Shown piece after piece: positions 1 through 64,000 of a stretch of DNA of 64,000 bases. This stretch comes from Laspinema sp. D2d (GTDB lineage: Bacteria > Cyanobacteriota > Cyanobacteriia > Cyanobacteriales > Laspinemataceae), in NCBI RefSeq assembly GCF_025370755.1, contig NZ_JAMXFC010000017.1, positions 64,376 through 128,375 of the forward strand. The letters are read 5' to 3'. Below the pieces are notes generated by a model. It was not told where the DNA came from. It saw nothing but the letters and a program-made list of their open reading frames with translations, and searched no databases. The translations under genes were made by a program, and so were the position numbers. Within the stretch, counting starts at the first letter, position 1; each line of letters starts with the position of its first letter.

Positions 1-199
1 TTTTATCCCATTTAAACACTTTGTCGTTAGTTTCGATAACGCATTCATTGTCTTGACATTTAGTTTGTAGCCGAGTCCGTAAATTTAGAGAAGCTGTTTG
101 AAAATCTGGGGAACTATTCAAAGTGTTCTCCGAAGTAATTTGGGGTTGACATCCCATTAAAAATGTGGCTAGAAAAGAGACAATTATTCGTTTTTGCAT
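1..199 (-). CDS. Putative lipoprotein, N-terminal part (runs off the left edge)
   Basis: Sixty-six codons are open from an ATG at 199 to the window edge with no stop, so this is the first part of a longer gene. The N terminus is a short basic stretch (MQKR), a hydrophobic segment and a lipobox-like LMGC with the Cys at residue 17, which suggests a type II signal peptide. The visible mature part is polar and has two cysteines (CQDNEC) about residue 48-52. It lies 55 bases downstream of another small lipoprotein gene on the same strand, so the two may be cotranscribed. I do not recognise the family. Confidence 0.6.
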   Translation of the reverse strand, partial: MQKRIIVSFLATFLMGCQPQITSENTLNSSPDFQTASLNLRTRLQTKCQDNECVIETNDKVFKWDK

Positions 200-254
200 G
201 GCTGATTTGTGGGGTGAAAGTAATGCCCAATGCTTGAACCGGGCATTACTGTAT

Positions 255-536
255 TTATTTCAAGCGGGTTTGGGATTTACTGCTTAATGCTCCACCCTGA
301 AACATCACGACAGCATTACTCCCGTCTGAATTGGAAAAAATCATCGTTTGCCATTCCCCCGACTCGCTCACAGTAGAGGGCGCAGCACCCATCACTTCTT
401 TCACTTGTTCCATGCTCATGCCATTTTGGAGTTGATCATATTGGCTTAAGGTGAAACTTGGCGATTGAGATATAGGGACACAAGCCACAAGCGCGATCGC
501 GGATGCACTGGCTCCTATAATAATTGGAATTCTCAT
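255..536 (-). CDS. Small BamE/SmpA-like lipoprotein
   Basis: The protein is about 93 residues from the ATG at 536; a TTG four codons upstream is a less likely start. A hydrophobic signal segment ends in a lipobox (ALVAC), so export and lipid attachment at Cys are predicted. The mature part has the pattern of the SmpA/OmlA/BamE-type fold: a YDQLQNGMSMEQV helix, then VMGAAPS, then beta strands ending in a VVMFQGG segment. Members of this fold are small envelope proteins, and BamE assists outer-membrane protein assembly. Here the exact role is inferred from the fold pattern only. The neighbour downstream is also a lipoprotein. Confidence 0.6.
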   Translation of the reverse strand: MRIPIIIGASASAIALVACVPISQSPSFTLSQYDQLQNGMSMEQVKEVMGAAPSTVSESGEWQTMIFSNSDGSNAVVMFQGGALSSKSQTRLK

Positions 537-837
537 GGGGTAAACCAAAATCGAACACTAAATTGTTCTAACCAATCACGTTCGATCCGGCTTATCCCTC
601 ACCCGATCGCCCCCAAAATTCCTACCTCGACTCGCTTTATGGCAGAACGGGGATCCGAGGAGTTAGCCCGAGCCCACTGGCTTCGTTCCTATAGTCCACC
701 CTTTAGGGTGCGGAGTTGATTAAAAATTATGCAAATTAAGAGTATTAAGGAGTGGGAGCGATCGCCATTTGCGGACTGATGACTCTACAATGACAGCTAG
801 ATCAAAACTCTAAACTAAACTCTAAACTCTAAAATTC

Positions 838-3800
838 ATGCTTAAAGGGTTAGGAAAACAAGCCTTTAAATGGATCGCGGCTGGATTAGCCGTATGGATG
901 GGCATAGAACTCTTTGCTTTTTTGAGTGCCGAAAGTCTTTGGTTTGAAGAACTGGGCTACGAACGAGTATTTTGGGTCCGCTTACTCACCCGCTTGGTGT
1001 TGCTGGGGTTAGGAGTGGGAATCACTGGCGGTTTAACCTTCAGCAATCTATTTCTGGCGAACCATCTTAAATATGGCAAATTAGATCTCCTAAGTCGGGG
1101 ACTGACGGAACCCCTGGGAGGGCGCGATCGCTGGAAACGCAATATTAGCTATCCCTTTCCCCAACCCAACATCCCTTCCCCCAATGCCTATACCGCCCTC
1201 AACTTAGAATCCCTACTGGCGTTTGTCATCCTCCTCTCCTTGGGAATCTCCACTCTCCTGGTGTATTACGCTCAGGTGGTGGTGGATTATTGGCATCCCG
1301 GTTCCTGGTTATTGTTGAACTCTCCCTCAGTTCCCTTGGGATTTGGACTTAAATCCAGTCAGGAAATCTTACAGCAAATGACAACAGATTGGTGGCAAAT
1401 TGCCCTGTTGTTGCTATTTACCCTAGCCATTGTTCTGGAACCTCGCTTACTCTATGCGATCGCCGCTATCTTAAGCCTTTTCTTCGGTTTAGTCCTCTCG
1501 GGTCAGTGGGCAAAAGTTCTGCTTTTTTTCCACCCGAACGCCTTTGATATTACTGAACCCGTTTTTAACCAAGATATAAGCTTTTATATTTTTAATTTCC
1601 CCATTTGGGAACTCCTCGAATTTTGGCTATTGGGAGTATTTTTTTTCCTCCTGGCTTCGGTCACTGTCCTCTATCTAATCTCCGGAAATAGTATTAGCGA
1701 AGGGAAGTTTCCGGGATTTTCTGATGGGCAATTGCGCCACCTTTATGGATTGGGTGCGGCACTCATGGGGGCGCTCGCCTTGCGCTATTGGCTATTGCGT
1801 TATGAATTGCTCTATACCAGCAATGATGTAATTTATGGTGCTGGTTATACCCAAGCCAATGTAGAGGTTTGGAGCTATGGGGCCTTAACCCTATTATCCG
1901 GGGCATTCGCCCTTTTCTTACTCTATCTAACCTTCCGCCAACCCGAACGCCGCCACTTTAGACGGCTCAAACAGTCCTTGGGGCTCTATGTGGCAATGGT
2001 CGCGATCGCCGGTGCAGTTCTGCCTTTCGCGGTGCAACGTTTCATCGTCCAACCCAACGAAATTGAACGAGAGCGTCCCTACATCGAGCGCAGTATCGCC
2101 TTCACTCGCCAGGGATTTGACCTCGATCGCATTGATGTCCAACTCTTCAACCCGGAAAATACCCTAAGTTTTAAGGATATCCTCGCCAATGACCTCACCA
2201 TTAATAATATCCGCCTCTGGGATACGCGCCCTCTCCTCCAAACCAATCGCCAACTCCAGCAAATTCGGCTGTACTATAAATTTCCCGATGCGGATATCGA
2301 CCGCTATACCCTCAGAAAAAGCGACCCAGAATCGGAGGAATCCATCACCGAACGGCAACAAGTCTTGATTTCGGCCCGGGAACTGGACTATAGCGCCGTT
2401 CCCACGGAAGCTCAAACCTGGGTGAATGAACACTTAGTTTATACCCACGGCTATGGGTTTACCTTGAGTCCGGTGAATACGGTGGGCCCCGGGGGATTGC
2501 CGGACTACTTCGTTCGGGATATTGGCATGGAAGGCCAAACCGTGCAGGAAACGGTCAACGATGGCATATTAGGTACAGCGAATGAACTGATTCGAGCCAG
2601 CATTCCGATCGGGCATCCCCGGATTTACTATGGGGAACTCACCGATACCGCTGTGATGGCACCGAGTAAAGTGCCCGAGTTAGATTATCCCCAGGGTGAT
2701 GAGAATGTTTATAATACTTATGACGGGGCCGGGGGGGTTTCAATTGGCTCTTGGTGGCGTCGGTTAATCTTTGCCAAATACCTGAACAACTGGCAGATGT
2801 TGTTCACGGACAATTTTACCCCGCAGACGAAAGTTTTATTTCGCCGCAATATTAAGGACCGGATTCGGGCGATCGCCCCGTTTTTGGAATTTGATAGTGA
2901 CCCTTATCTGGTTGTGGCGAATACCCGCTTATATGAGTCGGGAATCACTCCAGCGAAACAACCCTTTCCAGCGGATGATAATTATCTGTACTGGATTATT
3001 GATGCCTATACCGTTAGCGATCGCTATCCCTATTCTGAACCGACTGACCAGCAATTTAACTACATCCGCAACTCGGTCAAAGTTGTGGTAGATGCCTATA
3101 ATGGGAAGGTTAAATTGTACATGGCTAACCCGTCGGACCCACTGGTTCGCAGTTGGCAAGAGATTTTCCCCAATTTGCTTCAACCCCTAGATGCCATGCC
3201 GATGGCTCTGCGCAGCCATATTCGCTATCCCCTGGATTTTTTTACGGTGCAATCAGAACGGCTGCTGACCTACCACATGACCGATCCGACGGTTTTTTAT
3301 AATCGAGAAGACCAATGGCGAGTGCCGAAGGAGATTTACGGCACTGAGCAGCAAGTGCTTGAGCCTTATTATCTGATTATGAAATTGCCTACGGAAGTCT
3401 CTGAGGAATTTATTTTGTTGCACCCGTTTACGCCGATGAGTCGCAATAATTTAATTGCTTGGATGGGGGGGCGATCGGATGGGGTTAATTATGGGAATTT
3501 ACTGCTGTATCAGTTCCCCAAACAACAGTTGGTTTATGGTCCCGAGCAGATTGAAGCCAGAATAAACCAAGATCCGGTGATTTCTCAACAGATTTCCCTG
3601 TGGAACCGCCAGGGATCACGGGCGATTCAGGGGAATTTGTTGGTGATTCCCATTGAGCGATCGCTGCTGTATGTCGAACCGCTTTATATTGAGGCAGAAC
3701 AAAATAGTTTGCCCATTTTAGCCCGGGTGATTGTGGCATACGAGAACCGAATTGTTATGGCAGAAACCCTTGAACAGGCCCTCAGTGCTATTTTCCAGGG

Positions 3801-3867
3801 AGAAGAACAACCCACAGACCCCATTATTCGTCCGGTGGAAGACTTGACGTTACCCCCGTTGAATTAA
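838..3867 (+). CDS. UPF0182 family large membrane protein
   Basis: The protein has 1,009 residues, the usual size for UPF0182 (COG1615), a family widespread in cyanobacteria and actinobacteria whose function is not established. The first ~400 residues hold about eight hydrophobic helices, including ones near residues 12-30, 48-70, 122-145, 185-225, 255-282 and 382-400. The remaining ~600 residues form a large soluble domain with conserved family stretches such as YGYGFTLSPVN-type and GGVSIGSWWRR segments. It ends in an acidic, proline-rich tail. It starts at an ATG and appears to be a single-gene unit. Family assignment is strong, but function is unknown. Confidence 0.9.
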   Translation: MLKGLGKQAFKWIAAGLAVWMGIELFAFLSAESLWFEELGYERVFWVRLLTRLVLLGLGVGITGGLTFSNLFLANHLKYGKLDLLSRGLTEPLGGRDRWKRNISYPFPQPNIPSPNAYTALNLESLLAFVILLSLGISTLLVYYAQVVVDYWHPGSWLLLNSPSVPLGFGLKSSQEILQQMTTDWWQIALLLLFTLAIVLEPRLLYAIAAILSLFFGLVLSGQWAKVLLFFHPNAFDITEPVFNQDISFYIFNFPIWELLEFWLLGVFFFLLASVTVLYLISGNSISEGKFPGFSDGQLRHLYGLGAALMGALALRYWLLRYELLYTSNDVIYGAGYTQANVEVWSYGALTLLSGAFALFLLYLTFRQPERRHFRRLKQSLGLYVAMVAIAGAVLPFAVQRFIVQPNEIERERPYIERSIAFTRQGFDLDRIDVQLFNPENTLSFKDILANDLTINNIRLWDTRPLLQTNRQLQQIRLYYKFPDADIDRYTLRKSDPESEESITERQQVLISARELDYSAVPTEAQTWVNEHLVYTHGYGFTLSPVNTVGPGGLPDYFVRDIGMEGQTVQETVNDGILGTANELIRASIPIGHPRIYYGELTDTAVMAPSKVPELDYPQGDENVYNTYDGAGGVSIGSWWRRLIFAKYLNNWQMLFTDNFTPQTKVLFRRNIKDRIRAIAPFLEFDSDPYLVVANTRLYESGITPAKQPFPADDNYLYWIIDAYTVSDRYPYSEPTDQQFNYIRNSVKVVVDAYNGKVKLYMANPSDPLVRSWQEIFPNLLQPLDAMPMALRSHIRYPLDFFTVQSERLLTYHMTDPTVFYNREDQWRVPKEIYGTEQQVLEPYYLIMKLPTEVSEEFILLHPFTPMSRNNLIAWMGGRSDGVNYGNLLLYQFPKQQLVYGPEQIEARINQDPVISQQISLWNRQGSRAIQGNLLVIPIERSLLYVEPLYIEAEQNSLPILARVIVAYENRIVMAETLEQALSAIFQGEEQPTDPIIRPVEDLTLPPLN

Positions 3868-3947
3868 TCGGATTGAGCAGTCTGATAGAAATTTAGCTCA
3901 GTCCGCTACACTGACAAAAATCGCTGACTCAACCCTGGGAGGGATTG

Positions 3948-4166
3948 ATGAAACTGCTCAAAAAAAGAGTTAGAAGTTTGCTCGTGCAACTCTATGAAGA
4001 AGTAGAGATGCTTTCCGATGATGATTTGCAACAGGTCGGGGCTGTGGTAGAAAGTCTTTATTACGATCTGTATGTGCTTCGCTTCATTCAGCAAGCGAAC
4101 CGCAGCCTTAAGCCTGGGGATAGCTTCACCCGTGAGGAAGCCTTGCGATATTTGCGATCGCTGTGA
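3948..4166 (+). CDS. Small antitoxin-like protein upstream of a RelE-like gene
   Basis: The protein has 72 residues from the ATG at 3948, which has a GGGAGGGA ribosome site just upstream; a TTG one codon earlier is the alternative. It is highly charged and helical: a basic N terminus (KLLKKRVR), an acidic middle (EEVEMLSDDDL) and a C-terminal TREEALRYL helix. No DNA-binding motif is obvious. The next gene, 61 bases downstream on the same strand, encodes an 88-residue RelE/ParE-like protein. Order and sizes fit a type II antitoxin-toxin pair, but this assignment rests on context. Confidence 0.5.
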   Translation: MKLLKKRVRSLLVQLYEEVEMLSDDDLQQVGAVVESLYYDLYVLRFIQQANRSLKPGDSFTREEALRYLRSL

Positions 4167-4227
4167 TGGTGTTGCAGCTATCTGTATTGAAGTCAACCTT
4201 TAGATTCAGGGGGAATAAAATTATCCT

Positions 4228-4494
4228 GTGATTCTTGAAGCACGCTATAGTCGGTCTTTCCTTCTCGATCTTAAGCAGTTAGACCGAGCTAGTTTCGAGC
4301 GGGTGTACGATTTTGTCTTTTTCAAATTTATGCAGATTGAACGGATTCAAGAGTTGCCGGAGTTACACCAACTCGGGTCTCATCCTATTTTTTATCGGTT
4401 TAGGCTGGATAACTATTTTGTAGCCATACAAGTGATTGGTCATTTTGTCAAGTTTTTACGGATTCTACCCCTGCCCGACCTGAACGAACCCTAA
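4228..4494 (+). CDS. RelE/ParE-like toxin candidate
   Basis: The protein has 88 residues from a GTG start; an in-frame TAA nine bases upstream rules out a longer form. The sequence begins MILEARYSRSFLLDLKQL, then a helical middle and a strand-rich end with FYRFRLDNYFVAIQVI and VKFLRILP. This is the alpha-beta order of RelE/ParE toxins (helix pair, then strands carrying the R.G.YR-like segment). In the type II toxin-antitoxin model it would act on ribosome-bound mRNA or gyrase, neutralised by the preceding gene product. The catalytic set is not clear enough to say which, and it may be inactive. Confidence 0.5.
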   Translation: MILEARYSRSFLLDLKQLDRASFERVYDFVFFKFMQIERIQELPELHQLGSHPIFYRFRLDNYFVAIQVIGHFVKFLRILPLPDLNEP

Positions 4495-4643
4495 GCCTTC
4501 TGGGGAAGTCCTCCAAGGATTTGCGGTATATCCCAGTTCCGGTTAACCACTGAAAGGGTCTAATTGTATCCGCATCCTTAATCTCATTCCACTGATATCG
4601 GTACACTTGTGTGTGGTGAAACAAAGATAAGTAGAGAGTTGTT

Positions 4644-6230
4644 ATGGATGCTCGATCACTCTGGAAACGATATCAGGACTGGCTCTATTATCATGAAGGG
4701 CTAGGACTGTACCTGGATATCAGTCGGATGAGATTCGATGATGCCTTCGTCGAATCGATGAAACCGAAGTTTGAGCAAGCCTTTGAGGATATGAAGGCCC
4801 TAGAAGCCGGGGCGATCGCCAATCCGGATGAAGGCCGCATGGTCGGTCACTATTGGTTACGAAATCCGGACATTGCACCCACCCCAGAACTCAAACAAGA
4901 AATCCTCGAAAACCTCAGCCATATCGAGGAGTTTGCCCACAAAGTTCATAACGGGACGATCCACCCTCCCAGCGCTTCCAAATTTACAGACATTCTCTCC
5001 ATCGGCATTGGGGGATCGGCCCTCGGACCACAATTTGTCTCCACAGCCCTGGCCCCTGAGCCTGCACCCCTGGGAATTCACTTTATTGACAATACCGACC
5101 CCGCCGGGATCGATACCTTGTTAAATCACATCAAAGACCGTCTGCCCACGACTCTGGTCCTAGTGATTTCTAAATCCGGTACGACCCCCGATACCCGCAA
5201 CGGCATGATTGAAGTGCAAAAAGCCTTTGAAAGCATGAGTCTCCACTTTGCCAATCATGCCGTTGCCATTACCGGCCATGATAGCGCCCTGGAAAAACAA
5301 GCCCAGAAAGAAGGCTGGATTGACATTTTCCCCATGCATGACTGGGTGGGAGGACGCACCTCCGAACTCTCAGGGGTGGGGTTAGTCCCCGCAGCGTTGC
5401 AGGGAATTGATATTCAAGAGATGCTCGCTGGGGCCAAAGAAATGGATGAGGCCACTCGTCAACCGGACCTCAAGGGCAATCCAGCGGCCTTGCTGGCCCT
5501 CTCCTGGTACTTTGCAGGCAATGGACGGGGGGAAAAAGATATGGTGGTGCTGCCTTATAAAGACACTCTGTTGCTCTTTAGCCGCTATCTGCAACAGTTG
5601 GTGATGGAATCCCTCGGTAAGGAGAAAGATTTAGCCGGTAATACGGTTTATCAAGGGATTGCCGTTTATGGAAATAAGGGTTCTACCGATCAACACGCTT
5701 ATGTTCAACAACTGCGCGAGGGGGTCCCGAATTTCTTCCTCACCTTTATTGAGGTCTTGGAAGACCGTCAGGGCCATTCCCCAGAGGTAGAACCGGGAAT
5801 CACCACCGGGGATTATTTGTTAGGGTTTTTGTATGGAACTCGGGAAGCGATTTATGACAATCAGCGCGATTCCATTTCCGTGACGATTCCCCAGGTTAAT
5901 CCCCGCACCGTTGGGGCGTTGATTGCCCTGTACGATCGCGCGGTGGGCTTATATGCCTCGTTGACTAATATCAATGCGTATCATCAACCCGGGGTCGAAG
6001 CGGGTAAAAAGGCCGCTTCAGAAATTCTCCGCCTGCAAACCCGCATTATTGAGGTGATTGCAGCGGAAGGGAAACCGTTATCCCTAGAGGATTTGGCCCA
6101 GAAAGCGGATGCGAGCGATCGCATTGAAATGATTTATAAAATCCTGCGCCATCTCCATACCAATGGACGGCAAGTGACTCTATCCGGTAATTTGGCCCAA
6201 CCTGCCAGCTTAAGTGTGTCTGCTCGTTAA
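4644..6230 (+). CDS. pgi: Glucose-6-phosphate isomerase
   Basis: This cytosolic enzyme interconverts glucose-6-phosphate and fructose-6-phosphate, linking glycogen, glycolysis and the oxidative pentose phosphate route. The 528-residue length is normal for cyanobacterial PGI. Visible motifs are the sugar-phosphate-binding [11 protein letters not shown] near residue 120, SKSGTTPDT near 175 that holds the phosphate, a MESLGKEKD segment near 322 with the catalytic Glu region, [12 protein letters not shown] near 349, and the [11 protein letters not shown]ys region near 455. It starts at an ATG. A perfect 12-bp hairpin follows the stop, before the response-regulator gene. Confidence 0.97.
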
Positions 6231-6267
6231 ATCGAGTTGGCCTGACCCTGGATTTGACCTACGCTAG

Positions 6268-6300
6268 AAGTATAGACGCTACTCGGTGGCGTCTATACTT
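6268..6300 (+). terminator. 12-bp perfect hairpin between pgi and the response regulator
   Basis: AAGTATAGACGC (6268-6279) pairs perfectly with GCGTCTATACTT (6289-6300) around a 9-base loop. No U-run follows directly, so it may be a processing or mRNA-stability structure or an attenuator rather than a classical intrinsic terminator. It sits 38 bases after the pgi stop and 24 before the next start. Confidence 0.5.
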
Positions 6301-6323
6301 GTTCAGTTCCCCCTTGAGACCCC

Positions 6324-7037
6324 ATGCCCTTGACGATTCTGATTGTTGATGACGATCCCGCTATTCGTCTGTCTATCTGCCATTATTTGGAACAGTGCGG
6401 TTACTCTGCGATCGCCGCTCAGAATGGTCAAGAGGGTCTATTAAAAGTAGAAGAATTTCAACCTCAGTTACTGGTAACGGATATCATCATGCCCGAGATG
6501 GATGGGTATGAATTGGTCAAGCGTGTCCGCAAAAAACCGGCTTTACGGTTGTTACCTGTGATTTTTTTAACCGCCCGCACCAGTACCCCGGAACGGATTT
6601 TAGGGTATAAACTCGGCTGCGATTTGTATTTACCCAAGCCGTTTGATTTGGAGGAACTCGGCGCAGTCATTCGTAATTTGTTGGAGCGATCGCAACTCAT
6701 CCAGTCCCAGTGGCGATTTAAGTCCGATGACTCCTCCTCTCCCCCTGCGGAACTGAATAAAAACCCGCCTTCTCCCGGCGATTCTCTCCCGGCCAATTTC
6801 AATCCAGGAACTACGGCATTAACGGCACCAGAGTCCGAGTTTACGATTGCTTTAACGCCCCGAGAACGAGATGTTTTAGATTTACTGGCGGAAGGTCTTT
6901 CTAATGCCCAAATCGGCGATCGCCTCCACTTGAGTCCGCGCACCGTGGAAAAATATGTGAGTGCGCTGTTGAGAAAAACGGAAACCAGTAATCGCGCCGG
7001 ACTTTTGCGCTTTGCGATCGAGCATCACTTGGTTTAA
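6324..7037 (+). CDS. NarL/LuxR-type response regulator
   Basis: This is a 237-residue two-component output protein. The receiver domain covers residues 1-125: acidic pocket D10-D11, phosphoacceptor D53 in VTDIIMPEMDG, the conserved T in FLTARTS, and Lys near 105 in LPKPFD. A Pro/Ser-rich linker (~130-170) leads to a LuxR-type helix-turn-helix at ~175-235, with LTPRERDVLDLLAEG and the SPRTVEKYV recognition helix. It should bind DNA when phosphorylated. The layout resembles the cyanobacterial Rre1/Ycf29 regulators, but I cannot fix the ortholog. No partner kinase is directly adjacent; a giant hybrid kinase lies 0.7 kb downstream. Confidence 0.93.
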   Translation: MPLTILIVDDDPAIRLSICHYLEQCGYSAIAAQNGQEGLLKVEEFQPQLLVTDIIMPEMDGYELVKRVRKKPALRLLPVIFLTARTSTPERILGYKLGCDLYLPKPFDLEELGAVIRNLLERSQLIQSQWRFKSDDSSSPPAELNKNPPSPGDSLPANFNPGTTALTAPESEFTIALTPRERDVLDLLAEGLSNAQIGDRLHLSPRTVEKYVSALLRKTETSNRAGLLRFAIEHHLV

Positions 7038-7765
7038 CGGGTTTTTTGTTCTAAATTTATCTCGGAGACCTCAACTTGGGGGATAAAGATAAAATCCAGT
7101 CAATACCAGAACCAAAATCCCCCAGGGGAAGAGCTTCCTGGGGGGGAAATCATCCCTCTTCAATGTCAGTTTTAACTTCTGGAGTTGCCACATTTGCAGC
7201 ATTCATGACTGAAAACCCAAGGTGGCGATCGCAACGTGCTGATCTCAGAAATTGGATTGCACCTCTAAGGGCAAATTTTGAGGCAGTATTGGCAACTTCC
7301 ATCGATGCCCCCTGTTTTAAACCTGAGAGAGAACGGCTAAAAATCGCTCTTGGGTTTTTAGCCTTGGACAAGGTATTCACCCGTTTCCGCGATTCGAATG
7401 GTATTGGGAATTGGATGCTATTCCCTTTATTTCACCGTTTTTGCACCGTAGTTGGTGATGCTATACTCTTGTAATAAATGCTTAGTCCTGAGTGAATTCT
7501 ATAAGGTTAAAGGATGCCCCTCTTCTTAATCTATCTCTCTCATGAATCTGAGAACTGCTACAAAGAGGTTAGGGGTGATTTTATCATACAATGCAATTTT
7601 CACAAAACATGATTTTAGTAAAGTTTTATGAAGGATCTAAAAACCTTTAAAAACTACAGACAAAAGTGACAAAGTAAAGATAAAATCGGGGAAACGGTGT
7701 CATCGTGATAGTCACAAAGCGCCCAAAATTTTACCCCCTTGATTAACTAACCTGAATTTCTAGTG
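7038..7765. other. 725-base gap: hairpin, doubtful small ORFs, AT-rich leader
   Basis: A strong hairpin lies at 7119-7144 (CCCCCA...TGGGGG with an inner GGAA/TTCC stem). Two overlapping ORFs follow: 7076-7474 on plus and a GTG-started 76-codon frame at 7150-7380 on minus that ends just before the hairpin. The minus frame could be a real small gene using that hairpin as terminator, but nothing in it is recognisable. From about 7475 to 7765 the DNA is AT-rich and without HIP1 sites, as expected for the upstream control region of the giant kinase gene. Confidence 0.35.
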
Positions 7766-10700
7766 ATGACGAAACTCAACTTAGCTGGCTATCAAGAAAC
7801 GACCCTTTGCTATGCTGGAACTCGGACTCTAGTGTATCGAGCGACCCGAGATAGCGATCGCCAACCCGTCATCATTAAAACCTTACGGAGTTCGCACCCT
7901 AAGTTCCCTGAATTGCTACAGTTCCGGAACCAGTACGTCATCACTCGGAATCTGGAACACCCGGCGATCGTGAGCCCTCTATCTCTGGAACTTTATGAGA
8001 ATGGTTATGCGCTGGTGATGCCGGATGATGGCGCGATCGCCCTCTCCGATTATTGGCAGCAGTCAAACCGTTCTGTGGGCGAATTTCTGGCAATTGCCAC
8101 CCAACTGGCAGAAGCACTGCATTATCTGACGCAACAGCGGATCATCCACAAAGATATCAAACCGCCAAATATCGTCATCCATGCCAAAAGCGGTCAAGTT
8201 AAAACAATCGACTTCAGCATCTCCTCTCTCCTTCCCAAAGAAAAACAGCAACTCATCAACCCCAACGTTTTAGAAGGGACCCTGGCCTATATTTCCCCGG
8301 AACAAACGGGACGGATGAATCGGGGGATCGATTACCGTACCGATTTTTATTCCCTTGGGGTTACCTTTTTTGAACTACTCACCGGACAACTGCCCTTTGA
8401 TACCCTCGATCCAATGGAGTTGGTGCATTGCCACATTACTCAAGCGGTGCAGTTTCCCAAAAACTCAGAAGTTCCCGAGATGCTGCAAGCGATCGTCCTC
8501 AAGCTAATGGCAAAAAATGCTGAGGATCGCTATCAGAGTGCATTGGGTTTAAAGCATGATCTTCAGCAGTGTTGGCAAGACTTAGAAGCAACGGGAGAAA
8601 TTACACCGTTTGAACTTGGGCAGCGCGATCGCTGCGATCGCTTCTTGATTCCCGAAAAACTCTATGGACGTCAAAGCGAAGTGCAGACTTTACTCGATGC
8701 CTTTGATCGCGTCGCCAATGGTGCAACTGAAATGATGTTGGTAGCGGGGTTTTCAGGTATTGGCAAAACCGCTGTGATCGAGGAGGTCCATAAGCCCATT
8801 GTCAAACAACGGGGCTACTTTATCAAAGGCAAATTCGATCAATTCAATCGTACTATCCCTTTCTCCGCTTTCGTGCAAGCCTTCCGAGATTTAATGCGGC
8901 AATTGCTGGGTTCCTCTGATGCAGAATTGGCGACTTGGAAGGAAAAAATCCTGAGTGCACTCGGAGAAAACGGGCAAGTCATCATTGAGGTGATTCCCGA
9001 GTTAGAACGCATTATCGGTCCCCAGCCCCCGGTCCCGGAACTGTCGGGAAGTGCGGCTCAAAACCGCTTTAACCTCCTGTTTGGCAAGTTTGTGCGTCTG
9101 TTCGCGACGAAAGAACACCCCCTCGTCATTTTCCTCGATGACTTGCAGTGGTCAGATTCTGCTTCGTTAAATTTGCTGAAGTTGTTAATGGAAGGGTCAG
9201 AAGCGAATTATTTGCTGATTTTGGGAGCCTATCGGGATAACGAGGTATTTCCCGCTCATCCGTTAATGCTCATCTTGGATGAAATTCGCAACCAAGGAGC
9301 AACCCTCAACACCTTGACTCTGGCGGCTTTAGGTCAGGAGCAAATTACTGGTTTGGTTGCTGATGCCTTATTGTGTTCGACGGCGATCGCTGCACCACTT
9401 TCGGAGTTAGTGTATCAAAAAACTCAAGGTAATCCCTTTTTCACGACTCAATTTTTGTTGATGTTGTATCAGGAGGGCTGTATTGCATTTGAGGCGGATG
9501 AGCTTTACTGGAAGTGCGATTTAGCGCAAGTGAGACAGTTGGCACTGACCGATAATGTCGTGGAATTCATGGTGGGGCGGTTGCAAAAGCTACCAGAGGA
9601 AACCCAGGAAGTCTTGAAATTAGCCGCTTGTATTGGCAATCGATTTGAGTTGGCAACCTTGGCGATCATCTGCGAAGCCAGTCGAGAAGAAGTGGCAACC
9701 AATTTATGGCGATCGCTGCAAGAAGGATTTGTAGTTCCCCAAAGCGAAACCTATAAGTTTTTCCAGGGAGAACCCTGTCAGTCGGAAAGCTTTGAAGACG
9801 TAGTAGTGAGCTATCGTTTCTTGCACGATCGCGTTCAACAAGCTGCCTATGCTTTGATTCCTGACGAATGGAAACAACAGACTCACTATCATATCGGACA
9901 ACTTCTGTTACAACAAATTCCCGTAGAGGCAAGAGTTGATCGGATTTTTGAGATAGTCGGTCAATTGAACGATGGCGCTTCTCTGATTACCGAACAACAA
10001 AAACAAGATGAGTTAGCGGAACTCAATCTCATTGCCTGTCGCAAAGCTAGAGCCGCCACCGCCTATCAAGCTGGTCGGGAATATGCACAAAAAGGGTTGA
10101 CCTTACTGGACGATAATTCTTGGGAAAGACAGTATGAGCTAACTTTAGGACTTCATGAAATTGCAGCGGATTTAGCTTCACTCTGTGGTGATTTTACCAC
10201 AATGGAATCCTTGATTCAAGTCATTTTTAATCAAGCCACTACCTTGCTGGATAAAGTAAATGCGTATGGGGTAAAAATTCAAGCCTCTATATTTCAGGAG
10301 CGATTAGTAGAAGCGATCGATATCGCACAACAAGTCTTAGGACAATTTGGAATTAATTTTCCTTCCCCTCCCACCCAGATAGCTATTGACCAAGAAATTG
10401 CAGAAATAGAACAGCTAATTGGGGACCGGGATATTGAAGATATCATTGACTTACCGATTATGACCAATCGGGAAAGCCTCGCCATCATTAAGATTGCCAA
10501 TAGCATTATTGGCATTGCTTACCGTGCTGGTTCTCCCTTGTTTCCCTTCATCGTTTCCTTGCCCGTCAAACTATCCCTTCAATATGGGAATACAACGGAT
10601 TCAGTTTTTACTTATGCCAGCTATAGTTTGGCCTGTAATTTCCGGCAAGATATAGACATGGGGGCCAAGTTTTGTCAGTTGGGACTCCAGCTTGCCTCTA

Positions 10701-13156
10701 AACTTCAGATTGTGCTAACTAAACCGGAAATTTTCAATATTTTAGGCGGATTTCTGATTCATCGAAAATCTCACCTTAAAGAAACCCTTTCTATTCTGCG
10801 CAACGGTTATTTAGCGGCGCTAGAAGTGGGAAATTTAGAATTTGCCGGATATAATGCTCAAACCTTTTGTTTAAATGCTTTATCCTGCGGCCAACCTCTG
10901 GGAATCTTAGAGCGGGATGCCCGCGCTTATTCCAATGGACTCCTACCCTTAAATCAATTTACAGCAGCAAATTGGTGTCGAATCTATTGGCAAACGATTT
11001 TAAATTTAACGGAAGGGGTCGAAGATCCGACGGTTTTATCTGGAGAAGCGCTTCAAGAACCGGATTTTCTGGCTAAAGCCTGTGAAGAGCAAGATTTAAA
11101 TGGTTTATACTTTTTCTATTTCCATAAGCTCATGTTGAGCTACCTTTTTGATGAGATTGACCGGGCTAAACAGTTTAGTTTGGAAGCCCAGAAATCGTTG
11201 ATTGCTACGGCTCAAACTATTGGAGGTCCTCTCTTTTATTTTTACGATTCTTTGACGGATTTATCAACGTTAAATCCCGGTTCTGATGAAGCGACAGAAG
11301 CCTTCAAGCGCGTGGAAAAAAACCAAACTCAGTTAAAGGCTTACTGGGCGCATTACGCTCCCATGAATCACCAGCATAAAGTCGATTTAGTGGAAGCAGA
11401 AAAATGTCGCGTTTTAGGGCAAAAAGCCGAGGCGATCGAGCTATATGACAAAGCGATCGCTGGAGCAAAAGAGAACGAATATATCCAAGAAGAAGCCTTA
11501 GCCAACGAACTGGCGGCAAAATTCTATCTTAACTGGGGTAAAGAGAAAATTGCCGCCACCTATATGATGGATGCCTACTACTGCTACGCTCGTTGGGGAG
11601 CAAAAGCCAAAACTGACCAACTTGAACAAACCTATCCCCAACTCCTCACTCCCATCCTCCAGCCATCAAAACCGCTTCCACCTTCCAACCCTTCCCGAAC
11701 TTCTTCAAGTTCAATTGCTGCTACAATTACTACTACGACTTCTATCTTGGATATCAACTCCGCCATCAAAGGCTGCCAAGCACTTTCCGAGGAAATGGAA
11801 CTCGAAGCTTTGCTGTCTAAATTGATGTATATCGTCCTGGAAAATGCTGGAGCAGACACAGGAGTTTTACTGTTAAACAACTGGGCAAGCTGGGAAGTCG
11901 TCGCTGAATTAGTTAACGGTAAGTATCACTTTTTTACGACACCCCTCGACCAAAGTAACTCCTTACCCCTCAGCATCATTCACACCGTCAGGAGAACGCA
12001 ACAGACTGTACTTCTGAATTCTGTGGAAGGAGATATGACCTTTGCAGGAGACCCTTATTTGATTCAAAAACCCCCGAAAAGTTTAGTTTGTAAGCCTATC
12101 CTCAACCAAGGCAAACTTATCGGTATTTTATATTTAGAAAATCACCTGGCGATCGAAGCCTTCACTTCAGAGCGCATTGAAGCCCTCAATCTCTTGAGCA
12201 CCCAAGCTGCTATTTCTATCGAAAATGCCCGACTTTATCAGCGTTTAGAAGATTACAGCCATAACTTAGAAGAGCTAGTCGAACAAAGAACTGAAGAACT
12301 TCAAGAAAACAACCAACACTTGCAGCAAACGCTCCTCCAATTGCAGCAAACTCAAGCGCAATTAGTCCACATGGAAAAGATGTCGAGTTTAGGACAGATG
12401 ATGGCGGGAATTGCCCATGAAATCAATAATCCTATCAACTTTATAGCCGGTAACCTCATTCATGCTCGCGAATATTTTCAAGACTTGCTCGACTTGCTCA
12501 CCCTGTATGAAGAAGACTGTCCCGAACCTAGTGACGCCCTGCAAGATAAACGGGAAGAGATTGATATAGAATTCTTGGGGGAAGATTTGGAGAACCTGTT
12601 AAATTCTATGCAAACCGGGAGCGATCGCATTAAAAAGATTATTCTAGGGTTGCGCAATTTCTTCCGTCTCCAAGAATCAGAAAAGAAAGAGGTAGATATC
12701 CATGAAGGATTGGAGAATACTTTTTTAGTTTTACAGCATCGGCTCAACTCTCAAGGCGATCGCCCAGAAATTGCCATTATTAAAAACTACGGTCAACTCC
12801 CCCCCGTCAACTGTTACGCCAGTCAACTTAATCAAGTCTTTCTACATATTCTGACGAATGCGATCGATGTCTTAACTTCCCCTGAAGCTAACCCCTGTCC
12901 CGAAATTCGTATTACCACCGAAATGGGACCCGAGCAAACTGTAAGGATTCGCATCGCTGACAACGGATGCGGAATGAGCGAAAGTATTCGCCAAAAAGTA
13001 TTTGACCCCTTCTTCACCACTAAAGCGATCGGTCAAGGTACGGGACTGGGATTGTCGATTAGTTACCAAATCATCACCGAACAACATAAAGGGCAGTTGC
13101 ACTGCGTTTCCAAACTTGGAGAAGGTACGGAATTCCTAATCGAAATTCCAGTTTAG
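7766..13156 (+). CDS. HstK-type hybrid: Ser/Thr kinase, AAA-like ATPase, GAF, histidine kinase
   Basis: This is a 1,796-residue cytosolic multi-domain signalling protein. Domains in order: a Ser/Thr kinase (~10-280) with HKDIKPPN catalytic loop near 130 and an IDFS in place of DFG; an AAA-type NTPase with Walker A GFSGIGKT near 330 and Walker B IFLDDLQWSD near 455; a long helical TPR-like middle (~700-1310); a GAF domain (~1340-1500); a coiled coil; a HisKA dimerisation helix with the phosphoacceptor in AHEINNP near 1550; and a HATPase with GCGMSE and GTGLGLSIS at the end. This order matches the HstK family of Anabaena-like cyanobacteria. The start is the ATG at 7766, one codon after a GTG. 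Confidence 0.93.
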   Translation: MTKLNLAGYQETTLCYAGTRTLVYRATRDSDRQPVIIKTLRSSHPKFPELLQFRNQYVITRNLEHPAIVSPLSLELYENGYALVMPDDGAIALSDYWQQSNRSVGEFLAIATQLAEALHYLTQQRIIHKDIKPPNIVIHAKSGQVKTIDFSISSLLPKEKQQLINPNVLEGTLAYISPEQTGRMNRGIDYRTDFYSLGVTFFELLTGQLPFDTLDPMELVHCHITQAVQFPKNSEVPEMLQAIVLKLMAKNAEDRYQSALGLKHDLQQCWQDLEATGEITPFELGQRDRCDRFLIPEKLYGRQSEVQTLLDAFDRVANGATEMMLVAGFSGIGKTAVIEEVHKPIVKQRGYFIKGKFDQFNRTIPFSAFVQAFRDLMRQLLGSSDAELATWKEKILSALGENGQVIIEVIPELERIIGPQPPVPELSGSAAQNRFNLLFGKFVRLFATKEHPLVIFLDDLQWSDSASLNLLKLLMEGSEANYLLILGAYRDNEVFPAHPLMLILDEIRNQGATLNTLTLAALGQEQITGLVADALLCSTAIAAPLSELVYQKTQGNPFFTTQFLLMLYQEGCIAFEADELYWKCDLAQVRQLALTDNVVEFMVGRLQKLPEETQEVLKLAACIGNRFELATLAIICEASREEVATNLWRSLQEGFVVPQSETYKFFQGEPCQSESFEDVVVSYRFLHDRVQQAAYALIPDEWKQQTHYHIGQLLLQQIPVEARVDRIFEIVGQLNDGASLITEQQKQDELAELNLIACRKARAATAYQAGREYAQKGLTLLDDNSWERQYELTLGLHEIAADLASLCGDFTTMESLIQVIFNQATTLLDKVNAYGVKIQASIFQERLVEAIDIAQQVLGQFGINFPSPPTQIAIDQEIAEIEQLIGDRDIEDIIDLPIMTNRESLAIIKIANSIIGIAYRAGSPLFPFIVSLPVKLSLQYGNTTDSVFTYASYSLACNFRQDIDMGAKFCQLGLQLASKLQIVLTKPEIFNILGGFLIHRKSHLKETLSILRNGYLAALEVGNLEFAGYNAQTFCLNALSCGQPLGILERDARAYSNGLLPLNQFTAANWCRIYWQTILNLTEGVEDPTVLSGEALQEPDFLAKACEEQDLNGLYFFYFHKLMLSYLFDEIDRAKQFSLEAQKSLIATAQTIGGPLFYFYDSLTDLSTLNPGSDEATEAFKRVEKNQTQLKAYWAHYAPMNHQHKVDLVEAEKCRVLGQKAEAIELYDKAIAGAKENEYIQEEALANELAAKFYLNWGKEKIAATYMMDAYYCYARWGAKAKTDQLEQTYPQLLTPILQPSKPLPPSNPSRTSSSSIAATITTTTSILDINSAIKGCQALSEEMELEALLSKLMYIVLENAGADTGVLLLNNWASWEVVAELVNGKYHFFTTPLDQSNSLPLSIIHTVRRTQQTVLLNSVEGDMTFAGDPYLIQKPPKSLVCKPILNQGKLIGILYLENHLAIEAFTSERIEALNLLSTQAAISIENARLYQRLEDYSHNLEELVEQRTEELQENNQHLQQTLLQLQQTQAQLVHMEKMSSLGQMMAGIAHEINNPINFIAGNLIHAREYFQDLLDLLTLYEEDCPEPSDALQDKREEIDIEFLGEDLENLLNSMQTGSDRIKKIILGLRNFFRLQESEKKEVDIHEGLENTFLVLQHRLNSQGDRPEIAIIKNYGQLPPVNCYASQLNQVFLHILTNAIDVLTSPEANPCPEIRITTEMGPEQTVRIRIADNGCGMSESIRQKVFDPFFTTKAIGQGTGLGLSISYQIITEQHKGQLHCVSKLGEGTEFLIEIPV

Positions 13157-13732
13157 GGATACAATTGCATACCGGACAAAACGCTTACAGTTGCCACAGT
13201 CATACCCTAAGTTCAAAACGTTTGTAGAGAACCGGATTTTTGAAGCAGTTTATCTTGAGTTTAAATAAAAAGGGTGTTGAACTCATGGCGATCTCACCTA
13301 CCGACTCGGCCCTGGACAAATCCAACTGCCATGTTAATGGTGGGTTCAACCAGTTGGCGATCAGCTACGGCATAGCTAAGTAGACTCCTATAAGACTAAG
13401 CCAACGATGGGCGGCAGCGGTCGAATCAGCTACTGGCAAAGATCCAGTTTTTTCCTTGAGGCAGGGTGAACAGAAGTCGCCTTATTTATAAGAGAGCGCT
13501 TTGACAGAGGACTTTTGGACACCCCAACAAAGTCTCGTCCTGTAATGGGTTCAGCAGTTTTATTGAGTGTTTGGGCTCAGTCTCGGGGGGAATCGCCGGA
13601 TGATGTAACAGCGACTAAATTGGTTCTCGTTACCCAAAATCTCCCTTGCCTGTGGCTAGAAAATAAAATAGCAAGAGCGCTGATATCAGAAACCTCTGAG
13701 GATTATGTAGCCATCAATACTGGACTGGCCGT
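13157..13732. other. Gap with decayed, possibly structured DNA
   Basis: No intact gene is supported here. Between 13,273 and 13,350 a GTTGAAC is complementary to a downstream GTTCAAC, and CAACTG is complementary to CAGTTG, so a folded transcript is possible. The stretch has stops in all frames apart from one 79-codon frame (13515-13754) of unlike composition. Because a broken helicase tail follows immediately, the likeliest reading is degraded accessory DNA. Confidence 0.35.
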
Positions 13733-13948
13733 ATGCATCGCGTCAAAGCATTAGAATTTAAAATTGTGTTCGCCGTCAGCGTAGAAGATGGTATAATTCC
13801 CTTGAAAAAGAGTTTACAAGAAGCTACCGATTCGCAATCTCTAAATGCAGCATTAGAATGAGAAAAAAATCTCCTTTATGTGACTGTGACTCAGACACGA
13901 GATTTAGTTTATGTTTGTTACGGCGGCCAAGCCAGCCGTTACATTACA
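13733..13948 (+). pseudogene. Remnant of a UvrD/Rep-type DNA helicase C terminus
   Basis: Reading from the ATG at 13733 gives MHRVKALEF, the motif V signature of superfamily 1A helicases (usually MHRVKGLEF or MHRAKGLEF). It continues with FAVSVEDGIIPLKK and, 20 residues on, LLYVTVTQTRD, the motif VI block (usually LLYVALTRARD). An in-frame TGA at 13859-13861 falls where an Arg codon (CGA) is expected before EKNLLYV, and the first motif VI Arg is Gln. The upstream ATPase motifs are missing. It is therefore a dead 3' fragment; the parent was probably a UvrD-like or phage/plasmid-defence helicase. Confidence 0.65.
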
Positions 13949-14031
13949 AGAAGTTCTCACCGATGCAGGAATGCGATCGCCTCGAAATTTGACTCGATAA
14001 TCGTCCACTGTTTAGGACTTGAGGTCTAATC

Positions 14032-14901
14032 ATGAGCTTTCATCCTGACCGTTTCGCCCCCGTTAGCTTACTGGCGATCGCCTTAACCCTCTGCGCCAGT
14101 CCTGTCCTATCCCAGTTCCCTCACCCCGATGCCAATGGAGATTATATCCGTCCGAATCATCATCACTGGGAAGTTGTAGATCCGGATCCGAATGGATTAA
14201 ATTGCCGAATGCCCGCCGGTTGTACTTTTGATGACATTATGGCCTACAATTGCCCCGAATTTACCGGCAATTATTTAGATTATCCCATTCGTGGCACTCT
14301 ACAAGTCGGACAAAGATTCCGAGGATTTTTTAGCAATGCCGGAGGAACATTTCGAGATAATCGGGGTTTGCCTTGGGTATTTGTGGGAGAAAATTACGAT
14401 AGCAACACCCGAGGGTGCTTTGTTCGTGCTAACAGTAACTTTGTCAAACCGATCTCTCTTGGGGTCCCCAGCAATCTTAAGCAAGATACTGCCTTACCTA
14501 TGACCATTACATTTGTTGAGGAAATGGCAGGAATTACCGTACCCGATAATAATACCACTCGTTCAGCCTATGGAGGAGAATTGAGACTTTATGACGTACA
14601 TATTGCTAAAATGTTTGAAGTGACCCACTACTTCTGTGAACGGGGACGGCGAGGAGAAATGCTGTGGATGTACCGCGCTGGGGGTGGCAGTATTAACATG
14701 GGAAGGTTCCGAATTACTTGTGCTCAAGCAAATACGGTTGCAAACCGATTTGGATTGGGTAAAGGTGAAACCACAACCATCCGATATTCTGGTGAAGAAG
14801 GATACCGTCGCGAAGAAACCTTTGAAATTCCTATTCTGAATCTATATGGGGCTAATATTGCCCGGTGGTTGGATTTTACGGAAACTTTCACCCCAAATTA
14901 G
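14032..14901 (+). CDS. Secreted protein of unknown function
   Basis: The protein has 289 residues with a signal peptide: a short N-region, a hydrophobic core (VSLLAIALTLCA) and a likely cleavage after SPVLS at residue ~27. The mature part has six cysteines (three in the first 50 residues, then single ones near 129, 212 and 239), which could form disulfides outside the cytoplasm. It is rich in Asn, Gly and aromatic residues, with no catalytic motif I recognise. It begins at ATG 14032 and stands alone. A periplasmic or extracellular location is predicted; no function can be given. Confidence 0.75.
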   Translation: MSFHPDRFAPVSLLAIALTLCASPVLSQFPHPDANGDYIRPNHHHWEVVDPDPNGLNCRMPAGCTFDDIMAYNCPEFTGNYLDYPIRGTLQVGQRFRGFFSNAGGTFRDNRGLPWVFVGENYDSNTRGCFVRANSNFVKPISLGVPSNLKQDTALPMTITFVEEMAGITVPDNNTTRSAYGGELRLYDVHIAKMFEVTHYFCERGRRGEMLWMYRAGGGSINMGRFRITCAQANTVANRFGLGKGETTTIRYSGEEGYRREETFEIPILNLYGANIARWLDFTETFTPN

Positions 14902-15039
14902 AAGTCTTTAGTAACTGGACTTTTGCCCCATAAAATAGGACTTGCGATCGCCTAATTCATGGCTATTTTGAATGAAGCCTTAAATAAAGCCTCGTTCAAA
15001 AGTGCTTATTGTTTTTCTAGGAAAGAAAGGAGAACCCTG

Positions 15040-15414
15040 ATGATTGACTTTAATGACTCTACGATTTTCAAACTTAAACCAATGGAAGAAAGTGCGGTAC
15101 GAAGTGAAATTAAAGCATTCTTTGTTGAGGGCGAAAATATTGTCAGTGCCTTTAAAACCGTTCGTGACCAGTTGGTTTTTACTAACAAACGAATAATCGC
15201 AGCGAATGTAAAAGGGATGACGGGTAAAAAAGTTGACTATACCTCAATTCCTTATAGTAAAGTCCAAACTTACTCAATAGAAACTGCTGGAACTATTGAT
15301 TTAGATTGTGAAATAGAACTTTACATTAGTGCAGTTGGAAAAGTTAAATTTGAGATTCAAGGAAAGTTTGATATTGTTAAATTCAATAAAATATTAAGTA
15401 ATTATGTGTTGTGA
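15040..15414 (+). CDS. Bacterial PH-like domain protein
   Basis: The protein has 124 residues. The start is the ATG at 15040, which has a clear AAAGGAGAA site 6 bases upstream; an ATG 27 codons earlier has none. The sequence shows the bacterial pleckstrin-homology pattern (PF08000-like): SAFKTVRDQLVFTNKRIIAAN, then a K..DYTSIPYSKVQTYSIET strand pair, and DLDCEIELYI near the middle, ending in a helix (FDIVKFNKILSNYV). Such single-domain cytosolic proteins are common, and their ligands are mostly unknown. AT content is higher and HIP1 sites fewer than in neighbours, which hints at later acquisition. Confidence 0.8.
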   Translation: MIDFNDSTIFKLKPMEESAVRSEIKAFFVEGENIVSAFKTVRDQLVFTNKRIIAANVKGMTGKKVDYTSIPYSKVQTYSIETAGTIDLDCEIELYISAVGKVKFEIQGKFDIVKFNKILSNYVL

Positions 15415-15565
15415 TTAAATTAACGGATTGAAGAAACAATCAAAACTGCATCGGGAAAGCAACAGTCCAACTGGAATTTGCTGACTCAATAAGTGAAGAA
15501 GTCCAAGCAATTTGTTTATAATCCCACAGAGCTTTATTCATATTATCAAATTCGTTGATACTATT

Positions 15566-15733
15566 TTATACCACATTCTGCATAAGTATTTTTGCTGGTG
15601 CGAAATGGGGGTTTAACTGTTTCCAGCAGTACCCGCAGGATATCCACTTTTTTACACCCTGATCGCACCAATTGACAGCCTGCGGTACAGCAATTCGTTC
15701 ATCTCCATAAGCGTACAAAAATCCTAAACACAA
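15566..15733 (-). CDS. Possible 55-residue Cys/Trp-rich protein overlapping fghA
   Basis: This is a 55-codon frame on the minus strand starting at a TTG inside the last codons of fghA (10-base overlap) and ending at TAA 15566-15568. A GGAGG lies 7 bases before the TTG. The product has CGYC, an extra NWC, three tryptophans and an HF-A-P tail, which reads like a small metal- or redox-active protein rather than noise. It would be the third gene of adhC-fghA. No family is recognised, the start is weak, and it could also be a gene remnant. Confidence 0.35.
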   Translation of the reverse strand: MCLGFLYAYGDERIAVPQAVNWCDQGVKKWISCGYCWKQLNPHFAPAKILMQNVV

Positions 15734-16572
15734 CCTAACGCCTCCGCATGATGGCGGATATGGTCATCTATGAAACTGGCAATAAAGTAGTAACTATGAT
15801 CGTACCCCGATCGCATCCGTAAGCGGAGGTCAATCCCCGCCTGCTGACAAGCCATCTCAAACCGTTCCGGTAATAACTGACCTTGGGCCAAAAACGAATC
15901 CGCGTCCCCTTGGTCAATCAAAATCGGACGATGCCAAGCCGAAGTCTTCACTAACTCACTCGCATCATAGGCAGACCAAGTTTGACGATTCTCCCCCAAA
16001 TAGCCTCGAAATGCTGTTTCCCCCCACGGACAAGACATGGGGGCTGTAATGGGGGCGAAGGCGGAGACAGACTGATAACGGGAGGGATTGCGTAAGGCAC
16101 AGATCAGCGCTCCATGTCCCCCCATCGAATGACCGAAAATACTCTGACGAGTCGGATCCACGGGGAAATTCTCCGCAATTAGGGCCGGAAGTTCCTCGGT
16201 GACATAGCGGTACATCTGATAATGCTTCGCCCAGGGCAATTCTGTCGCATCCACATAAAAGCTGGCCCCAGTCCCGAAATCCCAGCGGTCCTCTTCTCCC
16301 GGCAGTCCCAGATTGCGGGGACTGGTATCCGGGGCGACCAACAGCAAGCCATATTGGGCTGCCAGACGTTGCGCCCCAGCTTTAGTAATAAAGTTTTCCT
16401 CTGTACAAGTTAGCCCCGATAGCCAATACAGAATGGGAACCGGCTGCTGGACTGCTTGGGGAGGAACATACACGGAGAAGCGCATCGGAGCATTGCAGCA
16501 TTGGGAGGAATGCTGATAAAACTGGGTAGTTCCTCCAAAGGAACGACTCTGCTGAGTTAGGGTAAGGGTCAT
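15724..16572 (-). CDS. fghA: S-formylglutathione hydrolase
   Basis: This cytosolic esterase D-type enzyme splits S-formylglutathione into formate and glutathione, the second step of glutathione-dependent formaldehyde removal. The 282-residue length is normal. The alpha/beta-hydrolase features are visible: LSGLTCTEENF near residue 51, the nucleophile Ser149 in GHSMGGHG, an acid in GDADSFL near 226, and the His in YDHSYYF near 262. It starts at ATG 16572, two bases after the stop of adhC, so the two are one operon and probably translationally coupled. Confidence 0.96.
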   Translation of the reverse strand: MTLTLTQQSRSFGGTTQFYQHSSQCCNAPMRFSVYVPPQAVQQPVPILYWLSGLTCTEENFITKAGAQRLAAQYGLLLVAPDTSPRNLGLPGEEDRWDFGTGASFYVDATELPWAKHYQMYRYVTEELPALIAENFPVDPTRQSIFGHSMGGHGALICALRNPSRYQSVSAFAPITAPMSCPWGETAFRGYLGENRQTWSAYDASELVKTSAWHRPILIDQGDADSFLAQGQLLPERFEMACQQAGIDLRLRMRSGYDHSYYFIASFIDDHIRHHAEALGCV

Positions 16573-16574
16573 GA

Positions 16575-17684
16575 TTAGGGGAAAGTGACAACGGTGCGAA
16601 TGCCTTCCCCGCTGTGCATCAGGTCAAAAGCTTCGTTGATCCGATTGACGGGGATGATATGGGAAACCAGACTATCGATGTCGATTTTACCATCCATGTA
16701 CCAATCGACGATTTTAGGTACATCCCGGCGACCTTTAGCACCTCCAAAGGCAGTTCCTCGCCAAACCCGTCCGGTGACGAGTTGGAAGGGACGGGTCCTA
16801 ATTTCTTGGCCCGCCCCTGCGACACCAATGATTACAGATTCGCCCCAGCCTTTATGACAGCATTCGAGGGCCTGACGCATTACGTTGACGTTGCCGATAC
16901 ATTCAAAGCTATAGTCGGCACCGCCATCGGTAAGGTCGATGATGGCGGCAACAACATCATCTACATCGTTGGGGTTGATGAAATGAGTCATGCCAAATTT
17001 TTCAGCAAGGTCCCGTTTGGCGGGATTGAGGTCAATCCCAATAATTTGGTTGGCTCCCACTAAACGCGCGCCTTGGATCACGTTCAGTCCAATTCCCCCT
17101 AATCCAAAGACGACGACATTGGACCCCGGTTCGACTTTGGCGGTGTTGATGACGGCCCCAATGCCGGTTGTGACTCCACAGCCAATCAGACAGACTTTCT
17201 CGAAGGGGGCGTCATCGCGGATTTTGGCGACGGCGATTTCGGGAAGAACGGTGAAGTTAGCAAAGGTAGAGGTTCCCATGTAGTGATGGATTTTTTCACC
17301 ATTGAGGGAGAAGCGGCTGGTGCCATCCGGCATGACTCCTTTGCCTTGGGTGGCTCGGATGGCTTGACAGAGGTTGGTTTTATTGCTGAGACAGTATTTG
17401 CATTGACGACATTCCGGGGTATAGAGGGGAATGACGCGATCGCCTACTTTAAGACTTTTGACGTCATCGCCGACTTCCACCACAACTCCAGCCCCTTCAT
17501 GCCCCAGGATAGCCGGAAACAGTCCCTCTGGGTCGGCTCCAGATAAAGTATAGGCATCGGTATGACAAACGCCGGTCGCTTTGATTTCTACCATAACTTC
17601 TCCGGCTTTGGGACCGTTAAGTTGTACGGTTTCTAAACTTAAAGGTTTATCGGCTTGCCAAGCAACGGCGGCTTGTATGTCCAT
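16575..17684 (-). CDS. adhC: S-(hydroxymethyl)glutathione dehydrogenase (class III alcohol dehydrogenase)
   Basis: This NAD-dependent cytosolic enzyme oxidises S-(hydroxymethyl)glutathione, formed from formaldehyde and glutathione, to S-formylglutathione; class III enzymes also reduce S-nitrosoglutathione. The length of 369 residues is standard. Catalytic zinc ligands C40 (GVCHTDAY), H62 (GHEGAG) and Cys near 169 are present, as are the structural zinc cysteines C92, C95, C98 and C106 and the nucleotide-binding GLGGIG near 195. It leads the operon with fghA. A 7-bp inverted repeat (GTTGATT...AATCAAC, 17727-17749) lies ~43 bases upstream of its start and could be an operator. Confidence 0.96.
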
Positions 17685-17782
17685 AATTATCTCGTCTTTG
17701 TTTGTTTTGTGAGAAGAAACAGTCCTGTTGATTGTAGCGGAAAATCAACCCTAAACTCGGAATTTTTTTGGTAAAGTAGGGG

Positions 17783-17811
17783 TTGACAAATCTATCAAAA
17801 AGGGGTTAAAG
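17783..17811 (+). promoter_or_regulatory. Sigma70-type promoter of a small transcription unit
   Basis: A perfect -35 box TTGACA (17783-17788) is followed at exactly 17 bases by TTAAAG (17806-17811), a weak -10 box. Transcription would start near 17,818 and run right. The hairpin with a U-run at 17,909-17,940 would end it after about 115 bases. Confidence 0.45.
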
Positions 17812-17817
17812 CATTCC

Positions 17818-17936
17818 GATTTAGATTTGCCTATGGCAAAACCTTGGCCTTTGGTGGAGATTACCGCTGGGGAGAAAAAGGTCAAGTCTTCGGGTCTAAC
17901 TTGCAAGTAAAAACACGAACTATCATGGTGTTTTTT
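17818..17936 (+). ncRNA. Candidate small RNA or mRNA for a 25-residue peptide
   Basis: The segment is bounded by the promoter-like sites at 17783-17811 and by the hairpin at 17909-17935. Inside it, an ATG at 17833 opens 25 codons (MAKPWPLVEI..., ending GLTCK) before TAA 17908-17910. There is no good ribosome site, only 15 bases of leader. It may be a regulatory RNA, a leaderless-like short peptide or chance. The position between adhC and modA, divergent from adhC, is intergenic in both directions. Confidence 0.3.
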
Positions 17937-17940
17937 ATTA
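17909..17940 (+). terminator. AT-rich intrinsic terminator candidate
   Basis: AAAAACAC (17909-17916) pairs with GTGTTTTT (17928-17935) around an 11-base loop, followed by more T residues. A second similar hairpin (GCAAAAAC...GTTTTTGC) lies about 30 bases downstream (17,963-17,999). Stems are AT-rich, so strength is uncertain. Confidence 0.45.
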
Positions 17941-18033
17941 CTGGAAATCCAAAACATAAAATATGCAAAAACCCCGCACTCTGAAGGATGGTGTTTTTGC
18001 CGATCCCCCCAACCCGAGACCGCTGATGGTGCT

Positions 18034-18070
18034 AGTATTTTAGCAGGACGCCAGTATAATAGCAGGATGC
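18034..18070 (+). repeat. Tandem direct repeat over the modA promoter region
   Basis: AGTATTTTAGCAGGACGCC (18034-18052) is followed at once by AGTATAATAGCAGGATGC (18053-18070), sharing 15 of 18 bases. The second copy contains a perfect -10 box TATAAT (18055-18060), 26 bases before the modA GTG. A regulator binding the repeat would sit on the promoter. The pattern differs from the palindromic ModE site of E. coli. Confidence 0.5.
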
Positions 18071-18085
18071 AAAATCAGGTCAAAC

Positions 18086-18898
18086 GTGACAACTATGGGA
18101 CAACATCGGAGAAAACCGCTCAGGTATGTAGGTTTTGCCCTGCTTGCACTGCTGGTAGCTTGTGGGACATCTGAGGTAACCCAGCCGCCTGACTCACCCT
18201 CTGCCACTGTGACGCTCACGGTTTCCGCTGCTTCAGATTTGAACCCGGTGTTTCCTGAAATTGCTCAACTTTGGGAAGAGGAAACGGGACATCAAGTGGT
18301 ATTTAATCTCGGTTCAACAGGACAACTGGCTCAACAAATTGCCCAGGGTGCGCCGGTGGATTTATTTGCCGCTGCTAATCAAAAATTCGTGGAAGATTTA
18401 GATAAAAAAGGGGTGGTTATTTCGGAGACAAAGGCACTTTATGGGGTGGGAAGAATTACCCTTTGGCATCGAGAAGACAGTGCCTTGAATCTGCAACAAC
18501 TTCAGGATTTGACCCGGCCCGAAATTAAACGAGTTGCCATTGCAAATCCCGATCATGCTCCCTACGGAGTAGCCGCCAAAGAAGCTTTACAATCGGTGGG
18601 AATTTGGGATGAAATTCAGCCGAAGTTGGTACTGGGGGAAAATGTTAGACAAGCCCAACAGTATGCGGAATCGGGGAATGTGGATGTGGCGATCGCGGCT
18701 TTATCAATTAGCCTGAACCGTCCGGGTCAATGGGTCTTAATTCCCGAAGCGTTACATCAGCCTCTTGTGCAGATGTTAGTCATCCCGAAAGCGGCTCCTC
18801 ATCCAGAAATTGCCCAGGATTTTGCTCGATTTATTAATGGTCCGAAAGGTAGACCTTTGATGCAAGAGTATGGATTTAGGCTACCGGGTGAGGACTAA
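18086..18898 (+). CDS. modA: Molybdate ABC transporter substrate-binding lipoprotein
   Basis: The protein has 270 residues from a GTG; an ATG three codons later is an alternative start. The signal segment ends with lipobox LLVAC (Cys26), so it should be a lipid-anchored periplasmic protein that captures molybdate or tungstate. The ModA pattern is clear: LTVSAASDLNPVF, FNLGSTGQLAQQI, GAPVDLFAAAN, and later VAIANPDHAPYGVAAKEAL with the oxyanion-binding region. It is followed five bases later by the permease gene modB. The transport ATPase modC is not present nearby. Confidence 0.93.
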   Translation: MTTMGQHRRKPLRYVGFALLALLVACGTSEVTQPPDSPSATVTLTVSAASDLNPVFPEIAQLWEEETGHQVVFNLGSTGQLAQQIAQGAPVDLFAAANQKFVEDLDKKGVVISETKALYGVGRITLWHREDSALNLQQLQDLTRPEIKRVAIANPDHAPYGVAAKEALQSVGIWDEIQPKLVLGENVRQAQQYAESGNVDVAIAALSISLNRPGQWVLIPEALHQPLVQMLVIPKAAPHPEIAQDFARFINGPKGRPLMQEYGFRLPGED

Positions 18899-18903
18899 AT
18901 TAA

Positions 18904-19554
18904 ATGATTTGGCAGCCTTTAATTTTGTCGTTACAGGTGACAGGAATTGCCAGTTTGTTAATTTTGATTTTGGGTTTAGGATTGGGTATTCTGTTAGCCC
19001 GAACCCGGTTTCCGGGACAGCTGCTGGTTTCCACGGTGTTAAATTTACCCTTGGTCCTACCTCCGAGTGTGGTGGGTTATGGGTTATTGCTGGCATTAGG
19101 GCGAGGTAGTCCGATTCAGGAAGTTTTGGGAATTCAGTTATTATTTACTTGGCAAGCTGCGGCGATCGCCTCGACGGTGGTAGCACTTCCCTTAATGGTG
19201 GAATCCACAAGGGTGGCGATCGCGAGTGTCAATCCTGAACTGGAAGACGCCGCCCGCACTTTAGGCGCATCGGAACTAGAAGTCTTGTGGCTGATTAGTT
19301 TACCTTTAGCCTATCGCGGAGTTTTGGCTGGATTAGGGTTAAGTATTGCCCGAGGGTTAGGCGAATTTGGCGCAACGCTGATGGTGGCAGGCAGTATTCC
19401 CGGGCGCACCCAAACTTTACCCCTAGCGCTTTATGATGCTGTACAGATGCAGGATTATCAACGTGCCAATCAAATGGTGCTGATCATGACGGTTATCGCC
19501 TTTACTTTGTTATGGGGGGTGAGACTGTTGGAAAACTCGCAGGAACATCAATGA
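18904..19554 (+). CDS. modB: Molybdate ABC transporter permease
   Basis: The protein has 216 residues with about five membrane helices, starting with PLILSLQVTGIASLLILILGL. The EAA loop that docks the ATPase is visible near residues 118-145 (EDAARTLGASELEVLWL), followed by ARGLGEFGATLMVAGSIPG, typical of ModB. It starts at ATG 18904, five bases after modA, so it is in the same operon. In many cyanobacteria ModB is fused to the ATPase ModC; here the protein ends soon after the last helix, and the next gene is convergent. The ATPase must be supplied from elsewhere, or the system has lost it. Confidence 0.93.
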   Translation: MIWQPLILSLQVTGIASLLILILGLGLGILLARTRFPGQLLVSTVLNLPLVLPPSVVGYGLLLALGRGSPIQEVLGIQLLFTWQAAAIASTVVALPLMVESTRVAIASVNPELEDAARTLGASELEVLWLISLPLAYRGVLAGLGLSIARGLGEFGATLMVAGSIPGRTQTLPLALYDAVQMQDYQRANQMVLIMTVIAFTLLWGVRLLENSQEHQ

Positions 19555-19583
19555 AACAAGATACTCCATCCCGCTAATCCGAT

Positions 19584-19650
19584 ATTCAATCGGATTGAAT
19601 TAAGGGTTTTTACAAAAAAAAACCGGGAAACTTCAATCGGGTTCCGGTTT
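19584..19650. terminator. Two hairpins between convergent modB and phosphatase genes
   Basis: The first is ATTCAAT/ATTGAAT (19584-19600, 3-base loop), followed by a T-rich stretch. The second is AAACCGGGAA (19620-19629) with TTCCGGTTT (19642-19650), flanked by an A-run that reads as a U-run on the minus strand. Together they look like terminators for the two converging units. Confidence 0.5.
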
Positions 19651-19684
19651 ATAATAGGTTATCCTAATCGACATTCTGGACAGG

Positions 19685-20176
19685 TTAGAGACTCACTTTG
19701 ACATTTTGCTGCTCAACGACATAATCCAGAAGCCCTTCACAGGCATCGGTGAGCAGATCGATGACATTGTTGAATCCATCGGGACCGCCATAATAGGGGT
19801 CGGGAACTTCTTTCTCGGGGCGATCGCGACAGAAATCGCACATCATGCGGACTTTTTGCCGATATTGACCCTGGGGATCAAGGGAGATGATATCGGCGTA
19901 GTTTTCCCGATCCATCGCTAAAATGAGGTCAAATTTCTGAAAATCTGCGGGATGAAAGCGGCGCGCTTCGCCAATAAAAGTGAGTCCCTGTTGTTTAGCT
20001 GCGGCAACCATGCGGCGATCGGGTGGACTTCCCACATGATAAGCCGAAGTCCCAGCAGAGTCACAAATAATTTGACCCTCAAGATTTCTGCCTGCGATTT
20101 GATGGTTCATAATATTTTCAGCAGCAGGAGAGCGGCAGATATTCCCGAGACAGACGAATAAAAGTTTATAGGGCAT
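19685..20176 (-). CDS. Low-molecular-weight protein tyrosine phosphatase
   Basis: The protein has 163 residues, the usual length. The active-site P-loop CLGNICRS carries the nucleophile Cys9 and Arg15 (C-X5-R), and the general acid is in the DPYYGG segment near residue 126. The enzyme removes phosphate from tyrosine residues in the cytosol; in cyanobacteria homologs have been linked to photosystem and phycobilisome proteins. It starts at ATG 20176 and looks monocistronic. Confidence 0.94.
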   Translation of the reverse strand: MPYKLLFVCLGNICRSPAAENIMNHQIAGRNLEGQIICDSAGTSAYHVGSPPDRRMVAAAKQQGLTFIGEARRFHPADFQKFDLILAMDRENYADIISLDPQGQYRQKVRMMCDFCRDRPEKEVPDPYYGGPDGFNNVIDLLTDACEGLLDYVVEQQNVKVSL

Positions 20177-20299
20177 GGCTGAGTTATTCGGAGTTGGAGA
20201 CTGAGGATAATAAATAGAAGAGGCGATCGCCTTCTATCTTACCGAGATTTTAAACTGGATCACTCCAATTGAAACCGGAATCAAAGCAAAAAACAAAAT

Positions 20300-20334
20300 T
20301 AGCTGGCTTTCTTGACACAGTAGAAAGCCAGCTA
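20300..20334 (-). terminator. Intrinsic terminator of the ybaB-like gene
   Basis: TAGCTGGCTTTCT (20300-20312) pairs perfectly over 13 bp with AGAAAGCCAGCTA (20322-20334), loop 9 bases. Read on the minus strand it is followed by AATTTTGTTTTTTG. It lies 68 bases downstream of the ybaB-like stop. Confidence 0.75.
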
Positions 20335-20401
20335 GATCTTGATGAAAAGTAGTTGATATGGATTAGACTCGATACAAAGACGACTGCCTGAGCTATAGCA
20401 G

Positions 20402-20752
20402 TTACAGACCGGGCAAATTGAGCCCACCTGTTAATTCTTCCATCCGTTCGCGCATGGTTGCGGTGGATTTATTATATGCATCTGTCATCGCAACGGCAAC
20501 CAGTTCGGAAACCACTTCCGCTCCTTCACCGAGAGCATCGGGCGAAATTTCGACCCGACGGGGTTCTTGGTTGCCGCTTAAAACGACTTTAACCAGACCC
20601 CCACCGGCTTCTCCGATCACTTCGAGTTCATCTAATTCTTCTTGAAGCTTTTTAGCACCTTCTTGTACTTGTTGAGCTTTTTTGAAGGCTTCAGTCAGCT
20701 CTTTCATTTTGCCGAGACCGAAACCAAATCCTCCCTGTCCTTTTCCTGCCAT
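20402..20752 (-). CDS. YbaB/EbfC family nucleoid-associated protein
   Basis: The protein has 116 residues. The helical N part ([21 protein letters not shown]) and the strand-rich core ([21 protein letters not shown]) followed by the C-terminal helix ([19 protein letters not shown]) match YbaB/EbfC. These dimers bind DNA with little sequence preference and affect nucleoid organisation. A Gly-rich start ([12 protein letters not shown]) precedes the core, as in other cyanobacterial forms. It starts at ATG 20752 and ends with a strong terminator at 20300-20334. Confidence 0.93.
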
Positions 20753-21219
20753 AACGGGTTAACTCTGTATGGGTTCAAATCGATGTTGGCATGATTGAGC
20801 GGCGCGATCGCTGCTGTGGATTCTTGGTGCTTCAAGGGGACTGACCCTAAAATAGTCTCCTATTTTAGCCAACCAGTGCCGCTTTCTCCAAGCGTTTTGC
20901 CCTTGATATAAGAGCCAGTTCCGGTGTGCCTCACCGTACTGTGAAGTTCTGAAGCTCTGGCGCGTTAACCAAGGTTCTCTCCTTCAATCTTCAAGGGAAG
21001 GGAGAACTTAGAAGTCAATCGGGTTAACGGTTGTCTCCTACGGCTTGACCGACTCAAACTGAATGTCTGGAGTTGGCCGCGCTCAGAATCAGACCCTCGT
21101 GGGCATTACCCTTAGCAATACTACCACGCGATAATTCCAGTATGCCATTGACCCAGCCCGGGGGGTCACCGGGTTTGAGGAGGACCAGATGGGAGGCGAT
21201 CGCCTCTCAATCCGTGAGG
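20753..21219. other. 467-base gap between ybaB and murB
   Basis: Apart from the omega-RNA-like element at about 20,925-21,130, it contains an inverted repeat AAATAG...CTATTT near 20,850-20,875. It also has a CCCGG...CCGGG hairpin near 21,158-21,172 that could end murB transcription on the minus strand, and a GAGGCGATCGCCTC palindrome at about 21,194-21,207. The gap is long for this gene-dense region, as expected for an inserted element. Confidence 0.5.
20925..21130 (+). ncRNA. Solo structured RNA resembling an IscB omega-RNA (HEARO)
   Basis: The non-coding stretch folds into nested stems on one strand. CGGTG/CACCG (20932-20946) is followed by GTTAACC (20964-20970) pairing with GGTTAAC (21022-21028). 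Inside that lies GTTCTCTCCTTC (20974-20985) with GAAGGGAGAAC (20997-21007). Then come ACTC/GAGT (about 21,051-21,073) and GTCTG (21065-21069) with CAGAC (21090-21094), which can form a pseudoknot. Segments such as GGTGTGCC near the 5' side and ACGGCTTGACCGAC in the middle resemble what I remember of HEARO RNAs, the guide RNAs of IscB nucleases. No iscB ORF follows, only the murB 3' end. Assignment is from pattern memory. Confidence 0.5.
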
Positions 21220-22233
21220 TTACAGGGCTTGAAACTCGCCAATCGTGCGAACTTCTGGTTCTAACAGCACGGCCCAGTTCTGCTCAACTTGCGCTTGGAC
21301 ATACCGAATAAGCTGGAAAATATCGCTGGCTTTCGCGCCGCCACAATTCACAATAAAGTTAGCGTGACGTTCCGCCACCTGAGCGCTGCCGATTTGGTAC
21401 CCTTTGAGTCCAGTTTGCTCAATGAGCCATCCAGCCCCTGGGGAGCCGTCCGGATTGCGGAAGACACTGCCACAACTTGGCAGGTGATAGGGTTGGGTGG
21501 ATTTGCGATGTTCGAGTTGTTCGGAGGTGGTCGCTTGGACCCGTGCGGGGTCTGCACCGGGTTTGAGTTGAAATGTGGCCTCGGTAACTAGGCGATCGCC
21601 CCCTTGCAGGACCGAGGTGCGATAGCTATACCCCAACTCTTCCAGAGTGAGGACAGAAATCGTTCCCCGGCGCGACACCACTTGAGTATTCACTAAAATT
21701 TCCGAGGTACAACTCCCGTGAGCACCGGCATTCATCACGACGGCTCCCCCAATCGTACCGGGAATCCCTACCGCCCACTCTAGTCCTTCCCATCCCAATT
21801 GAGCGGCTTGCCAAGCTAGACGCGGCAGGGACTGACCTGCGGCAACGGTTACTTGACCTGTTTCGGGATTAAAACGGCTATAGCGCAGATGGCGGGTAGA
21901 AATCGCCAAACCGGGAATGCCGCGATCGCTAACTAAGAGATTAGAACCCGCACCCAAGAAGGTCACGGGTAATCCTTGAGCCCTGGCCCATTCTAAACAG
22001 GCTTGGACTTCTTCTATCTGGTTAGGCGCAACATACCATTCAGCAGGACCCCCTACTCGAAAGGAGGTAAACATGGATAAGGAAACATTAGACTTAATCT
22101 GACAAGCGGTTCCGGCTAAATAAATAGATTCGGATCGATCGCGATCCCCATTCAATCGAGTCAGGTGTGAATTGGCGGGTTGGTTGACCACGGAGGGGCT
22201 GAGGGTGCGTACAGTATCGGAGGAAAGAGTCAT
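21220..22233 (-). CDS. murB: UDP-N-acetylenolpyruvoylglucosamine reductase
   Basis: This FAD enzyme reduces UDP-GlcNAc-enolpyruvate to UDP-MurNAc with NADPH in the cytosolic pathway to peptidoglycan. About 337 residues follow from ATG 22233, which has GGAGGAAAG-like purines around it; a GTG 11 codons upstream is possible. FAD-binding [17 protein letters not shown] near residue 95, [18 protein letters not shown] near 150 and [20 protein letters not shown] near 250, with the catalytic Ser region, are present. This fits the murB type with a ~45-residue N-terminal extension. It lies downstream of murC on the same strand, a common cyanobacterial pair. Confidence 0.96.
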
Positions 22234-22339
22234 GATAATCCAGGTGCTTAAATCCCTATAGACCACTGTTTGTGAAAGTAAATCATCCAGGGTATTTCGA
22301 GGAGCGATCGCCCGGGGTTCCCTAGAAACTTACTGGCGC

Positions 22340-23896
22340 TCAGGCTCGATGGCGTGCTTCTGCCAGAGCCGTTTGCTCGACCTGTTGATGAAATGCCATC
22401 ACTTCCGGAATGATCTGATTCAAATTACCAGCCCCCAGAAATATGGCGAGGTCTCCCGGAAGCAAGGCTTCACTGAGAAACTTACTCACGTCAGACAGAG
22501 AAGGACTGTAATGCACCCGAGGATGATGAGCCGAGATCTCGTTAGCAACTTGTTGTCCGCTCAGTTGAAATTCATTGGCTTCCCCGGCACTGTAAATGTC
22601 GGTCACTAGGACCACATCAGCATCACTAAAGGATTCAGCAAACTCGGCTAAAAAGGCCCGAGTTCGACTGTACCGATGGGGTTGAAATATAGCAACAACA
22701 CGACTAGCGCGAGAACGCAAGCCTTGAGTTTGCAGACTGGCCGCATGGAGGGTAGCCCGAATTTCACTGGGGTGATGAGCGTAGTCATCGACAAATTGGA
22801 TATTATTGTAGTTACCTCGGGTCTCAAACCGGCGGCAAGCGCCCTCAAATGTAGCAATTTCCCGGGCAATCGTCGCAAAGTCTAAACCGACCAAGCGTCC
22901 AACAGCAACCACGGCTAGAGCGTTACTCAGGTTATGGGCACCAAGTAGGGAAATGGACAGTTGACCGAGAATTTGACCTCGCTCCCAAACCCTCGCTGTG
23001 GTCCCGTCGGCTCTATAAGCGATACAGTCTACGGTGTAATCGGCCCCGGAATCCAGGTTGAGGCTGTAGGAGATGCCCGGTTGAATGCGATCGCGCACGG
23101 TTGGGCAATCAATGCATCCCACTAAATCGGTGCAGCGCTCTTTAAAGGTTTCAAAAATCTCAATGACTTGATCCAAGCTCTGGTAGTGGTCCGGATGGTC
23201 TAGTTCGATGTTGGTTACCACGCCAATTTTTGCCGAGAGTTTGGCGAGGGACCCATCGGATTCATCCGCTTCTGCCACTAGATAGGGGCCTTCTCCCAGC
23301 CGAGCGTTCCCTTCCCAGGCTTTGACTTCTCCCCCCACCACAATCGTGGGGTCCAACCCGGCTTTTAACAGCACATAAGCCAGCATTGAACTTGTTGTGG
23401 TCTTCCCGTGGGTTCCGGCTACGGCAATGCTTTGATATTCAGAGATTAAAGCAGCTAGTAAGTCGGAGCGGTGAAAGATGGGACAGCCGAGGTCTAAGGC
23501 GGCTTGATATTCGCTATTGGCTCCATCGATCGCCGTTGAGCAAATCACTTGCGGCAAATCAACAGGGGACGGGATGCCGTTGGCGGCTAATCTTACCGGT
23601 TTCGGTGCGATCGCAGGTAAACCGCCAGACCCCTCCCCCTTGGCTGAACTCAAAACTGCCGCTTCATCGGTGGACGCGCTCTGTTGTCGGTAAAAATCCA
23701 GGTTGCTGGCATCTTGACGCCAAAAAATTTGCGCTCCATTTTCTTGTAAGCGCTGAGTGATATGGCTCGACCGAATATCGGAGCCAAATACCGGGACCTG
23801 CCGCTTTGCTAAAATGTAGGCAAGCGCTGACATTCCGATTCCACCGATTCCGATGAAATGAAAGGGTTTGCCACTTAGATCGATAGAATTGTGCAT
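22340..23896 (-). CDS. murC: UDP-N-acetylmuramate--L-alanine ligase
   Basis: This enzyme adds L-Ala to UDP-MurNAc with ATP, the first peptide step of peptidoglycan synthesis. The start at ATG 23896 is set by an AAGGAG eight bases upstream; longer frames lack this. The product has 518 residues, longer than the usual ~460-490. The Rossmann-like FIGIGGIGMSALA is at 14-26, the ATP P-loop GTHGKTTTS at 161-169, and the ligase family HPSEIRATL and FQPHRYSRTRAF blocks follow. The extra length comes from a Ser/Gly/Pro-rich insertion at about 72-115, before the VICSTAID segment. Confidence 0.96.
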   Translation of the reverse strand: MHNSIDLSGKPFHFIGIGGIGMSALAYILAKRQVPVFGSDIRSSHITQRLQENGAQIFWRQDASNLDFYRQQSASTDEAAVLSSAKGEGSGGLPAIAPKPVRLAANGIPSPVDLPQVICSTAIDGANSEYQAALDLGCPIFHRSDLLAALISEYQSIAVAGTHGKTTTSSMLAYVLLKAGLDPTIVVGGEVKAWEGNARLGEGPYLVAEADESDGSLAKLSAKIGVVTNIELDHPDHYQSLDQVIEIFETFKERCTDLVGCIDCPTVRDRIQPGISYSLNLDSGADYTVDCIAYRADGTTARVWERGQILGQLSISLLGAHNLSNALAVVAVGRLVGLDFATIAREIATFEGACRRFETRGNYNNIQFVDDYAHHPSEIRATLHAASLQTQGLRSRASRVVAIFQPHRYSRTRAFLAEFAESFSDADVVLVTDIYSAGEANEFQLSGQQVANEISAHHPRVHYSPSLSDVSKFLSEALLPGDLAIFLGAGNLNQIIPEVMAFHQQVEQTALAEARHRA

Positions 23897-24397
23897 TATA
23901 AGCTCCTTACACACCACACCACGCCAATAACACGCGATATCATATCAAGAATTGTTTTTGTACGATACAGTCATAACAGAAATTAAGCGATCTCCCTGAA
24001 GAAGCATTTTTCGATTCTAGTGTCGAATACACCCCTTCTGTAGTCTTTTCCCGAGATTTTTCTAGGGTTAAACGTTTTGGGTGTGTTTACCATAACCGAT
24101 GGTCAAGAAAAAGGGAAAATCACTCATGACCTTAAAAATGAGCTAGAAATCTCACTTAAGTTAGGTAAAAGTACGTTCCTGAAAGGTAGCAGAACCAAGG
24201 GGAAAGCACTCTTTCCATCGCACAAGTGCCTCCATCGGTTGGTAGGGTATTTCCGGAAAAAATACCACTAAAAAGCCGTTAGAGGAAATCATAGCGGGTT
24301 ATTATTGCCCGGATGGGTGACCTTCGGCCCCTCCAATCCAACTAAAAATGACCGCTATCTTTGAATAGCCACTGTCAAACAAAGTGTACGGGAAAGA
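23897..24397. other. 501-base divergent gap between murC and nadD
   Basis: It holds the control regions of both genes. A 64-codon frame at 24077-24271 (plus) is Lys-rich and unlike any family I know, so I do not call it. A short inverted repeat GGTATTT (24246-24252) / AAATACC (24260-24266) is present. The left half is AT-rich with TTTTTCTAGG-type stretches; no clear -35/-10 pair can be fixed. Confidence 0.4.
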
Positions 24398-25216
24398 ATG
24401 CAGCCTCAGCGGATCAAAAAAAGAGCGATTTTGGGCGGAACCTTTGACCCGATTCATTGGGGGCATTTGGAAATCGCTTACGCCGCCTTAGATCAGGTGG
24501 GATTAAATCAGATTATATGGGTCATCGATCGCCACAAGCGCGATCCCCGTCAGCAATCGCGGGTAGAGTTTGAGCATCGCCAAGAAATGGTCCGCTTGGC
24601 GATCGCCCCAGAACCGGCCTTTTGCCTCGGTCCACCCTCCCCAGAGGACCCGGAATCCGGGTATGCGATCGTCACCGGACAAACCCTCCAACAGCGCTAT
24701 CCAGATAGCCAGTGGTATTGGATTATCGGGGCCGACGCCTTTTCTACCCTGCCGAAATGGTATCGCGCTGCTGAACTGGTTGAGGCTTTTGAGTGGTTAG
24801 TTGCACCGCGATCGCCATCCCCACCCCAGGTCAATTACTCAGAAGAAACTCCCTTATTAAGGGAAATCTCCCCCCTAAACCTTCAGGAAGGACGGCCTAA
24901 ATTAAACCCCACTCTAAGTACAAATCCCTCAAACCCTCTGGACAACACCACACGGATCAAAACTGAGGAGATTTGCCAACAAGTCGCGATCGCCTTTAAG
25001 ACCAGACAGATTACTCTCCGCTGGCAAATTTTACAATCCCAAACCCTGCCAATAGCTTCAACCTTACTCCGTCACCATTGGTGCGACTCTCCCACAATCC
25101 GCACCTGGGTTCCCGAACCCGTCCAAATTTATATCCAAACTCACCCCCTTTATCAGAACCCACAGTACCCGCTACCACCGCACTCTAGGTCGATCCCCAG
25201 ACTTAAAAAAATCTGA
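24398..25216 (+). CDS. nadD: Nicotinate-nucleotide adenylyltransferase, with long C-terminal insert
   Basis: This enzyme makes deamido-NAD from nicotinate mononucleotide and ATP in NAD synthesis. The nucleotidyltransferase signature GGTFDPIHWGHLEIA (residues 13-27) has the HxGH motif at 20-23. WIIGADAFSTLPKWYRAAEL near 107 binds the nicotinate part, and IASTLLR (219-225) stands for the usual ISSTxIR. The length of 272 residues exceeds the usual ~190-210 because of a low-complexity Asn/Pro/Glu-rich insert (~145-200) between these parts and a basic tail. It starts at ATG 24398 after GGAAAG and lies 78 bases ahead of gap2. Confidence 0.88.
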   Translation: MQPQRIKKRAILGGTFDPIHWGHLEIAYAALDQVGLNQIIWVIDRHKRDPRQQSRVEFEHRQEMVRLAIAPEPAFCLGPPSPEDPESGYAIVTGQTLQQRYPDSQWYWIIGADAFSTLPKWYRAAELVEAFEWLVAPRSPSPPQVNYSEETPLLREISPLNLQEGRPKLNPTLSTNPSNPLDNTTRIKTEEICQQVAIAFKTRQITLRWQILQSQTLPIASTLLRHHWCDSPTIRTWVPEPVQIYIQTHPLYQNPQYPLPPHSRSIPRLKKI

Positions 25217-25294
25217 TCGAAATTTACACCTGTTGCGATATGATTGGGTTCATTACGTTAGGCAGTTTTACATTAAAGAAAGGGGCAAGACGCA

Positions 25295-26305
25295 GTGATT
25301 AGAGTAGCGATTAACGGTTTTGGACGTATCGGACGCAACTTCCTGCGCTGCTGGTTAACCAGATCCAACAGCCAACTCGAACTGGTCGGTGTGAACGATA
25401 CCTCCGACCCCAGCACCAACGCCCATCTGCTCAAATATGATTCCATGTTGGGAACGTTGAATGCTGACATTAGTGCCGATGAAAACTCCATTACCGTCAA
25501 CGGCAAGACCATTAAATGTGTCTCCGATCGCAATCCCTTAAACTTGCCCTGGGCTGCTTGGGGAGTTGATTTGGTTATTGAATCCACCGGGGTCTTCGTA
25601 ACCGAAGAAGGTGCCTCAAAGCATATTCAAGCAGGTGCAAAAAAGGTGTTGATTACTGCTCCTGGAAAAGGCAGCAAAGTTGGCACTTTTGTCATGGGAG
25701 TTAACCATGATAAGTACGACCCCAACGAGTACGACATCATCAGTAATGCCAGTTGTACAACAAACTGTTTGGCTCCGATCGTTAAGGTCATCAACGATAA
25801 CTTTGGCATCATCAAAGGCATGATGACCACAACCCACAGCTACACTGGCGACCAACGGTTGCTGGATGCCAGCCACCGGGATGTGCGTCGGGCTCGTGCT
25901 GCTGCACTCAATATCGTCCCGACTTCCACTGGTGCCGCTAAAGCCGTAGCTTTAGTCATTCCAGAGATGTCCGGTAAGTTGAACGGGATCGCGATGCGTG
26001 TGCCAACACCGAACGTTTCGGTCGTTGATTTTGTGGCTCAAGTTGAGAAAAATACCTTTGCCGAACAAGTCAATGAAGCCTTAGAAGCAGCGGCTAAAGG
26101 TGCAATGAAAGGCATTTTGGAATACAGTGATGAACCATTAGTTTCCTCTGACTATAAAGGTCATGATGCCTCGTCTATTGTCGATGCCAGCTTGACGATG
26201 GTCATGGATGGAAACATGGTGAAAATCATCGGCTGGTACGATAATGAGTGGGGTTACAGTCAGCGTGTGGTTGACTTAGCCGAACTCGTCGCTCAAAAAT
26301 GGTAA
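25295..26305 (+). CDS. gap2: Glyceraldehyde-3-phosphate dehydrogenase, Gap2 type
   Basis: This is the GAPDH of the Calvin cycle and gluconeogenesis, active with NADPH and NADH. It starts at GTG 25295 with AAGGGG ten bases upstream. The 336 residues show the NAD(P)-binding [13 protein letters not shown], catalytic Cys154 in [12 protein letters not shown], the substrate-binding [10 protein letters not shown] segment and the C-terminal [12 protein letters not shown]. The segments [18 protein letters not shown] and [18 protein letters not shown] are typical of the chloroplast/cyanobacterial Gap2 clade, which fits a phototroph. A 12-bp hairpin follows. Confidence 0.97.
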
Positions 26306-26324
26306 GCATCAAACTAAGCGGGCA

Positions 26325-26369
26325 ATGAGTTTTGAAAAAAGACTAATTCGTTCACTCTTCAAAACTCAT
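26325..26369. terminator. 12-bp inverted repeat between convergent gap2 and thiL
   Basis: ATGAGTTTTGAA (26325-26336) pairs perfectly with TTCAAAACTCAT (26358-26369), loop 21 bases. It sits 20 bases after the gap2 stop and 11 bases before the thiL stop, so it can serve both strands. Confidence 0.5.
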
Positions 26370-26379
26370 CACCTTCAGC

Positions 26380-27399
26380 TTAAAAATGCTGAAAACTCAA
26401 ATTTTGGGTGATCACTTCGTCAGCATAAGCACCAGTGGAGTCAGTTAGACAAACCCTGGTGCTTTTTGTTAGCCTCCCCACAATCGCAGCTCTATTTCCC
26501 AATCGTTCTACAAACTCATGGGCAACCGGAGAGGGTAAGCACAGCACGAGTTCAAAATCTTCTCCGCCGTATAAGGCCCACTCCATTGCTCGTTCTTCCC
26601 CGACCCTTTGGGTCAAAGTCGGTGGCAGGGGAATCAAAGTGCGGTCTAGGGTCGCGCCAACCCCACTTGATCGGGCAATTTGCACGATCGCATCGGCTAA
26701 CCCATCAGAACTATCCATTCCTGCGATTTCTCCCGCCTCCCCCATCACCTCCCACAAAATCGGTAATACATCCAGGCGTGGATTCGGACGCTGATGGGCG
26801 ATAATTAATTCCCGAGTCTCGTCTGCTGACCAATCTTTTCCCGTTTCCGGATGCAGCAATAATTCTAATCCCGCACGGGAAGCGCCATGCACGCCAGTTA
26901 CCACGATCGCATCTCCCGGTTTCCCATTCTGTCGGCGAATCGTCCGGTCCGTTGGCACCCAACCGATCGCGGTAATTGAAATGACATTCACTGGGGATTT
27001 ACAAACATCCCCACCGGCGATCGCTGTTTGATAAGTATCCAAACAACTCACCATCCCGGTATAAACCCCCTCCACCCAAGACACGGGGGTATCCCCTTGC
27101 AATCCTAAACTGACGGTGATGGCTAAAGGAACTGCACCCATTGCCGCTAAATCTGATAAATTTGCCGCTGCCGCCCGCCACCCCACATCTTCAGCAGAGG
27201 TGGTGCGATCGCTAAAATGTACCCCATCTACTAACATATCTGTCGTCACTACCAACGACCGATTCGGTTCTGGGCTCATGGCGATCGCCGCTGCATCATC
27301 CCCCACCCACTCCGGTGGACAAAATCGATGCAATCGTTTCAACAGTCCCTGTTCCCCCAACTCTCGAACCGTAGGGGAATTTTCTGAATCCTTCTTCAC
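26380..27399 (-). CDS. thiL: Thiamine-monophosphate kinase
   Basis: It phosphorylates thiamine monophosphate to the active cofactor thiamine diphosphate with ATP. The chosen GTG start at 27399 has GGGGAGG 11 bases upstream and gives about 339 residues; a GTG 16 codons earlier (27447) is possible. The PurM-like fold motifs are visible: VGDDAAAI near the N terminus, VVTTDMLVDGVHF, NLSDLAAMGAVP, GGDVCKSPVNVISITAIG, GMDSSDGLADAI and YGGEDFELVL. The length is normal. It is convergent with gap2 and upstream of no obvious partner gene. Confidence 0.95.
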   Translation of the reverse strand: MKKDSENSPTVRELGEQGLLKRLHRFCPPEWVGDDAAAIAMSPEPNRSLVVTTDMLVDGVHFSDRTTSAEDVGWRAAAANLSDLAAMGAVPLAITVSLGLQGDTPVSWVEGVYTGMVSCLDTYQTAIAGGDVCKSPVNVISITAIGWVPTDRTIRRQNGKPGDAIVVTGVHGASRAGLELLLHPETGKDWSADETRELIIAHQRPNPRLDVLPILWEVMGEAGEIAGMDSSDGLADAIVQIARSSGVGATLDRTLIPLPPTLTQRVGEERAMEWALYGGEDFELVLCLPSPVAHEFVERLGNRAAIVGRLTKSTRVCLTDSTGAYADEVITQNLSFQHF

Positions 27400-27502
27400 C
27401 CCGTTTCTCACCTCCCCAAAATAGTAAAGTCTAGTGGAAACACCCACTAGACTTCTGATTTTAAACTGCTACAAATTGGCAGTTTCTCTCCACCCTAGAC
27501 CT

Positions 27503-28621
27503 TTAGCTTGCTTGGGCGGGAACGAAATTTTCCATCCCTTGGACCACTTTCATGGAAAGAATCTGATCCCCCTGTTTGAGCTTTTCTAAAATTTCCTTCC
27601 CTTCGACTACATAGCCAAAGACCGAATAACGACCATCCAGCAAATTGAGACCGGCAGGGGTTAATTCGGGCTCAAATAGGAAGAAGAAAAACTGAGAAGA
27701 ACCACCATCGGGGTCATCTTCTGGGCGGGCCATTGCTACGGTCCCAAAAGCGGAGAAGGGGAGCACCGGCTGTTCCCGAAAGCGTCCCGCCTCTTCCAAG
27801 GTAATTCCATAAGTGGGCTGAGTATCCCCACGGACGAGGATTTCTAGGGGAATATTGCGATATTCTCCGGTATCCGGGTCGATAAAGCCTTGGTCAGGTC
27901 CTACGGGATCTCCGGTTTGGAGGACATAGAAATCTTCTGAGCGAATAAATTCTAGGCCATTGTAAAATCCGCGCTGAACTAAATCAACAAAGTTGCCGGA
28001 GGTCACCGGGGCGCTATATCCGTCTAGGACAACCGTGAGATTCCCTTTGTTGGTTTCAACCGCTACGGTGGCGCGCCCGAGAAGTTGAGGCAGATGGCTG
28101 TATTCGGCGGAGACTTCATAAGGGAATTTGGCGACCATCATTTCTTCGAGTTGGCCGACTAAATCCAGGAGGCGATCGCGTCCATCCTGAGTGGCGGGTT
28201 TATCCTGAACCTCGACGGACGATCGCAAAGTGCCAATTTCCTCTTTAATTTGGGCGAGGATAGCCTGGGCGTTCGCTTGTTGAGCTTCGGGAATATCCTC
28301 TAAGATATCCGCCTCGCGATTGGTAAAAATTCCAGCAGCTTTGGTGATATCGCTGGTGATGGGACTCCAGCGCTTCCCACGCAGTTGCTGGGAAATGTCT
28401 TCTATACTGCTTTGGGCCTCGCGGATCTCTGGATTGTCAATGGGTAAGGCATATCGTAACAGGGCTTTACCATCCGTGATGGCATTGCCTTGGGGCAGTA
28501 CACTGGTGCGATTTGTCGCGGCGCTTAATCCCAGGGAAAGACTGGTCATCAGTAGGACCAATAAAGCGGCTTTGAGGCCGCGTTGCCATAAATTTGTAAT
28601 TTTTTGACTTGAAGTCAGCAT
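27503..28621 (-). CDS. Cyclophilin-type peptidyl-prolyl isomerase (TLP38/CYP38-like)
   Basis: The protein has 372 residues from ATG 28621. A signal segment (LKAALLVLLMTSLSLGLSAAT) directs it across a membrane. A helical N-terminal domain (~50-175) precedes the cyclophilin domain (~185-365), with VETNKGNLTVVLDGYSAPVTSGNFVDLVQRGFYNG and GTVAMARPEDDPDGGSSQFFFFL. In plants the equivalent CYP38/TLP38 is a thylakoid-lumen protein needed for photosystem II assembly, so a lumen or periplasmic location is expected. Catalytic Arg and other cyclophilin residues are not all in canonical form, as in that subgroup, so isomerase activity may be low. Confidence 0.92.
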   Translation of the reverse strand: MLTSSQKITNLWQRGLKAALLVLLMTSLSLGLSAATNRTSVLPQGNAITDGKALLRYALPIDNPEIREAQSSIEDISQQLRGKRWSPITSDITKAAGIFTNREADILEDIPEAQQANAQAILAQIKEEIGTLRSSVEVQDKPATQDGRDRLLDLVGQLEEMMVAKFPYEVSAEYSHLPQLLGRATVAVETNKGNLTVVLDGYSAPVTSGNFVDLVQRGFYNGLEFIRSEDFYVLQTGDPVGPDQGFIDPDTGEYRNIPLEILVRGDTQPTYGITLEEAGRFREQPVLPFSAFGTVAMARPEDDPDGGSSQFFFFLFEPELTPAGLNLLDGRYSVFGYVVEGKEILEKLKQGDQILSMKVVQGMENFVPAQAS

Positions 28622-28815
28622 CAATATATCTCTGAATCCTTTTTAATCGGCATGGATCAATCTTCCCATACGGAGGGAAGTTGCACCGGGGCATCCCTGG
28701 GGAATTCTGAGTCAGGGTGGGAGGGGATCGGAAAGTGGCAATTTGATCCGATACCATTGAAGGGGAGAATTCGCGGTAAAATAAAATCCCGATTATTCTC
28801 CACGAATAAAGATTC

Positions 28816-29376
28816 ATGATCTCCAGTAACGACTTTCGCACCGGCGTCACAATTGAATTAGATGGGGTTGTGTGGCGGGTGGTTGAATTCCTCCATGTCA
28901 AACCCGGTAAAGGCTCGGCCTTTGTTCGTACGAAGTTGAAGAATGCTCAGAATGGCAGTGTAATCGAGCGCACGTTTCGTGCGGGAGAGACGGTGCCACA
29001 AGCGACGTTAGAAAAAAACACGATGCAGTACACCTATAGAGAAGGTGAACAGTTAGTGTTTATGGATATGGGAACCTATGACGAGGCCCGTTTGACTGAA
29101 GCGCAGATTGGCGATCGCGTCAAGTACCTTAAAGAAGGGATGGAAGTGAATGTCGTCCGTTGGGGCGAACAAGTGCTGGAAGTTGAACTGCCCAACTCGG
29201 TCGTTTTAGAAGTGACACAAACCGATCCGGGCATCAAAGGGGATACTGCAACGGGTGGAACTAAACCCGCAACGGTGGAAACTGGGGCTGAAGTGATGGT
29301 TCCCTTGTTCATTACGATCGGTGAACGGATTAAAATCGATACCCGCAACGATTCCTATCTGGGCCGAGAATCATAG
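28816..29376 (+). CDS. efp: Elongation factor P
   Basis: EF-P binds ribosomes stalled at polyproline runs and helps peptide bond formation. The 186-residue length and three-domain order are normal: KOW-like domain with the exposed loop PGKGSAFVR (Lys32 at the tip), an OB domain from ~65, and the C-terminal OB with [16 protein letters not shown] and the [17 protein letters not shown] end. Lys at the tip would be the site for modification if a modifying enzyme exists; none is in the window. It is followed by accB, the usual bacterial order. Confidence 0.97.
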
Positions 29377-29386
29377 AGTTTCGCTT

Positions 29387-29516
29387 CACCGACTAGGGGT
29401 CAGTCCTCTGGGGTTTTGGCGCTCAAAAGAGGGGTGTTTTTCCCTCTCTGGCGCTTCCCTGGAGGGCGATCGCAGTTGGTCTATCCCGGGGATTTGAGGC
29501 GATCGCCCTCCCTTCG
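29387..29516 (+). repeat. Nested hairpins with HIP1 ends between efp and accB
   Basis: AGAGGG/CCCTCT forms a short hairpin around 29,430-29,451. Farther right, GAGGGCGATCGC and GCGATCGCCCTC (about 29,463-29,512) pair perfectly over 12 bp with the HIP1 octamer inside each arm, loop ~25 bases. This may be a read-through attenuator between the two genes. Confidence 0.4.
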
Positions 29517-29573
29517 GCTGGATGGGGAAAACCTAGAGAAGAATAACGTTGATTTTACGGGGTCAAAGAAACT

Positions 29574-30128
29574 GTGCAACTGGATTTAAGCCAACTGAGT
29601 GAACTGCTTGGGGCTTTCAATGGAACGGATATTTCTGAGCTGATTTTAAAAAGTGGCGATTTTGAGCTGACCCTGCGCAAGGACAGGATGATTGCCGAGC
29701 GGGTAGGGATGCCGGTTGATCCGGCGTGGATACCGATGGCTGAGGGAACCGGGGCGATCGCGCCTTCTCGTCCCCCGATTGAACCCGCTATTGCGACAGC
29801 CCCTCCCTCGTCGGGGACCCCTGCGCCTACGGGGGGAAATGCCCCGGGAGGTCCCGGTGCTCCGGCTCCTGGAACGAACGATCGCAAGTTTTTGGAGGTT
29901 ATTTCCCCGATGGTGGGGACGTTCTATCGCTCTCCTGCTCCGGATGAACCGCCTTTTGTGGCGATCGGCGATCGCATCAAACTCGGCCAAACCGTCTGCA
30001 TCATTGAGGCGATGAAGTTGATGAATGAAATTGAGGCTGAGGTTTCTGGTCAAGTGGTGGAAATTTTAGTGGAAAATGGCACTCCGGTAGAATACGGTCA
30101 ACCGTTGATGCGGATTAGCCCCGAGTAA
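29574..30128 (+). CDS. accB: Biotin carboxyl carrier protein of acetyl-CoA carboxylase
   Basis: It carries the biotin that shuttles carboxyl groups to acetyl-CoA in the first step of fatty-acid synthesis. The 184 residues start at a GTG. An N-terminal helical part ([13 protein letters not shown]) that binds biotin carboxylase is followed by a Pro/Ala/Gly-rich flexible linker (~60-103). The biotinyl domain comes next: [19 protein letters not shown], and Lys148 in [15 protein letters not shown], the biotin attachment site. It lies 197 bases after efp on the same strand. Confidence 0.96.
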
Positions 30129-30252
30129 TGTTTTCGGTCGGTTGCAAGAAGTCGATTGTCTTGAGCGCAAGGCAATCGGCTCAACAGTCATAACCTTTTA
30201 ATTACTTAATTGTCATAAATCTGTTTACTGTTACAATGGGACATATAAAAAA

Positions 30253-30633
30253 ATGGGTAATTCTTTAGGACCCTTAGTGATGAACCGAGCGCAACCCTTA
30301 CCCCAAGAAGTATTGCAACAAGTGGCGGAATACTTCAGTATTTTGAGTGAGCCCATGCGCTTGAAGCTTTTAAACTTACTCAGAGATGGCGAAAAATGCG
30401 TGCAAGAGTTAGTTGATGCCACTTCAACGAGTCAGGCCAATGTTTCTAAACATCTGAAAGTTATGCTGCAAGCGGGAATCCTCAGCCGTCGCACGGAAGG
30501 GACTTCGGCTTATTATCGCGTCGAAGATCCGCTAATTTTCGAGCTATGTAATCTGGTTTGCGATCGCCTTGCAGAGCGGATTGAACAACAAGCTCGGCAG
30601 TTCCGCTCTTTGAGCTTGTATGGAAAACGCTGA
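30253..30633 (+). CDS. ArsR/SmtB family transcriptional regulator
   Basis: The protein has 126 residues from ATG 30253; the ATG at 30280 is an alternative. A winged helix-turn-helix is clear: FSILSEPMRLKLLNLL, CVQELVDATSTSQANVSKHLKVM (recognition helix) and GILSRRTEGTSAYYRVED (wing). Only one Cys lies at the alpha3 position (EKCVQEL) and no CxC or C-terminal His/Cys set is seen, so metal sensing is doubtful. It may sense oxidation or another signal, or act as a constitutive repressor. The AT-rich upstream stretch (30,200-30,252) is the likely autoregulated operator. Confidence 0.88.
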   Translation: MGNSLGPLVMNRAQPLPQEVLQQVAEYFSILSEPMRLKLLNLLRDGEKCVQELVDATSTSQANVSKHLKVMLQAGILSRRTEGTSAYYRVEDPLIFELCNLVCDRLAERIEQQARQFRSLSLYGKR

Positions 30634-30753
30634 GGGAGTCCGAGAATATCCTTATGGGAAGACCAACCCGGTTTGTTCACCCCATTTCGGCAGGCGTTGC
30701 AGCCAAAAAAAGAGGATGAAACCCGGGAACAGTCTCTTTTTATCCCCTACAAA

Positions 30754-30800
30754 ATTGACCCCCCAAGCCCCTGTGAATCGGGGAGACTTGGGGGGTCAAT
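30754..30800. repeat. 14-bp perfect inverted repeat between convergent genes
   Basis: ATTGACCCCCCAAG (30754-30767) pairs with CTTGGGGGGTCAAT (30787-30800), with CCCC/GGGG continuing inside. It stands between the ArsR gene and the GerMN gene, which converge. It looks like a dispersed palindromic element used as a bidirectional terminator. Confidence 0.55.
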
Positions 30801-30821
30801 GCTATGGATAACGGCAAGGAA

Positions 30822-31475
30822 TTACAGCGGAAACTCGGACTCAAAAATAGTGCGGGTAATCGGCAAAGGAATCTCTAACCCTTCTCCCCCCAATACTTCC
30901 AAGGGTTCACCGCCGACAGAAATCCAGACGGGGGCGTTTGGATCCAAGGTGGTGGCCGTATAAACCACCTGGCCTAATCTGGCGGTCATGGAGCTACTGC
31001 CACCCCCGGCGGTAAACTCAGGGGAGAGGTTGACATAGATGCCCTTGTCCTTGACCTCGACATTCAGCACTTGAGTACCCGCCGGAATTTCGCTAAAGCC
31101 AGCACCATTGGGCGGCTGGGTAACTAAGCGATCAAAGGCTGCTTTTAACACCGCATCGGGCTGTTCCGTGGCCTGCACGGATACGGGTACAGAGGCCAAT
31201 TCAAATTGGGTCCCGGTATCTTGCACCAAATAAATTTGTACCGATTGCTCAACGGGATTGAGCGCTGTAGGCGGAGTTGCCGTGGGGTCCTGGGTCACCT
31301 CAATGTTTACGCCGGGGTCCCTGGGTTGGGTGGGAACTGGATTCATGCCATTGAGATTGAGGTTCTTTTGAGAATTCACCGCCCACCAAGCAGTTCCACC
31401 TCCGGCGGCGACAACGACTGCGGAGAGGGTGGCAATAACACCTAGGGGAATGCGGCGAGTTTGTCCATTTTGCAT
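30822..31475 (-). CDS. GerMN domain protein, membrane-anchored
   Basis: The protein has 217 residues. The ATG at 31475 is chosen because AGGAGAA lies 8 bases upstream. A single N-terminal membrane anchor (IPLGVIATLSAVVVAAGGG) is followed by a Pro/Thr-rich linker (~40-75) and a GerMN/sporulation-type domain (~80-200): VQIYLVQDTGTQFELASVPV, AFDRLVTQPPNGAGFSEIP, VLNVEVKDKGIYVNLSPEF and GQVVYTATTL. In non-spore-forming bacteria this domain occurs in envelope proteins whose role is not defined. It should face the periplasm. Confidence 0.88.
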   Translation of the reverse strand: MQNGQTRRIPLGVIATLSAVVVAAGGGTAWWAVNSQKNLNLNGMNPVPTQPRDPGVNIEVTQDPTATPPTALNPVEQSVQIYLVQDTGTQFELASVPVSVQATEQPDAVLKAAFDRLVTQPPNGAGFSEIPAGTQVLNVEVKDKGIYVNLSPEFTAGGGSSSMTARLGQVVYTATTLDPNAPVWISVGGEPLEVLGGEGLEIPLPITRTIFESEFPL

Positions 31476-31763
31476 ATCAAAAGTTCTCCTCAACAGTTAA
31501 ACAATATTCACTAATAAGAAATGTGGATTTTGTGGTTTTGAACTGAGAAGATGTTGCCGCCCTCTCAGGATCCCTTTCCTATCCAGGATGGGGGATCACC
31601 TGTTCTAATCCCTGAATTCTTCCCAGCCCTGAGCCGCTCATCGGGTTGATTCGCGATCGCCAATGCCTTAAGAACCAATCGTTACATCTTTGATTAAAGA
31701 ATGAAAGATGCCCGTAGACCTTGGCAAGAAACTACAAGGGAAGCGGCTAAATTTCCAGAAAAC

Positions 31764-32594
31764 TTACTCCGGACTCAATCCCGACACTGCATCGACTTGA
31801 TCGATGCGAATAAAGGCGGCAATTTCTAGGCGATCGGGACTCAACTCAAATTTTAAAAACCGGGCAAATAATCCCCGGTTTTCATATTTTCTAAGGTCTA
31901 GGGCGCGATCGAGGATTCGGGAGAAAATTGTAATCAACTGAGCGGGGGCCTCTTCGTTATTAATCCAGATGGTCGGGTTGACCGCTTGGATTCTTGCGCC
32001 ACTGATTGAGGCTAACCCGGTCTCTAAAAGGATTTTTACAGATTCATTATCCCGGCGATCCTCAATTTCTAACTGGAAGCGCACGCGATTATTGGCTAAA
32101 AATTCTACCTCGGGGTTAACAATTTGAAAGCGTTGGGGGTCGGTTTCGGCTTCGGGGTCATTGGTACGGGTGATTCCGATGCCGAGTTCCCGCAGGGGTT
32201 CAGCCGCTTCAGGCGATCGCAAGGCGCGGTTGAGGTCAGCTTCGGTGATGACTACGCGCATCGCCCCTTGTAAGGGTTCCCGGAGAAAGCGCGGGATCGA
32301 GGTGCGGTCTTCTTGGTTGAGACGATTGATATCGACGGCGATCGGGTCGCTTTCGATTTCCACCGTATCAATGCGGAGCTCCGGTGTGACGTACAATCCT
32401 CGCCCCGCAAAGCGTAAGCGTTGGATATTTCCCCTCAGTAGTCCGTAGTTTGGTGCATTATCCAGTCGGACTTCCAACTGTTCGGCATCGTGCAGGGCCT
32501 CGCGAATATCTCCTTCAGCGATATTATCGAAAGTCGCCCCAACGGGGGACACTAAGGTGAGAATTCCGGTTAAAACTAGGGTAATTAATTCCAT
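31764..32594 (-). CDS. DUF2993 (LmeA-like) phospholipid-binding protein, copy 1
   Basis: The protein has 276 residues with an N-terminal hydrophobic segment (ELITLVLTGILTLVSPVGA). The DUF2993 fold is shown by AEQLEVRLDNAPNYGLLRGNIQRLRFAGRGL, EIESDPIAVD and EADLNRAL. The actinobacterial member LmeA acts in lipomannan elongation and binds phospholipid; the cyanobacterial role is unknown. A paralog of the same start-to-end design lies at 35,417-36,208, with a HEAT-repeat gene between. The shared segments include EQLEVR-DN, the RLR-AGRGL block and VTEADIN/VITEADLN. Confidence 0.88.
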   Translation of the reverse strand: MELITLVLTGILTLVSPVGATFDNIAEGDIREALHDAEQLEVRLDNAPNYGLLRGNIQRLRFAGRGLYVTPELRIDTVEIESDPIAVDINRLNQEDRTSIPRFLREPLQGAMRVVITEADLNRALRSPEAAEPLRELGIGITRTNDPEAETDPQRFQIVNPEVEFLANNRVRFQLEIEDRRDNESVKILLETGLASISGARIQAVNPTIWINNEEAPAQLITIFSRILDRALDLRKYENRGLFARFLKFELSPDRLEIAAFIRIDQVDAVSGLSPE

Positions 32595-32689
32595 AATTTC
32601 TATTCAATGAATTAGGCTAAGGCCGGGGGAATGCTGTAATACGGAATCCAGTCGTGATAGGTCTATTAAAACTAGCCCTGTAAAGTGTG

Positions 32690-32742
32690 GTAGGGGCGCA
32701 ATGCTTGCGCCCTGAATTGGGGCCTGCGCATTGCGCCCCTAC
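32690..32742. repeat. MITE-like palindromic element with 15-bp arms
   Basis: GTAGGGGCGCAATGC (32690-32704) and GCATTGCGCCCCTAC (32728-32742) are perfect inverted copies, with a partly paired GCGCCC/GGGC core between. Short GTAGGGGC-ended palindromes are common, dispersed elements in filamentous cyanobacteria. It lies in the 292-base gap between two minus-strand genes. Confidence 0.65.
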
Positions 32743-32886
32743 AAGAAATAACGATTTTTCGTCATTAAATTTGCGCCCCATTCAGTGGGTGTCATGACTT
32801 CACCCCTGACGACCTCGGGACCGATTCGGGGTAGCCTAATGGGTAAAAACAGGATTTTGTCAAGGGGTCCGCCCAAAATAGTCGCG

Positions 32887-35229
32887 CTAGTTTTTGCCCG
32901 GGGTAGCTAAAACGGATTGAGCAAAGGCCCGGACTTTTTCATCGGGGTCGGATTGGGCCCGATCGCGCAGTAAGGGCAGGGTTTCTGGGTGATCCCCATA
33001 ATATTGGATGATGGCTTCCAGAGCCGTAATTCGAGGATTGAGTGCCCCATCTTGTAAGGGCACAAACGGATCGTTAACGGCGCGATCGCACAAAATAGCA
33101 AATACCGCAGCCTCATCCCATCCGCCTTTGACCAACTGTTGGAGGGCCGAGAGTCTCACAAACGAATCCTCATCGGTACAAGCGCGGGTTTTAACAATTT
33201 CCAAGGTTTCCGGGTTTTCGGGCCAGTGGCTCACCAACTCGATCGCCCCGGCGAGACGCACGGCCCAATTGTCATCGGCTTGAGCGCGGCTTTTGACAAT
33301 GGTCCAAGTTTCCGCGTCTTCCTTCCAACCCGTTGCCAATTCTCGCAAAGCGACAATTCTCACATCCCAGCCTTGATCCGAGGTGGCCCGACTTTTCAAA
33401 ATCGGTAAGGTTTCGGGGTCATCAAACCAACCGGAGGCCAGTTCCCGCAAGGTGGTCATTCTCACATCGGAGGATGAATCATTAATTGCTTGAACTTTGA
33501 GAAGGGGTAAGGTGTCCGGATCGTCATACCATCCGGTTGCCAGTTGCTGTAAGGCAGCGACCCGCACTTGCCAATGTTCGTCCTGAGTTGCCCGGGATTT
33601 GAGAATGGGTAACAGTTCCGGGTCATCTTTCCAAGTGCGAGTAAACTCGTGGACTGCGGCTTCCCGGACTCGGCGATCGCGGTCAGAGGTGGCAATTGTT
33701 TTTAGAATCGGTAAGGTTTTTGGGTCTTCAAACCAAGCGGCAGCGAGTTGTAAGGCGGCGACGCGCACTTGCCATGCGTCATCAGAAACGATGCGATCGC
33801 GTAACCACGCGACGGTTTCGGGGTCTTCAAACCAGCCGGTTGCTATTTGCTGCATGGCGGCAATTCTGACGTGCCAATCGGGGTCAGACAGGGCACGAGT
33901 TCGCAGCCAAACTAAGGTAGCGGGATTGTCATACCAGGAAATTGCAAACTGTTGCATAGCGGCAATTCTGACGTGCCAATCCGGATCAGACTCCGCTAGG
34001 GTACCAATCAAAGCAGATGTTTCTTTGTCTTGACTCCACCCTTTAGCGAGTTCTTCTACGGCAGCCTCTCTCACATCCGCCTCGGGGTCCGATTCGGCGA
34101 TCGCCGCAATTAAGGAAAAGGTTTGGGGATCATCATGCCATCCCTGGGCTAACTCTTCCAATGCCGCCTCTCGAACCAGCCAATAGCGATCGCTTTGGGC
34201 TAAGGTTTTGAGCAGGGGGAGAATCTCCGGGTCCTGGTGGTAGTGAGTCGCTAGGGATCGCACCGCACTCACCCGGGTAATTTCAGCGATCGAGGATTGT
34301 GCTAAGGTTTTGAGCCAGGAGAGAATCTCGGGACGTTCTTGCCAGCACAGGGCGATTTCATCCACGGCACTCATGCGGATGGTTTCGGCAACGGGGGATT
34401 CTACGAGAGATTGTAACCAGGGGAGGGTATTCGGGTCCGTTTTCCAGACTCGCGCCAGGGTGGAAATGGCGCGCAGGCGAGTAAGGATGAGTTCATCCAC
34501 TTCTGGATGTTGGGTTAAGGATTGGAGGCGATCGCGCAGTTGATTGGCGATTTCCGTCAACGCGGTGCGATCGGGTACAACCGCCAGACATTCTGCCGCT
34601 ACAAATAAGTGAGTAAAGTTAGAGGGTTCGACTTGGTTTTCTATCAGAGATTGTAGTAACTCTGCTGCCAATTCTGGCTCAATCATCCTCACGATTTGCC
34701 TCATCACTTCATGCCACGGTTCATCAAACAGATGTTGCAGAAAGACATCCCGTTTGATGTCATCCAAGGTGAGTGTATCTTCTCGGTTGGAGTTGAGCCA
34801 GCGATCGACTAATTCTCTGGCATGAACAAAGGCTTTAATTTGTTTGAAATAGATTCGCGCGACTACTTCCCAATTAAACCCATCTGGTAGGGGAGTTAAA
34901 TTGAGCTGAGTCCAGGTTTGGGCTAAAGTATCTGTAGAGATAGTTTTACAGTCTTTGTCAAAAACTCCTAACAGGGTTTCCTGGACTAACGGTTGCAAGA
35001 CGAATTGCGTTAGGGGTTCGCTGTACTCTTGCACCTGCGACTCCTCTAAGCGAGCATCCTCTAGCTCAAGCTGCATCACTTGCAAAAATTCACTCAGGGC
35101 TTTTTCCCCCGCCTCAGAACGAGGTAGATTTTCGGGTAGGGTTACGGAATCTTGTCCCCAATTTTCAGTTTTTTCCACAATCAGCTTAAAAGCAAACCGT
35201 TCGGCGTTCATACTGTTCCCCACATCCAT
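32887..35229 (-). CDS. HEAT-repeat protein, ~780 residues
   Basis: The N-terminal ~240 residues are unique and begin with an acidic domain. The rest is a run of about sixteen ~31-residue HEAT-like repeats to the C terminus. Each has the pattern W-VR-AA-QQLA-GW-DDPETLP-LK followed by a turn with SD or QD. The cores DPDWHVRIAAMQQ occur in two consecutive units that are almost identical in DNA too. Such solenoids bind proteins; PBS-lyase-type HEAT proteins act in phycobilisome chemistry, but the lyase signature is not evident here. No function can be assigned. It is flanked by two DUF2993 genes on the same strand. Confidence 0.88.
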   Translation of the reverse strand: MDVGNSMNAERFAFKLIVEKTENWGQDSVTLPENLPRSEAGEKALSEFLQVMQLELEDARLEESQVQEYSEPLTQFVLQPLVQETLLGVFDKDCKTISTDTLAQTWTQLNLTPLPDGFNWEVVARIYFKQIKAFVHARELVDRWLNSNREDTLTLDDIKRDVFLQHLFDEPWHEVMRQIVRMIEPELAAELLQSLIENQVEPSNFTHLFVAAECLAVVPDRTALTEIANQLRDRLQSLTQHPEVDELILTRLRAISTLARVWKTDPNTLPWLQSLVESPVAETIRMSAVDEIALCWQERPEILSWLKTLAQSSIAEITRVSAVRSLATHYHQDPEILPLLKTLAQSDRYWLVREAALEELAQGWHDDPQTFSLIAAIAESDPEADVREAAVEELAKGWSQDKETSALIGTLAESDPDWHVRIAAMQQFAISWYDNPATLVWLRTRALSDPDWHVRIAAMQQIATGWFEDPETVAWLRDRIVSDDAWQVRVAALQLAAAWFEDPKTLPILKTIATSDRDRRVREAAVHEFTRTWKDDPELLPILKSRATQDEHWQVRVAALQQLATGWYDDPDTLPLLKVQAINDSSSDVRMTTLRELASGWFDDPETLPILKSRATSDQGWDVRIVALRELATGWKEDAETWTIVKSRAQADDNWAVRLAGAIELVSHWPENPETLEIVKTRACTDEDSFVRLSALQQLVKGGWDEAAVFAILCDRAVNDPFVPLQDGALNPRITALEAIIQYYGDHPETLPLLRDRAQSDPDEKVRAFAQSVLATPGKN

Positions 35230-35416
35230 AGCATTTTGAATACTCCTCTAGCTCAGTCTATCTGAATATCTGGCCCTTGTCTGTGGAGCCACACCACTAG
35301 GATTCCTCCATTAGGGTGGTAACTCACACCGGAGTGCTTTGGTCAGACAAACCCGAGGAGTCCCTAGGAAATTGAGCAAGGGGACGTCGCGTCGGTGGCT
35401 GGTCTTTCTCTCTAGT

Positions 35417-36208
35417 CTAAGGGGTTACTGCCAAAAATAGGGCAATTTCTGCACCGGATGGGGTGAGGTTAAAATGTAATACCCGCGATCGCACCCCCCG
35501 ATTTTCTAGCCGCTGTAAATTAAATCTTCGGGTTAAATCTAAGAGCCCCGTAACTAATCGTCGGGGTGCAGGGCGATCGTTCACCCAGACGGCAGGGGAA
35601 AGCAGTTGTAATTGTTGACCCTCAATGACATGGATGCCGGTTTCTACAGTTAAGGTTAGGAAGTCATCATATCCCCGTTCTTGTATTTTAGTTTGGAATC
35701 GGACTCGGTTATTCGATAAAAAAGTGACTTGGCGATCAACCAGGGTATAACGGGTCGCAATTTGTTGAATTAAGGGAGAATCAAATAAGCTTAAAGCGAA
35801 AGTTTGCATTTGATTATAAAGTTCGGGGGACTGCAAGGCGGTATTGATATCAGCCTCGGTTACGGCAACGCGAACTGCCGCTTGTAAGGGTTTTTGCAAT
35901 CCCCGAATGGGTCGATTTCCAGAACCCCGTCCTAACTCTCTAAGATTGACATCAATAGCGTCGGTTTCTATTTCTAAAATATCGAGTCTTAACCCGGGGA
36001 TTAATGACAATCCCCGCCCTGCAATTCGCAGGCGCTCAACTTTTCCATCAAGTAATTGATAGCTGGGGCTGTTATCAATCCGGACTTCCAGTTGTTCTGC
36101 TCCTGAGAGGCGATCGCGAATCGTTTGTTCCGCTAAAGTATCTAAGGCAATCCCAGCAGGAGAAACTAAAGTAAGCAGACTGGTAAGCAAAAGGGTCAAA
36201 AATTCCAT
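35417..36208 (-). CDS. DUF2993 (LmeA-like) protein, copy 2
   Basis: The protein has 263 residues with a hydrophobic N terminus (EFLTLLLTSLLTLVSPAGI) that almost mirrors the first copy. The segments AEQLEVRIDNSPSYQLL, RLRIAGRGLSLI, EIETDAIDVNLREL, VTEADINTAL and VRFQTKIQER repeat the first copy's design with moderate identity, so the two are old paralogs. The end is strand-rich, with a VRSRVLHFNLTPSGAEIALFL tail equivalent to the first copy's FKFELSPDRLEIAAFI. Periplasmic or envelope lipid binding is the family-level guess. Confidence 0.88.
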   Translation of the reverse strand: MEFLTLLLTSLLTLVSPAGIALDTLAEQTIRDRLSGAEQLEVRIDNSPSYQLLDGKVERLRIAGRGLSLIPGLRLDILEIETDAIDVNLRELGRGSGNRPIRGLQKPLQAAVRVAVTEADINTALQSPELYNQMQTFALSLFDSPLIQQIATRYTLVDRQVTFLSNNRVRFQTKIQERGYDDFLTLTVETGIHVIEGQQLQLLSPAVWVNDRPAPRRLVTGLLDLTRRFNLQRLENRGVRSRVLHFNLTPSGAEIALFLAVTP

Positions 36209-36285
36209 TCAGGTTTGATAAGAGAGGGGAGGATTGTTGATCGCTGTTTCTATCGCGAGTCTGAATTACGATCGCCCGACAATTT

Positions 36286-36343
36286 AGGAGTGGGAGTATC
36301 TGGCTTCTGCCACAGCAGGAGGGAGCAAGACCCTCCCACTCCT
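36286..36343. repeat. 11-bp inverted repeat element
   Basis: AGGAGTGGGAG (36286-36296) and CTCCCACTCCT (36333-36343) are perfect inverted copies around 36 bases. It lies upstream of the DUF2993 copy 2 start and downstream of proS. It resembles other dispersed G/C-rich palindromes of this genome. Confidence 0.45.
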
Positions 36344-36459
36344 GGGGCGGATTTTCCCTAGGGTTGCAAAGCAGTCAGGTTCTTTATGTCATCTAGGAAA
36401 CGGTTTTTACTCCGTTTTCTGGAGTCACTAACGGACTTTTTAAACCATCTGTCCTCATG

Positions 36460-38277
36460 TTACCTAACTGCCGAAGACAAAGCCTCTTCAATCCAGGTTT
36501 TCAGGGTAGCTGCGACTTCAGGGATGGCAATTTCATGGGAGGTTTTAGTAGCGCGTTCCACTACTTCTACTTTACCGGCTTTGAGAGAACGACCCGTCAC
36601 AATTCGATAGGGAATCCCCACCAAATCGGCATCTTTAAATTTGACCCCGGCTCGTTCTTCTCGGTCATCTAACAGGGTTTCGATGCCGACGGCATTGAGT
36701 TCGGTGTAGAGGTTTTCTGCAACTTCCACCTGTTCAGCATCGGAAATATTGGGAATGCAAATAATGGCATGATAGGGAGCGATCGCCACGGGCCAAATGA
36801 TGCCATCTTTATCATAAGATTGCTCGACGGCTGCCTGAGCTAATCGAGAAACCCCAACGCCATAGCATCCCATTACTAACGGGACATTATCCCCTTGTTC
36901 ATTGGTATAGGTTGCGCCCAAGGCTTGGGAATATTTAGTCCCCAGTTGGAAGATGTGACCGACTTCAATGCCTCTTGCACTTTTGAGGAGTTGACTCGGG
37001 TCATGAACTGCCCGATCGCCTGCTTGGGATTTGCGTAAATCAACAATGCGATCGCTTAAAGCAAACTGTTCCCCCCAATTAGCACCGACAACATGATAGC
37101 CGCTTTCATTAGCCCCAGTGACAAAATTCTTTAACTCCACCACGGTGCGATCGGCAAATCTTAAAAATTCGGGTTGCAACTGTTCTGCTGGGGTGATATA
37201 ATTATCCGCTAAATCTGGACCAATATATCCTAAAGGTAAAGGTTTCAGGGTTAATTGTTGTTGCACCTGTTCCGAGGGAATATCAACGGCAATAATTGCA
37301 TTCCCACCATAATTGGAGGCCAGTTTTGCCAACTCATTATAGAGTTTCACTTCATTGACTTCTAAATCCCCACGAATACTCACCAAGACCAACACCATTC
37401 TCCCATTGTCATAGACAACTCGATAAATGATGTTCTTGACCACTTCCGTGGGAGAACAATTGAGGAATTGACAGAGTTTATCAATGGTATTGGTGTTAGG
37501 GGTTTCTCGCTTTTCATAGAGAACAAAAGCACTGGGTTTGGCATCAGCAGGTAAAGAGGTTGCTTTTTCCACGTTGGCCGCATATTTGCCATCTTCGGTA
37601 TAAAGAACTTCATCCTCTCCCGCTTCGGCCAAGATCATAAATTCCTGAGATGCCGCCCCACCAATGGCCCCGGAATCGGCTTGAACCGCTCGAAATTCTA
37701 AGCCACAACGGCGAAAAATATTGCTATAAGCCCAGTCCATATCCGCATAAGTTTTCTGTAAACTGGCTTCGTCAGCATGGAAAGAATAGCCATCTTTCAT
37801 GATAAATTCTCGTCCGCGCATTAATCCAAAGCGGGGACGAATTTCATCGCGAAATTTCGTTTGAATTTGATACAAATGGGTAGGAAGTTGACGATAAGAC
37901 CGAATCATATCCCGGGCGATCGCCGTGATGATTTCTTCATGAGTCGGTCCTAAACCCATTTCTCGTTCCTGGCGATCGGTGAGGGCAAACATAATCCCTT
38001 CTGCCTTGGTGTATGTCTCCCACCGTCCTGACTCTTGCCATAACTCCGCCGGTTGCAGTTGCGGCAACAAGCATTCTTGAGCCCCGGTGGCGTCCATTTC
38101 CTCCCGGACAATGTTGGAGACTTTTTTGAGAACTCGCCACATTAAGGGCAGATAAGCATAAACCCCACTGGCAATCCGACGGATATAACCCGCCCGTAAC
38201 AGGAGTTTATGACTGGGAATTTCCGCTTCTGCGGGGTCTTCACGGAGGGTAACAAACAGCATTTGTGATAGGCGCAT
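36460..38277 (-). CDS. proS: Prolyl-tRNA synthetase (bacterial type with editing insertion)
   Basis: It attaches proline to tRNA-Pro. The 605 residues start at ATG 38277 after AAAGGAAA. The class II motifs are visible: [16 protein letters not shown] for motif 1, [17 protein letters not shown] for motif 2 (~140) and [17 protein letters not shown] for motif 3 (~440). Residues ~225-405 form the YbaK-like insertion that removes misloaded alanine, and residues ~470 onward the anticodon-binding domain with AIICIPNIS. The length is typical of the bacterial ProS. It is divergent from the NfeD-like gene. Confidence 0.97.
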
Positions 38278-38541
38278 CACGGTTTCCTTTTTTTAGACTT
38301 AGGGAGAGTATTATCTCAGAAAAAGTGGGGCGATTTCCCACAACTCCGGCGCAATTCTAGCGAATTTTCCTGATTGCAGGCCAATTCCACGATACCAGAC
38401 TCTCGAAGAAATTACCTCAATCCCTAGATGCGGCAATCTTACCGATCACAAATTTTCGTAACAAAACTGGACGTTGGGATTTTTTTTTGCGACAATTAAC
38501 AGAGTCTGAACCCTTAATATGCAGACCAGGCTATTAAAATC

Positions 38542-39129
38542 ATGCCTATTTATCTTTTTTGTTTCGGTATTGGGGGGCTTTTTGTCCTGTTCGCCACGAT
38601 TGGAGGACTCGACGGTGCAGATTTCGGGGTAGCCTTTGATGCGGACCTGGCAATTGCTGATCACTCTCAAAAGTTAGACCAGTTGAAACGGGGAAGTTGG
38701 CTCAAGCGCCTTTTTATCTTACCGTTTTTTAGTCTAAAATTTTGGACCTTCGGGAGTTGTTTTTTTGGATTAACCGGATTGGTCTTAAATTGGCTACGCC
38801 CGGAAATGCCTCCGGATCAGGTGGCGAAACTGGCTGCGGGAATGGGAATTTTTTGTGGCACTACGATGGTCTGGATACTCAGAAGTCTCGGGCAACGCCC
38901 TGCCAATAGTCTCACTCGTTCTAGCGATTTAGTCGGACTTTCGGCGATGGTCCTCTTGCCTTTTAATTGTGAAAGCAAGGGCAAGGTTCGGGTGAATATT
39001 AAAGGGGCAAATGTGGAGTTTATGGCCTTTACGGATGAACCCCGATCTTTTAATAAAGGAGACCGAGTTTTGATTGTGGGCCTTAAAAATAATCGTCTGT
39101 GGGTGGTTTCCGACGACTCCACGGAGTGA
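38542..39129 (+). CDS. NfeD/OB-fold-type membrane protein next to flotillins
   Basis: The protein has 195 residues with three or four hydrophobic segments (IYLFCFGIGGLFVLFATIGG; a central FGSCFFGLTGLVLNWL; and a GMGIFCGTTMVWIL helix). A C-terminal domain of ~60 residues (GKVRVNIKGANVEF...KGDRVLIVGLKNNRLWV) has the NfeD OB-fold strand pattern. NfeD proteins are usually encoded beside flotillin/stomatin genes and support their membrane assemblies; here two flotillin-like genes follow. The start is ATG 38542. The role is inferred from fold and context. Confidence 0.75.
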   Translation: MPIYLFCFGIGGLFVLFATIGGLDGADFGVAFDADLAIADHSQKLDQLKRGSWLKRLFILPFFSLKFWTFGSCFFGLTGLVLNWLRPEMPPDQVAKLAAGMGIFCGTTMVWILRSLGQRPANSLTRSSDLVGLSAMVLLPFNCESKGKVRVNIKGANVEFMAFTDEPRSFNKGDRVLIVGLKNNRLWVVSDDSTE

Positions 39130-39236
39130 CTCAAACCCCAAGAATTTAATGAAATAACGGCGCTATTTTCTTCTAACTGGATGGCCTCCTTGAAGCCGAT
39201 TTTTTAGTTTACTCAATCTGACAGGAAACCAACGCT

Positions 39237-40670
39237 ATGCAACTGATTGTTCAAGCCTCAGTCCCGAGTCATAAGACGACGAATTCTGAAGTGGCGATCG
39301 CCAAAAAACCCAAAGAGGAACTCTCCACCCTCCAAATTGCTCAAATCGATCCGTTCCCGGCGACGCCTCAAGCGAGTACGACTGATCGATTAATTTCAAT
39401 TGGGGGAACGATTGGGTTATCAATTTTGGGGTTTCTGATATTTTTATGGATTTTAAATCAAATCCTCTGTATCTGTAAACCTAATGAAATTTTAATTTTA
39501 TCGGGGTTAAAACGAAAAACCAAAGAGGGTCATGAATTAGGATATCGAGTCACCCGCCATCGCACCATTTGTATTCCCATTTTGGAAACGGTTAAGCGGA
39601 TGGATTTGACCACCATGCCAGTGCCGGTAGAGGTAAAAAATGCGTATGCTAAAGGGGGAACTCCGCTGAATATTCAAGCGATCGCTAATGTGAAAATTTC
39701 TAGTAATCCGGAAATCGTCGGCAATGCGATCGAACGCTTTTTGGACCGCGATCGCCAGGAAATTGTTCGAGTCGCCCGAGAAACCCTAGAAGGCAACCTG
39801 CGCGGCGTGGTTGCCACCTTAACCCCGGAAGAACTTAACGAAGATCGCCTACGGTTTGCTGAACGAATTACGGATGATGTGCAGGATGATTTGCAACGGT
39901 TGGGGTTAGAAATTGATACGTTGAAAATCCAAAGTGTCTCCGATGATGTAGACTATCTGAGTTCCATCGGACGCCGCCAAATTGCCGCGATCGTCCGGGA
40001 TGCGGAAATTGCCGAATCCAATGCCTTGGCTGAAGCGGAAGCCGTAGAAGCCCAAAGTGAGCAAGAGTCTGAAGTCGCCAAAACCCTCGCCCGGACTGCG
40101 ATTGAGGAAAAAAATAACGAACTTCGGAAGATCAAAGCTGAACTCGATCAACAGGCGCGATCGGAAGAAGAACGCACCAAAGCGGCAGCACAAGAAGCCC
40201 GAGCACGTGCCGAACAACTGCTACAAAGTATCCGCGCGGACCTGGAACGCCTCCGCCTAGAAGCCGATGAAGTCCTCCCGGCAGAAGCAGCAAGAGCAGC
40301 CAAAGAGTTGCGATCGCGCGGGGAAGCTGCTGCATTTGAGGAAAATGCCAAAGCTGCCGCACAAGTCAACGATCTGTTTACCGAAATTTGGCGAGAAACC
40401 GGCGCGGATGCCGCAGAAGTCTTCTTAATCCAACAGATTGAAATGGTTCTACGAGAAGTCGCCAATATTACCCAGCGGGTTCACATTGATCGGATCAATG
40501 TGATTGACAATGGCGACGGAAAGGCGATCGCCAGTTTAGTCAATGCCTATCCTGAAATCGTCGGACAATTCCTCGATCGCGTCGATCGCACCCTCGGCAT
40601 TGATATCATCGGCACCCTAAACCGGAGTAATGGAGACAAACCGGAAGTGTCTACGGTGGAGAGAGTGTAG
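39237..40670 (+). CDS. Flotillin-like SPFH-domain protein, first copy
   Basis: The protein has 477 residues. A polar N-terminal stretch of ~48 residues precedes one membrane helix (~49-76). Then comes the flotillin-type CKPNEILILSG, an SPFH/band-7 domain (~80-260: VEVKNAYAKGG, RETLEGNLRGVVATLTPEELN) and a long coiled coil rich in Ala/Glu/Lys (~250-385). The C-terminal part has AAEVFLIQQIEMVLREV. Flotillins form oligomeric scaffolds in membrane microdomains. It starts at ATG 39237 and the partner gene follows after a 299-base gap with a minisatellite. Confidence 0.9.
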   Translation: MQLIVQASVPSHKTTNSEVAIAKKPKEELSTLQIAQIDPFPATPQASTTDRLISIGGTIGLSILGFLIFLWILNQILCICKPNEILILSGLKRKTKEGHELGYRVTRHRTICIPILETVKRMDLTTMPVPVEVKNAYAKGGTPLNIQAIANVKISSNPEIVGNAIERFLDRDRQEIVRVARETLEGNLRGVVATLTPEELNEDRLRFAERITDDVQDDLQRLGLEIDTLKIQSVSDDVDYLSSIGRRQIAAIVRDAEIAESNALAEAEAVEAQSEQESEVAKTLARTAIEEKNNELRKIKAELDQQARSEEERTKAAAQEARARAEQLLQSIRADLERLRLEADEVLPAEAARAAKELRSRGEAAAFEENAKAAAQVNDLFTEIWRETGADAAEVFLIQQIEMVLREVANITQRVHIDRINVIDNGDGKAIASLVNAYPEIVGQFLDRVDRTLGIDIIGTLNRSNGDKPEVSTVERV

Positions 40671-40671
40671 A

Positions 40672-40788
40672 GGGGAGATGGGGGAGATGGGGGAGATGGG
40701 GGAGATGGGGGAGATGGGGGAGATGGGGGAGATGGGGAGGATGGGGAGGATGGGGGAGATGGGGAGGATGGGGAGGATGGGGGAGATG
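40672..40788 (+). repeat. 9-bp minisatellite, 13 units, between the two flotillin genes
   Basis: Thirteen consecutive units of GGGGAGATG (nine copies) or GGGAGGATG (four copies) start 2 bases after the flotillin-1 stop codon at 40668-40670. A partial unit follows to 40,794, and degenerate copies recur at 40,866-40,885. Runs of four G every nine bases give G-quadruplex potential. Read as codons, a unit is three residues in any frame, so chance ORFs through it are artefacts. Confidence 0.9.
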
Positions 40789-40807
40789 GGGAGAATACAC
40801 TTCCGGT

Positions 40808-40831
40808 CCCCTCCCCTTGGCAAGGGGAGGG
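40808..40831. repeat. Short palindrome CCCTCCCCTT/AAGGGGAGGG
   Basis: CCCTCCCCTT (40808-40817) pairs with AAGGGGAGGG (40822-40831) around a 4-base loop, followed by GTTAGGGTGGGG. The same type of element, CCCCTTCCCT/AGGGAAGGGG, occurs at 54,961-54,983. It is a dispersed intergenic element seen widely in cyanobacteria. Confidence 0.6.
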
Positions 40832-40969
40832 TTAGGGTGGGGTCCAATCCCCACGGGATTAAAAGATGGGGGAGATGGGGAAGTGACCCATTGTGCTATT
40901 GACCCTTGTTAACGCTATCTCCAGTCCCCTCCCCAAAACAAATGACAAACGATAAATTAGGAGATCTAA

Positions 40970-42568
40970 ATGGAAGTTATTCTAGGATTACTAGCAATTT
41001 TAGGTGCGGCGGGTGGTGCGGGTGCACTGGTGATTAATAATCTGTATTACATTTGTCAACCCAGTGAAGTGCTAATTTTTGCAGGGAGTGCACGTCCCCT
41101 GGACGATAATCGCATGGTAGGATATCGTTTAGTCAAAGGAGGCAGTAGTATTCGCCTCCCCTTGTTGGAACGTGCCTACCGCATGGATCTCACTAACATG
41201 ATCATTGAACTGCGGGTTACGAATGCCTACTCTAAAGGTGGTATTCCGTTGAAAGTAGAAGGGGTGGCGAATATTAAAATAGCCGGAACGGAACCCACTA
41301 TTCATAATGCGATCGAGCGGTTACTCGGCAAAACTCGCAAAGAAATTGAGAAAATCGCCCAAGAAACCCTAGAAGGAAATTTGCGGGGTGTTTTGGCTTC
41401 TTTAACTCCACAACAGATTAATGAAGATAAAATTGCCTTTGCCAAAAGTTTATTAGAGGAAGCGGAGGACGATTTAGAAAAGTTAGGCTTAGTGTTGGAT
41501 AACCTCCAAATCCAAAATATCTCTGATGATGTGCGGTATTTGGATTCCATCGGACGGAAACAGCGGGCAGAATTGGTCCGAGATGCTCGGATTGCAGAAG
41601 CAAAAGCTAAAGCCCAGTCTGTGATTCGTACAGCGGAAAATGATCAAAAAACTGCCATCAAGCGCATTGGTAGCCAAGTGGAAATCACTCGGGCAGAAGC
41701 CAATCGACGCATTCAAGATGCGAAGACTATTCGAGCTGCATTAGTGGCGGAAGTTGAAGCGGAAATCGGGTCAGAAGTGGCACGAACTCAGGCGGATGTC
41801 GCTGTACAAACTGAGCGAATTAAGCAAGTGGAACAACAGTTACAAGCGGATGTAGTTGCACCGGCTGAGGCACAATGTAAACGGGCGATCGCTGAAGCAA
41901 AAGGGAAGGCATCTACCATTATTGAAGATGGAAAAGCTCAGGCAATGGGGACAAAACGCCTTGCGGAATCCTGGAGATCTGCGGGGCCCGCAGCGCGTGA
42001 GATTTTCTTGTTGCAAAAGCTGGAACCCCTCCTCAAAACAATGGTTTCTACGGTTCCCGATGTGAGAATACAAAATCTGACCTCTATCGATACCACCAAT
42101 GGGAATACTGCCGCAAAAATGGCGTCATTTATCGAGCAGTTGCGGGCGAGTACCGGGGTAGATGTGGCAGGAGTTGTGCGAAATTTCGGGTCTGGGGACA
42201 GAACTGAGGCGCAAGCGTTTAGTCCCGCTAATCCTCCTAAGTTGCCGGATACACCCCTTCTTTCCACCGCAGCACCCGTCGCACAAAAGGTCCCGGGGAC
42301 GAAGACAACGAGTGCAAAACAAGCGGTGACTCCGATGAATGCCTTGTATGCCGAGATACAGGCATTTTTAGAAAACCTCTCCCAGGGAAATCCTTCTTCT
42401 GCCGTCGCGGAACGGGCGATCGAGCAGCATATTAATTTCAATCCTAAGCTGAAAAAACAGTTACAGCGACTGAAGGAACTCGGAGGAAGCGAGGCAGTCC
42501 GTGCCGTATTTGACCATCCCAGCATTCAGGTTCCCACCGGCATGATTGAAGTCTGGATTGACAAGTAA
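40970..42568 (+). CDS. Flotillin-like SPFH-domain protein, second copy
   Basis: The protein has 532 residues. A membrane helix opens the chain (VILGLLAILGAAGGAGALVI), followed by ICQPSEVLIFAG, an SPFH domain (~30-215, with VTNAYSKGGIPLKV and QETLEGNLRGVLASLTPQQIN) and an Ala/Glu-rich coiled coil (~215-360). It resembles copy 1 throughout. Residues ~400-532 form an extra tail: a Pro/Thr linker and a helical end (MNALYAEIQAFLENLSQGN... VPTGMIEVWIDK) not seen in copy 1. It starts at ATG 40970 with AGGAG about 9 bases upstream. Confidence 0.9.
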   Translation: MEVILGLLAILGAAGGAGALVINNLYYICQPSEVLIFAGSARPLDDNRMVGYRLVKGGSSIRLPLLERAYRMDLTNMIIELRVTNAYSKGGIPLKVEGVANIKIAGTEPTIHNAIERLLGKTRKEIEKIAQETLEGNLRGVLASLTPQQINEDKIAFAKSLLEEAEDDLEKLGLVLDNLQIQNISDDVRYLDSIGRKQRAELVRDARIAEAKAKAQSVIRTAENDQKTAIKRIGSQVEITRAEANRRIQDAKTIRAALVAEVEAEIGSEVARTQADVAVQTERIKQVEQQLQADVVAPAEAQCKRAIAEAKGKASTIIEDGKAQAMGTKRLAESWRSAGPAAREIFLLQKLEPLLKTMVSTVPDVRIQNLTSIDTTNGNTAAKMASFIEQLRASTGVDVAGVVRNFGSGDRTEAQAFSPANPPKLPDTPLLSTAAPVAQKVPGTKTTSAKQAVTPMNALYAEIQAFLENLSQGNPSSAVAERAIEQHINFNPKLKKQLQRLKELGGSEAVRAVFDHPSIQVPTGMIEVWIDK

Positions 42569-42603
42569 TCCAGAGGAATATTAAGCCAAGAAACGACTGA
42601 GAT

Positions 42604-42673
42604 CGTTACTAAAAATAGGGGTAAAAAGTTGATATTTTTGTTCCTAGTAACGACTTCAATCGTGGGATTGAAG
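42604..42673 (-). terminator. Two tandem hairpins after the acetoacetate-decarboxylase-like gene
   Basis: CGTTACTA (42604-42611) pairs with TAGTAACG (42645-42652), and CTTCAATC (42654-42661) pairs with GATTGAAG (42666-42673) around 4 bases. They lie between the flotillin-2 stop and the convergent minus-strand gene, the inner one directly behind the latter's stop. Confidence 0.45.
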
Positions 42674-42674
42674 G

Positions 42675-43337
42675 CTAGGCTGTAGCATAAGGGGTGGCAG
42701 TTGCTCTTTCTTTAATGACTTTCGGTGCACCGGCAACCAATCTTAAATCTTCACAAGAAAAGGTTAGATAAGGTTGGGTCAAGTTCAACAGGGCAAATGG
42801 ACTCTCCGGGGGGATGACCAATCTACTTTTAACTAACCCGATCGCCGAGGTGAATTCCCCCGGAAACAAGAGTAAATTAGACCCTAGGGTACTAAAGCTT
42901 GGGAAGGTAAATGGGATAGGCAACCGGAAGGTTTTTAGACTATAATTAAGACTACAGAGGAGGCGATCGTCTTGTCGAACCATCACGCGATCGCCCTCGT
43001 CTTTTTCCCAGGTAAAGTCTGCTAATTCTTTCGGCAATCCCCAAATTTCTCGACCCCCCGCAACGGAATCGGTATGATCCACATAAATATGAGAAATCCA
43101 TGCGCCGAACTGCATTCCGCAACGCACTAATGCAGAAACCACAATTAATTCATTATATAAGAAAGTTGACCCGGCCCCATATTGAGCACAATAAACTCCT
43201 CCCAAAGTTTTTCCGGGAAAAACCTCCACAATCGCCAAATCTGAGGGAACGAGCGATCGCACTCGATGAGTATCAAGGGGATGGAGAGTTTGCACGGCAC
43301 GGCCTTTAAGCGTCCAAGGTGCAGGGGGGTAAGGCAT
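42675..43337 (-). CDS. Acetoacetate decarboxylase-like family protein
   Basis: The start at ATG 43337 is set by GGAG 8 bases upstream; about 220 residues follow. The fold pattern of the acetoacetate decarboxylase-like family is visible: MPYPPAPWTLKG, FPGKTLGGVYCAQYG, LIVVSALVRCGMQFGAWISHIYVD and GREIWGLPKELADFTWE. The catalytic Lys of true acetoacetate decarboxylase lies in a segment I cannot align with certainty (GLPKELA). Related proteins in cyanobacteria are of unknown substrate. It is a cytosolic, stand-alone gene. Confidence 0.8.
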   Translation of the reverse strand: MPYPPAPWTLKGRAVQTLHPLDTHRVRSLVPSDLAIVEVFPGKTLGGVYCAQYGAGSTFLYNELIVVSALVRCGMQFGAWISHIYVDHTDSVAGGREIWGLPKELADFTWEKDEGDRVMVRQDDRLLCSLNYSLKTFRLPIPFTFPSFSTLGSNLLLFPGEFTSAIGLVKSRLVIPPESPFALLNLTQPYLTFSCEDLRLVAGAPKVIKERATATPYATA

Positions 43338-43688
43338 AAGTATTGCTCCAATGATTAGGCTCGACAAATCGGCTCAATCCAGCTTCGATTTACCTTAGCA
43401 TAGCTTCCCCCCAAGGTGTCTCTATCTAACGATATAAGTGAGTCAAATTTGGGGACGAGATTGATGCGATCAGTCCAATCCAAACCCTTCCACAGGAGTT
43501 GTTTTTTATTAATTTTCATTTTAAATCATACCCGAGGTAGATCCCCTTGTCTCAAAAATCGTTAAAATTTATAGAGTATTGGGATTAAAAATCTCTTCGA
43601 TAAAACTCTATAAAGCCCGACGGTATGTAGTGTTATAGGTTTTATCTTTTCTAAAAACATTCATTTAAACCTTGAGTTTTGTATCATC
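43338..43688. other. 351-base divergent control region upstream of malQ
   Basis: It is AT-rich with no HIP1 site in its right half, consistent with promoters for the minus-strand gene and for malQ. The last ~100 bases contain TTTTATC- and TATAGG-type stretches but no confident -35/-10 pair. No ORF above noise is present. Confidence 0.4.
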
Positions 43689-45206
43689 ATGTCTTTTCCT
43701 AGAAGTAGCGGTATTTTACTGCATCCGACCTCCTTTCCCAGTCGATTTGGCATCGGAGATTTTGGGTCTGAAGCCTATCAATTTATTGATTTTTTGGCTG
43801 AAAGTGGTCAACAACTCTGGCAAGTCTTGCCCTTGAGTCCAACAGGATATGGCAATTCCCCTTATATGTCCTATTCGGCTTTTGCGGGAAATCCGATGTT
43901 AATTTGTCCTGAATATTTGCAAAAAAAAGGGTGGCTTACTGAGGAAGATTTAGCCCAAATCCCCGATTTTCCCAAGGGTTATGTTGACTTTGAGAAAGTC
44001 ATTCCGGTTAAGATGAAGTGGCTAGAAACCGCCTATGAAAATTTTCAAATCCATGCCACGGCTGAACAGCATCAGCAACTCCAAAACTTTGGCGATCGCA
44101 CCGCCTATTGGATTGAAGATTATGCCTTATTTATGGCCCTCAAAGAAAAACATCATAGCGCTGCTTGGAACTCCTGGGAACCGCTAGAAGTTCGCAACCA
44201 CCAACCGGAAGCCTTAGAAATTGTCCGCCAAGAACTCAGCGATCGCATTAAGTTTTATAAGTTCTTGCAATTTGAATTTGACCAGCAATGGCAAGCCTTA
44301 AAAGAGTATGCCAATCAAAAAAATGTGCAGATTGTTGGTGATATTCCCATTTATGTCGCCCATGATAGCGCCGATGTTTGGGCCAATTCTGACCTATTTT
44401 ATTTAGACGAAGAAACCGGAGAAACCTCCCTCATGGCGGGAGTTCCGCCGGATTATTTTGCCCCGGAAACTGGGCAACTTTGGGGAAATCCAGTTTATAA
44501 TTGGGAGAAGTTAAAAGAAACTGAATTTGAATGGTGGGTTGAACGGTTTAGAACAACCTTTGATGCCGTTAACTTATTAAGAATTGACCATTTTCGAGGC
44601 TTTGAAGCCTTTTGGGCCGTTCCCAGAGGGGAAACCACCGCTAAACATGGACAATGGTTAAAAGGCCCGGGAATAGAATTTTTTGAAGTCATTAGCAAGA
44701 AATTAGGCAAATTACCCATTATTGCCGAAGATTTGGGACTGATTACCGCCGAAGTTGATGCACTGCGAGAGCATTTTGATTTTCCCGGCATGAAAATTTT
44801 ACAATTTGCCTTTGAGTCCAATCCCGAACTCCATTTTCTGCCTCATAACTACAAAAATCAAAATTGTGTTGTTTATCCAGGAACCCATGACAATGATACA
44901 ACGGTGGGATGGTATCAACAATTGCCCCCAGAACCCAAAGAAAAATTATGGCGTTATTTAGATAAACCACAATCGGCAGAAAAGGAAATTAATTGGGAGT
45001 TAATCCGCTTAGGATGGAGTACCATCGCCAATCAAGCGATTGTGCAACTCCAAGATGTTTTAGGATTAGGAAACGAAGCGCGCATGAATGCACCCGGTAA
45101 ATCCGAAGGGAATTGGTCCTGGCGTTACCAACCGGAAGATTTATCCCCAGAAATTCGCAGTCGCCTCAAAAGCTTAACGGAGATTTACCACCGCCTCCCT
45201 GAATAA
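43689..45206 (+). CDS. malQ: 4-alpha-glucanotransferase (amylomaltase)
   Basis: This GH77 enzyme transfers alpha-1,4-glucan chains between maltodextrins in glycogen breakdown. The 505 residues are typical. Visible signatures are SSGILLHPTSFPSRFGIGDFG at the start, the catalytic Asp in LLRIDHFRGFEAFWAVP near 300, the acid Glu in IIAEDLG near 346, and TVGWYQ preceded by GTHDNDT near 398. It starts at ATG 43689. A hairpin-forming stretch at ~45,235-45,275 (CCATC/GATGG inside a CCCCC/GGGGG stem) follows the stop. Confidence 0.96.
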   Translation: MSFPRSSGILLHPTSFPSRFGIGDFGSEAYQFIDFLAESGQQLWQVLPLSPTGYGNSPYMSYSAFAGNPMLICPEYLQKKGWLTEEDLAQIPDFPKGYVDFEKVIPVKMKWLETAYENFQIHATAEQHQQLQNFGDRTAYWIEDYALFMALKEKHHSAAWNSWEPLEVRNHQPEALEIVRQELSDRIKFYKFLQFEFDQQWQALKEYANQKNVQIVGDIPIYVAHDSADVWANSDLFYLDEETGETSLMAGVPPDYFAPETGQLWGNPVYNWEKLKETEFEWWVERFRTTFDAVNLLRIDHFRGFEAFWAVPRGETTAKHGQWLKGPGIEFFEVISKKLGKLPIIAEDLGLITAEVDALREHFDFPGMKILQFAFESNPELHFLPHNYKNQNCVVYPGTHDNDTTVGWYQQLPPEPKEKLWRYLDKPQSAEKEINWELIRLGWSTIANQAIVQLQDVLGLGNEARMNAPGKSEGNWSWRYQPEDLSPEIRSRLKSLTEIYHRLPE

Positions 45207-45327
45207 AATGGCTGGGTTAAATCATCAACATAATTCCCCCAATCCACTCCATCTTATACCCAGGATGGACTGGGGGTCTTTATTATTAGGGAATTGTCCA
45301 AAGACTCTATTAAACCCATTTTCTAAC

Positions 45328-45906
45328 CTAACTTTGAGGGGGGAATATTTCGGACAAATCCAATAATACATCTGAAAACTCCGGCAAAGAAACCCTTTCA
45401 TTGCATAAAACAATTCGACGCTGACGATAACCGAAATTTTCCTGATTATCCTGATAGGGTTCACCGTAGCATTCCAGGGTATTGTTCACTAAATTAAAAA
45501 TCCAATAGTCAGCGATTCCTGACTTAGCATAGAGTGGCAATTTTACTTCGCGATCGTACCGTAAAGAAGAATCAGCAATTTCAATCACCAGGATAACATC
45601 CTCGGGGGTGGGATGTCCCGATAAATAGTCATCTGTCCGATTTTTCACCAGTGCAATATCCGGTTCAGGTTCACTATTGGGCGAGAGAAATAGAGGATCT
45701 TGAATTTGCATAGTAGCACGCTCTTCCAGTCGCTGCCCTAATGCCCGGAGTAACCGTTTCGTAACCGTAGTATGGGCGGTCCCTTTAGCTGCCATCTGAA
45801 TCATTTCCCCTTGAATCAGTTCAATGCGATCGCCCTCCTGGAAAAAGCCCAATTCGGTGAGGCGGTGATATTCCTGAATCGTAAACCGTTTAGCCGTAGG
45901 AATCAT
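45328..45906 (-). CDS. Uma2 family endonuclease-like protein, copy 1
   Basis: The protein has 192 residues from ATG 45906 (a GTG lies two codons earlier). The family pattern is clear: FTIQEYHRLTELGFFQEGDRIELIQGEM, EPDIALVKN, and the PD-(D/E)XK-like core VILVIEIADSSLRYDREVKLPLYAKSG with Glu, Asp and Lys, then IADYWIFNL. Uma2 (DUF820) proteins are very abundant in cyanobacteria and their biological role is not settled. Two more copies lie within 6 kb. Confidence 0.9.
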   Translation of the reverse strand: MIPTAKRFTIQEYHRLTELGFFQEGDRIELIQGEMIQMAAKGTAHTTVTKRLLRALGQRLEERATMQIQDPLFLSPNSEPEPDIALVKNRTDDYLSGHPTPEDVILVIEIADSSLRYDREVKLPLYAKSGIADYWIFNLVNNTLECYGEPYQDNQENFGYRQRRIVLCNERVSLPEFSDVLLDLSEIFPPQS

Positions 45907-46141
45907 TATCACATTCCAAAAACAATAGGTCTATAGTTATTGTACCGCAGTTGTATTGCCCGAGGATTCAGGGAAATAGGCGATCGGCTATAATCGGGAA
46001 CATCCTTATCCCCACTCTAGTCGAAAAAAATATCCTCTTTTCAGGGTTAAAATGGTAGTAATAGTAACAATCCTATGACTAAAACTTGCCATAATAGACC
46101 CGCATAAATCTCGATTTTTTAATAGAAATGGAGAAAAAGTT

Positions 46142-46342
46142 ATGTCTTTACCGAACCGAGGCCAAATGACATGGAAACCCGATGGCACAATGGGTCGAAT
46201 CTTGTATTTACGGATGAAACCCCATGAACAATGGCGCTGTTACAAAGAATTTCCCCAATATTTTATTCCAGACTCTCCGGGAAATTCCCAAGGATATAAT
46301 ACCTTTGTTTCCTTACTACGTCAGCAATGGCAAGTCATGTAA
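46142..46342 (+). CDS. Conserved-looking small protein of 66 residues
   Basis: It starts at ATG 46142 with GGAG upstream (spacing about 9 bases) and ends before a perfect intrinsic terminator. The sequence is basic and aromatic, with WKPDGTMGRILYLRMKPHEQWRCYKEF and a QGYNTFVSLLRQQWQV end. No signal peptide, membrane segment or known motif is visible. Codon and base use match the neighbours. It is probably a real, self-contained transcription unit of unknown function. Confidence 0.65.
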   Translation: MSLPNRGQMTWKPDGTMGRILYLRMKPHEQWRCYKEFPQYFIPDSPGNSQGYNTFVSLLRQQWQVM

Positions 46343-46371
46343 TTTTTTATTTATGACATCCTTAGATACAG

Positions 46372-46398
46372 AAAAGCCCGCCTTTGCGGGCTTTTTTA
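46372..46398. terminator. Strong intrinsic terminator, 10-bp stem
   Basis: AAAAGCCCGC (46372-46381) pairs with GCGGGCTTTT (46386-46395) around CTTT and runs into TTT. It ends the small gene at 46142-46342 and, by symmetry, can also end the convergent tubulin-like gene. Confidence 0.9.
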
Positions 46399-46426
46399 TG
46401 GGTTGAATGGTATCCAGTTGTCTTCG

Positions 46427-49400
46427 TTAACTCAAAGACACTAATGGATTACCGCACTTAAAACAAAACTTAGAATTAGCCGGGTTTTTAGTGCCGCATT
46501 TAGTGCAAAAAACATGGATTTGTTGAGGTGCATCAATGGGAGTGGCAACGGCGGTGGGGGCGTTTGCTGGAGGGACGGAAGATGCAGCAGCAGCGGTATG
46601 CAATTGATGGGTTTCGATCGCCTGCTGGATGATTTTGGCTTCTCGCTTATAAATCAAGCTATCTTTGCCGCCTTCTTTCTCCAGTTCCGTTTGCCGTTGC
46701 ACCAAATACTCCATAAAATGTTGATACAATTCCCGCTTTTGGGTTGCCGTTTCAGCAGCATTTAGTTTGGCAGTAACTTGACGCTGAATTTCCTCGCGAT
46801 CGCCTCGGCATTGATTCACTTCTAGCACTTGTACCGCTTCTTCCCAAGTGGCAGATATCTCCACATTTTCACTCCCGATGGAGGTTTGGCGAGTATAACG
46901 CACTAGGTTTTCTTTAGTTTGGCGATTTTCTTCGATGCGGAGGACATTTAAAGAACGTCCTAATACGACCAATTGATACACTGCCGGATTCTCGGGAAAA
47001 ATATCCCAAAATGGCGGTTCTTTTTGGATGTGAACGGGAATTGGCGGGTCCTTACTTTCTCCTTTTAATTGGGCGCGTTTTGCTTCAATCGTTTGTCCTT
47101 TCCAATCTTGATAGGAGTGGCGCAATTCCTGCATTCCATCAATGCATCGCAAGGAAAATCCACCCATTTCTTGAACAAAAACTACCCGATGTCGTTCTTC
47201 TTCTCCTAATGGGGTAATCGCATCGGAACTGCCGACTCGTTCTTCTAATAATGGGAGAAGTTTAACAGCAGCAGGGTCCGTGGGAGTGCGCCCTCCAACT
47301 ACCGCAACTTTGGTATTTGTGGCAGGAGTAAACCCCGCATCTCGTCCCGACATCACGGCAGGATTGAGGAGGATAACGGGTTTAGATTTACTGTAAGCGA
47401 TCGCCAATTGATTGCGGATTTCGGCGGCATCATTATTAAACACTTTGAACAGGCGATCGCAGGCGGCGAGTTCCCGTTTGATCCGGCTGCTATTCGGGGC
47501 TAAATTGATGACATTGCGACTTTTTTCGGATATAATTTCTTGGAAATCCTCTTCCTGAACTTCTGCTAATTGCTGGACATCAAACAGGCGCATAGTTTCC
47601 CCTGCCGCCCGATTTTGTTTCCACAGAGGACTACTATCGGCAAGAACTTGACTGGATAAATTACTACAGAGTCCATCGAGTCCTGTTTGATACCGACTCT
47701 TGTTGCCTTCGCTAGAACTCGCATATTGTTCAATCAAGTCTTGATAGAGTTGATTCAGTTCTTGGCGATCGTATAATTTAATCCCATTAATTGTTAAAGC
47801 ATCGGCACTATCTGCTTGGGAATCTGCTTCATGGGCGAAGGTATCCCGAGTTTGGCGCATCTTCTGCGTCCATCGGGCTAATCGGCGTTCTAACTCATCT
47901 AAATGCTCTTGTAAGCGGGCGATCGCATCCAACCCCAAAAACCGCGTTTTGCGCTGAATCGTGGCAATTAAACTCCCTTCTAATCCCGCTAATCCCTTTT
48001 CTGCATACTCCTCCATTTTAGCCTGTTTCGTCAAGCCAAATTTATCTTTAAAATGGGTGATATCTTGCAAGGCATTTTCATACTGTTTGCGGCGGTTTTC
48101 TTCATTGGGTTGCCAGACTTTCTCTGCTTCTCGTCGAAACTTTTCTACAGCATTCTCGAAGACTTTACGAACCGTTACCAGAAAGATTTCGGCAAACTTT
48201 GGCCCTCGATTGCGGTCTTCAATAATCCGATAAAATTCCTCTTCTAAGGCTTTGCGTCCCTGTTGAATGATCCGATTGCGATTATCGTACATTTTCTGCA
48301 AGAAATCCCCATGCAATCGTTCATCGGGGCTGAGTTCTCGCAGGTGATTGGCCCGGTATTCTTCCACCTTATCATGTAAAAACTCCCCAAATTGGAGAAT
48401 TTTTCCTTTTTCAGTTCCCGCGACTCCCATTACTCCTTGTTGGGTACATTGGAGGAGATTATCTCGGGAAATGTCGGTACGGATGCTATTGACAAAACTA
48501 GAAATTTCTGCAACATAAGATTTGTCGCCCGCTGCCCCTAAATCCGTGAGTAACTCCATATCGGTGAGGCGCATCCGTTTGAGAATGTCATTCTGAACTA
48601 ACTCAAAGGTTTGCGGGGGTAAGAGAACAGTTTCGTTTAACCACCAACTTACAAAGTCGGCAGCAAGGCGATTAGATAAGGAGGTTCTAATTTGGGCGAT
48701 CGGAATTTCAATGGTGGAAAGTCCAAAACTCATAAAGTTTTTAGGATACCCTCGTCCTCCAGGGTCAGCTTGTGCCCAAGCGCCTTTGATATTATCTCGA
48801 ATTGAGCGCTTATGGGGCGCAAAGTCGGAGGTTAAATCTAAAAAGATATTTTGAGAAATCAATTCGCGAATTTGGTCCAGGGTAAATTCACTGTCGCCGT
48901 TTTTTGTACCCACTAAATAGGTGAAATCAAAGGGGGGACGATTTGAGCGTACTTCATCAAGTAAGCTGGCACTATATTGGGCTAAATATTCCGTGCGATA
49001 GTCGGAAAAATAGCTCAATTCCATCATGGCAGCATATCCATTGGCAAGGACGCGATCGCCCACGTTAATGGTAGCAAAGGCAGCCGGTAACGGGGCGATC
49101 GCCGTCACCATTGGGCTACCTTGTCCTTTCAGCCAATGATTAATACAATAGCCGATATCAATCAACATTCCACTGCCAGTTCCGCCGGATAAAGACCCGA
49201 TGACAAAGACATTAATTCCGGAAGTCATGACTTTGATACCGTAGCGGTCAAGCATATAATTTTCGTGACCTTTAATGCGATCGCAAGACCGTTCAAAGGC
49301 TTTTTGAATTCCATGATAGTTGCAGAAAAACGCAAACCGACCACAGCCGCGAATTTGTCCCGCCCCCGCTTCAATCGCACTAATATTACGTTCTAATTCC

Positions 49401-49705
49401 GTAGGAAACCAGCGTTCAATCCAGGGATAATTCTGCATATTCGACATCATATCCCGCACCTGCCGTCCACTGACACTGGCCCAGTATTTTTCATGGTCTT
49501 TAAACCCAGACCCCGCCGCCACCGAACTGCTGACTTTATATTCTTTATCCGTATCAATGACTAGAAAGCTAATTAAAGGAAAATTCGCTAAACTGCCGTA
49601 AGTTTCCTCCACTAAACGCCGGACCCGCGAAAGCACTTCATGTCCCGTTCCTCCCACTCCCACGAGGACTGTAGGAACCATACTTTTTTCATCAACTGCT
49701 GCCAT
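46427..49705 (-). CDS. Large tubulin-like protein with C-terminal zinc ribbon
   Basis: The protein has 1,092 residues. The N-terminal ~400 residues have the FtsZ/tubulin-type GTPase pattern: VLVGVGGTG (13-21), ISFLVIDTD near 45-52, and the tubulin signature GSLSGGTGSGMLID (170-183). This places it in the Tubulin_2-type family of long bacterial proteins. A long helical middle (~450-700) follows. The C terminus carries a double-CxxC zinc ribbon (CTKCGTKNPANSKFCFKCG, ~1068-1086). It starts at ATG 49705. The family's cellular role is not known; membrane, filament or conflict functions have been proposed. The zinc ribbon suggests binding to protein or nucleic acid. Confidence 0.88.
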   Translation of the reverse strand: MAAVDEKSMVPTVLVGVGGTGHEVLSRVRRLVEETYGSLANFPLISFLVIDTDKEYKVSSSVAAGSGFKDHEKYWASVSGRQVRDMMSNMQNYPWIERWFPTELERNISAIEAGAGQIRGCGRFAFFCNYHGIQKAFERSCDRIKGHENYMLDRYGIKVMTSGINVFVIGSLSGGTGSGMLIDIGYCINHWLKGQGSPMVTAIAPLPAAFATINVGDRVLANGYAAMMELSYFSDYRTEYLAQYSASLLDEVRSNRPPFDFTYLVGTKNGDSEFTLDQIRELISQNIFLDLTSDFAPHKRSIRDNIKGAWAQADPGGRGYPKNFMSFGLSTIEIPIAQIRTSLSNRLAADFVSWWLNETVLLPPQTFELVQNDILKRMRLTDMELLTDLGAAGDKSYVAEISSFVNSIRTDISRDNLLQCTQQGVMGVAGTEKGKILQFGEFLHDKVEEYRANHLRELSPDERLHGDFLQKMYDNRNRIIQQGRKALEEEFYRIIEDRNRGPKFAEIFLVTVRKVFENAVEKFRREAEKVWQPNEENRRKQYENALQDITHFKDKFGLTKQAKMEEYAEKGLAGLEGSLIATIQRKTRFLGLDAIARLQEHLDELERRLARWTQKMRQTRDTFAHEADSQADSADALTINGIKLYDRQELNQLYQDLIEQYASSSEGNKSRYQTGLDGLCSNLSSQVLADSSPLWKQNRAAGETMRLFDVQQLAEVQEEDFQEIISEKSRNVINLAPNSSRIKRELAACDRLFKVFNNDAAEIRNQLAIAYSKSKPVILLNPAVMSGRDAGFTPATNTKVAVVGGRTPTDPAAVKLLPLLEERVGSSDAITPLGEEERHRVVFVQEMGGFSLRCIDGMQELRHSYQDWKGQTIEAKRAQLKGESKDPPIPVHIQKEPPFWDIFPENPAVYQLVVLGRSLNVLRIEENRQTKENLVRYTRQTSIGSENVEISATWEEAVQVLEVNQCRGDREEIQRQVTAKLNAAETATQKRELYQHFMEYLVQRQTELEKEGGKDSLIYKREAKIIQQAIETHQLHTAAAASSVPPANAPTAVATPIDAPQQIHVFCTKCGTKNPANSKFCFKCGNPLVSLS

Positions 49706-49796
49706 ATTTTTTTAGATTTATTAATGAAGAAATGAGGAGAGTTAGGATGTCCGAACCGACGCCCTAACTCCTGAGTTTTTACAGTCTAGGAACTCT

Positions 49797-50519
49797 TTAA
49801 TCAGCTAATTCCTCGGGGTCAACCCCCAACTCCCGCAATCGCGTAGCAAGGCGTTCAGCCCGTTGGCGTTGTTGTTCGGCCTGTTCATGACCATATAACA
49901 GCAAATTTCCTTGGGTGTCCCACCAGCGTAACCACGGAAGGTCCATATTGCCATACAATCCCGACCAAATTCCCAGTTCCACCCCCAGTTCTGGAATGAG
50001 GAAATGACCCCGTTCATTGGCTGGAATTAACTCATAGCGACCCCTAGTTAGACCATAGACTTCTACACTGGCTTTTTGGACTTCATAAATTGCATAATAG
50101 GGGGGTCGAATTACCGTTTCATAAATCCAGAATTTGCCTTCCCAAGGGGTTTTATCTCGTTCTTCTGAACCATTTCCTGAAACAAATTCAATGACAATCT
50201 GAGGGGGAATAATTTCTTGCCATAAGACATAGGACCGGCGAGGTTGTCCGTCCAAGGTAGGGGGAACATTGGGAACATAGAACCAGTCCGGTGCTGCCGC
50301 CCCTTTCTGGGGTGGGTCAGTGATTCGCCAGTAAATCCCGCTATCTTGACCAATGCAGTAATTTCCATCAGGATGTTTGGCATCCAGAATCGGACGAATG
50401 GAATCAGTCAAGAGAATGCTTTGCGGGTGTTCTTGAAAGTTCTTCACAAAGGTGCCATCCTCACAGGGTAGTTGGGTGTGATCGGGCAGCGGGGTAAACG
50501 ATTCCGTACTCATAGTCAT
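49797..50519 (-). CDS. Uma2 family endonuclease-like protein, copy 2
   Basis: The protein has 240 residues. The family core is recognisable: PDWFYVPNVPPTLDGQPRRSYVLWQEIIPPQIVIEFVSGNG, with the core Glu, then EERDKTPWEGKFWIYE and the Lys, and YYAIYEV. The end has a helical REQAEQQRQRAERLATRL-like stretch, a pattern seen in longer Uma2 proteins. It starts at ATG 50519 and lies 91 bases upstream of the tubulin-like gene, on the same strand, so the two may share a transcript. Confidence 0.88.
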   Translation of the reverse strand: MTMSTESFTPLPDHTQLPCEDGTFVKNFQEHPQSILLTDSIRPILDAKHPDGNYCIGQDSGIYWRITDPPQKGAAAPDWFYVPNVPPTLDGQPRRSYVLWQEIIPPQIVIEFVSGNGSEERDKTPWEGKFWIYETVIRPPYYAIYEVQKASVEVYGLTRGRYELIPANERGHFLIPELGVELGIWSGLYGNMDLPWLRWWDTQGNLLLYGHEQAEQQRQRAERLATRLRELGVDPEELAD

Positions 50520-50761
50520 GATGAATCATTATCCAATGAAAGTTTACCGGGTTTTAGGGCAAACCCTGAATTTTAAATTGAAATATCTCTTCACTTATTT
50601 CTAACATACTCCCCTGTATTTTGTCCAATTTATCATCAAGAAAAATTGACCTACCCAGCGAGTTTTATGCCACCTACTTTAATTTGCATAGTTCAACCCC
50701 TGTCCACTCCTTATAACCGTCCGAGTTTCGGTAAAATTTAGGGTAAATTCATAAACTTTGA

Positions 50762-51364
50762 TTACCAAATTGTCGATAAATTTAAGATAAATCCGGGTAA
50801 AACTGATTCTTCGCTTAAGGTACTCGGGTGGGTCAAACACTTTACAGGTTGGTTTGGACGATAAATATAAACTTGGTGGTGTTTGCGGTCAATTAACCAG
50901 CCGAGTAATGCCCCATTTTCAATATACTCTTGCAGTTTATCTTGGAGGCGTTTTAAGTTGTCACTGGGGGACCGGAGTTCTACAATAAAATCCGGACAAA
51001 TGGGAGCAAATTTTTGTTGTTGTTCGGGAGTGAGACGGTTCCATTTTTCGAGTTTTATCCAGGCAGCATCAGAAGATTTAATGGCCCCGTTGGGGAGGGT
51101 GAATCCGGTAGAAGAATCAAACCCAATTCCTGTTTTATTCTGTCGAGTCCAGACTCCGAGTTGAAGAAGTAAATCAAAATTGCGGTTTCCAGTTTCTGAA
51201 CCTGTAGGGGACATGATCATCACTTCTCCTTTGGCAGTGCGTTCAATGCGATAGTCTCGATTTTGTTGACAAAACTCGAAAAATTGTTCATCTGTCATCT
51301 CGATCGCCGGAGACATTTGCAGGACCAATGGGGAAATTTCCGGGACTGCTAGGGTGGTGTTCAT
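50762..51364 (-). CDS. Uma2 family endonuclease-like protein, copy 3
   Basis: The protein has 200 residues. The family pattern is clear: MTDEQFFEFCQQNRDYRIERTAKGEVMIMSPTG, then SSDAAWIKLEKWNRLT and FAPICPDFIVELRSPSDNLKRLQDKL with Asp, Glu and Lys of the PD-(D/E)XK-like core, and ALLGWLIDRKHHQVYIYRP. It belongs to a different subgroup from copies 1 and 2. It starts at ATG 51364. A 242-base AT-rich gap separates it from copy 2. Confidence 0.9.
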   Translation of the reverse strand: MNTTLAVPEISPLVLQMSPAIEMTDEQFFEFCQQNRDYRIERTAKGEVMIMSPTGSETGNRNFDLLLQLGVWTRQNKTGIGFDSSTGFTLPNGAIKSSDAAWIKLEKWNRLTPEQQQKFAPICPDFIVELRSPSDNLKRLQDKLQEYIENGALLGWLIDRKHHQVYIYRPNQPVKCLTHPSTLSEESVLPGFILNLSTIW

Positions 51365-51445
51365 GGTTAGGGTGACCCCGTGAAGTTTACATGACCAATC
51401 TTGTGGCTAAATTCCCTTAATTTTATCATTCCTAGGGGGTTTTAG

Positions 51446-53263
51446 GTGGCTGACGCTTCCACTATTCCCAGCGATCGGGTAGAATTTGAGATTAATCATT
51501 CGCCCAGATTTAAACCCTTGTCTTCTCCAACTTCTGTATCTATTGCCTTTTCCAACCGCCTACATCGCTTTTGCATGGCCCCTGCACCCTATACCCCTAA
51601 ATCAGCGGTGATTTTTTGGTTCAGTTTGAGCTTAACTGTGGCTGTCATATATGGGATAGGGGGTCTCCAGCAAGCATTTAGTGCAGACTTGGTGGTGCAA
51701 GATGATGCGCGGCAGCACGTTTTTTGGATGCAGCGCTTTTTAGAACCCGGGTTATTCCCCAATGATTTAATTGCGGATTATTTTCAATCTGTTGCACCTG
51801 CCGGTTATGCCCTATTTTATCGGGTGATGGCAGCGGTAGGAATTGCACCACTATTGCTGAGTAAACTGTTGCCTCCTCTGTTGGGTTTAATCACTACAGC
51901 TTTTTGTTTTGGAGTGACGATGGAGTTATTTCCAGTCCCCATCGCTGGATTCATAGCTTCTGTGTTGCTGAATCAAAGTTTATGGATGCAAGATGGGCTG
52001 ATTTCTGCTACACCAAAAGCCTTTGTCTATCCGTTATTTTTACCTTTTTTGTATTACTTATTGCATAAAAATAGTCTGGGTACTGGGATATGTGTTGCCT
52101 TGCTTGGTCTGTTTTATCCGCAATATGTATTGATTATTATCGGCATTTTATTCTTACAAGCTCTTCTCTATAAATGGAAAACCATTAAAATTCACCTTAA
52201 TGTTCAAGATTGTAAACTTTTAGGGGTTAACTTAACTATTGCAGGCGTAATTTTATTAATTTATGCTCTGAGTAGCTCAGAATTTGGGCCGACGATTTCT
52301 GCCCTACAAGCTCAACAAATGCCGGAATTTATGCCTGGGGGAAGAAGTCAATTTTTTAGTGATGATCCTTGGGCTTTTTGGTTTCATGGGCGGAGTGGAA
52401 TTGCCCTCTCTGCAATTTTAACTCCCGTGTTTATGGCTTTCGGCTTTTTGCTGCCTATTTTGCTTAGATTTCCTAAAGTATTTAGCCTAATCCCGTCGGT
52501 TTCTACCCGCATCCGAATTTTGTTAGATATTACGATCGCAGCTTTATTGCTGTTTTTTGCTGCCCATGCTTTGCTGTTTAAACTCCATTTGCCCAGTCGC
52601 TATACCCAGCATAGTTTACGAATGGTAATGGCATGGTCCGCAGCGATCGCCATCACCATTCTCCTTGATGCCCTCTGGAGATGGGCGCAATCCCTTTCTA
52701 AACAAATGAGTGCTGGAATCATTACCTTGGTATTGGCTATAGCCTTTCTATTTTATCCCCAACTGGCGATGAACAATTTTCCCTGGACTTCCTATGAACG
52801 GGGAGAACAACCTGAGCTTTATGCATTCTTACAACAACAACCTCCAGATATTTTGATTGCTTCTCTAGCAGAAGAAGCTAATAATTTACCCACCTTTGCT
52901 CACCGTTCGGTTTTAGCGGCTAGAGAATATGCTATCCCCTATCATTGGGGTTACTATGAACAATTTCGGAGTCGCCTCGAACGGATGATTCAAGCGCAAT
53001 ATAGTCCCAATTTTCGCGATGTCGTAGAGTTTTTACAAAAAGATGGAGTGGATTTGTGGTTGATTGAAAAAGGGGCATTTACTCCGGGGTATTTATCTTA
53101 CAATCGGTGGTTAAACCCTTATGCCGTTACTCAGGAGGCGATCGCCAATTTGAAAGCGGGCATTCAACCCGCAATAGTGACCCTGATGACCCAGTGTTCT
53201 GGGTTTGAAACGGCTGACTTTGCTGTATTATCAGCGGATTGTATTTTAATTGTTCAGGATTAA
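51446..53263 (+). CDS. Polytopic membrane protein, GT-C-like, function unknown
   Basis: The protein has 605 residues from a GTG (51446) with AGGGGG six bases upstream; an internal ATG at residue 44 is possible. About ten membrane helices span residues 50-470, followed by a soluble C-terminal part (~480-605). In the first extracytoplasmic loop there is DLVVQDDARQHVFWMQRF with an Asp-Asp pair, as in GT-C-fold sugar transferases that use lipid-linked donors. I do not recognise a named family. The next gene, whose start lies two bases after this stop, is a clear GT39-type enzyme, so both probably act in glycan or envelope assembly. Confidence 0.7.
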   Translation: MADASTIPSDRVEFEINHSPRFKPLSSPTSVSIAFSNRLHRFCMAPAPYTPKSAVIFWFSLSLTVAVIYGIGGLQQAFSADLVVQDDARQHVFWMQRFLEPGLFPNDLIADYFQSVAPAGYALFYRVMAAVGIAPLLLSKLLPPLLGLITTAFCFGVTMELFPVPIAGFIASVLLNQSLWMQDGLISATPKAFVYPLFLPFLYYLLHKNSLGTGICVALLGLFYPQYVLIIIGILFLQALLYKWKTIKIHLNVQDCKLLGVNLTIAGVILLIYALSSSEFGPTISALQAQQMPEFMPGGRSQFFSDDPWAFWFHGRSGIALSAILTPVFMAFGFLLPILLRFPKVFSLIPSVSTRIRILLDITIAALLLFFAAHALLFKLHLPSRYTQHSLRMVMAWSAAIAITILLDALWRWAQSLSKQMSAGIITLVLAIAFLFYPQLAMNNFPWTSYERGEQPELYAFLQQQPPDILIASLAEEANNLPTFAHRSVLAAREYAIPYHWGYYEQFRSRLERMIQAQYSPNFRDVVEFLQKDGVDLWLIEKGAFTPGYLSYNRWLNPYAVTQEAIANLKAGIQPAIVTLMTQCSGFETADFAVLSADCILIVQD

Positions 53264-53265
53264 GG

Positions 53266-54894
53266 ATGAAAACTTCCCAACTTTATTGGAATCGTTTACG
53301 CTTATTTGTAGGATTAGTTCTGGTGATTGGTATATGGTTTAGATTTTATCATTTAGACCATAAAATTTACTGGGTGGATGAAGTTAACACGTCTTTGAGA
53401 GTGGCGGGATACAAAAAATCCAACTTTCATCGGCAATTTCCCACCGGGGAACCTATGGCGATCGCTCAGTTGCAGCAGTTTCAAAGTCTCTCACCCGAAC
53501 GGGGGTGGGGAGATACGGTGAATGCCTTAGCTGAAAATGCTGAACATGGTCCGATCTATTACCTGTTTACGCGACTATGGATGCAGATATTCGGCAGTTC
53601 TATCACCGTAACTCGTAGCGTAGCAGTCCTGTTCAGTCTCTTAGCCTTTCCCGCAATTTATTACCTGAGTTTAGAGCTATTTTCTGCCCCCATAGTGGGC
53701 TGGATTGCTATGTCATTGGTAGCAGTTTCTCCACTCCATTTGCTCTATGCTCAAGAAGCAAGACAATATAGTTTATGGACACTAATTACATTAGTTTCTG
53801 GGGTCGCTTTATTGCGATCGCTCCGCTTGAAGACCCGAGGCAGTTGGGCCATTTATGCCGGAACCGTTGTCTTAGGGTTCTATTCTCATTTAATTTCAGG
53901 ATTAGTCTTTTTCGGACATGGATTGTATGTTGGATTCCAAGAAAAATGGAAATGGACCCAATCTTTTAAATCCTATCTCATTGCGTCAGGACTCGGTTTT
54001 GCTGCTTTAATTCCCTGGATTGTGATTTATTTCAATAATAAAAGCCGACTGGGGGGATGGTTAGGGCGAGATACGCCTTTCAATTCCTTAGCGCAACGTT
54101 GGGCGATCAACTTGACTTCGGTATTTTTCGACCTTCATGGGGTCTATCCCCAACGGTTTTTTGATGTCGAATCCGGTCAAGATTTTACCCCCTTTGCTTG
54201 GGGAAATATCTGGGGATATGCAGTCATCCCCGTGATTTTGTTCGTAGGATATGCGTTATGGGTAACCCTTCGCAAAACCCCGAAATTTGTTAGGTGGTTT
54301 CTGCTCACCTCCATTGCCGCTAATGGCTTGTTTTTGATGCTTTATGACGTAATTTCCGGGGGGCAACGGTCGGGGATTGCTCGCTATCTTTTCCCCTCGT
54401 ATTTGGCCTTGCAATTGGCAGTTTCCTATCTATTTGCCGATCGCCTTCGTCTGGATACCGGCAGAAATCTCCAGCGTCGAATCTGGCAATTTCTGTATGT
54501 GGCATTGCTGGGGGTAGGCATTAGTTCTTGTGCCGTGAGTGCCTCAGCGGAAACCTGGTGGAATAAATATAGTTGTTATTATGATGTGGAAGTTGCTCAA
54601 CTGGTCAACCGAGGGCCAAACCCTCTGGTAATCGGGAGTAGTGAGCGTCTCACTCGGATGATCGCTTTGAGCTATAAACTCAATCCCGATGTGCGGTTTC
54701 TACTCCTCACTAACAGCGATCGCCTAGAAATCAGCGAACCCTCATCATCCCTATTCCTATTTCGTCCCACCCGGGAATTGTATCACACCATTGAATCTGA
54801 CCCGCGTTATACCCTTAATCCTATCCATCCCTTTGGACATATCTGGAGTCTGGAACCCGTCCCCACCCTAGCGGATGAATCAAAGCTCAACTAG
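53266..54894 (+). CDS. GT39/ArnT-like polytopic glycosyltransferase
   Basis: The start is ATG 53266 (MKTSQLYWNRL), two bases after the previous stop; a longer frame would overlap the upstream gene. The product has 542 residues. The GT-C pattern is visible: first loop YWVDEVNTSLRV with Asp-Glu (residues ~31-42), then EHGPIYYLFTRLWMQIFG, RSVAVLFSLLAFPAIYYL and a HLLYAQEARQYSLWTL block like that of PMT/ArnT-type enzymes. Such proteins move sugars from polyprenyl phosphate to extracytoplasmic acceptors. It is coupled to the preceding membrane protein; the acceptor cannot be predicted. Confidence 0.85.
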   Translation: MKTSQLYWNRLRLFVGLVLVIGIWFRFYHLDHKIYWVDEVNTSLRVAGYKKSNFHRQFPTGEPMAIAQLQQFQSLSPERGWGDTVNALAENAEHGPIYYLFTRLWMQIFGSSITVTRSVAVLFSLLAFPAIYYLSLELFSAPIVGWIAMSLVAVSPLHLLYAQEARQYSLWTLITLVSGVALLRSLRLKTRGSWAIYAGTVVLGFYSHLISGLVFFGHGLYVGFQEKWKWTQSFKSYLIASGLGFAALIPWIVIYFNNKSRLGGWLGRDTPFNSLAQRWAINLTSVFFDLHGVYPQRFFDVESGQDFTPFAWGNIWGYAVIPVILFVGYALWVTLRKTPKFVRWFLLTSIAANGLFLMLYDVISGGQRSGIARYLFPSYLALQLAVSYLFADRLRLDTGRNLQRRIWQFLYVALLGVGISSCAVSASAETWWNKYSCYYDVEVAQLVNRGPNPLVIGSSERLTRMIALSYKLNPDVRFLLLTNSDRLEISEPSSSLFLFRPTRELYHTIESDPRYTLNPIHPFGHIWSLEPVPTLADESKLN

Positions 54895-54959
54895 AGTCAA
54901 TGTAAATGAGTGGATTATATTATGTTTACTTAATCACTCAAGCTGACCTAACCCCCCAA

Positions 54960-54984
54960 CCCCCTTCCCTGCAAGGGAAGGGGG
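54960..54984. repeat. 11-bp palindrome CCCCCTTCCCT/AGGGAAGGGGG
   Basis: CCCCCTTCCCT (54960-54970) is followed after a 3-base loop by AGGGAAGGGGG (54974-54984). It lies downstream of the GT39-type gene, in the 234-base convergent gap before the dipeptidase gene. It is the same element type as at 40,808-40,831. Confidence 0.6.
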
Positions 54985-55128
54985 AGAAAAGAACGAAGAA
55001 ATGTTTTTTAGGTTAATCGAAGGAACTTGATATTAGAGGGAAAGCGAGCAAGATGCGCGCACTCACTATCGGTTCAACATCACAACTTAGATCAGGGGGG
55101 ATAGGAAACCACCGCCCTTGTCTGAAGT

Positions 55129-55818
55129 TTACTCAACTCTGCCATAAAAGGCAGTCTCTTGGTGAGTTAACCAGGCCCACATTTGGTCCCCTTTACAGAA
55201 ATGCCACCATTCGTTTGGATGTTGTGCAAATCCAGCTTGTTGCATCGCTTGGGCCAATATTTGCCGATGGTTATGATAGTCTTGGTGAGGGCGATCGCTG
55301 CTTTGGGCAAAATAGTCCGGATGCGATCGCGGTGAGATTTCGTCAATCGGAGAACCCATTTCCACTGCAATACCTGCCTCATTGACTAAGGTGACATCCA
55401 CCGCAGCACCTGTGGCATGAGGCGGAGGGGTGGCGGGGTCCAGACTGGGGATAGCCCAAAATTGATACACTTGAGCTAAAATTTCTTGGCGCTCAGAGGG
55501 GCTTAAGTTCTCGGAATCTAACCCTTGCGATCGCACTTGCTCCATGAAGGTATAGTCTACCATAAACTGTTGGACCGCAATAGGCCGATAAGCATCAAAA
55601 ATTAAAATCTGCCATTGGGGATATTGCTCCTGGAGGTAGGTTTGTGCTTGGATTAAACCCCTCAGTACCCCTTCGCGCAGATAAAACGGCGATCGCCCTG
55701 CGTAGGGTGCGCCCAACAGTTCATAAGGATGAGGCAAGACGAGAGCAAACTGCTCCCCAGGAATCGCTACCAAGGGCTCGCCACAGTCGAGAATGGGGAT
55801 GTGTTGATAGGGTTTCAT
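55129..55818 (-). CDS. D-alanyl-D-alanine dipeptidase (M15, VanX type)
   Basis: The start is ATG 55818 (MKPYQHIPIL), giving 229 residues; a longer frame from 55,938 adds 40 residues of no character. The M15/VanX metal site is visible: HATGAAVDV near 136 (H..G.A.D motif) and EWWHFC near 207. The segments LIFDAYRPIAVQQFM and GMPFDEM-like ..EMGSPIDE also fit. VanX-type enzymes cut D-Ala-D-Ala; in a non-resistant cyanobacterium it more likely recycles cell-wall peptides. No vanHA-like genes are near. No signal peptide is visible, so a cytosolic role is expected. Confidence 0.9.
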   Translation of the reverse strand: MKPYQHIPILDCGEPLVAIPGEQFALVLPHPYELLGAPYAGRSPFYLREGVLRGLIQAQTYLQEQYPQWQILIFDAYRPIAVQQFMVDYTFMEQVRSQGLDSENLSPSERQEILAQVYQFWAIPSLDPATPPPHATGAAVDVTLVNEAGIAVEMGSPIDEISPRSHPDYFAQSSDRPHQDYHNHRQILAQAMQQAGFAQHPNEWWHFCKGDQMWAWLTHQETAFYGRVE

Positions 55819-56297
55819 CGTTGAGTGAGAAAGTCTCCTGATTTTGATAGATGGGATTGCCGCTGATCCAGCGATCGCGCGGATTGTGGCCGGGATCAAC
55901 CCCGGTTTAGCCCCCAATCCTTCCCACGGGAGGGCCACGCTTTAGCGGTTGTCCCCAGGGCGGTGCTTTTATTTTAGGTTGGATCCGTAATAATCCGCAC
56001 AGGACCTCAGAAACCCTTTTGCCTAGGCCAAAATCACGGCGAAAAAAACCCCTCTGCACCCCTAAAGCTTGGTGGGAGAGGACTGATCCGGCATTTAATT
56101 GAGGGGTGCAACCCATCCCCGTGTATCTACGGACTATACTAGATCATATCCAGGGTGATCTAGTTTTTTCTTTCTTCCCAAAAAATCGTCAAGTCTTGAT
56201 TTACCAAGAGCCCAGTCCCTCGTGATAATACGGGGGGTGGGTGTTCTATCTGACTGTCAACACTATCAACACTATATCTCCCGGGGATGTATTTGCA
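55819..56297. other. 479-base divergent gap upstream of the giant surface-protein gene
   Basis: It contains the perfect hairpin at 56,138-56,164, several G-rich and C-rich stretches, and a GATAAT box near 56,224 without a well-spaced -35. A short GTG-initiated frame from 56,241 joins the giant gene in frame. No other ORF above noise is present. Confidence 0.4.
56138..56169 (+). terminator. Perfect hairpin with U-run upstream of the giant surface-protein gene
   Basis: ACTAGATCA (56138-56146) pairs perfectly with TGATCTAGT (56156-56164) around a 9-base loop, then TTTTT follows. It has the form of an intrinsic terminator but lies about 70-130 bases before the gene it points into, so it may be an attenuator or may end an unseen small transcript from the left. 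Confidence 0.55.
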
Positions 56298-59200
56298 ATG
56301 AACTACCCACAATCACAACTATTCGACTTCTTGCCTCAGATTTCCAAGCGTTATAATAGCCTGGATACCACCCTAGACCGTCCAATCCCGGTGACTCCTC
56401 CTGTAACGGAGTCCCGCACCCTGGTATTTATCGATTCAGGGGTTTCTGAGCAACAAACCCTCCTGGATGCCTTGGCCCCTAATACGGAGGTGATCCAGCT
56501 TGATCGCGATCGCGATGGCATCGACCAAATTATTGAGGCGATCGCGGGTCGGACGGGAATCGACAGCATTCATCTAGTTTCTCACGGGAATTCCGGCAGG
56601 GTCCAACTCGGCACAACCCAACTGGATGCCGAAACCCTGGATGCCTATCTTCCCCAATGGCAGATCCTGCGCGGGTCCCTCAGTGAGGGGGCCGATATCT
56701 TACTCTATGGATGTAATGTCGGGACCTCAGATACAGGGATTACCTTTCTGCAACGACTCGCCGAGTTGACGGGTGCAGATATTGCCGCCTCCGATGATTT
56801 AACCGGCAGTGCTGCATTGAACGGTAACTGGACCCTAGAAGTGAGGATGGGAAACATTGAGGCCCCTCTACCCTTCCAGTCCGAGGCGATCGCTGCCTAT
56901 AACGCCTTACTCCCACTAACCTATACAGTGGAGGCGGGAAATGTCACGGACCTGATTAACAAAATTACACAGGCGAATAATGATGGTCAAGAGAGTATCA
57001 TCAATTTATTAGGAGGTACTTATAACCTCACTGAAAGTAATAATACTATTCTCGGTGCCAACGGGTTACCCGTAATTGAGGCAGGTACTCTAACAATTAA
57101 TGGAAACGGGGCTGAAATCGTTCGGGATGAGAACGCAGACGGTTTCCGAATTTTCTATGTCGAGGCTAATGCTAATCTTACTCTAAATAATCTTACGGTT
57201 AAAAATGGGTTAGCTAATATTCCCAATAGTCCCGAGGAAAACAATAGAAGAGATGGGGGCGGAATTTACAATGAGGGTACTTTGACCCTGAATCAAAGTA
57301 CCATAACTGGCAACCGAGCTGAGGATGACGGTGGAGGTATTAAGAATGAGAACAATCTGACGGTTATTGATAGTACCATTTCTAATAACTTGGCTGGAAC
57401 TAACCCGAACGATAATCAAGGTGCTAATGGTGGAGGCATCCAAAATAGTAAAAATGCGTTGATCTCCAATAGTACGATTTCCAACAACCAGGCGGCGAAC
57501 GACGGTGGCGGCTTTTACAATACAGGAACTCTCACGGTTCGTCACAGCACGATCGCCTTTAATACGGCTGATAGTGATGACAATAACACCGGCAACGGTG
57601 GTGGCATTTTTAATGAAGGAGGTAGAACTGTCCTCAATTTGAGCCATAGCCTTGTTGCCGGAAATGAGGATAATAGCATTAATGAAGATAATAGCATTGG
57701 GATTGTCCATCAAGATATTTCTGGTCCGGTTTACAATAATAATGCGGACTATAGTAAATATAACCTGATCGGCAATTGGACCGGCAGCACTGGGTTAAAT
57801 TCTACGACGAATTATAGCTTTGACTTCTTGGGTGGAATTGAGATTACAGATGTCATCAATCCGATTTTAGAACTCAATGGTGCAGATCCCGGGTCCCCCT
57901 TAACCCATGCTTTAATTGTAGTGTCTCCAGCGATTAACTTGGGTAATCCTGATGTTAGCACTCAGTTACTCACAGACCAACGCGGCACGGGATTCGAGCG
58001 TGAGGTGGGCACGGCGATCGATATCGGTGCTTACGAGAGTCAACTTTTGCCGGTGATTACAGAAATTATGTACCATCCCAGCAGTGCCGAACCGGACTGG
58101 GAGTGGGTGGAGATTTACAATCCAACGGATCAACTTCTGGATTTAACTGGATTTGTGTTTGCTAATGCTGGTGCGGATGACACAAACTGGACGGCGGGAA
58201 ATATTGGTGGGGGTACGATCGCACCGGGAAAAACGGGGATTTTGTTTAATGCGAACCTGTCTCCCGACTCGTTTAAGGCAGCATGGGATACAGGAGACAT
58301 TTCTTTGATTCCCGTCAGTAATTGGTCTGCATTGGGCAACGAGAGCGATCGCATCGGGTTATGGCCCAGCTTGAGTAGCTATACTCTCGGGTTTCAAACC
58401 GCCATTGATGAGGTAGCGTATGACACAACCGGGTTAGGGCCGACTCCCTCTACCGGGGCTTCCCTGTATTTAAAACCTCTCACTTTCAGTCAAGAGGACT
58501 TGACAAAAGCCAATGATAATGGTAATAATTGGGCTACAAGTGCGATCGGGGAACCCGGTATTCCCACAGAAACAGAAGTAGTCGCCAAAGCTTATGAAAG
58601 TGCCTTAGATGGCAATAATAGCGGGTTAGATATTGGATCTCCAGGACCAACAGACGGGATTTTGCCCAATTTTGGAAACTTTATTGCCCAAGATGTGACC
58701 ACGGCAGGGGAAATAACCTACAGTTTCACCGTCACCTTTACCGATAACCGGGCGATCGATTGGAGTACCCTGCTGGATATTGAGGATATTTTGGTCACGG
58801 GACCGAATAATGAGAGTCTCACCGTCACGGCGATCGACACCCCTGAAAATAATGGCAATTTCAATAGTATCAACGTCACCTACCGCATTACCCCTCCCGG
58901 GGGCGTTTGGGATCCCGGCGATAACGGCCCTTATACGGTCAACTTACTAGAAAACAAAGTTACCGATACTACCGGCAATGCGATCGCCCCAGGTATCCTG
59001 GGCACTTTTGTCGTTAATATTAATAACCCGCCCACCCTATCACCCCTCAATGAAACCGGCACAAAAGATAATCCCTTCTTATTTAACCCAGAGGATTTTA
59101 CCAATCAATTTACAGACAGTGACGGGAATACCCTCCAGAAAATTTTTATTACTTCTCTTCCTCCCACGGGAACCCTATTCTTGGATGGAAATCCCATCAC

Positions 59201-61829
59201 AAATCCCCTAGAAATTCTCATAACCGATATAGAGAAACTATCCTTTGTCCCCGATGAAAACTTCAATGGCCCGGTAAGTTTTAATTGGAATGGATTTGAC
59301 GGGACCGACTATGCCGAGACTCCCTCTACCGTTAATTTAAACATTAATGCTCCCCCCATCCTCGTCAATCCTATCGAAGATCAAACCACCACTCCCGGAA
59401 CAAATTTTACCTTTCCCATCCCTGAAAATACCTTTGATGATGCCGATATTATCTACAATGACCGCTTAACCTATACCGCTACCCTATCTAATGGAGACCC
59501 TCTTCCCGATTGGTTAACCTTCAATGAGGATGGCACTTTCACCGGCACCCCAGGGGGAACCGATATTGGAACTCTCACAATTATTGTCACCGCTACGGAT
59601 CAGGCGGAGGCAAGCATTACCGATACCTTTGATTTAACCATTCAATCGCCTAACGGTGGCGGTAATACAGGTGGCGGTAATACAGGTGGCGGAAGCAATC
59701 CCGATACCGGAACCGGAACTGATGGGGGAAGCAATCCCGATACCGGAACCGGAACTGATGGGGGAAGCAATCCCGATACCGGAACCGATGGAGGAACTAA
59801 TCCAGACACAGGAACCGATGGGGGAAGCAATCCCGATACCGGAACCGGAACTGATGGGGGAAGCAATCCCGATACCGGAACCGATGGGGGAAGCAATCCC
59901 GATACCGGAACCGATGGGGGAAGCAATCCCGATACCGGAACCGATGGAGGAAGTAATCCAGACACAGGAACCGATGGGGGAAGCAATCCCGAACCCGGAA
60001 CTGGAACCGATGGAGGAAATAATCCCGAACCTGGAACAGGAACCGATGGGGGAAATAATCCCGAACCTGGAACAGGAACCGATGGAGGAAGTAATCCAGA
60101 CACAGGAACCGATGGGGGAAATAATCCCGAACCCGGAACAGGAACCGATGGGGGGAGTAATCCCGAACCCGGAACAGGAACCGATGGAGGAAGTAATCCC
60201 GAACCCGGAACTGGAACCGATGGAGGAAGTAATCCCGAACCCGGAACAGGAACCGATGGGGGAAGTAATCCCGAACCCGGAACTGGAACCGATGGTGGAG
60301 GTAGTCCAGGGACAGACGGGGGTAATGACAACGGTCCTTTAACCCCGGATTCTCCTGGCAATGGCGATCGCCCCGATTCTGAGAATCCTACGGCAAATCC
60401 CCCTACTGAAGTACCACATACTAGCAGCACAAACACTTGTAACCCCGTCCCTAGCGACCCTTCGCAAAACAGTGGGTGTAAATGTCCGGTTCCACCCCCG
60501 CCAGAAATGATCTTTTATGGACCCCTTGATCGCCCGCCGGTGGAAATTTTCCTTTTTGGAACCGAGGAAAATGATCTGGTTTGGGGAGACGATCGCCCTG
60601 AAGGGATCTTAGGATTTGCCGGAGAGGATTTTCTCTGGGGGAAAGGCGGTACTGATGTCCTGTATGGGGATACCGGCAATGATTATATGCTAGGAGGCGT
60701 CGGTAGCGATTTCCCGGTAGGTGCAGGTATCGATCGCGATCGCATCGAAGGCGGCAAAGGTCATGATTTCATCAACGGCAACGAAGGTAATGACACCCTC
60801 TATGGTGGTCGAGCTACTGATATCATTCATGGAGGGAAAGACGATGATCTGATCTTCGGTAACTTAGATAGTGATCTCTTGTATGGTGATCTCGGCAATG
60901 ACACCATTCTCGGGGGAAATGGCAGCGAAACCCCCATCGGCACAGAAGGCGATCGCGACTTAATCTTCGGGAACCGAGGCAATGATCTGATCAATGGCAA
61001 CGAAGGTGCGGATACCGTCTATAGCGGCAAAGATGACGATATCGCTTACGGTGGCAAAGATAACGACCTGATTTACGGGGACCTGGGGAACGATCTCGTC
61101 TTGGGAGATCAGGGCGATGATACCTTGTTCGGTGGCACTAGCGATCCCAATGTCCCCGATCTGGGGGGACGAGACTTGATTTATGGCGGCGATGGCAATG
61201 ACTTCATCAACGGCAATCAAGGGGATGATACCTTGCATGGGGGTCTGGGTAACGATACCCTTCATGGCGGCAAAGATAATGACATTCTGTGCGGGTCCCC
61301 GGGTGATGACCTCTTATTCGGAGACTTAGGCAATGACACCCTCTATGGCGAGGATGGCAACGATACCCTCCGAGGCGGCATCGGTAGCGATGTCCCTATT
61401 GGTTCTGAAGGCGATCGCGACTTTCTCTGTGCTGGTGTCGGGGATGATTGGTTAGAAGGCAACGCCGGGAACGATACCCTAATCGGTGGCAGTGGTAATG
61501 ATACCTTGTATGGCGGAAAAGATGATGACCTCCTCTATAGCGGTGACGGGGATGATTTCCTCAGTGGAGATTGGGGAAATGATACCGTAACAGGCGGTGC
61601 CGGACGCGATCGCTTTGTTGTACAGGCGGGTTCTGGCACTGACACCATTGCCGATTTTACCCTCGGAGAAGACTGGTTTGTGTTAAGTGAGGGATTAACC
61701 TTCAATCTCCTCAATTTCGTCTCCTCCAATTGCGGAACGGCGATCGCGTTGGGAGATGAAATTCTGGCGATTGTCAAGGGAATAGAACCCGAGATGATGG
61801 TTGCGGAGTCTTTTCTTCCGTTGACTTAA
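56298..61829 (+). CDS. Giant DUF4347 / beta-helix / RTX surface protein
   Basis: The protein has ~1,843 residues from ATG 56298; a GTG at 56241 adds 19. Numbered from 56241, parts in order are: DUF4347 (~58-222, HLVSHGNSGRVQLG and ILLYGCNVG); a right-handed beta-helix with repeated N-STI-NN-A-DGGG turns (~230-600); a lamin-tail-like domain (PVITEIMYHPSSAEPDWEW, ~605-760); Ig/cadherin-like parts (~800-1130); a long Gly/Asp/Thr/Asn/Pro-rich repeat region (~1135-1355); and RTX Ca-binding nonapeptides (GG-G-D, ~1440-1800). No N-terminal signal is seen, so type I secretion with a C-terminal signal is inferred. A large adhesin or sheath protein is the likely role. Confidence 0.9.
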   Translation: MNYPQSQLFDFLPQISKRYNSLDTTLDRPIPVTPPVTESRTLVFIDSGVSEQQTLLDALAPNTEVIQLDRDRDGIDQIIEAIAGRTGIDSIHLVSHGNSGRVQLGTTQLDAETLDAYLPQWQILRGSLSEGADILLYGCNVGTSDTGITFLQRLAELTGADIAASDDLTGSAALNGNWTLEVRMGNIEAPLPFQSEAIAAYNALLPLTYTVEAGNVTDLINKITQANNDGQESIINLLGGTYNLTESNNTILGANGLPVIEAGTLTINGNGAEIVRDENADGFRIFYVEANANLTLNNLTVKNGLANIPNSPEENNRRDGGGIYNEGTLTLNQSTITGNRAEDDGGGIKNENNLTVIDSTISNNLAGTNPNDNQGANGGGIQNSKNALISNSTISNNQAANDGGGFYNTGTLTVRHSTIAFNTADSDDNNTGNGGGIFNEGGRTVLNLSHSLVAGNEDNSINEDNSIGIVHQDISGPVYNNNADYSKYNLIGNWTGSTGLNSTTNYSFDFLGGIEITDVINPILELNGADPGSPLTHALIVVSPAINLGNPDVSTQLLTDQRGTGFEREVGTAIDIGAYESQLLPVITEIMYHPSSAEPDWEWVEIYNPTDQLLDLTGFVFANAGADDTNWTAGNIGGGTIAPGKTGILFNANLSPDSFKAAWDTGDISLIPVSNWSALGNESDRIGLWPSLSSYTLGFQTAIDEVAYDTTGLGPTPSTGASLYLKPLTFSQEDLTKANDNGNNWATSAIGEPGIPTETEVVAKAYESALDGNNSGLDIGSPGPTDGILPNFGNFIAQDVTTAGEITYSFTVTFTDNRAIDWSTLLDIEDILVTGPNNESLTVTAIDTPENNGNFNSINVTYRITPPGGVWDPGDNGPYTVNLLENKVTDTTGNAIAPGILGTFVVNINNPPTLSPLNETGTKDNPFLFNPEDFTNQFTDSDGNTLQKIFITSLPPTGTLFLDGNPITNPLEILITDIEKLSFVPDENFNGPVSFNWNGFDGTDYAETPSTVNLNINAPPILVNPIEDQTTTPGTNFTFPIPENTFDDADIIYNDRLTYTATLSNGDPLPDWLTFNEDGTFTGTPGGTDIGTLTIIVTATDQAEASITDTFDLTIQSPNGGGNTGGGNTGGGSNPDTGTGTDGGSNPDTGTGTDGGSNPDTGTDGGTNPDTGTDGGSNPDTGTGTDGGSNPDTGTDGGSNPDTGTDGGSNPDTGTDGGSNPDTGTDGGSNPEPGTGTDGGNNPEPGTGTDGGNNPEPGTGTDGGSNPDTGTDGGNNPEPGTGTDGGSNPEPGTGTDGGSNPEPGTGTDGGSNPEPGTGTDGGSNPEPGTGTDGGGSPGTDGGNDNGPLTPDSPGNGDRPDSENPTANPPTEVPHTSSTNTCNPVPSDPSQNSGCKCPVPPPPEMIFYGPLDRPPVEIFLFGTEENDLVWGDDRPEGILGFAGEDFLWGKGGTDVLYGDTGNDYMLGGVGSDFPVGAGIDRDRIEGGKGHDFINGNEGNDTLYGGRATDIIHGGKDDDLIFGNLDSDLLYGDLGNDTILGGNGSETPIGTEGDRDLIFGNRGNDLINGNEGADTVYSGKDDDIAYGGKDNDLIYGDLGNDLVLGDQGDDTLFGGTSDPNVPDLGGRDLIYGGDGNDFINGNQGDDTLHGGLGNDTLHGGKDNDILCGSPGDDLLFGDLGNDTLYGEDGNDTLRGGIGSDVPIGSEGDRDFLCAGVGDDWLEGNAGNDTLIGGSGNDTLYGGKDDDLLYSGDGDDFLSGDWGNDTVTGGAGRDRFVVQAGSGTDTIADFTLGEDWFVLSEGLTFNLLNFVSSNCGTAIALGDEILAIVKGIEPEMMVAESFLPLT
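59655..60310 (+). repeat. Coding tandem repeats of the giant surface protein
   Basis: Units of about 27-42 bases encode variations of GGSNPDTGTGTD and GGSNPEPGTGTD, around twenty in a row. Neighbouring units are nearly identical in DNA, so copy number should vary by slippage or recombination. The opposite strand is open as one long frame, a side-effect of the repeat. The protein linker they form is unstructured and acidic. Confidence 0.85.
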
Positions 61830-61954
61830 ACTCACGGATGACAGCAGGCGATCGCCCGCATACGGGAAGGTTTTCTCCCCCTTGAGGCGATCGCCCACTG
61901 CCCTTCACTGAGTATAAACAGTATGAGTCTGAGCTTTTCAACATCTCCATCCCT

Positions 61955-62746
61955 TTAACTCAACACCCCCCTCAAGGCGATCGCCAGTCCCACTGCTGCG
62001 ATCGCCCCAATCGTGGTATTAATAATATTCACCACCTCATTGGTCATCCAACTCACTTGTTCCTGAATCGTTGCCCCAATTACACTCTCTAAATTTGTGG
62101 CAATAAACGCCGCGATCGCACATAACCCCACCCCCGTCAAATCAATCAACCCCACCAAATACCCCACCAAGGCAACCGCCACGGATGCCACCACCCCGGC
62201 GATCGTCCCCTCCAGAGAAACCGCACCCTCAGTCCCCTTCGGCACAGGTTGCAACGTCGTAATCAAAAACGTCCGCTTACCGTAAACCTTCCCCACCTCA
62301 CTCGCCGTCGTATCCGACAACTTCGTGCTAAAACTCGCCACATACCCCAATAACAGCAACGGCACTACTTCCGCCCAATCTAACCGTTGCACCCCCAACA
62401 CCCCCAAGGCACAAACCGCTGCTGTCAATGCCGAACCCCAGACATTTTCCGGTCCCCGGGCCCCCGAGCGCTTCTCCGCGATTCCTTCCGCCTCCTTCTG
62501 CGCCATCCCAATGCGCGTCACTGCCGAACCCACAATAAAATAAAACCCCACCACCGCATATCCGGGCCAACCCAAGGCCCCCCAAATCAGCACCCCCAAA
62601 ATCCAAGCATGGATAATTCCTGCCGGAGTGAGCAACTTTTTGGGTAAAAAATAAACAATCGTTAACAAAACCGTATTTAATCCCACTGCCACCAGCCAAG
62701 GATTCAATAACGCGCCATAATTAAAAACAAATTCTTCTGATTGCAT
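61955..62746 (-). CDS. DUF92 membrane protein, VTE6-like phytyl-phosphate kinase
   Basis: The protein has 263 residues with about seven membrane helices. DUF92 signatures are visible: LLTPAGIIHAWILGVLIW, GARGPENVWGSALTAA, TTASEVGKVYGKRTFLITT and PKGTEGAVSLEGTIAGVVAS. Plant VTE6 and its Synechocystis homolog phosphorylate phytyl phosphate to phytyl diphosphate, which feeds tocopherol and phylloquinone synthesis from chlorophyll breakdown. By family, this protein likely does the same in the membrane of this phototroph. It starts at ATG 62746, 15 bases from the divergent VOC gene. Confidence 0.9.
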   Translation of the reverse strand: MQSEEFVFNYGALLNPWLVAVGLNTVLLTIVYFLPKKLLTPAGIIHAWILGVLIWGALGWPGYAVVGFYFIVGSAVTRIGMAQKEAEGIAEKRSGARGPENVWGSALTAAVCALGVLGVQRLDWAEVVPLLLLGYVASFSTKLSDTTASEVGKVYGKRTFLITTLQPVPKGTEGAVSLEGTIAGVVASVAVALVGYLVGLIDLTGVGLCAIAAFIATNLESVIGATIQEQVSWMTNEVVNIINTTIGAIAAVGLAIALRGVLS

Positions 62747-62761
62747 CTTAAATTATCCCTC

Positions 62762-63193
62762 ATGAACAATGTCTTTTTTCATCTTGCCTTTCCCGTTACT
62801 GACATTCCTAAGACCAAAGAATTTTACGCTAAAGGTCTCGGTTGCCAAGTTGGACGCGAATCCCATACTGCTGTTATTTTAAACCTCTATGGCAATCAAC
62901 TGGTTGCCCATGTCACGAAAGAACCCATTACCCCCCAAAAAAGCATTTATCCTCGTCATTTCGGCTTAATTTTTCAAAATGAAGCCGATTGGGAAACCCT
63001 ATTAGAACGTGCCCAACACCATCAACTCCAGTTTCGCGAAGAATCCAAACGGCGCTTTCCCGGTTCTCCCTTAGAACATCGCACTTTCTTTTTAGAGGAC
63101 CCATTTTATAACTTACTGGAGTTCAAATATTACGCCCATCCCGAGGCCATTTTCGGGAGTGCGGAATTCACCGAAATTGGCGATCGCACTTAA
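62762..63193 (+). CDS. VOC (glyoxalase/dioxygenase superfamily) protein
   Basis: The protein has 143 residues from ATG 62762 (MNNVFFHLAFPVTDI); an ATG seven codons upstream overlaps the divergent gene and is less likely. Two beta-alpha-beta-beta-beta modules are visible: FHLAFPVTDIPKTKEFYAKGLG at the start, YPRHFGLIFQNEADWETLLER in the middle, and FFLEDPFYNLLEFKYY at the end. The metal ligands would be His8, His near 73 and Glu in LLEFK. The specific substrate is unknown. It resembles the single-domain VOC proteins common in cyanobacteria. Confidence 0.85.
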   Translation: MNNVFFHLAFPVTDIPKTKEFYAKGLGCQVGRESHTAVILNLYGNQLVAHVTKEPITPQKSIYPRHFGLIFQNEADWETLLERAQHHQLQFREESKRRFPGSPLEHRTFFLEDPFYNLLEFKYYAHPEAIFGSAEFTEIGDRT

Positions 63194-63221
63194 TCCAGGG
63201 ACAATTTATATCTTAGACCTA

Positions 63222-63263
63222 AACCCTAGATAGAGTCAGGATATTGGGTTTATATCTAGGGTT
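63222..63263. terminator. 11-bp inverted repeat between convergent VOC and lipase genes
   Basis: AACCCTAGATA (63222-63232) pairs perfectly with TATCTAGGGTT (63253-63263); the right arm overlaps the lipase stop codon by two bases. No U-run directly follows, but it is well placed to separate two converging transcripts. Confidence 0.5.
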
Positions 63264-63876
63264 AAATGGGGTAGATCAAGGGTTCCGATAAAGTGTCTGC
63301 GATCGCCTGTAAACATCGGCGATCGCTCACCATCCAGCGATGAACCAAAACCGGCAATATCACTTCCTTCCCTACCGGCATTTGAGAGCTTTTTGCCGGG
63401 ATAATCATACTATCATAAGGGGTCCAAATCGAGGTGAAATTTACCCGTCCTAGCATCTCTACTGCATCCCGATTCAAATCTTCCAAAAACGGGCTTTTCG
63501 GACGCATTTGCAAACATCCCGGTAGGGGTAATGCATAAGCGGTCACGGTCCCTTGATTCGGGGCCGATATAGAAATAAATCGCTGCACCCTCTCAATGCC
63601 ACCGAGTCGCTGAAGATAGTACCGGCTGACAATTCCCCCCATACTGAATCCGATTAAATCAAAAGGGCGATCGCTTCCTAATGTTTGGTCAATAAAATCG
63701 CTCAGTTGTTCTGCTAAACGGTCTAATCCAATCGAGCTATCATTAGGAATTAAATTTAAGCTATAAACTGACCATCCCAGTTCAGTTAAAACGGGAGAAA
63801 TTTTACTAAAAATATCACTCGTATCCCAAATACCATGAACTAACATCACGGGGTTTTTTGGATTGTTTTGATTCAT
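63262..63876 (-). CDS. Alpha/beta-hydrolase, triacylglycerol lipase-like
   Basis: The protein has 204 residues. The lipase/esterase pattern is clear: PVMLVHGIWDTSDIFSKIS near the start (oxyanion-hole HG) and the nucleophile Ser in GFSMGGIVSRYYLQRLGG near residue 105. A catalytic His in the C-terminal VHRWMVSDRR segment is plausible, and an Asp is not placed with certainty. It resembles EstA/LipA-type proteins that act on acyl glycerols or esters. There is no signal peptide, so it is cytosolic. It starts at ATG 63876. Confidence 0.85.
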   Translation of the reverse strand: MNQNNPKNPVMLVHGIWDTSDIFSKISPVLTELGWSVYSLNLIPNDSSIGLDRLAEQLSDFIDQTLGSDRPFDLIGFSMGGIVSRYYLQRLGGIERVQRFISISAPNQGTVTAYALPLPGCLQMRPKSPFLEDLNRDAVEMLGRVNFTSIWTPYDSMIIPAKSSQMPVGKEVILPVLVHRWMVSDRRCLQAIADTLSEPLIYPI

Positions 63877-63904
63877 GACTTTAGTGGTTTTAGGTCATTG
63901 GTTA

Positions 63905-64000
<96 letters not shown>

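What the first reader, a model, noticed from the sequence alone, without database searches (positions are those of the whole stretch)
20925..21130. Solo structured RNA resembling an IscB omega-RNA, with no nuclease gene beside it
Seen: nested perfect or near-perfect stems (GTTAACC/GGTTAAC enclosing a 12-bp hairpin; a 5' CGGTG/CACCG stem; two overlapping 3' stems that can form a pseudoknot) in a gap with no ORF. Known: HEARO RNAs are such elements in cyanobacteria and serve as guide RNAs (omega-RNA) for IscB, normally just upstream of the iscB ORF. Inference: this is a stand-alone copy that could act in trans with an IscB encoded elsewhere, or a relic of a transposed element. In IscB systems the guide is at the 5' side, so on the plus strand it would lie just left of ~20,925.
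Basis: partly seen in the sequence, partly recalled or inferred. Interest (0 to 1): 0.75.

Follow-up and report, generated by a model that had tools for sequence, protein, structure and literature searches.

The report
Orphan TnpB-type guide RNA in cyanobacterium
Between two housekeeping genes of a cyanobacterium lies a sequence that matches the guide-RNA scaffold of transposon TnpB nucleases, not that of IscB, on the strand opposite to the one first read; no TnpB was found in this genome, so it is likely a stranded guide RNA inherited from an old transposon.

Summary
Most of the named stems exist, but the reading changes. The candidate RNA runs on the minus strand of the murB-ybaB gap. It is not an IscB/HEARO RNA: no Rfam hit, no match in the own genome, and HEAROs of the genus look different. 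A model of the gap from eight genomes of the genus led to 18 places in other cyanobacteria; 10 of 18 lie at the 3' end of tnpB, 8 have none beside them. A model built from nine of the 18, without this genus, finds one place in the window: 20942-20759 minus, 49.3 bits, E 6e-11. Helices and a 3'-end pseudoknot covary in that family. So it is a stand-alone TnpB-type omega-RNA. One TnpB query gave no match in the own genome, 7-34 matches in each of seven relatives. Function is open: the scaffold core is not more conserved than many other gaps.

The parts
20786..20942 (-). TnpB-type omega-RNA scaffold (stand-alone)
   Evidence: R3, a covariance model without sequences of this genus, matches 20942-20759, 49.3 bits, E 6e-11, the only match in 64 kb. 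The 3' end at 20786 is my reading by eye; R3 itself put it at 20759.
20916..20941 (-). P3, counterpart of stem 1; its loop GGCA (20930-20927) can pair with the 3' end
   Evidence: Identical in the eight genomes; covaries over 14 sequences: 19 double-change cells, 0 of 500 shuffles.
20899..20915 (-). P4 hairpin, followed by AAAACGCTTGGAG (20898-20886)
   Evidence: Kept in the eight genomes; the corresponding helix of the family covaries.
20798..20815 (-). Candidate terminal stem (6 pairs, one mismatch) after AAGAATCC (20825-20818)
   Evidence: Folds the same in the eight genomes, which do not vary there; not aligned to the family's terminal stem by R3.
20786..20792 (-). ATGCCAA (ATGTCAA in two genomes): candidate 3' end whose TGCC/TGTC can pair with the P3 loop
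   Evidence: Sequence; the same pairing holds in 36 of 36 cells of the family.
20766..20785 (-). Where a TnpB guide would lie; identical in the eight genomes
   Evidence: No exact match in viral contigs, no second place in the window with up to 3 mismatches.
21098..21128 (-). P1 hairpin of the 5' extension
20944..21096 (-). P2 hairpin of the 5' extension, interrupted at its tip by the 112-bp segment
20971..21082 (-). 112-bp segment with three predicted hairpins, in 3 of 8 genomes
   Evidence: no other copy found.
21220..22266 (-). murB, upstream neighbour
   Evidence: Pfam MurB_C and FAD_binding_4.
20402..20752 (-). ybaB, downstream neighbour
   Evidence: Pfam YbaB_DNA_bd.

Best explanation
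The minus strand of the murB-ybaB gap holds a stand-alone sequence that matches the guide-RNA scaffold of TnpB nucleases, and it is likely the stranded remnant of an IS200/IS605-type element that entered before the eight sampled genomes of the genus split. Shown: the family match, covarying helices and pseudoknot in the family, the same place in eight genomes, no TnpB match in this genome. Inferred: it is transcribed together with murB and ybaB, folds as drawn, no longer directs a nuclease here for want of a partner, and persists mainly as structured leader sequence in front of ybaB. In relatives that keep TnpB, two of them with the same kind of RNA, it could still be bound in trans. The 112-bp segment is a tolerated expansion at the tip of the 5' extension, outside the scaffold.
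For: R2 of the eight-genome gap finds 18 places outside the genus, 10 with a tnpB reading frame at the match, four of them broken; Pfam OrfB_IS605 and Cas12f1-like_TNB in the two proteins scanned. R3, free of this genus, finds the window at 49.3 bits, the seven orthologues at 43.0-57.4, and 2 of 30 TnpB loci of the genus (L203 56.8, L204 28.7). Covariation: 33 double-change cells, 0 of 500 shuffles. Outgroup ybaB loci lack it (24 loci, best 12.5 bits), as expected of an insertion in this genus. Own genome: 0 TnpB and 0 HEARO matches.
Against: The nine sequences of R3 were found through R2, so P3-P4 is not independent. R3 does not align the terminal stem in the window, and no element ends were found. 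P1 and P2 were not shown to be homologous to anything outside the genus. Within the genus no pair changes on both sides. No transcript data. That the leader role is why it persists is a guess: the core is no more conserved than about one window in six of other gaps.
Confidence: 0.7

Rival explanations
1. Neutral fossil: a TnpB-type omega-RNA that is decaying and does nothing.
For: The 112-bp segment diverges 0.168-0.188, fourfold sites 0.184-0.257 in the same pairs. P3-P5 and P1/P2 are matched by 32 and 31 of 177 windows of ten other gaps.
Against: The gap outside the segment diverges 0.056 and 0.101 (its two parts) against 0.197 at fourfold sites, and P3 does not vary in eight genomes.
Confidence: 0.35
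2. Active guide RNA that works in trans with a TnpB or a nuclease-dead relative.
For: P3, P4, a candidate terminal stem, the pseudoknot bases and a 20-nt 3' stretch are kept in eight genomes; two relatives have a TnpB with an RNA of the same family.
Against: No TnpB match in this genome; the terminal stem differs from the family's; no target of the 20-nt stretch found in viral contigs or the window; the whole genome was not searched for a target.
Confidence: 0.15
3. Cis-regulatory leader of ybaB unrelated to TnpB.
For: The 66 bp next to ybaB are among the most conserved gap windows (2 of 177 as low); same strand as ybaB.
Against: R3 match over 20942-20759 and TnpB-linked relatives.
Confidence: 0.1
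4. Stand-alone IscB/HEARO omega-RNA.
For: HEAROs occur in 7 of 8 genus genomes.
Against: No HEARO match at E up to 10 in 20700-21300, none at E up to 1 in the own genome; genus HEAROs differ in sequence.
Confidence: 0.01

Closest known systems
TnpB omega-RNA (reRNA) of IS200/IS605, ISDra2 (PMC10097598, passages read)
   Same: Scaffold of hairpins; pseudoknot of the 3'-terminal bases with a 5' stem; UUUA loop in the last stem of the family (CTTTAG in most rows of A9); guide at the 3' end; a 5' region outside the ordered scaffold.
   Different: No tnpB beside it; a different terminal stem in this genus; a long 5' extension with the 112-bp segment.
tnpB-less copies of the same family in other cyanobacteria (L185, L186, L187, L190, L191, L192, L196, L200)
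   Same: Same scaffold, no tnpB beside it.
   Different: L192 and L196 are 96.8% identical over 442 bp with different flanks, so recently mobile; the window copy sits at one place in eight genomes.
RAGATH-18-derived reRNA of IS607 TnpB (PMC11061315, passages read)
   Same: TnpB guide RNA; 64% (10,258 of 16,029) lie next to TnpB, so others do not.
   Different: Another RNA family; no Rfam match here.
TldR guide RNAs (PMC13418256, passages read)
   Same: TnpB-type guide RNAs taken over for gene regulation.
   Different: They lie beside a tldR gene; none here.
HEARO / IscB omega-RNA (RF02033)
   Same: IS200/IS605-type guide RNA, also stand-alone in places (recalled).
   Different: No match; different sequence.

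Membership tests
HEARO (IscB omega-RNA) | Match to RF02033 | tested here: not met
HEARO (IscB omega-RNA) | Lies next to iscB | tested here: not met
   ORFs of 17000-25000 hold no such gene; iscB itself was not searched in the genome.
TnpB omega-RNA | Scaffold match to tnpB-linked RNAs | tested here: met
   R3, 49.3 bits, E 6e-11.
TnpB omega-RNA | Overlaps or follows the 3' end of tnpB | tested here: not met
   True for 10 of 18 relatives, not for the window.
TnpB omega-RNA | Pseudoknot of the 3' end with the stem-1 loop | tested here: inconclusive
   36 of 36 cells in the family; in this genus a matching TGCC/TGTC is present, placed by eye.
TnpB omega-RNA | Terminal stem before the guide | tested here: inconclusive
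   Not aligned by R3; another 6-pair hairpin stands there.
TnpB omega-RNA | TnpB available in the genome | tested here: not met
   0 matches with one query.
TnpB omega-RNA | RNA made, bound by TnpB, guides cleavage | not testable with these tools
   Needs RNA and binding data.

The most novel reading that the evidence does not exclude
A TnpB-type guide RNA that has cut loose from its nuclease and its transposon: one fixed copy passed down through a genus, with scaffold, pseudoknot and an unvarying 20-nt guide kept, now a domesticated guide or leader regulator of ybaB, even in a species without TnpB.
Probability: 0.15. Interest if true: 0.85.

Novelty: new variant of a known kind. Interest (0 to 1): 0.55.

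Why it matters
If right, a TnpB-type guide RNA has outlived its nuclease at a fixed place. It also belongs to a cyanobacterial RNA family that gave no match to Rfam 15 in the loci scanned and has tnpB-linked and tnpB-less members, one pair of the latter recently mobile. That makes the step from selfish guide RNA to host RNA, assumed for the origin of tracrRNAs and TldR guides, open to test.

Tried and rejected
HEARO: rejected. Dispersed MITE for the 112 bp: no other copy in the own genome at E up to 10 beyond pieces of at most 20 bases, in 14 family genomes beyond one 37-base piece at E 0.05, or in 194 order genomes with stricter filters. An integron attC site was weighed by eye and dropped. 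Gain or loss of the 112 bp: unresolved, the nodes that decide have support 32-58. No result: the gap in plasmids and phages (only short pieces, best E 0.05); the 20-nt stretch in viral contigs; R3 in 24 of the ybaB loci fetched (24 chosen out of about 110 outside the genus); the element's left end in the gap, by eye. One search computed the segment on 46 of its 112 columns; one search replaces it., meant to read TnpB tails of the genus, failed for most loci. One search scored only 5 candidates per genome, so 9 of 386 is a lower bound. Papers: listings; passages of PMC11061315, PMC10097598, PMC8987985, PMC13418256. None of these listings names this cyanobacterial RNA; most subscription papers are not held.

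Full report
Setting. The window lies in a 6.6-Mb genome, G000. The finding lies in the 467-bp gap between murB and ybaB, both on the minus strand. murB stands before ybaB on the same strand in 102 of 117 loci examined, with gaps of 71-607 bp between the aligned ends; 8 have it on the other strand, 7 not in the stretch held; some genomes occur twice.

The observation. The plus strand does not fold better than shuffles (z -1.51, 15 of 200), the minus strand does (z -3.08, 0 of 200). All 8 genomes of the genus have the gap in the same place. Five lack 112 bp, window 20971-21082; three have them: this one, G002 and G004 (107 bp in G004). The three hairpins of the segment fold in all three, but changes in pairs are few and one-sided. 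The segment diverges 0.168-0.188, fourfold sites 0.184-0.257, the rest of the gap 0.069-0.100, in the same pairs of genomes. GTTAACC/GGTTAAC is complementary in this genome only. Whether the segment was gained or lost is open.

The RNA around it. With the segment left out, the eight-genome alignment was folded in 11 windows on both strands. The best, alignment columns 121-352, has z -4.42 on the minus strand (0 of 60 column shuffles) and -2.90 on the plus strand (0 of 60). The structure is a row of hairpins, P1 to P4. 98.6% of cells pair, but no pair changes on both sides, so the genus alone gives no covariation evidence. The 112 bp sit at the tip of P2.

What it is. Model R2 of this core has matches in 9 of 14 family genomes, eight of them the genus itself, and in 9 of 386 phylum genomes including the own one. 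That makes 18 places outside the genus, at 23.6-38.9 bits. They share P3 (GTACGGTnnGGCAnACCGGAAC with few variants), a P4 helix and AACGCTTGG. In 10 of 18 a tnpB frame, intact or broken, runs into the match; in 8 of 18 tblastn finds none in the stretch held, up to 1.5 kb each side, one at a contig end. Two of the proteins were scanned: OrfB_IS605 and Cas12f1-like_TNB. L192 and L196 are tnpB-less, 96.8% identical over 442 bp with different flanks.

A model without this genus. R3 comes from 9 of the 18; dropped were five close copies, one cut by a contig end and three with long inserts. Its helices covary: 33 double-change cells against 10.5 in shuffles, 0 of 500. With the pseudoknot it is 34, and 36 of 36 pseudoknot cells pair. 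R3 finds one place in the window: 20942-20759 minus, 49.3 bits, E 6e-11 (E-values of the tool are rough). It finds the seven orthologues at 43.0-57.4 bits and 2 of 30 TnpB loci of the genus, L203 56.8 and L204 28.7, and nothing in 24 outgroup ybaB loci (best 12.5 bits, E 0.26). Caveat: the nine were found through R2, so P3-P4 is not an independent test; the part beyond AACGCTTGG was not in R2 and still aligns in stretches (AGU C, CAAGAAU). Over 14 sequences, two from the genus, P3 has 19 double-change cells, 0 of 500.

The 3' end. R3 does not align the terminal stem in the window. By eye, a different hairpin of 6 pairs follows AAGAATCC, then ATGCCAA (ATGTCAA in two genomes), whose TGCC/TGTC can pair with the P3 loop GGCA; the next 20 bases do not vary. 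ISDra2 has the same layout: pseudoknot of the last bases, UUUA loop, a 5' region not seen in the structure (PMC10097598, passages). On that reading the 112-bp segment and P1/P2 lie outside the scaffold.

HEARO. No match in the window. In the genus 7 of 8 genomes have matches over the cut-off, the own genome none at E up to 1; one of 14 control genomes gave a match below cut-off. Twelve genus HEAROs look different.

Partner. One TnpB query gave 0 matches in the own genome and 7, 10, 14, 14, 18, 20 and 34 in the others, fragments included, down to 23% identity. A more distant partner is not excluded.

Selection. P3-P5 diverges 0.041, P1 with the 5' arm of P2 0.036, fourfold sites 0.197. But 32 and 31 of 177 windows of ten other gaps are as conserved; only the 66 bp next to ybaB, 0.006, stand out, 2 of 177, and these may be promoter or leader. 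So selection on the RNA itself is not shown.

Verdict. A stand-alone TnpB-type omega-RNA, most likely stranded in this genome. Active guiding is possible in relatives, unproven, and here without a known partner.

Noticed in passing
L192 1308-1749 and L196 1308-1737 (genome G322): Two tnpB-less copies, 96.8% identical over 442 bp with different flanks, carrying the omega-RNA scaffold: a recently mobile non-autonomous element.
   Followed up: partly
L185 948-1216 and 1501-1613: A HEARO (99.8 bits) and a tnpB-less TnpB-type omega-RNA lie side by side, between frames that look like rnpA and yidC (by eye).
   Followed up: no
own genome G000: No HEARO and no TnpB match, while the seven genus mates have both: this genome seems free of this class of elements.
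   Followed up: partly
window 20847-20868: AT-rich hairpin CTAAAATAG/CTATTTTAG whose loop reads as its reverse complement in G002 (GGAGAC against GTCTCC).
   Followed up: no
window 25217-25294: Short gap with the lowest divergence of the ten other gaps compared (0.016).
   Followed up: no
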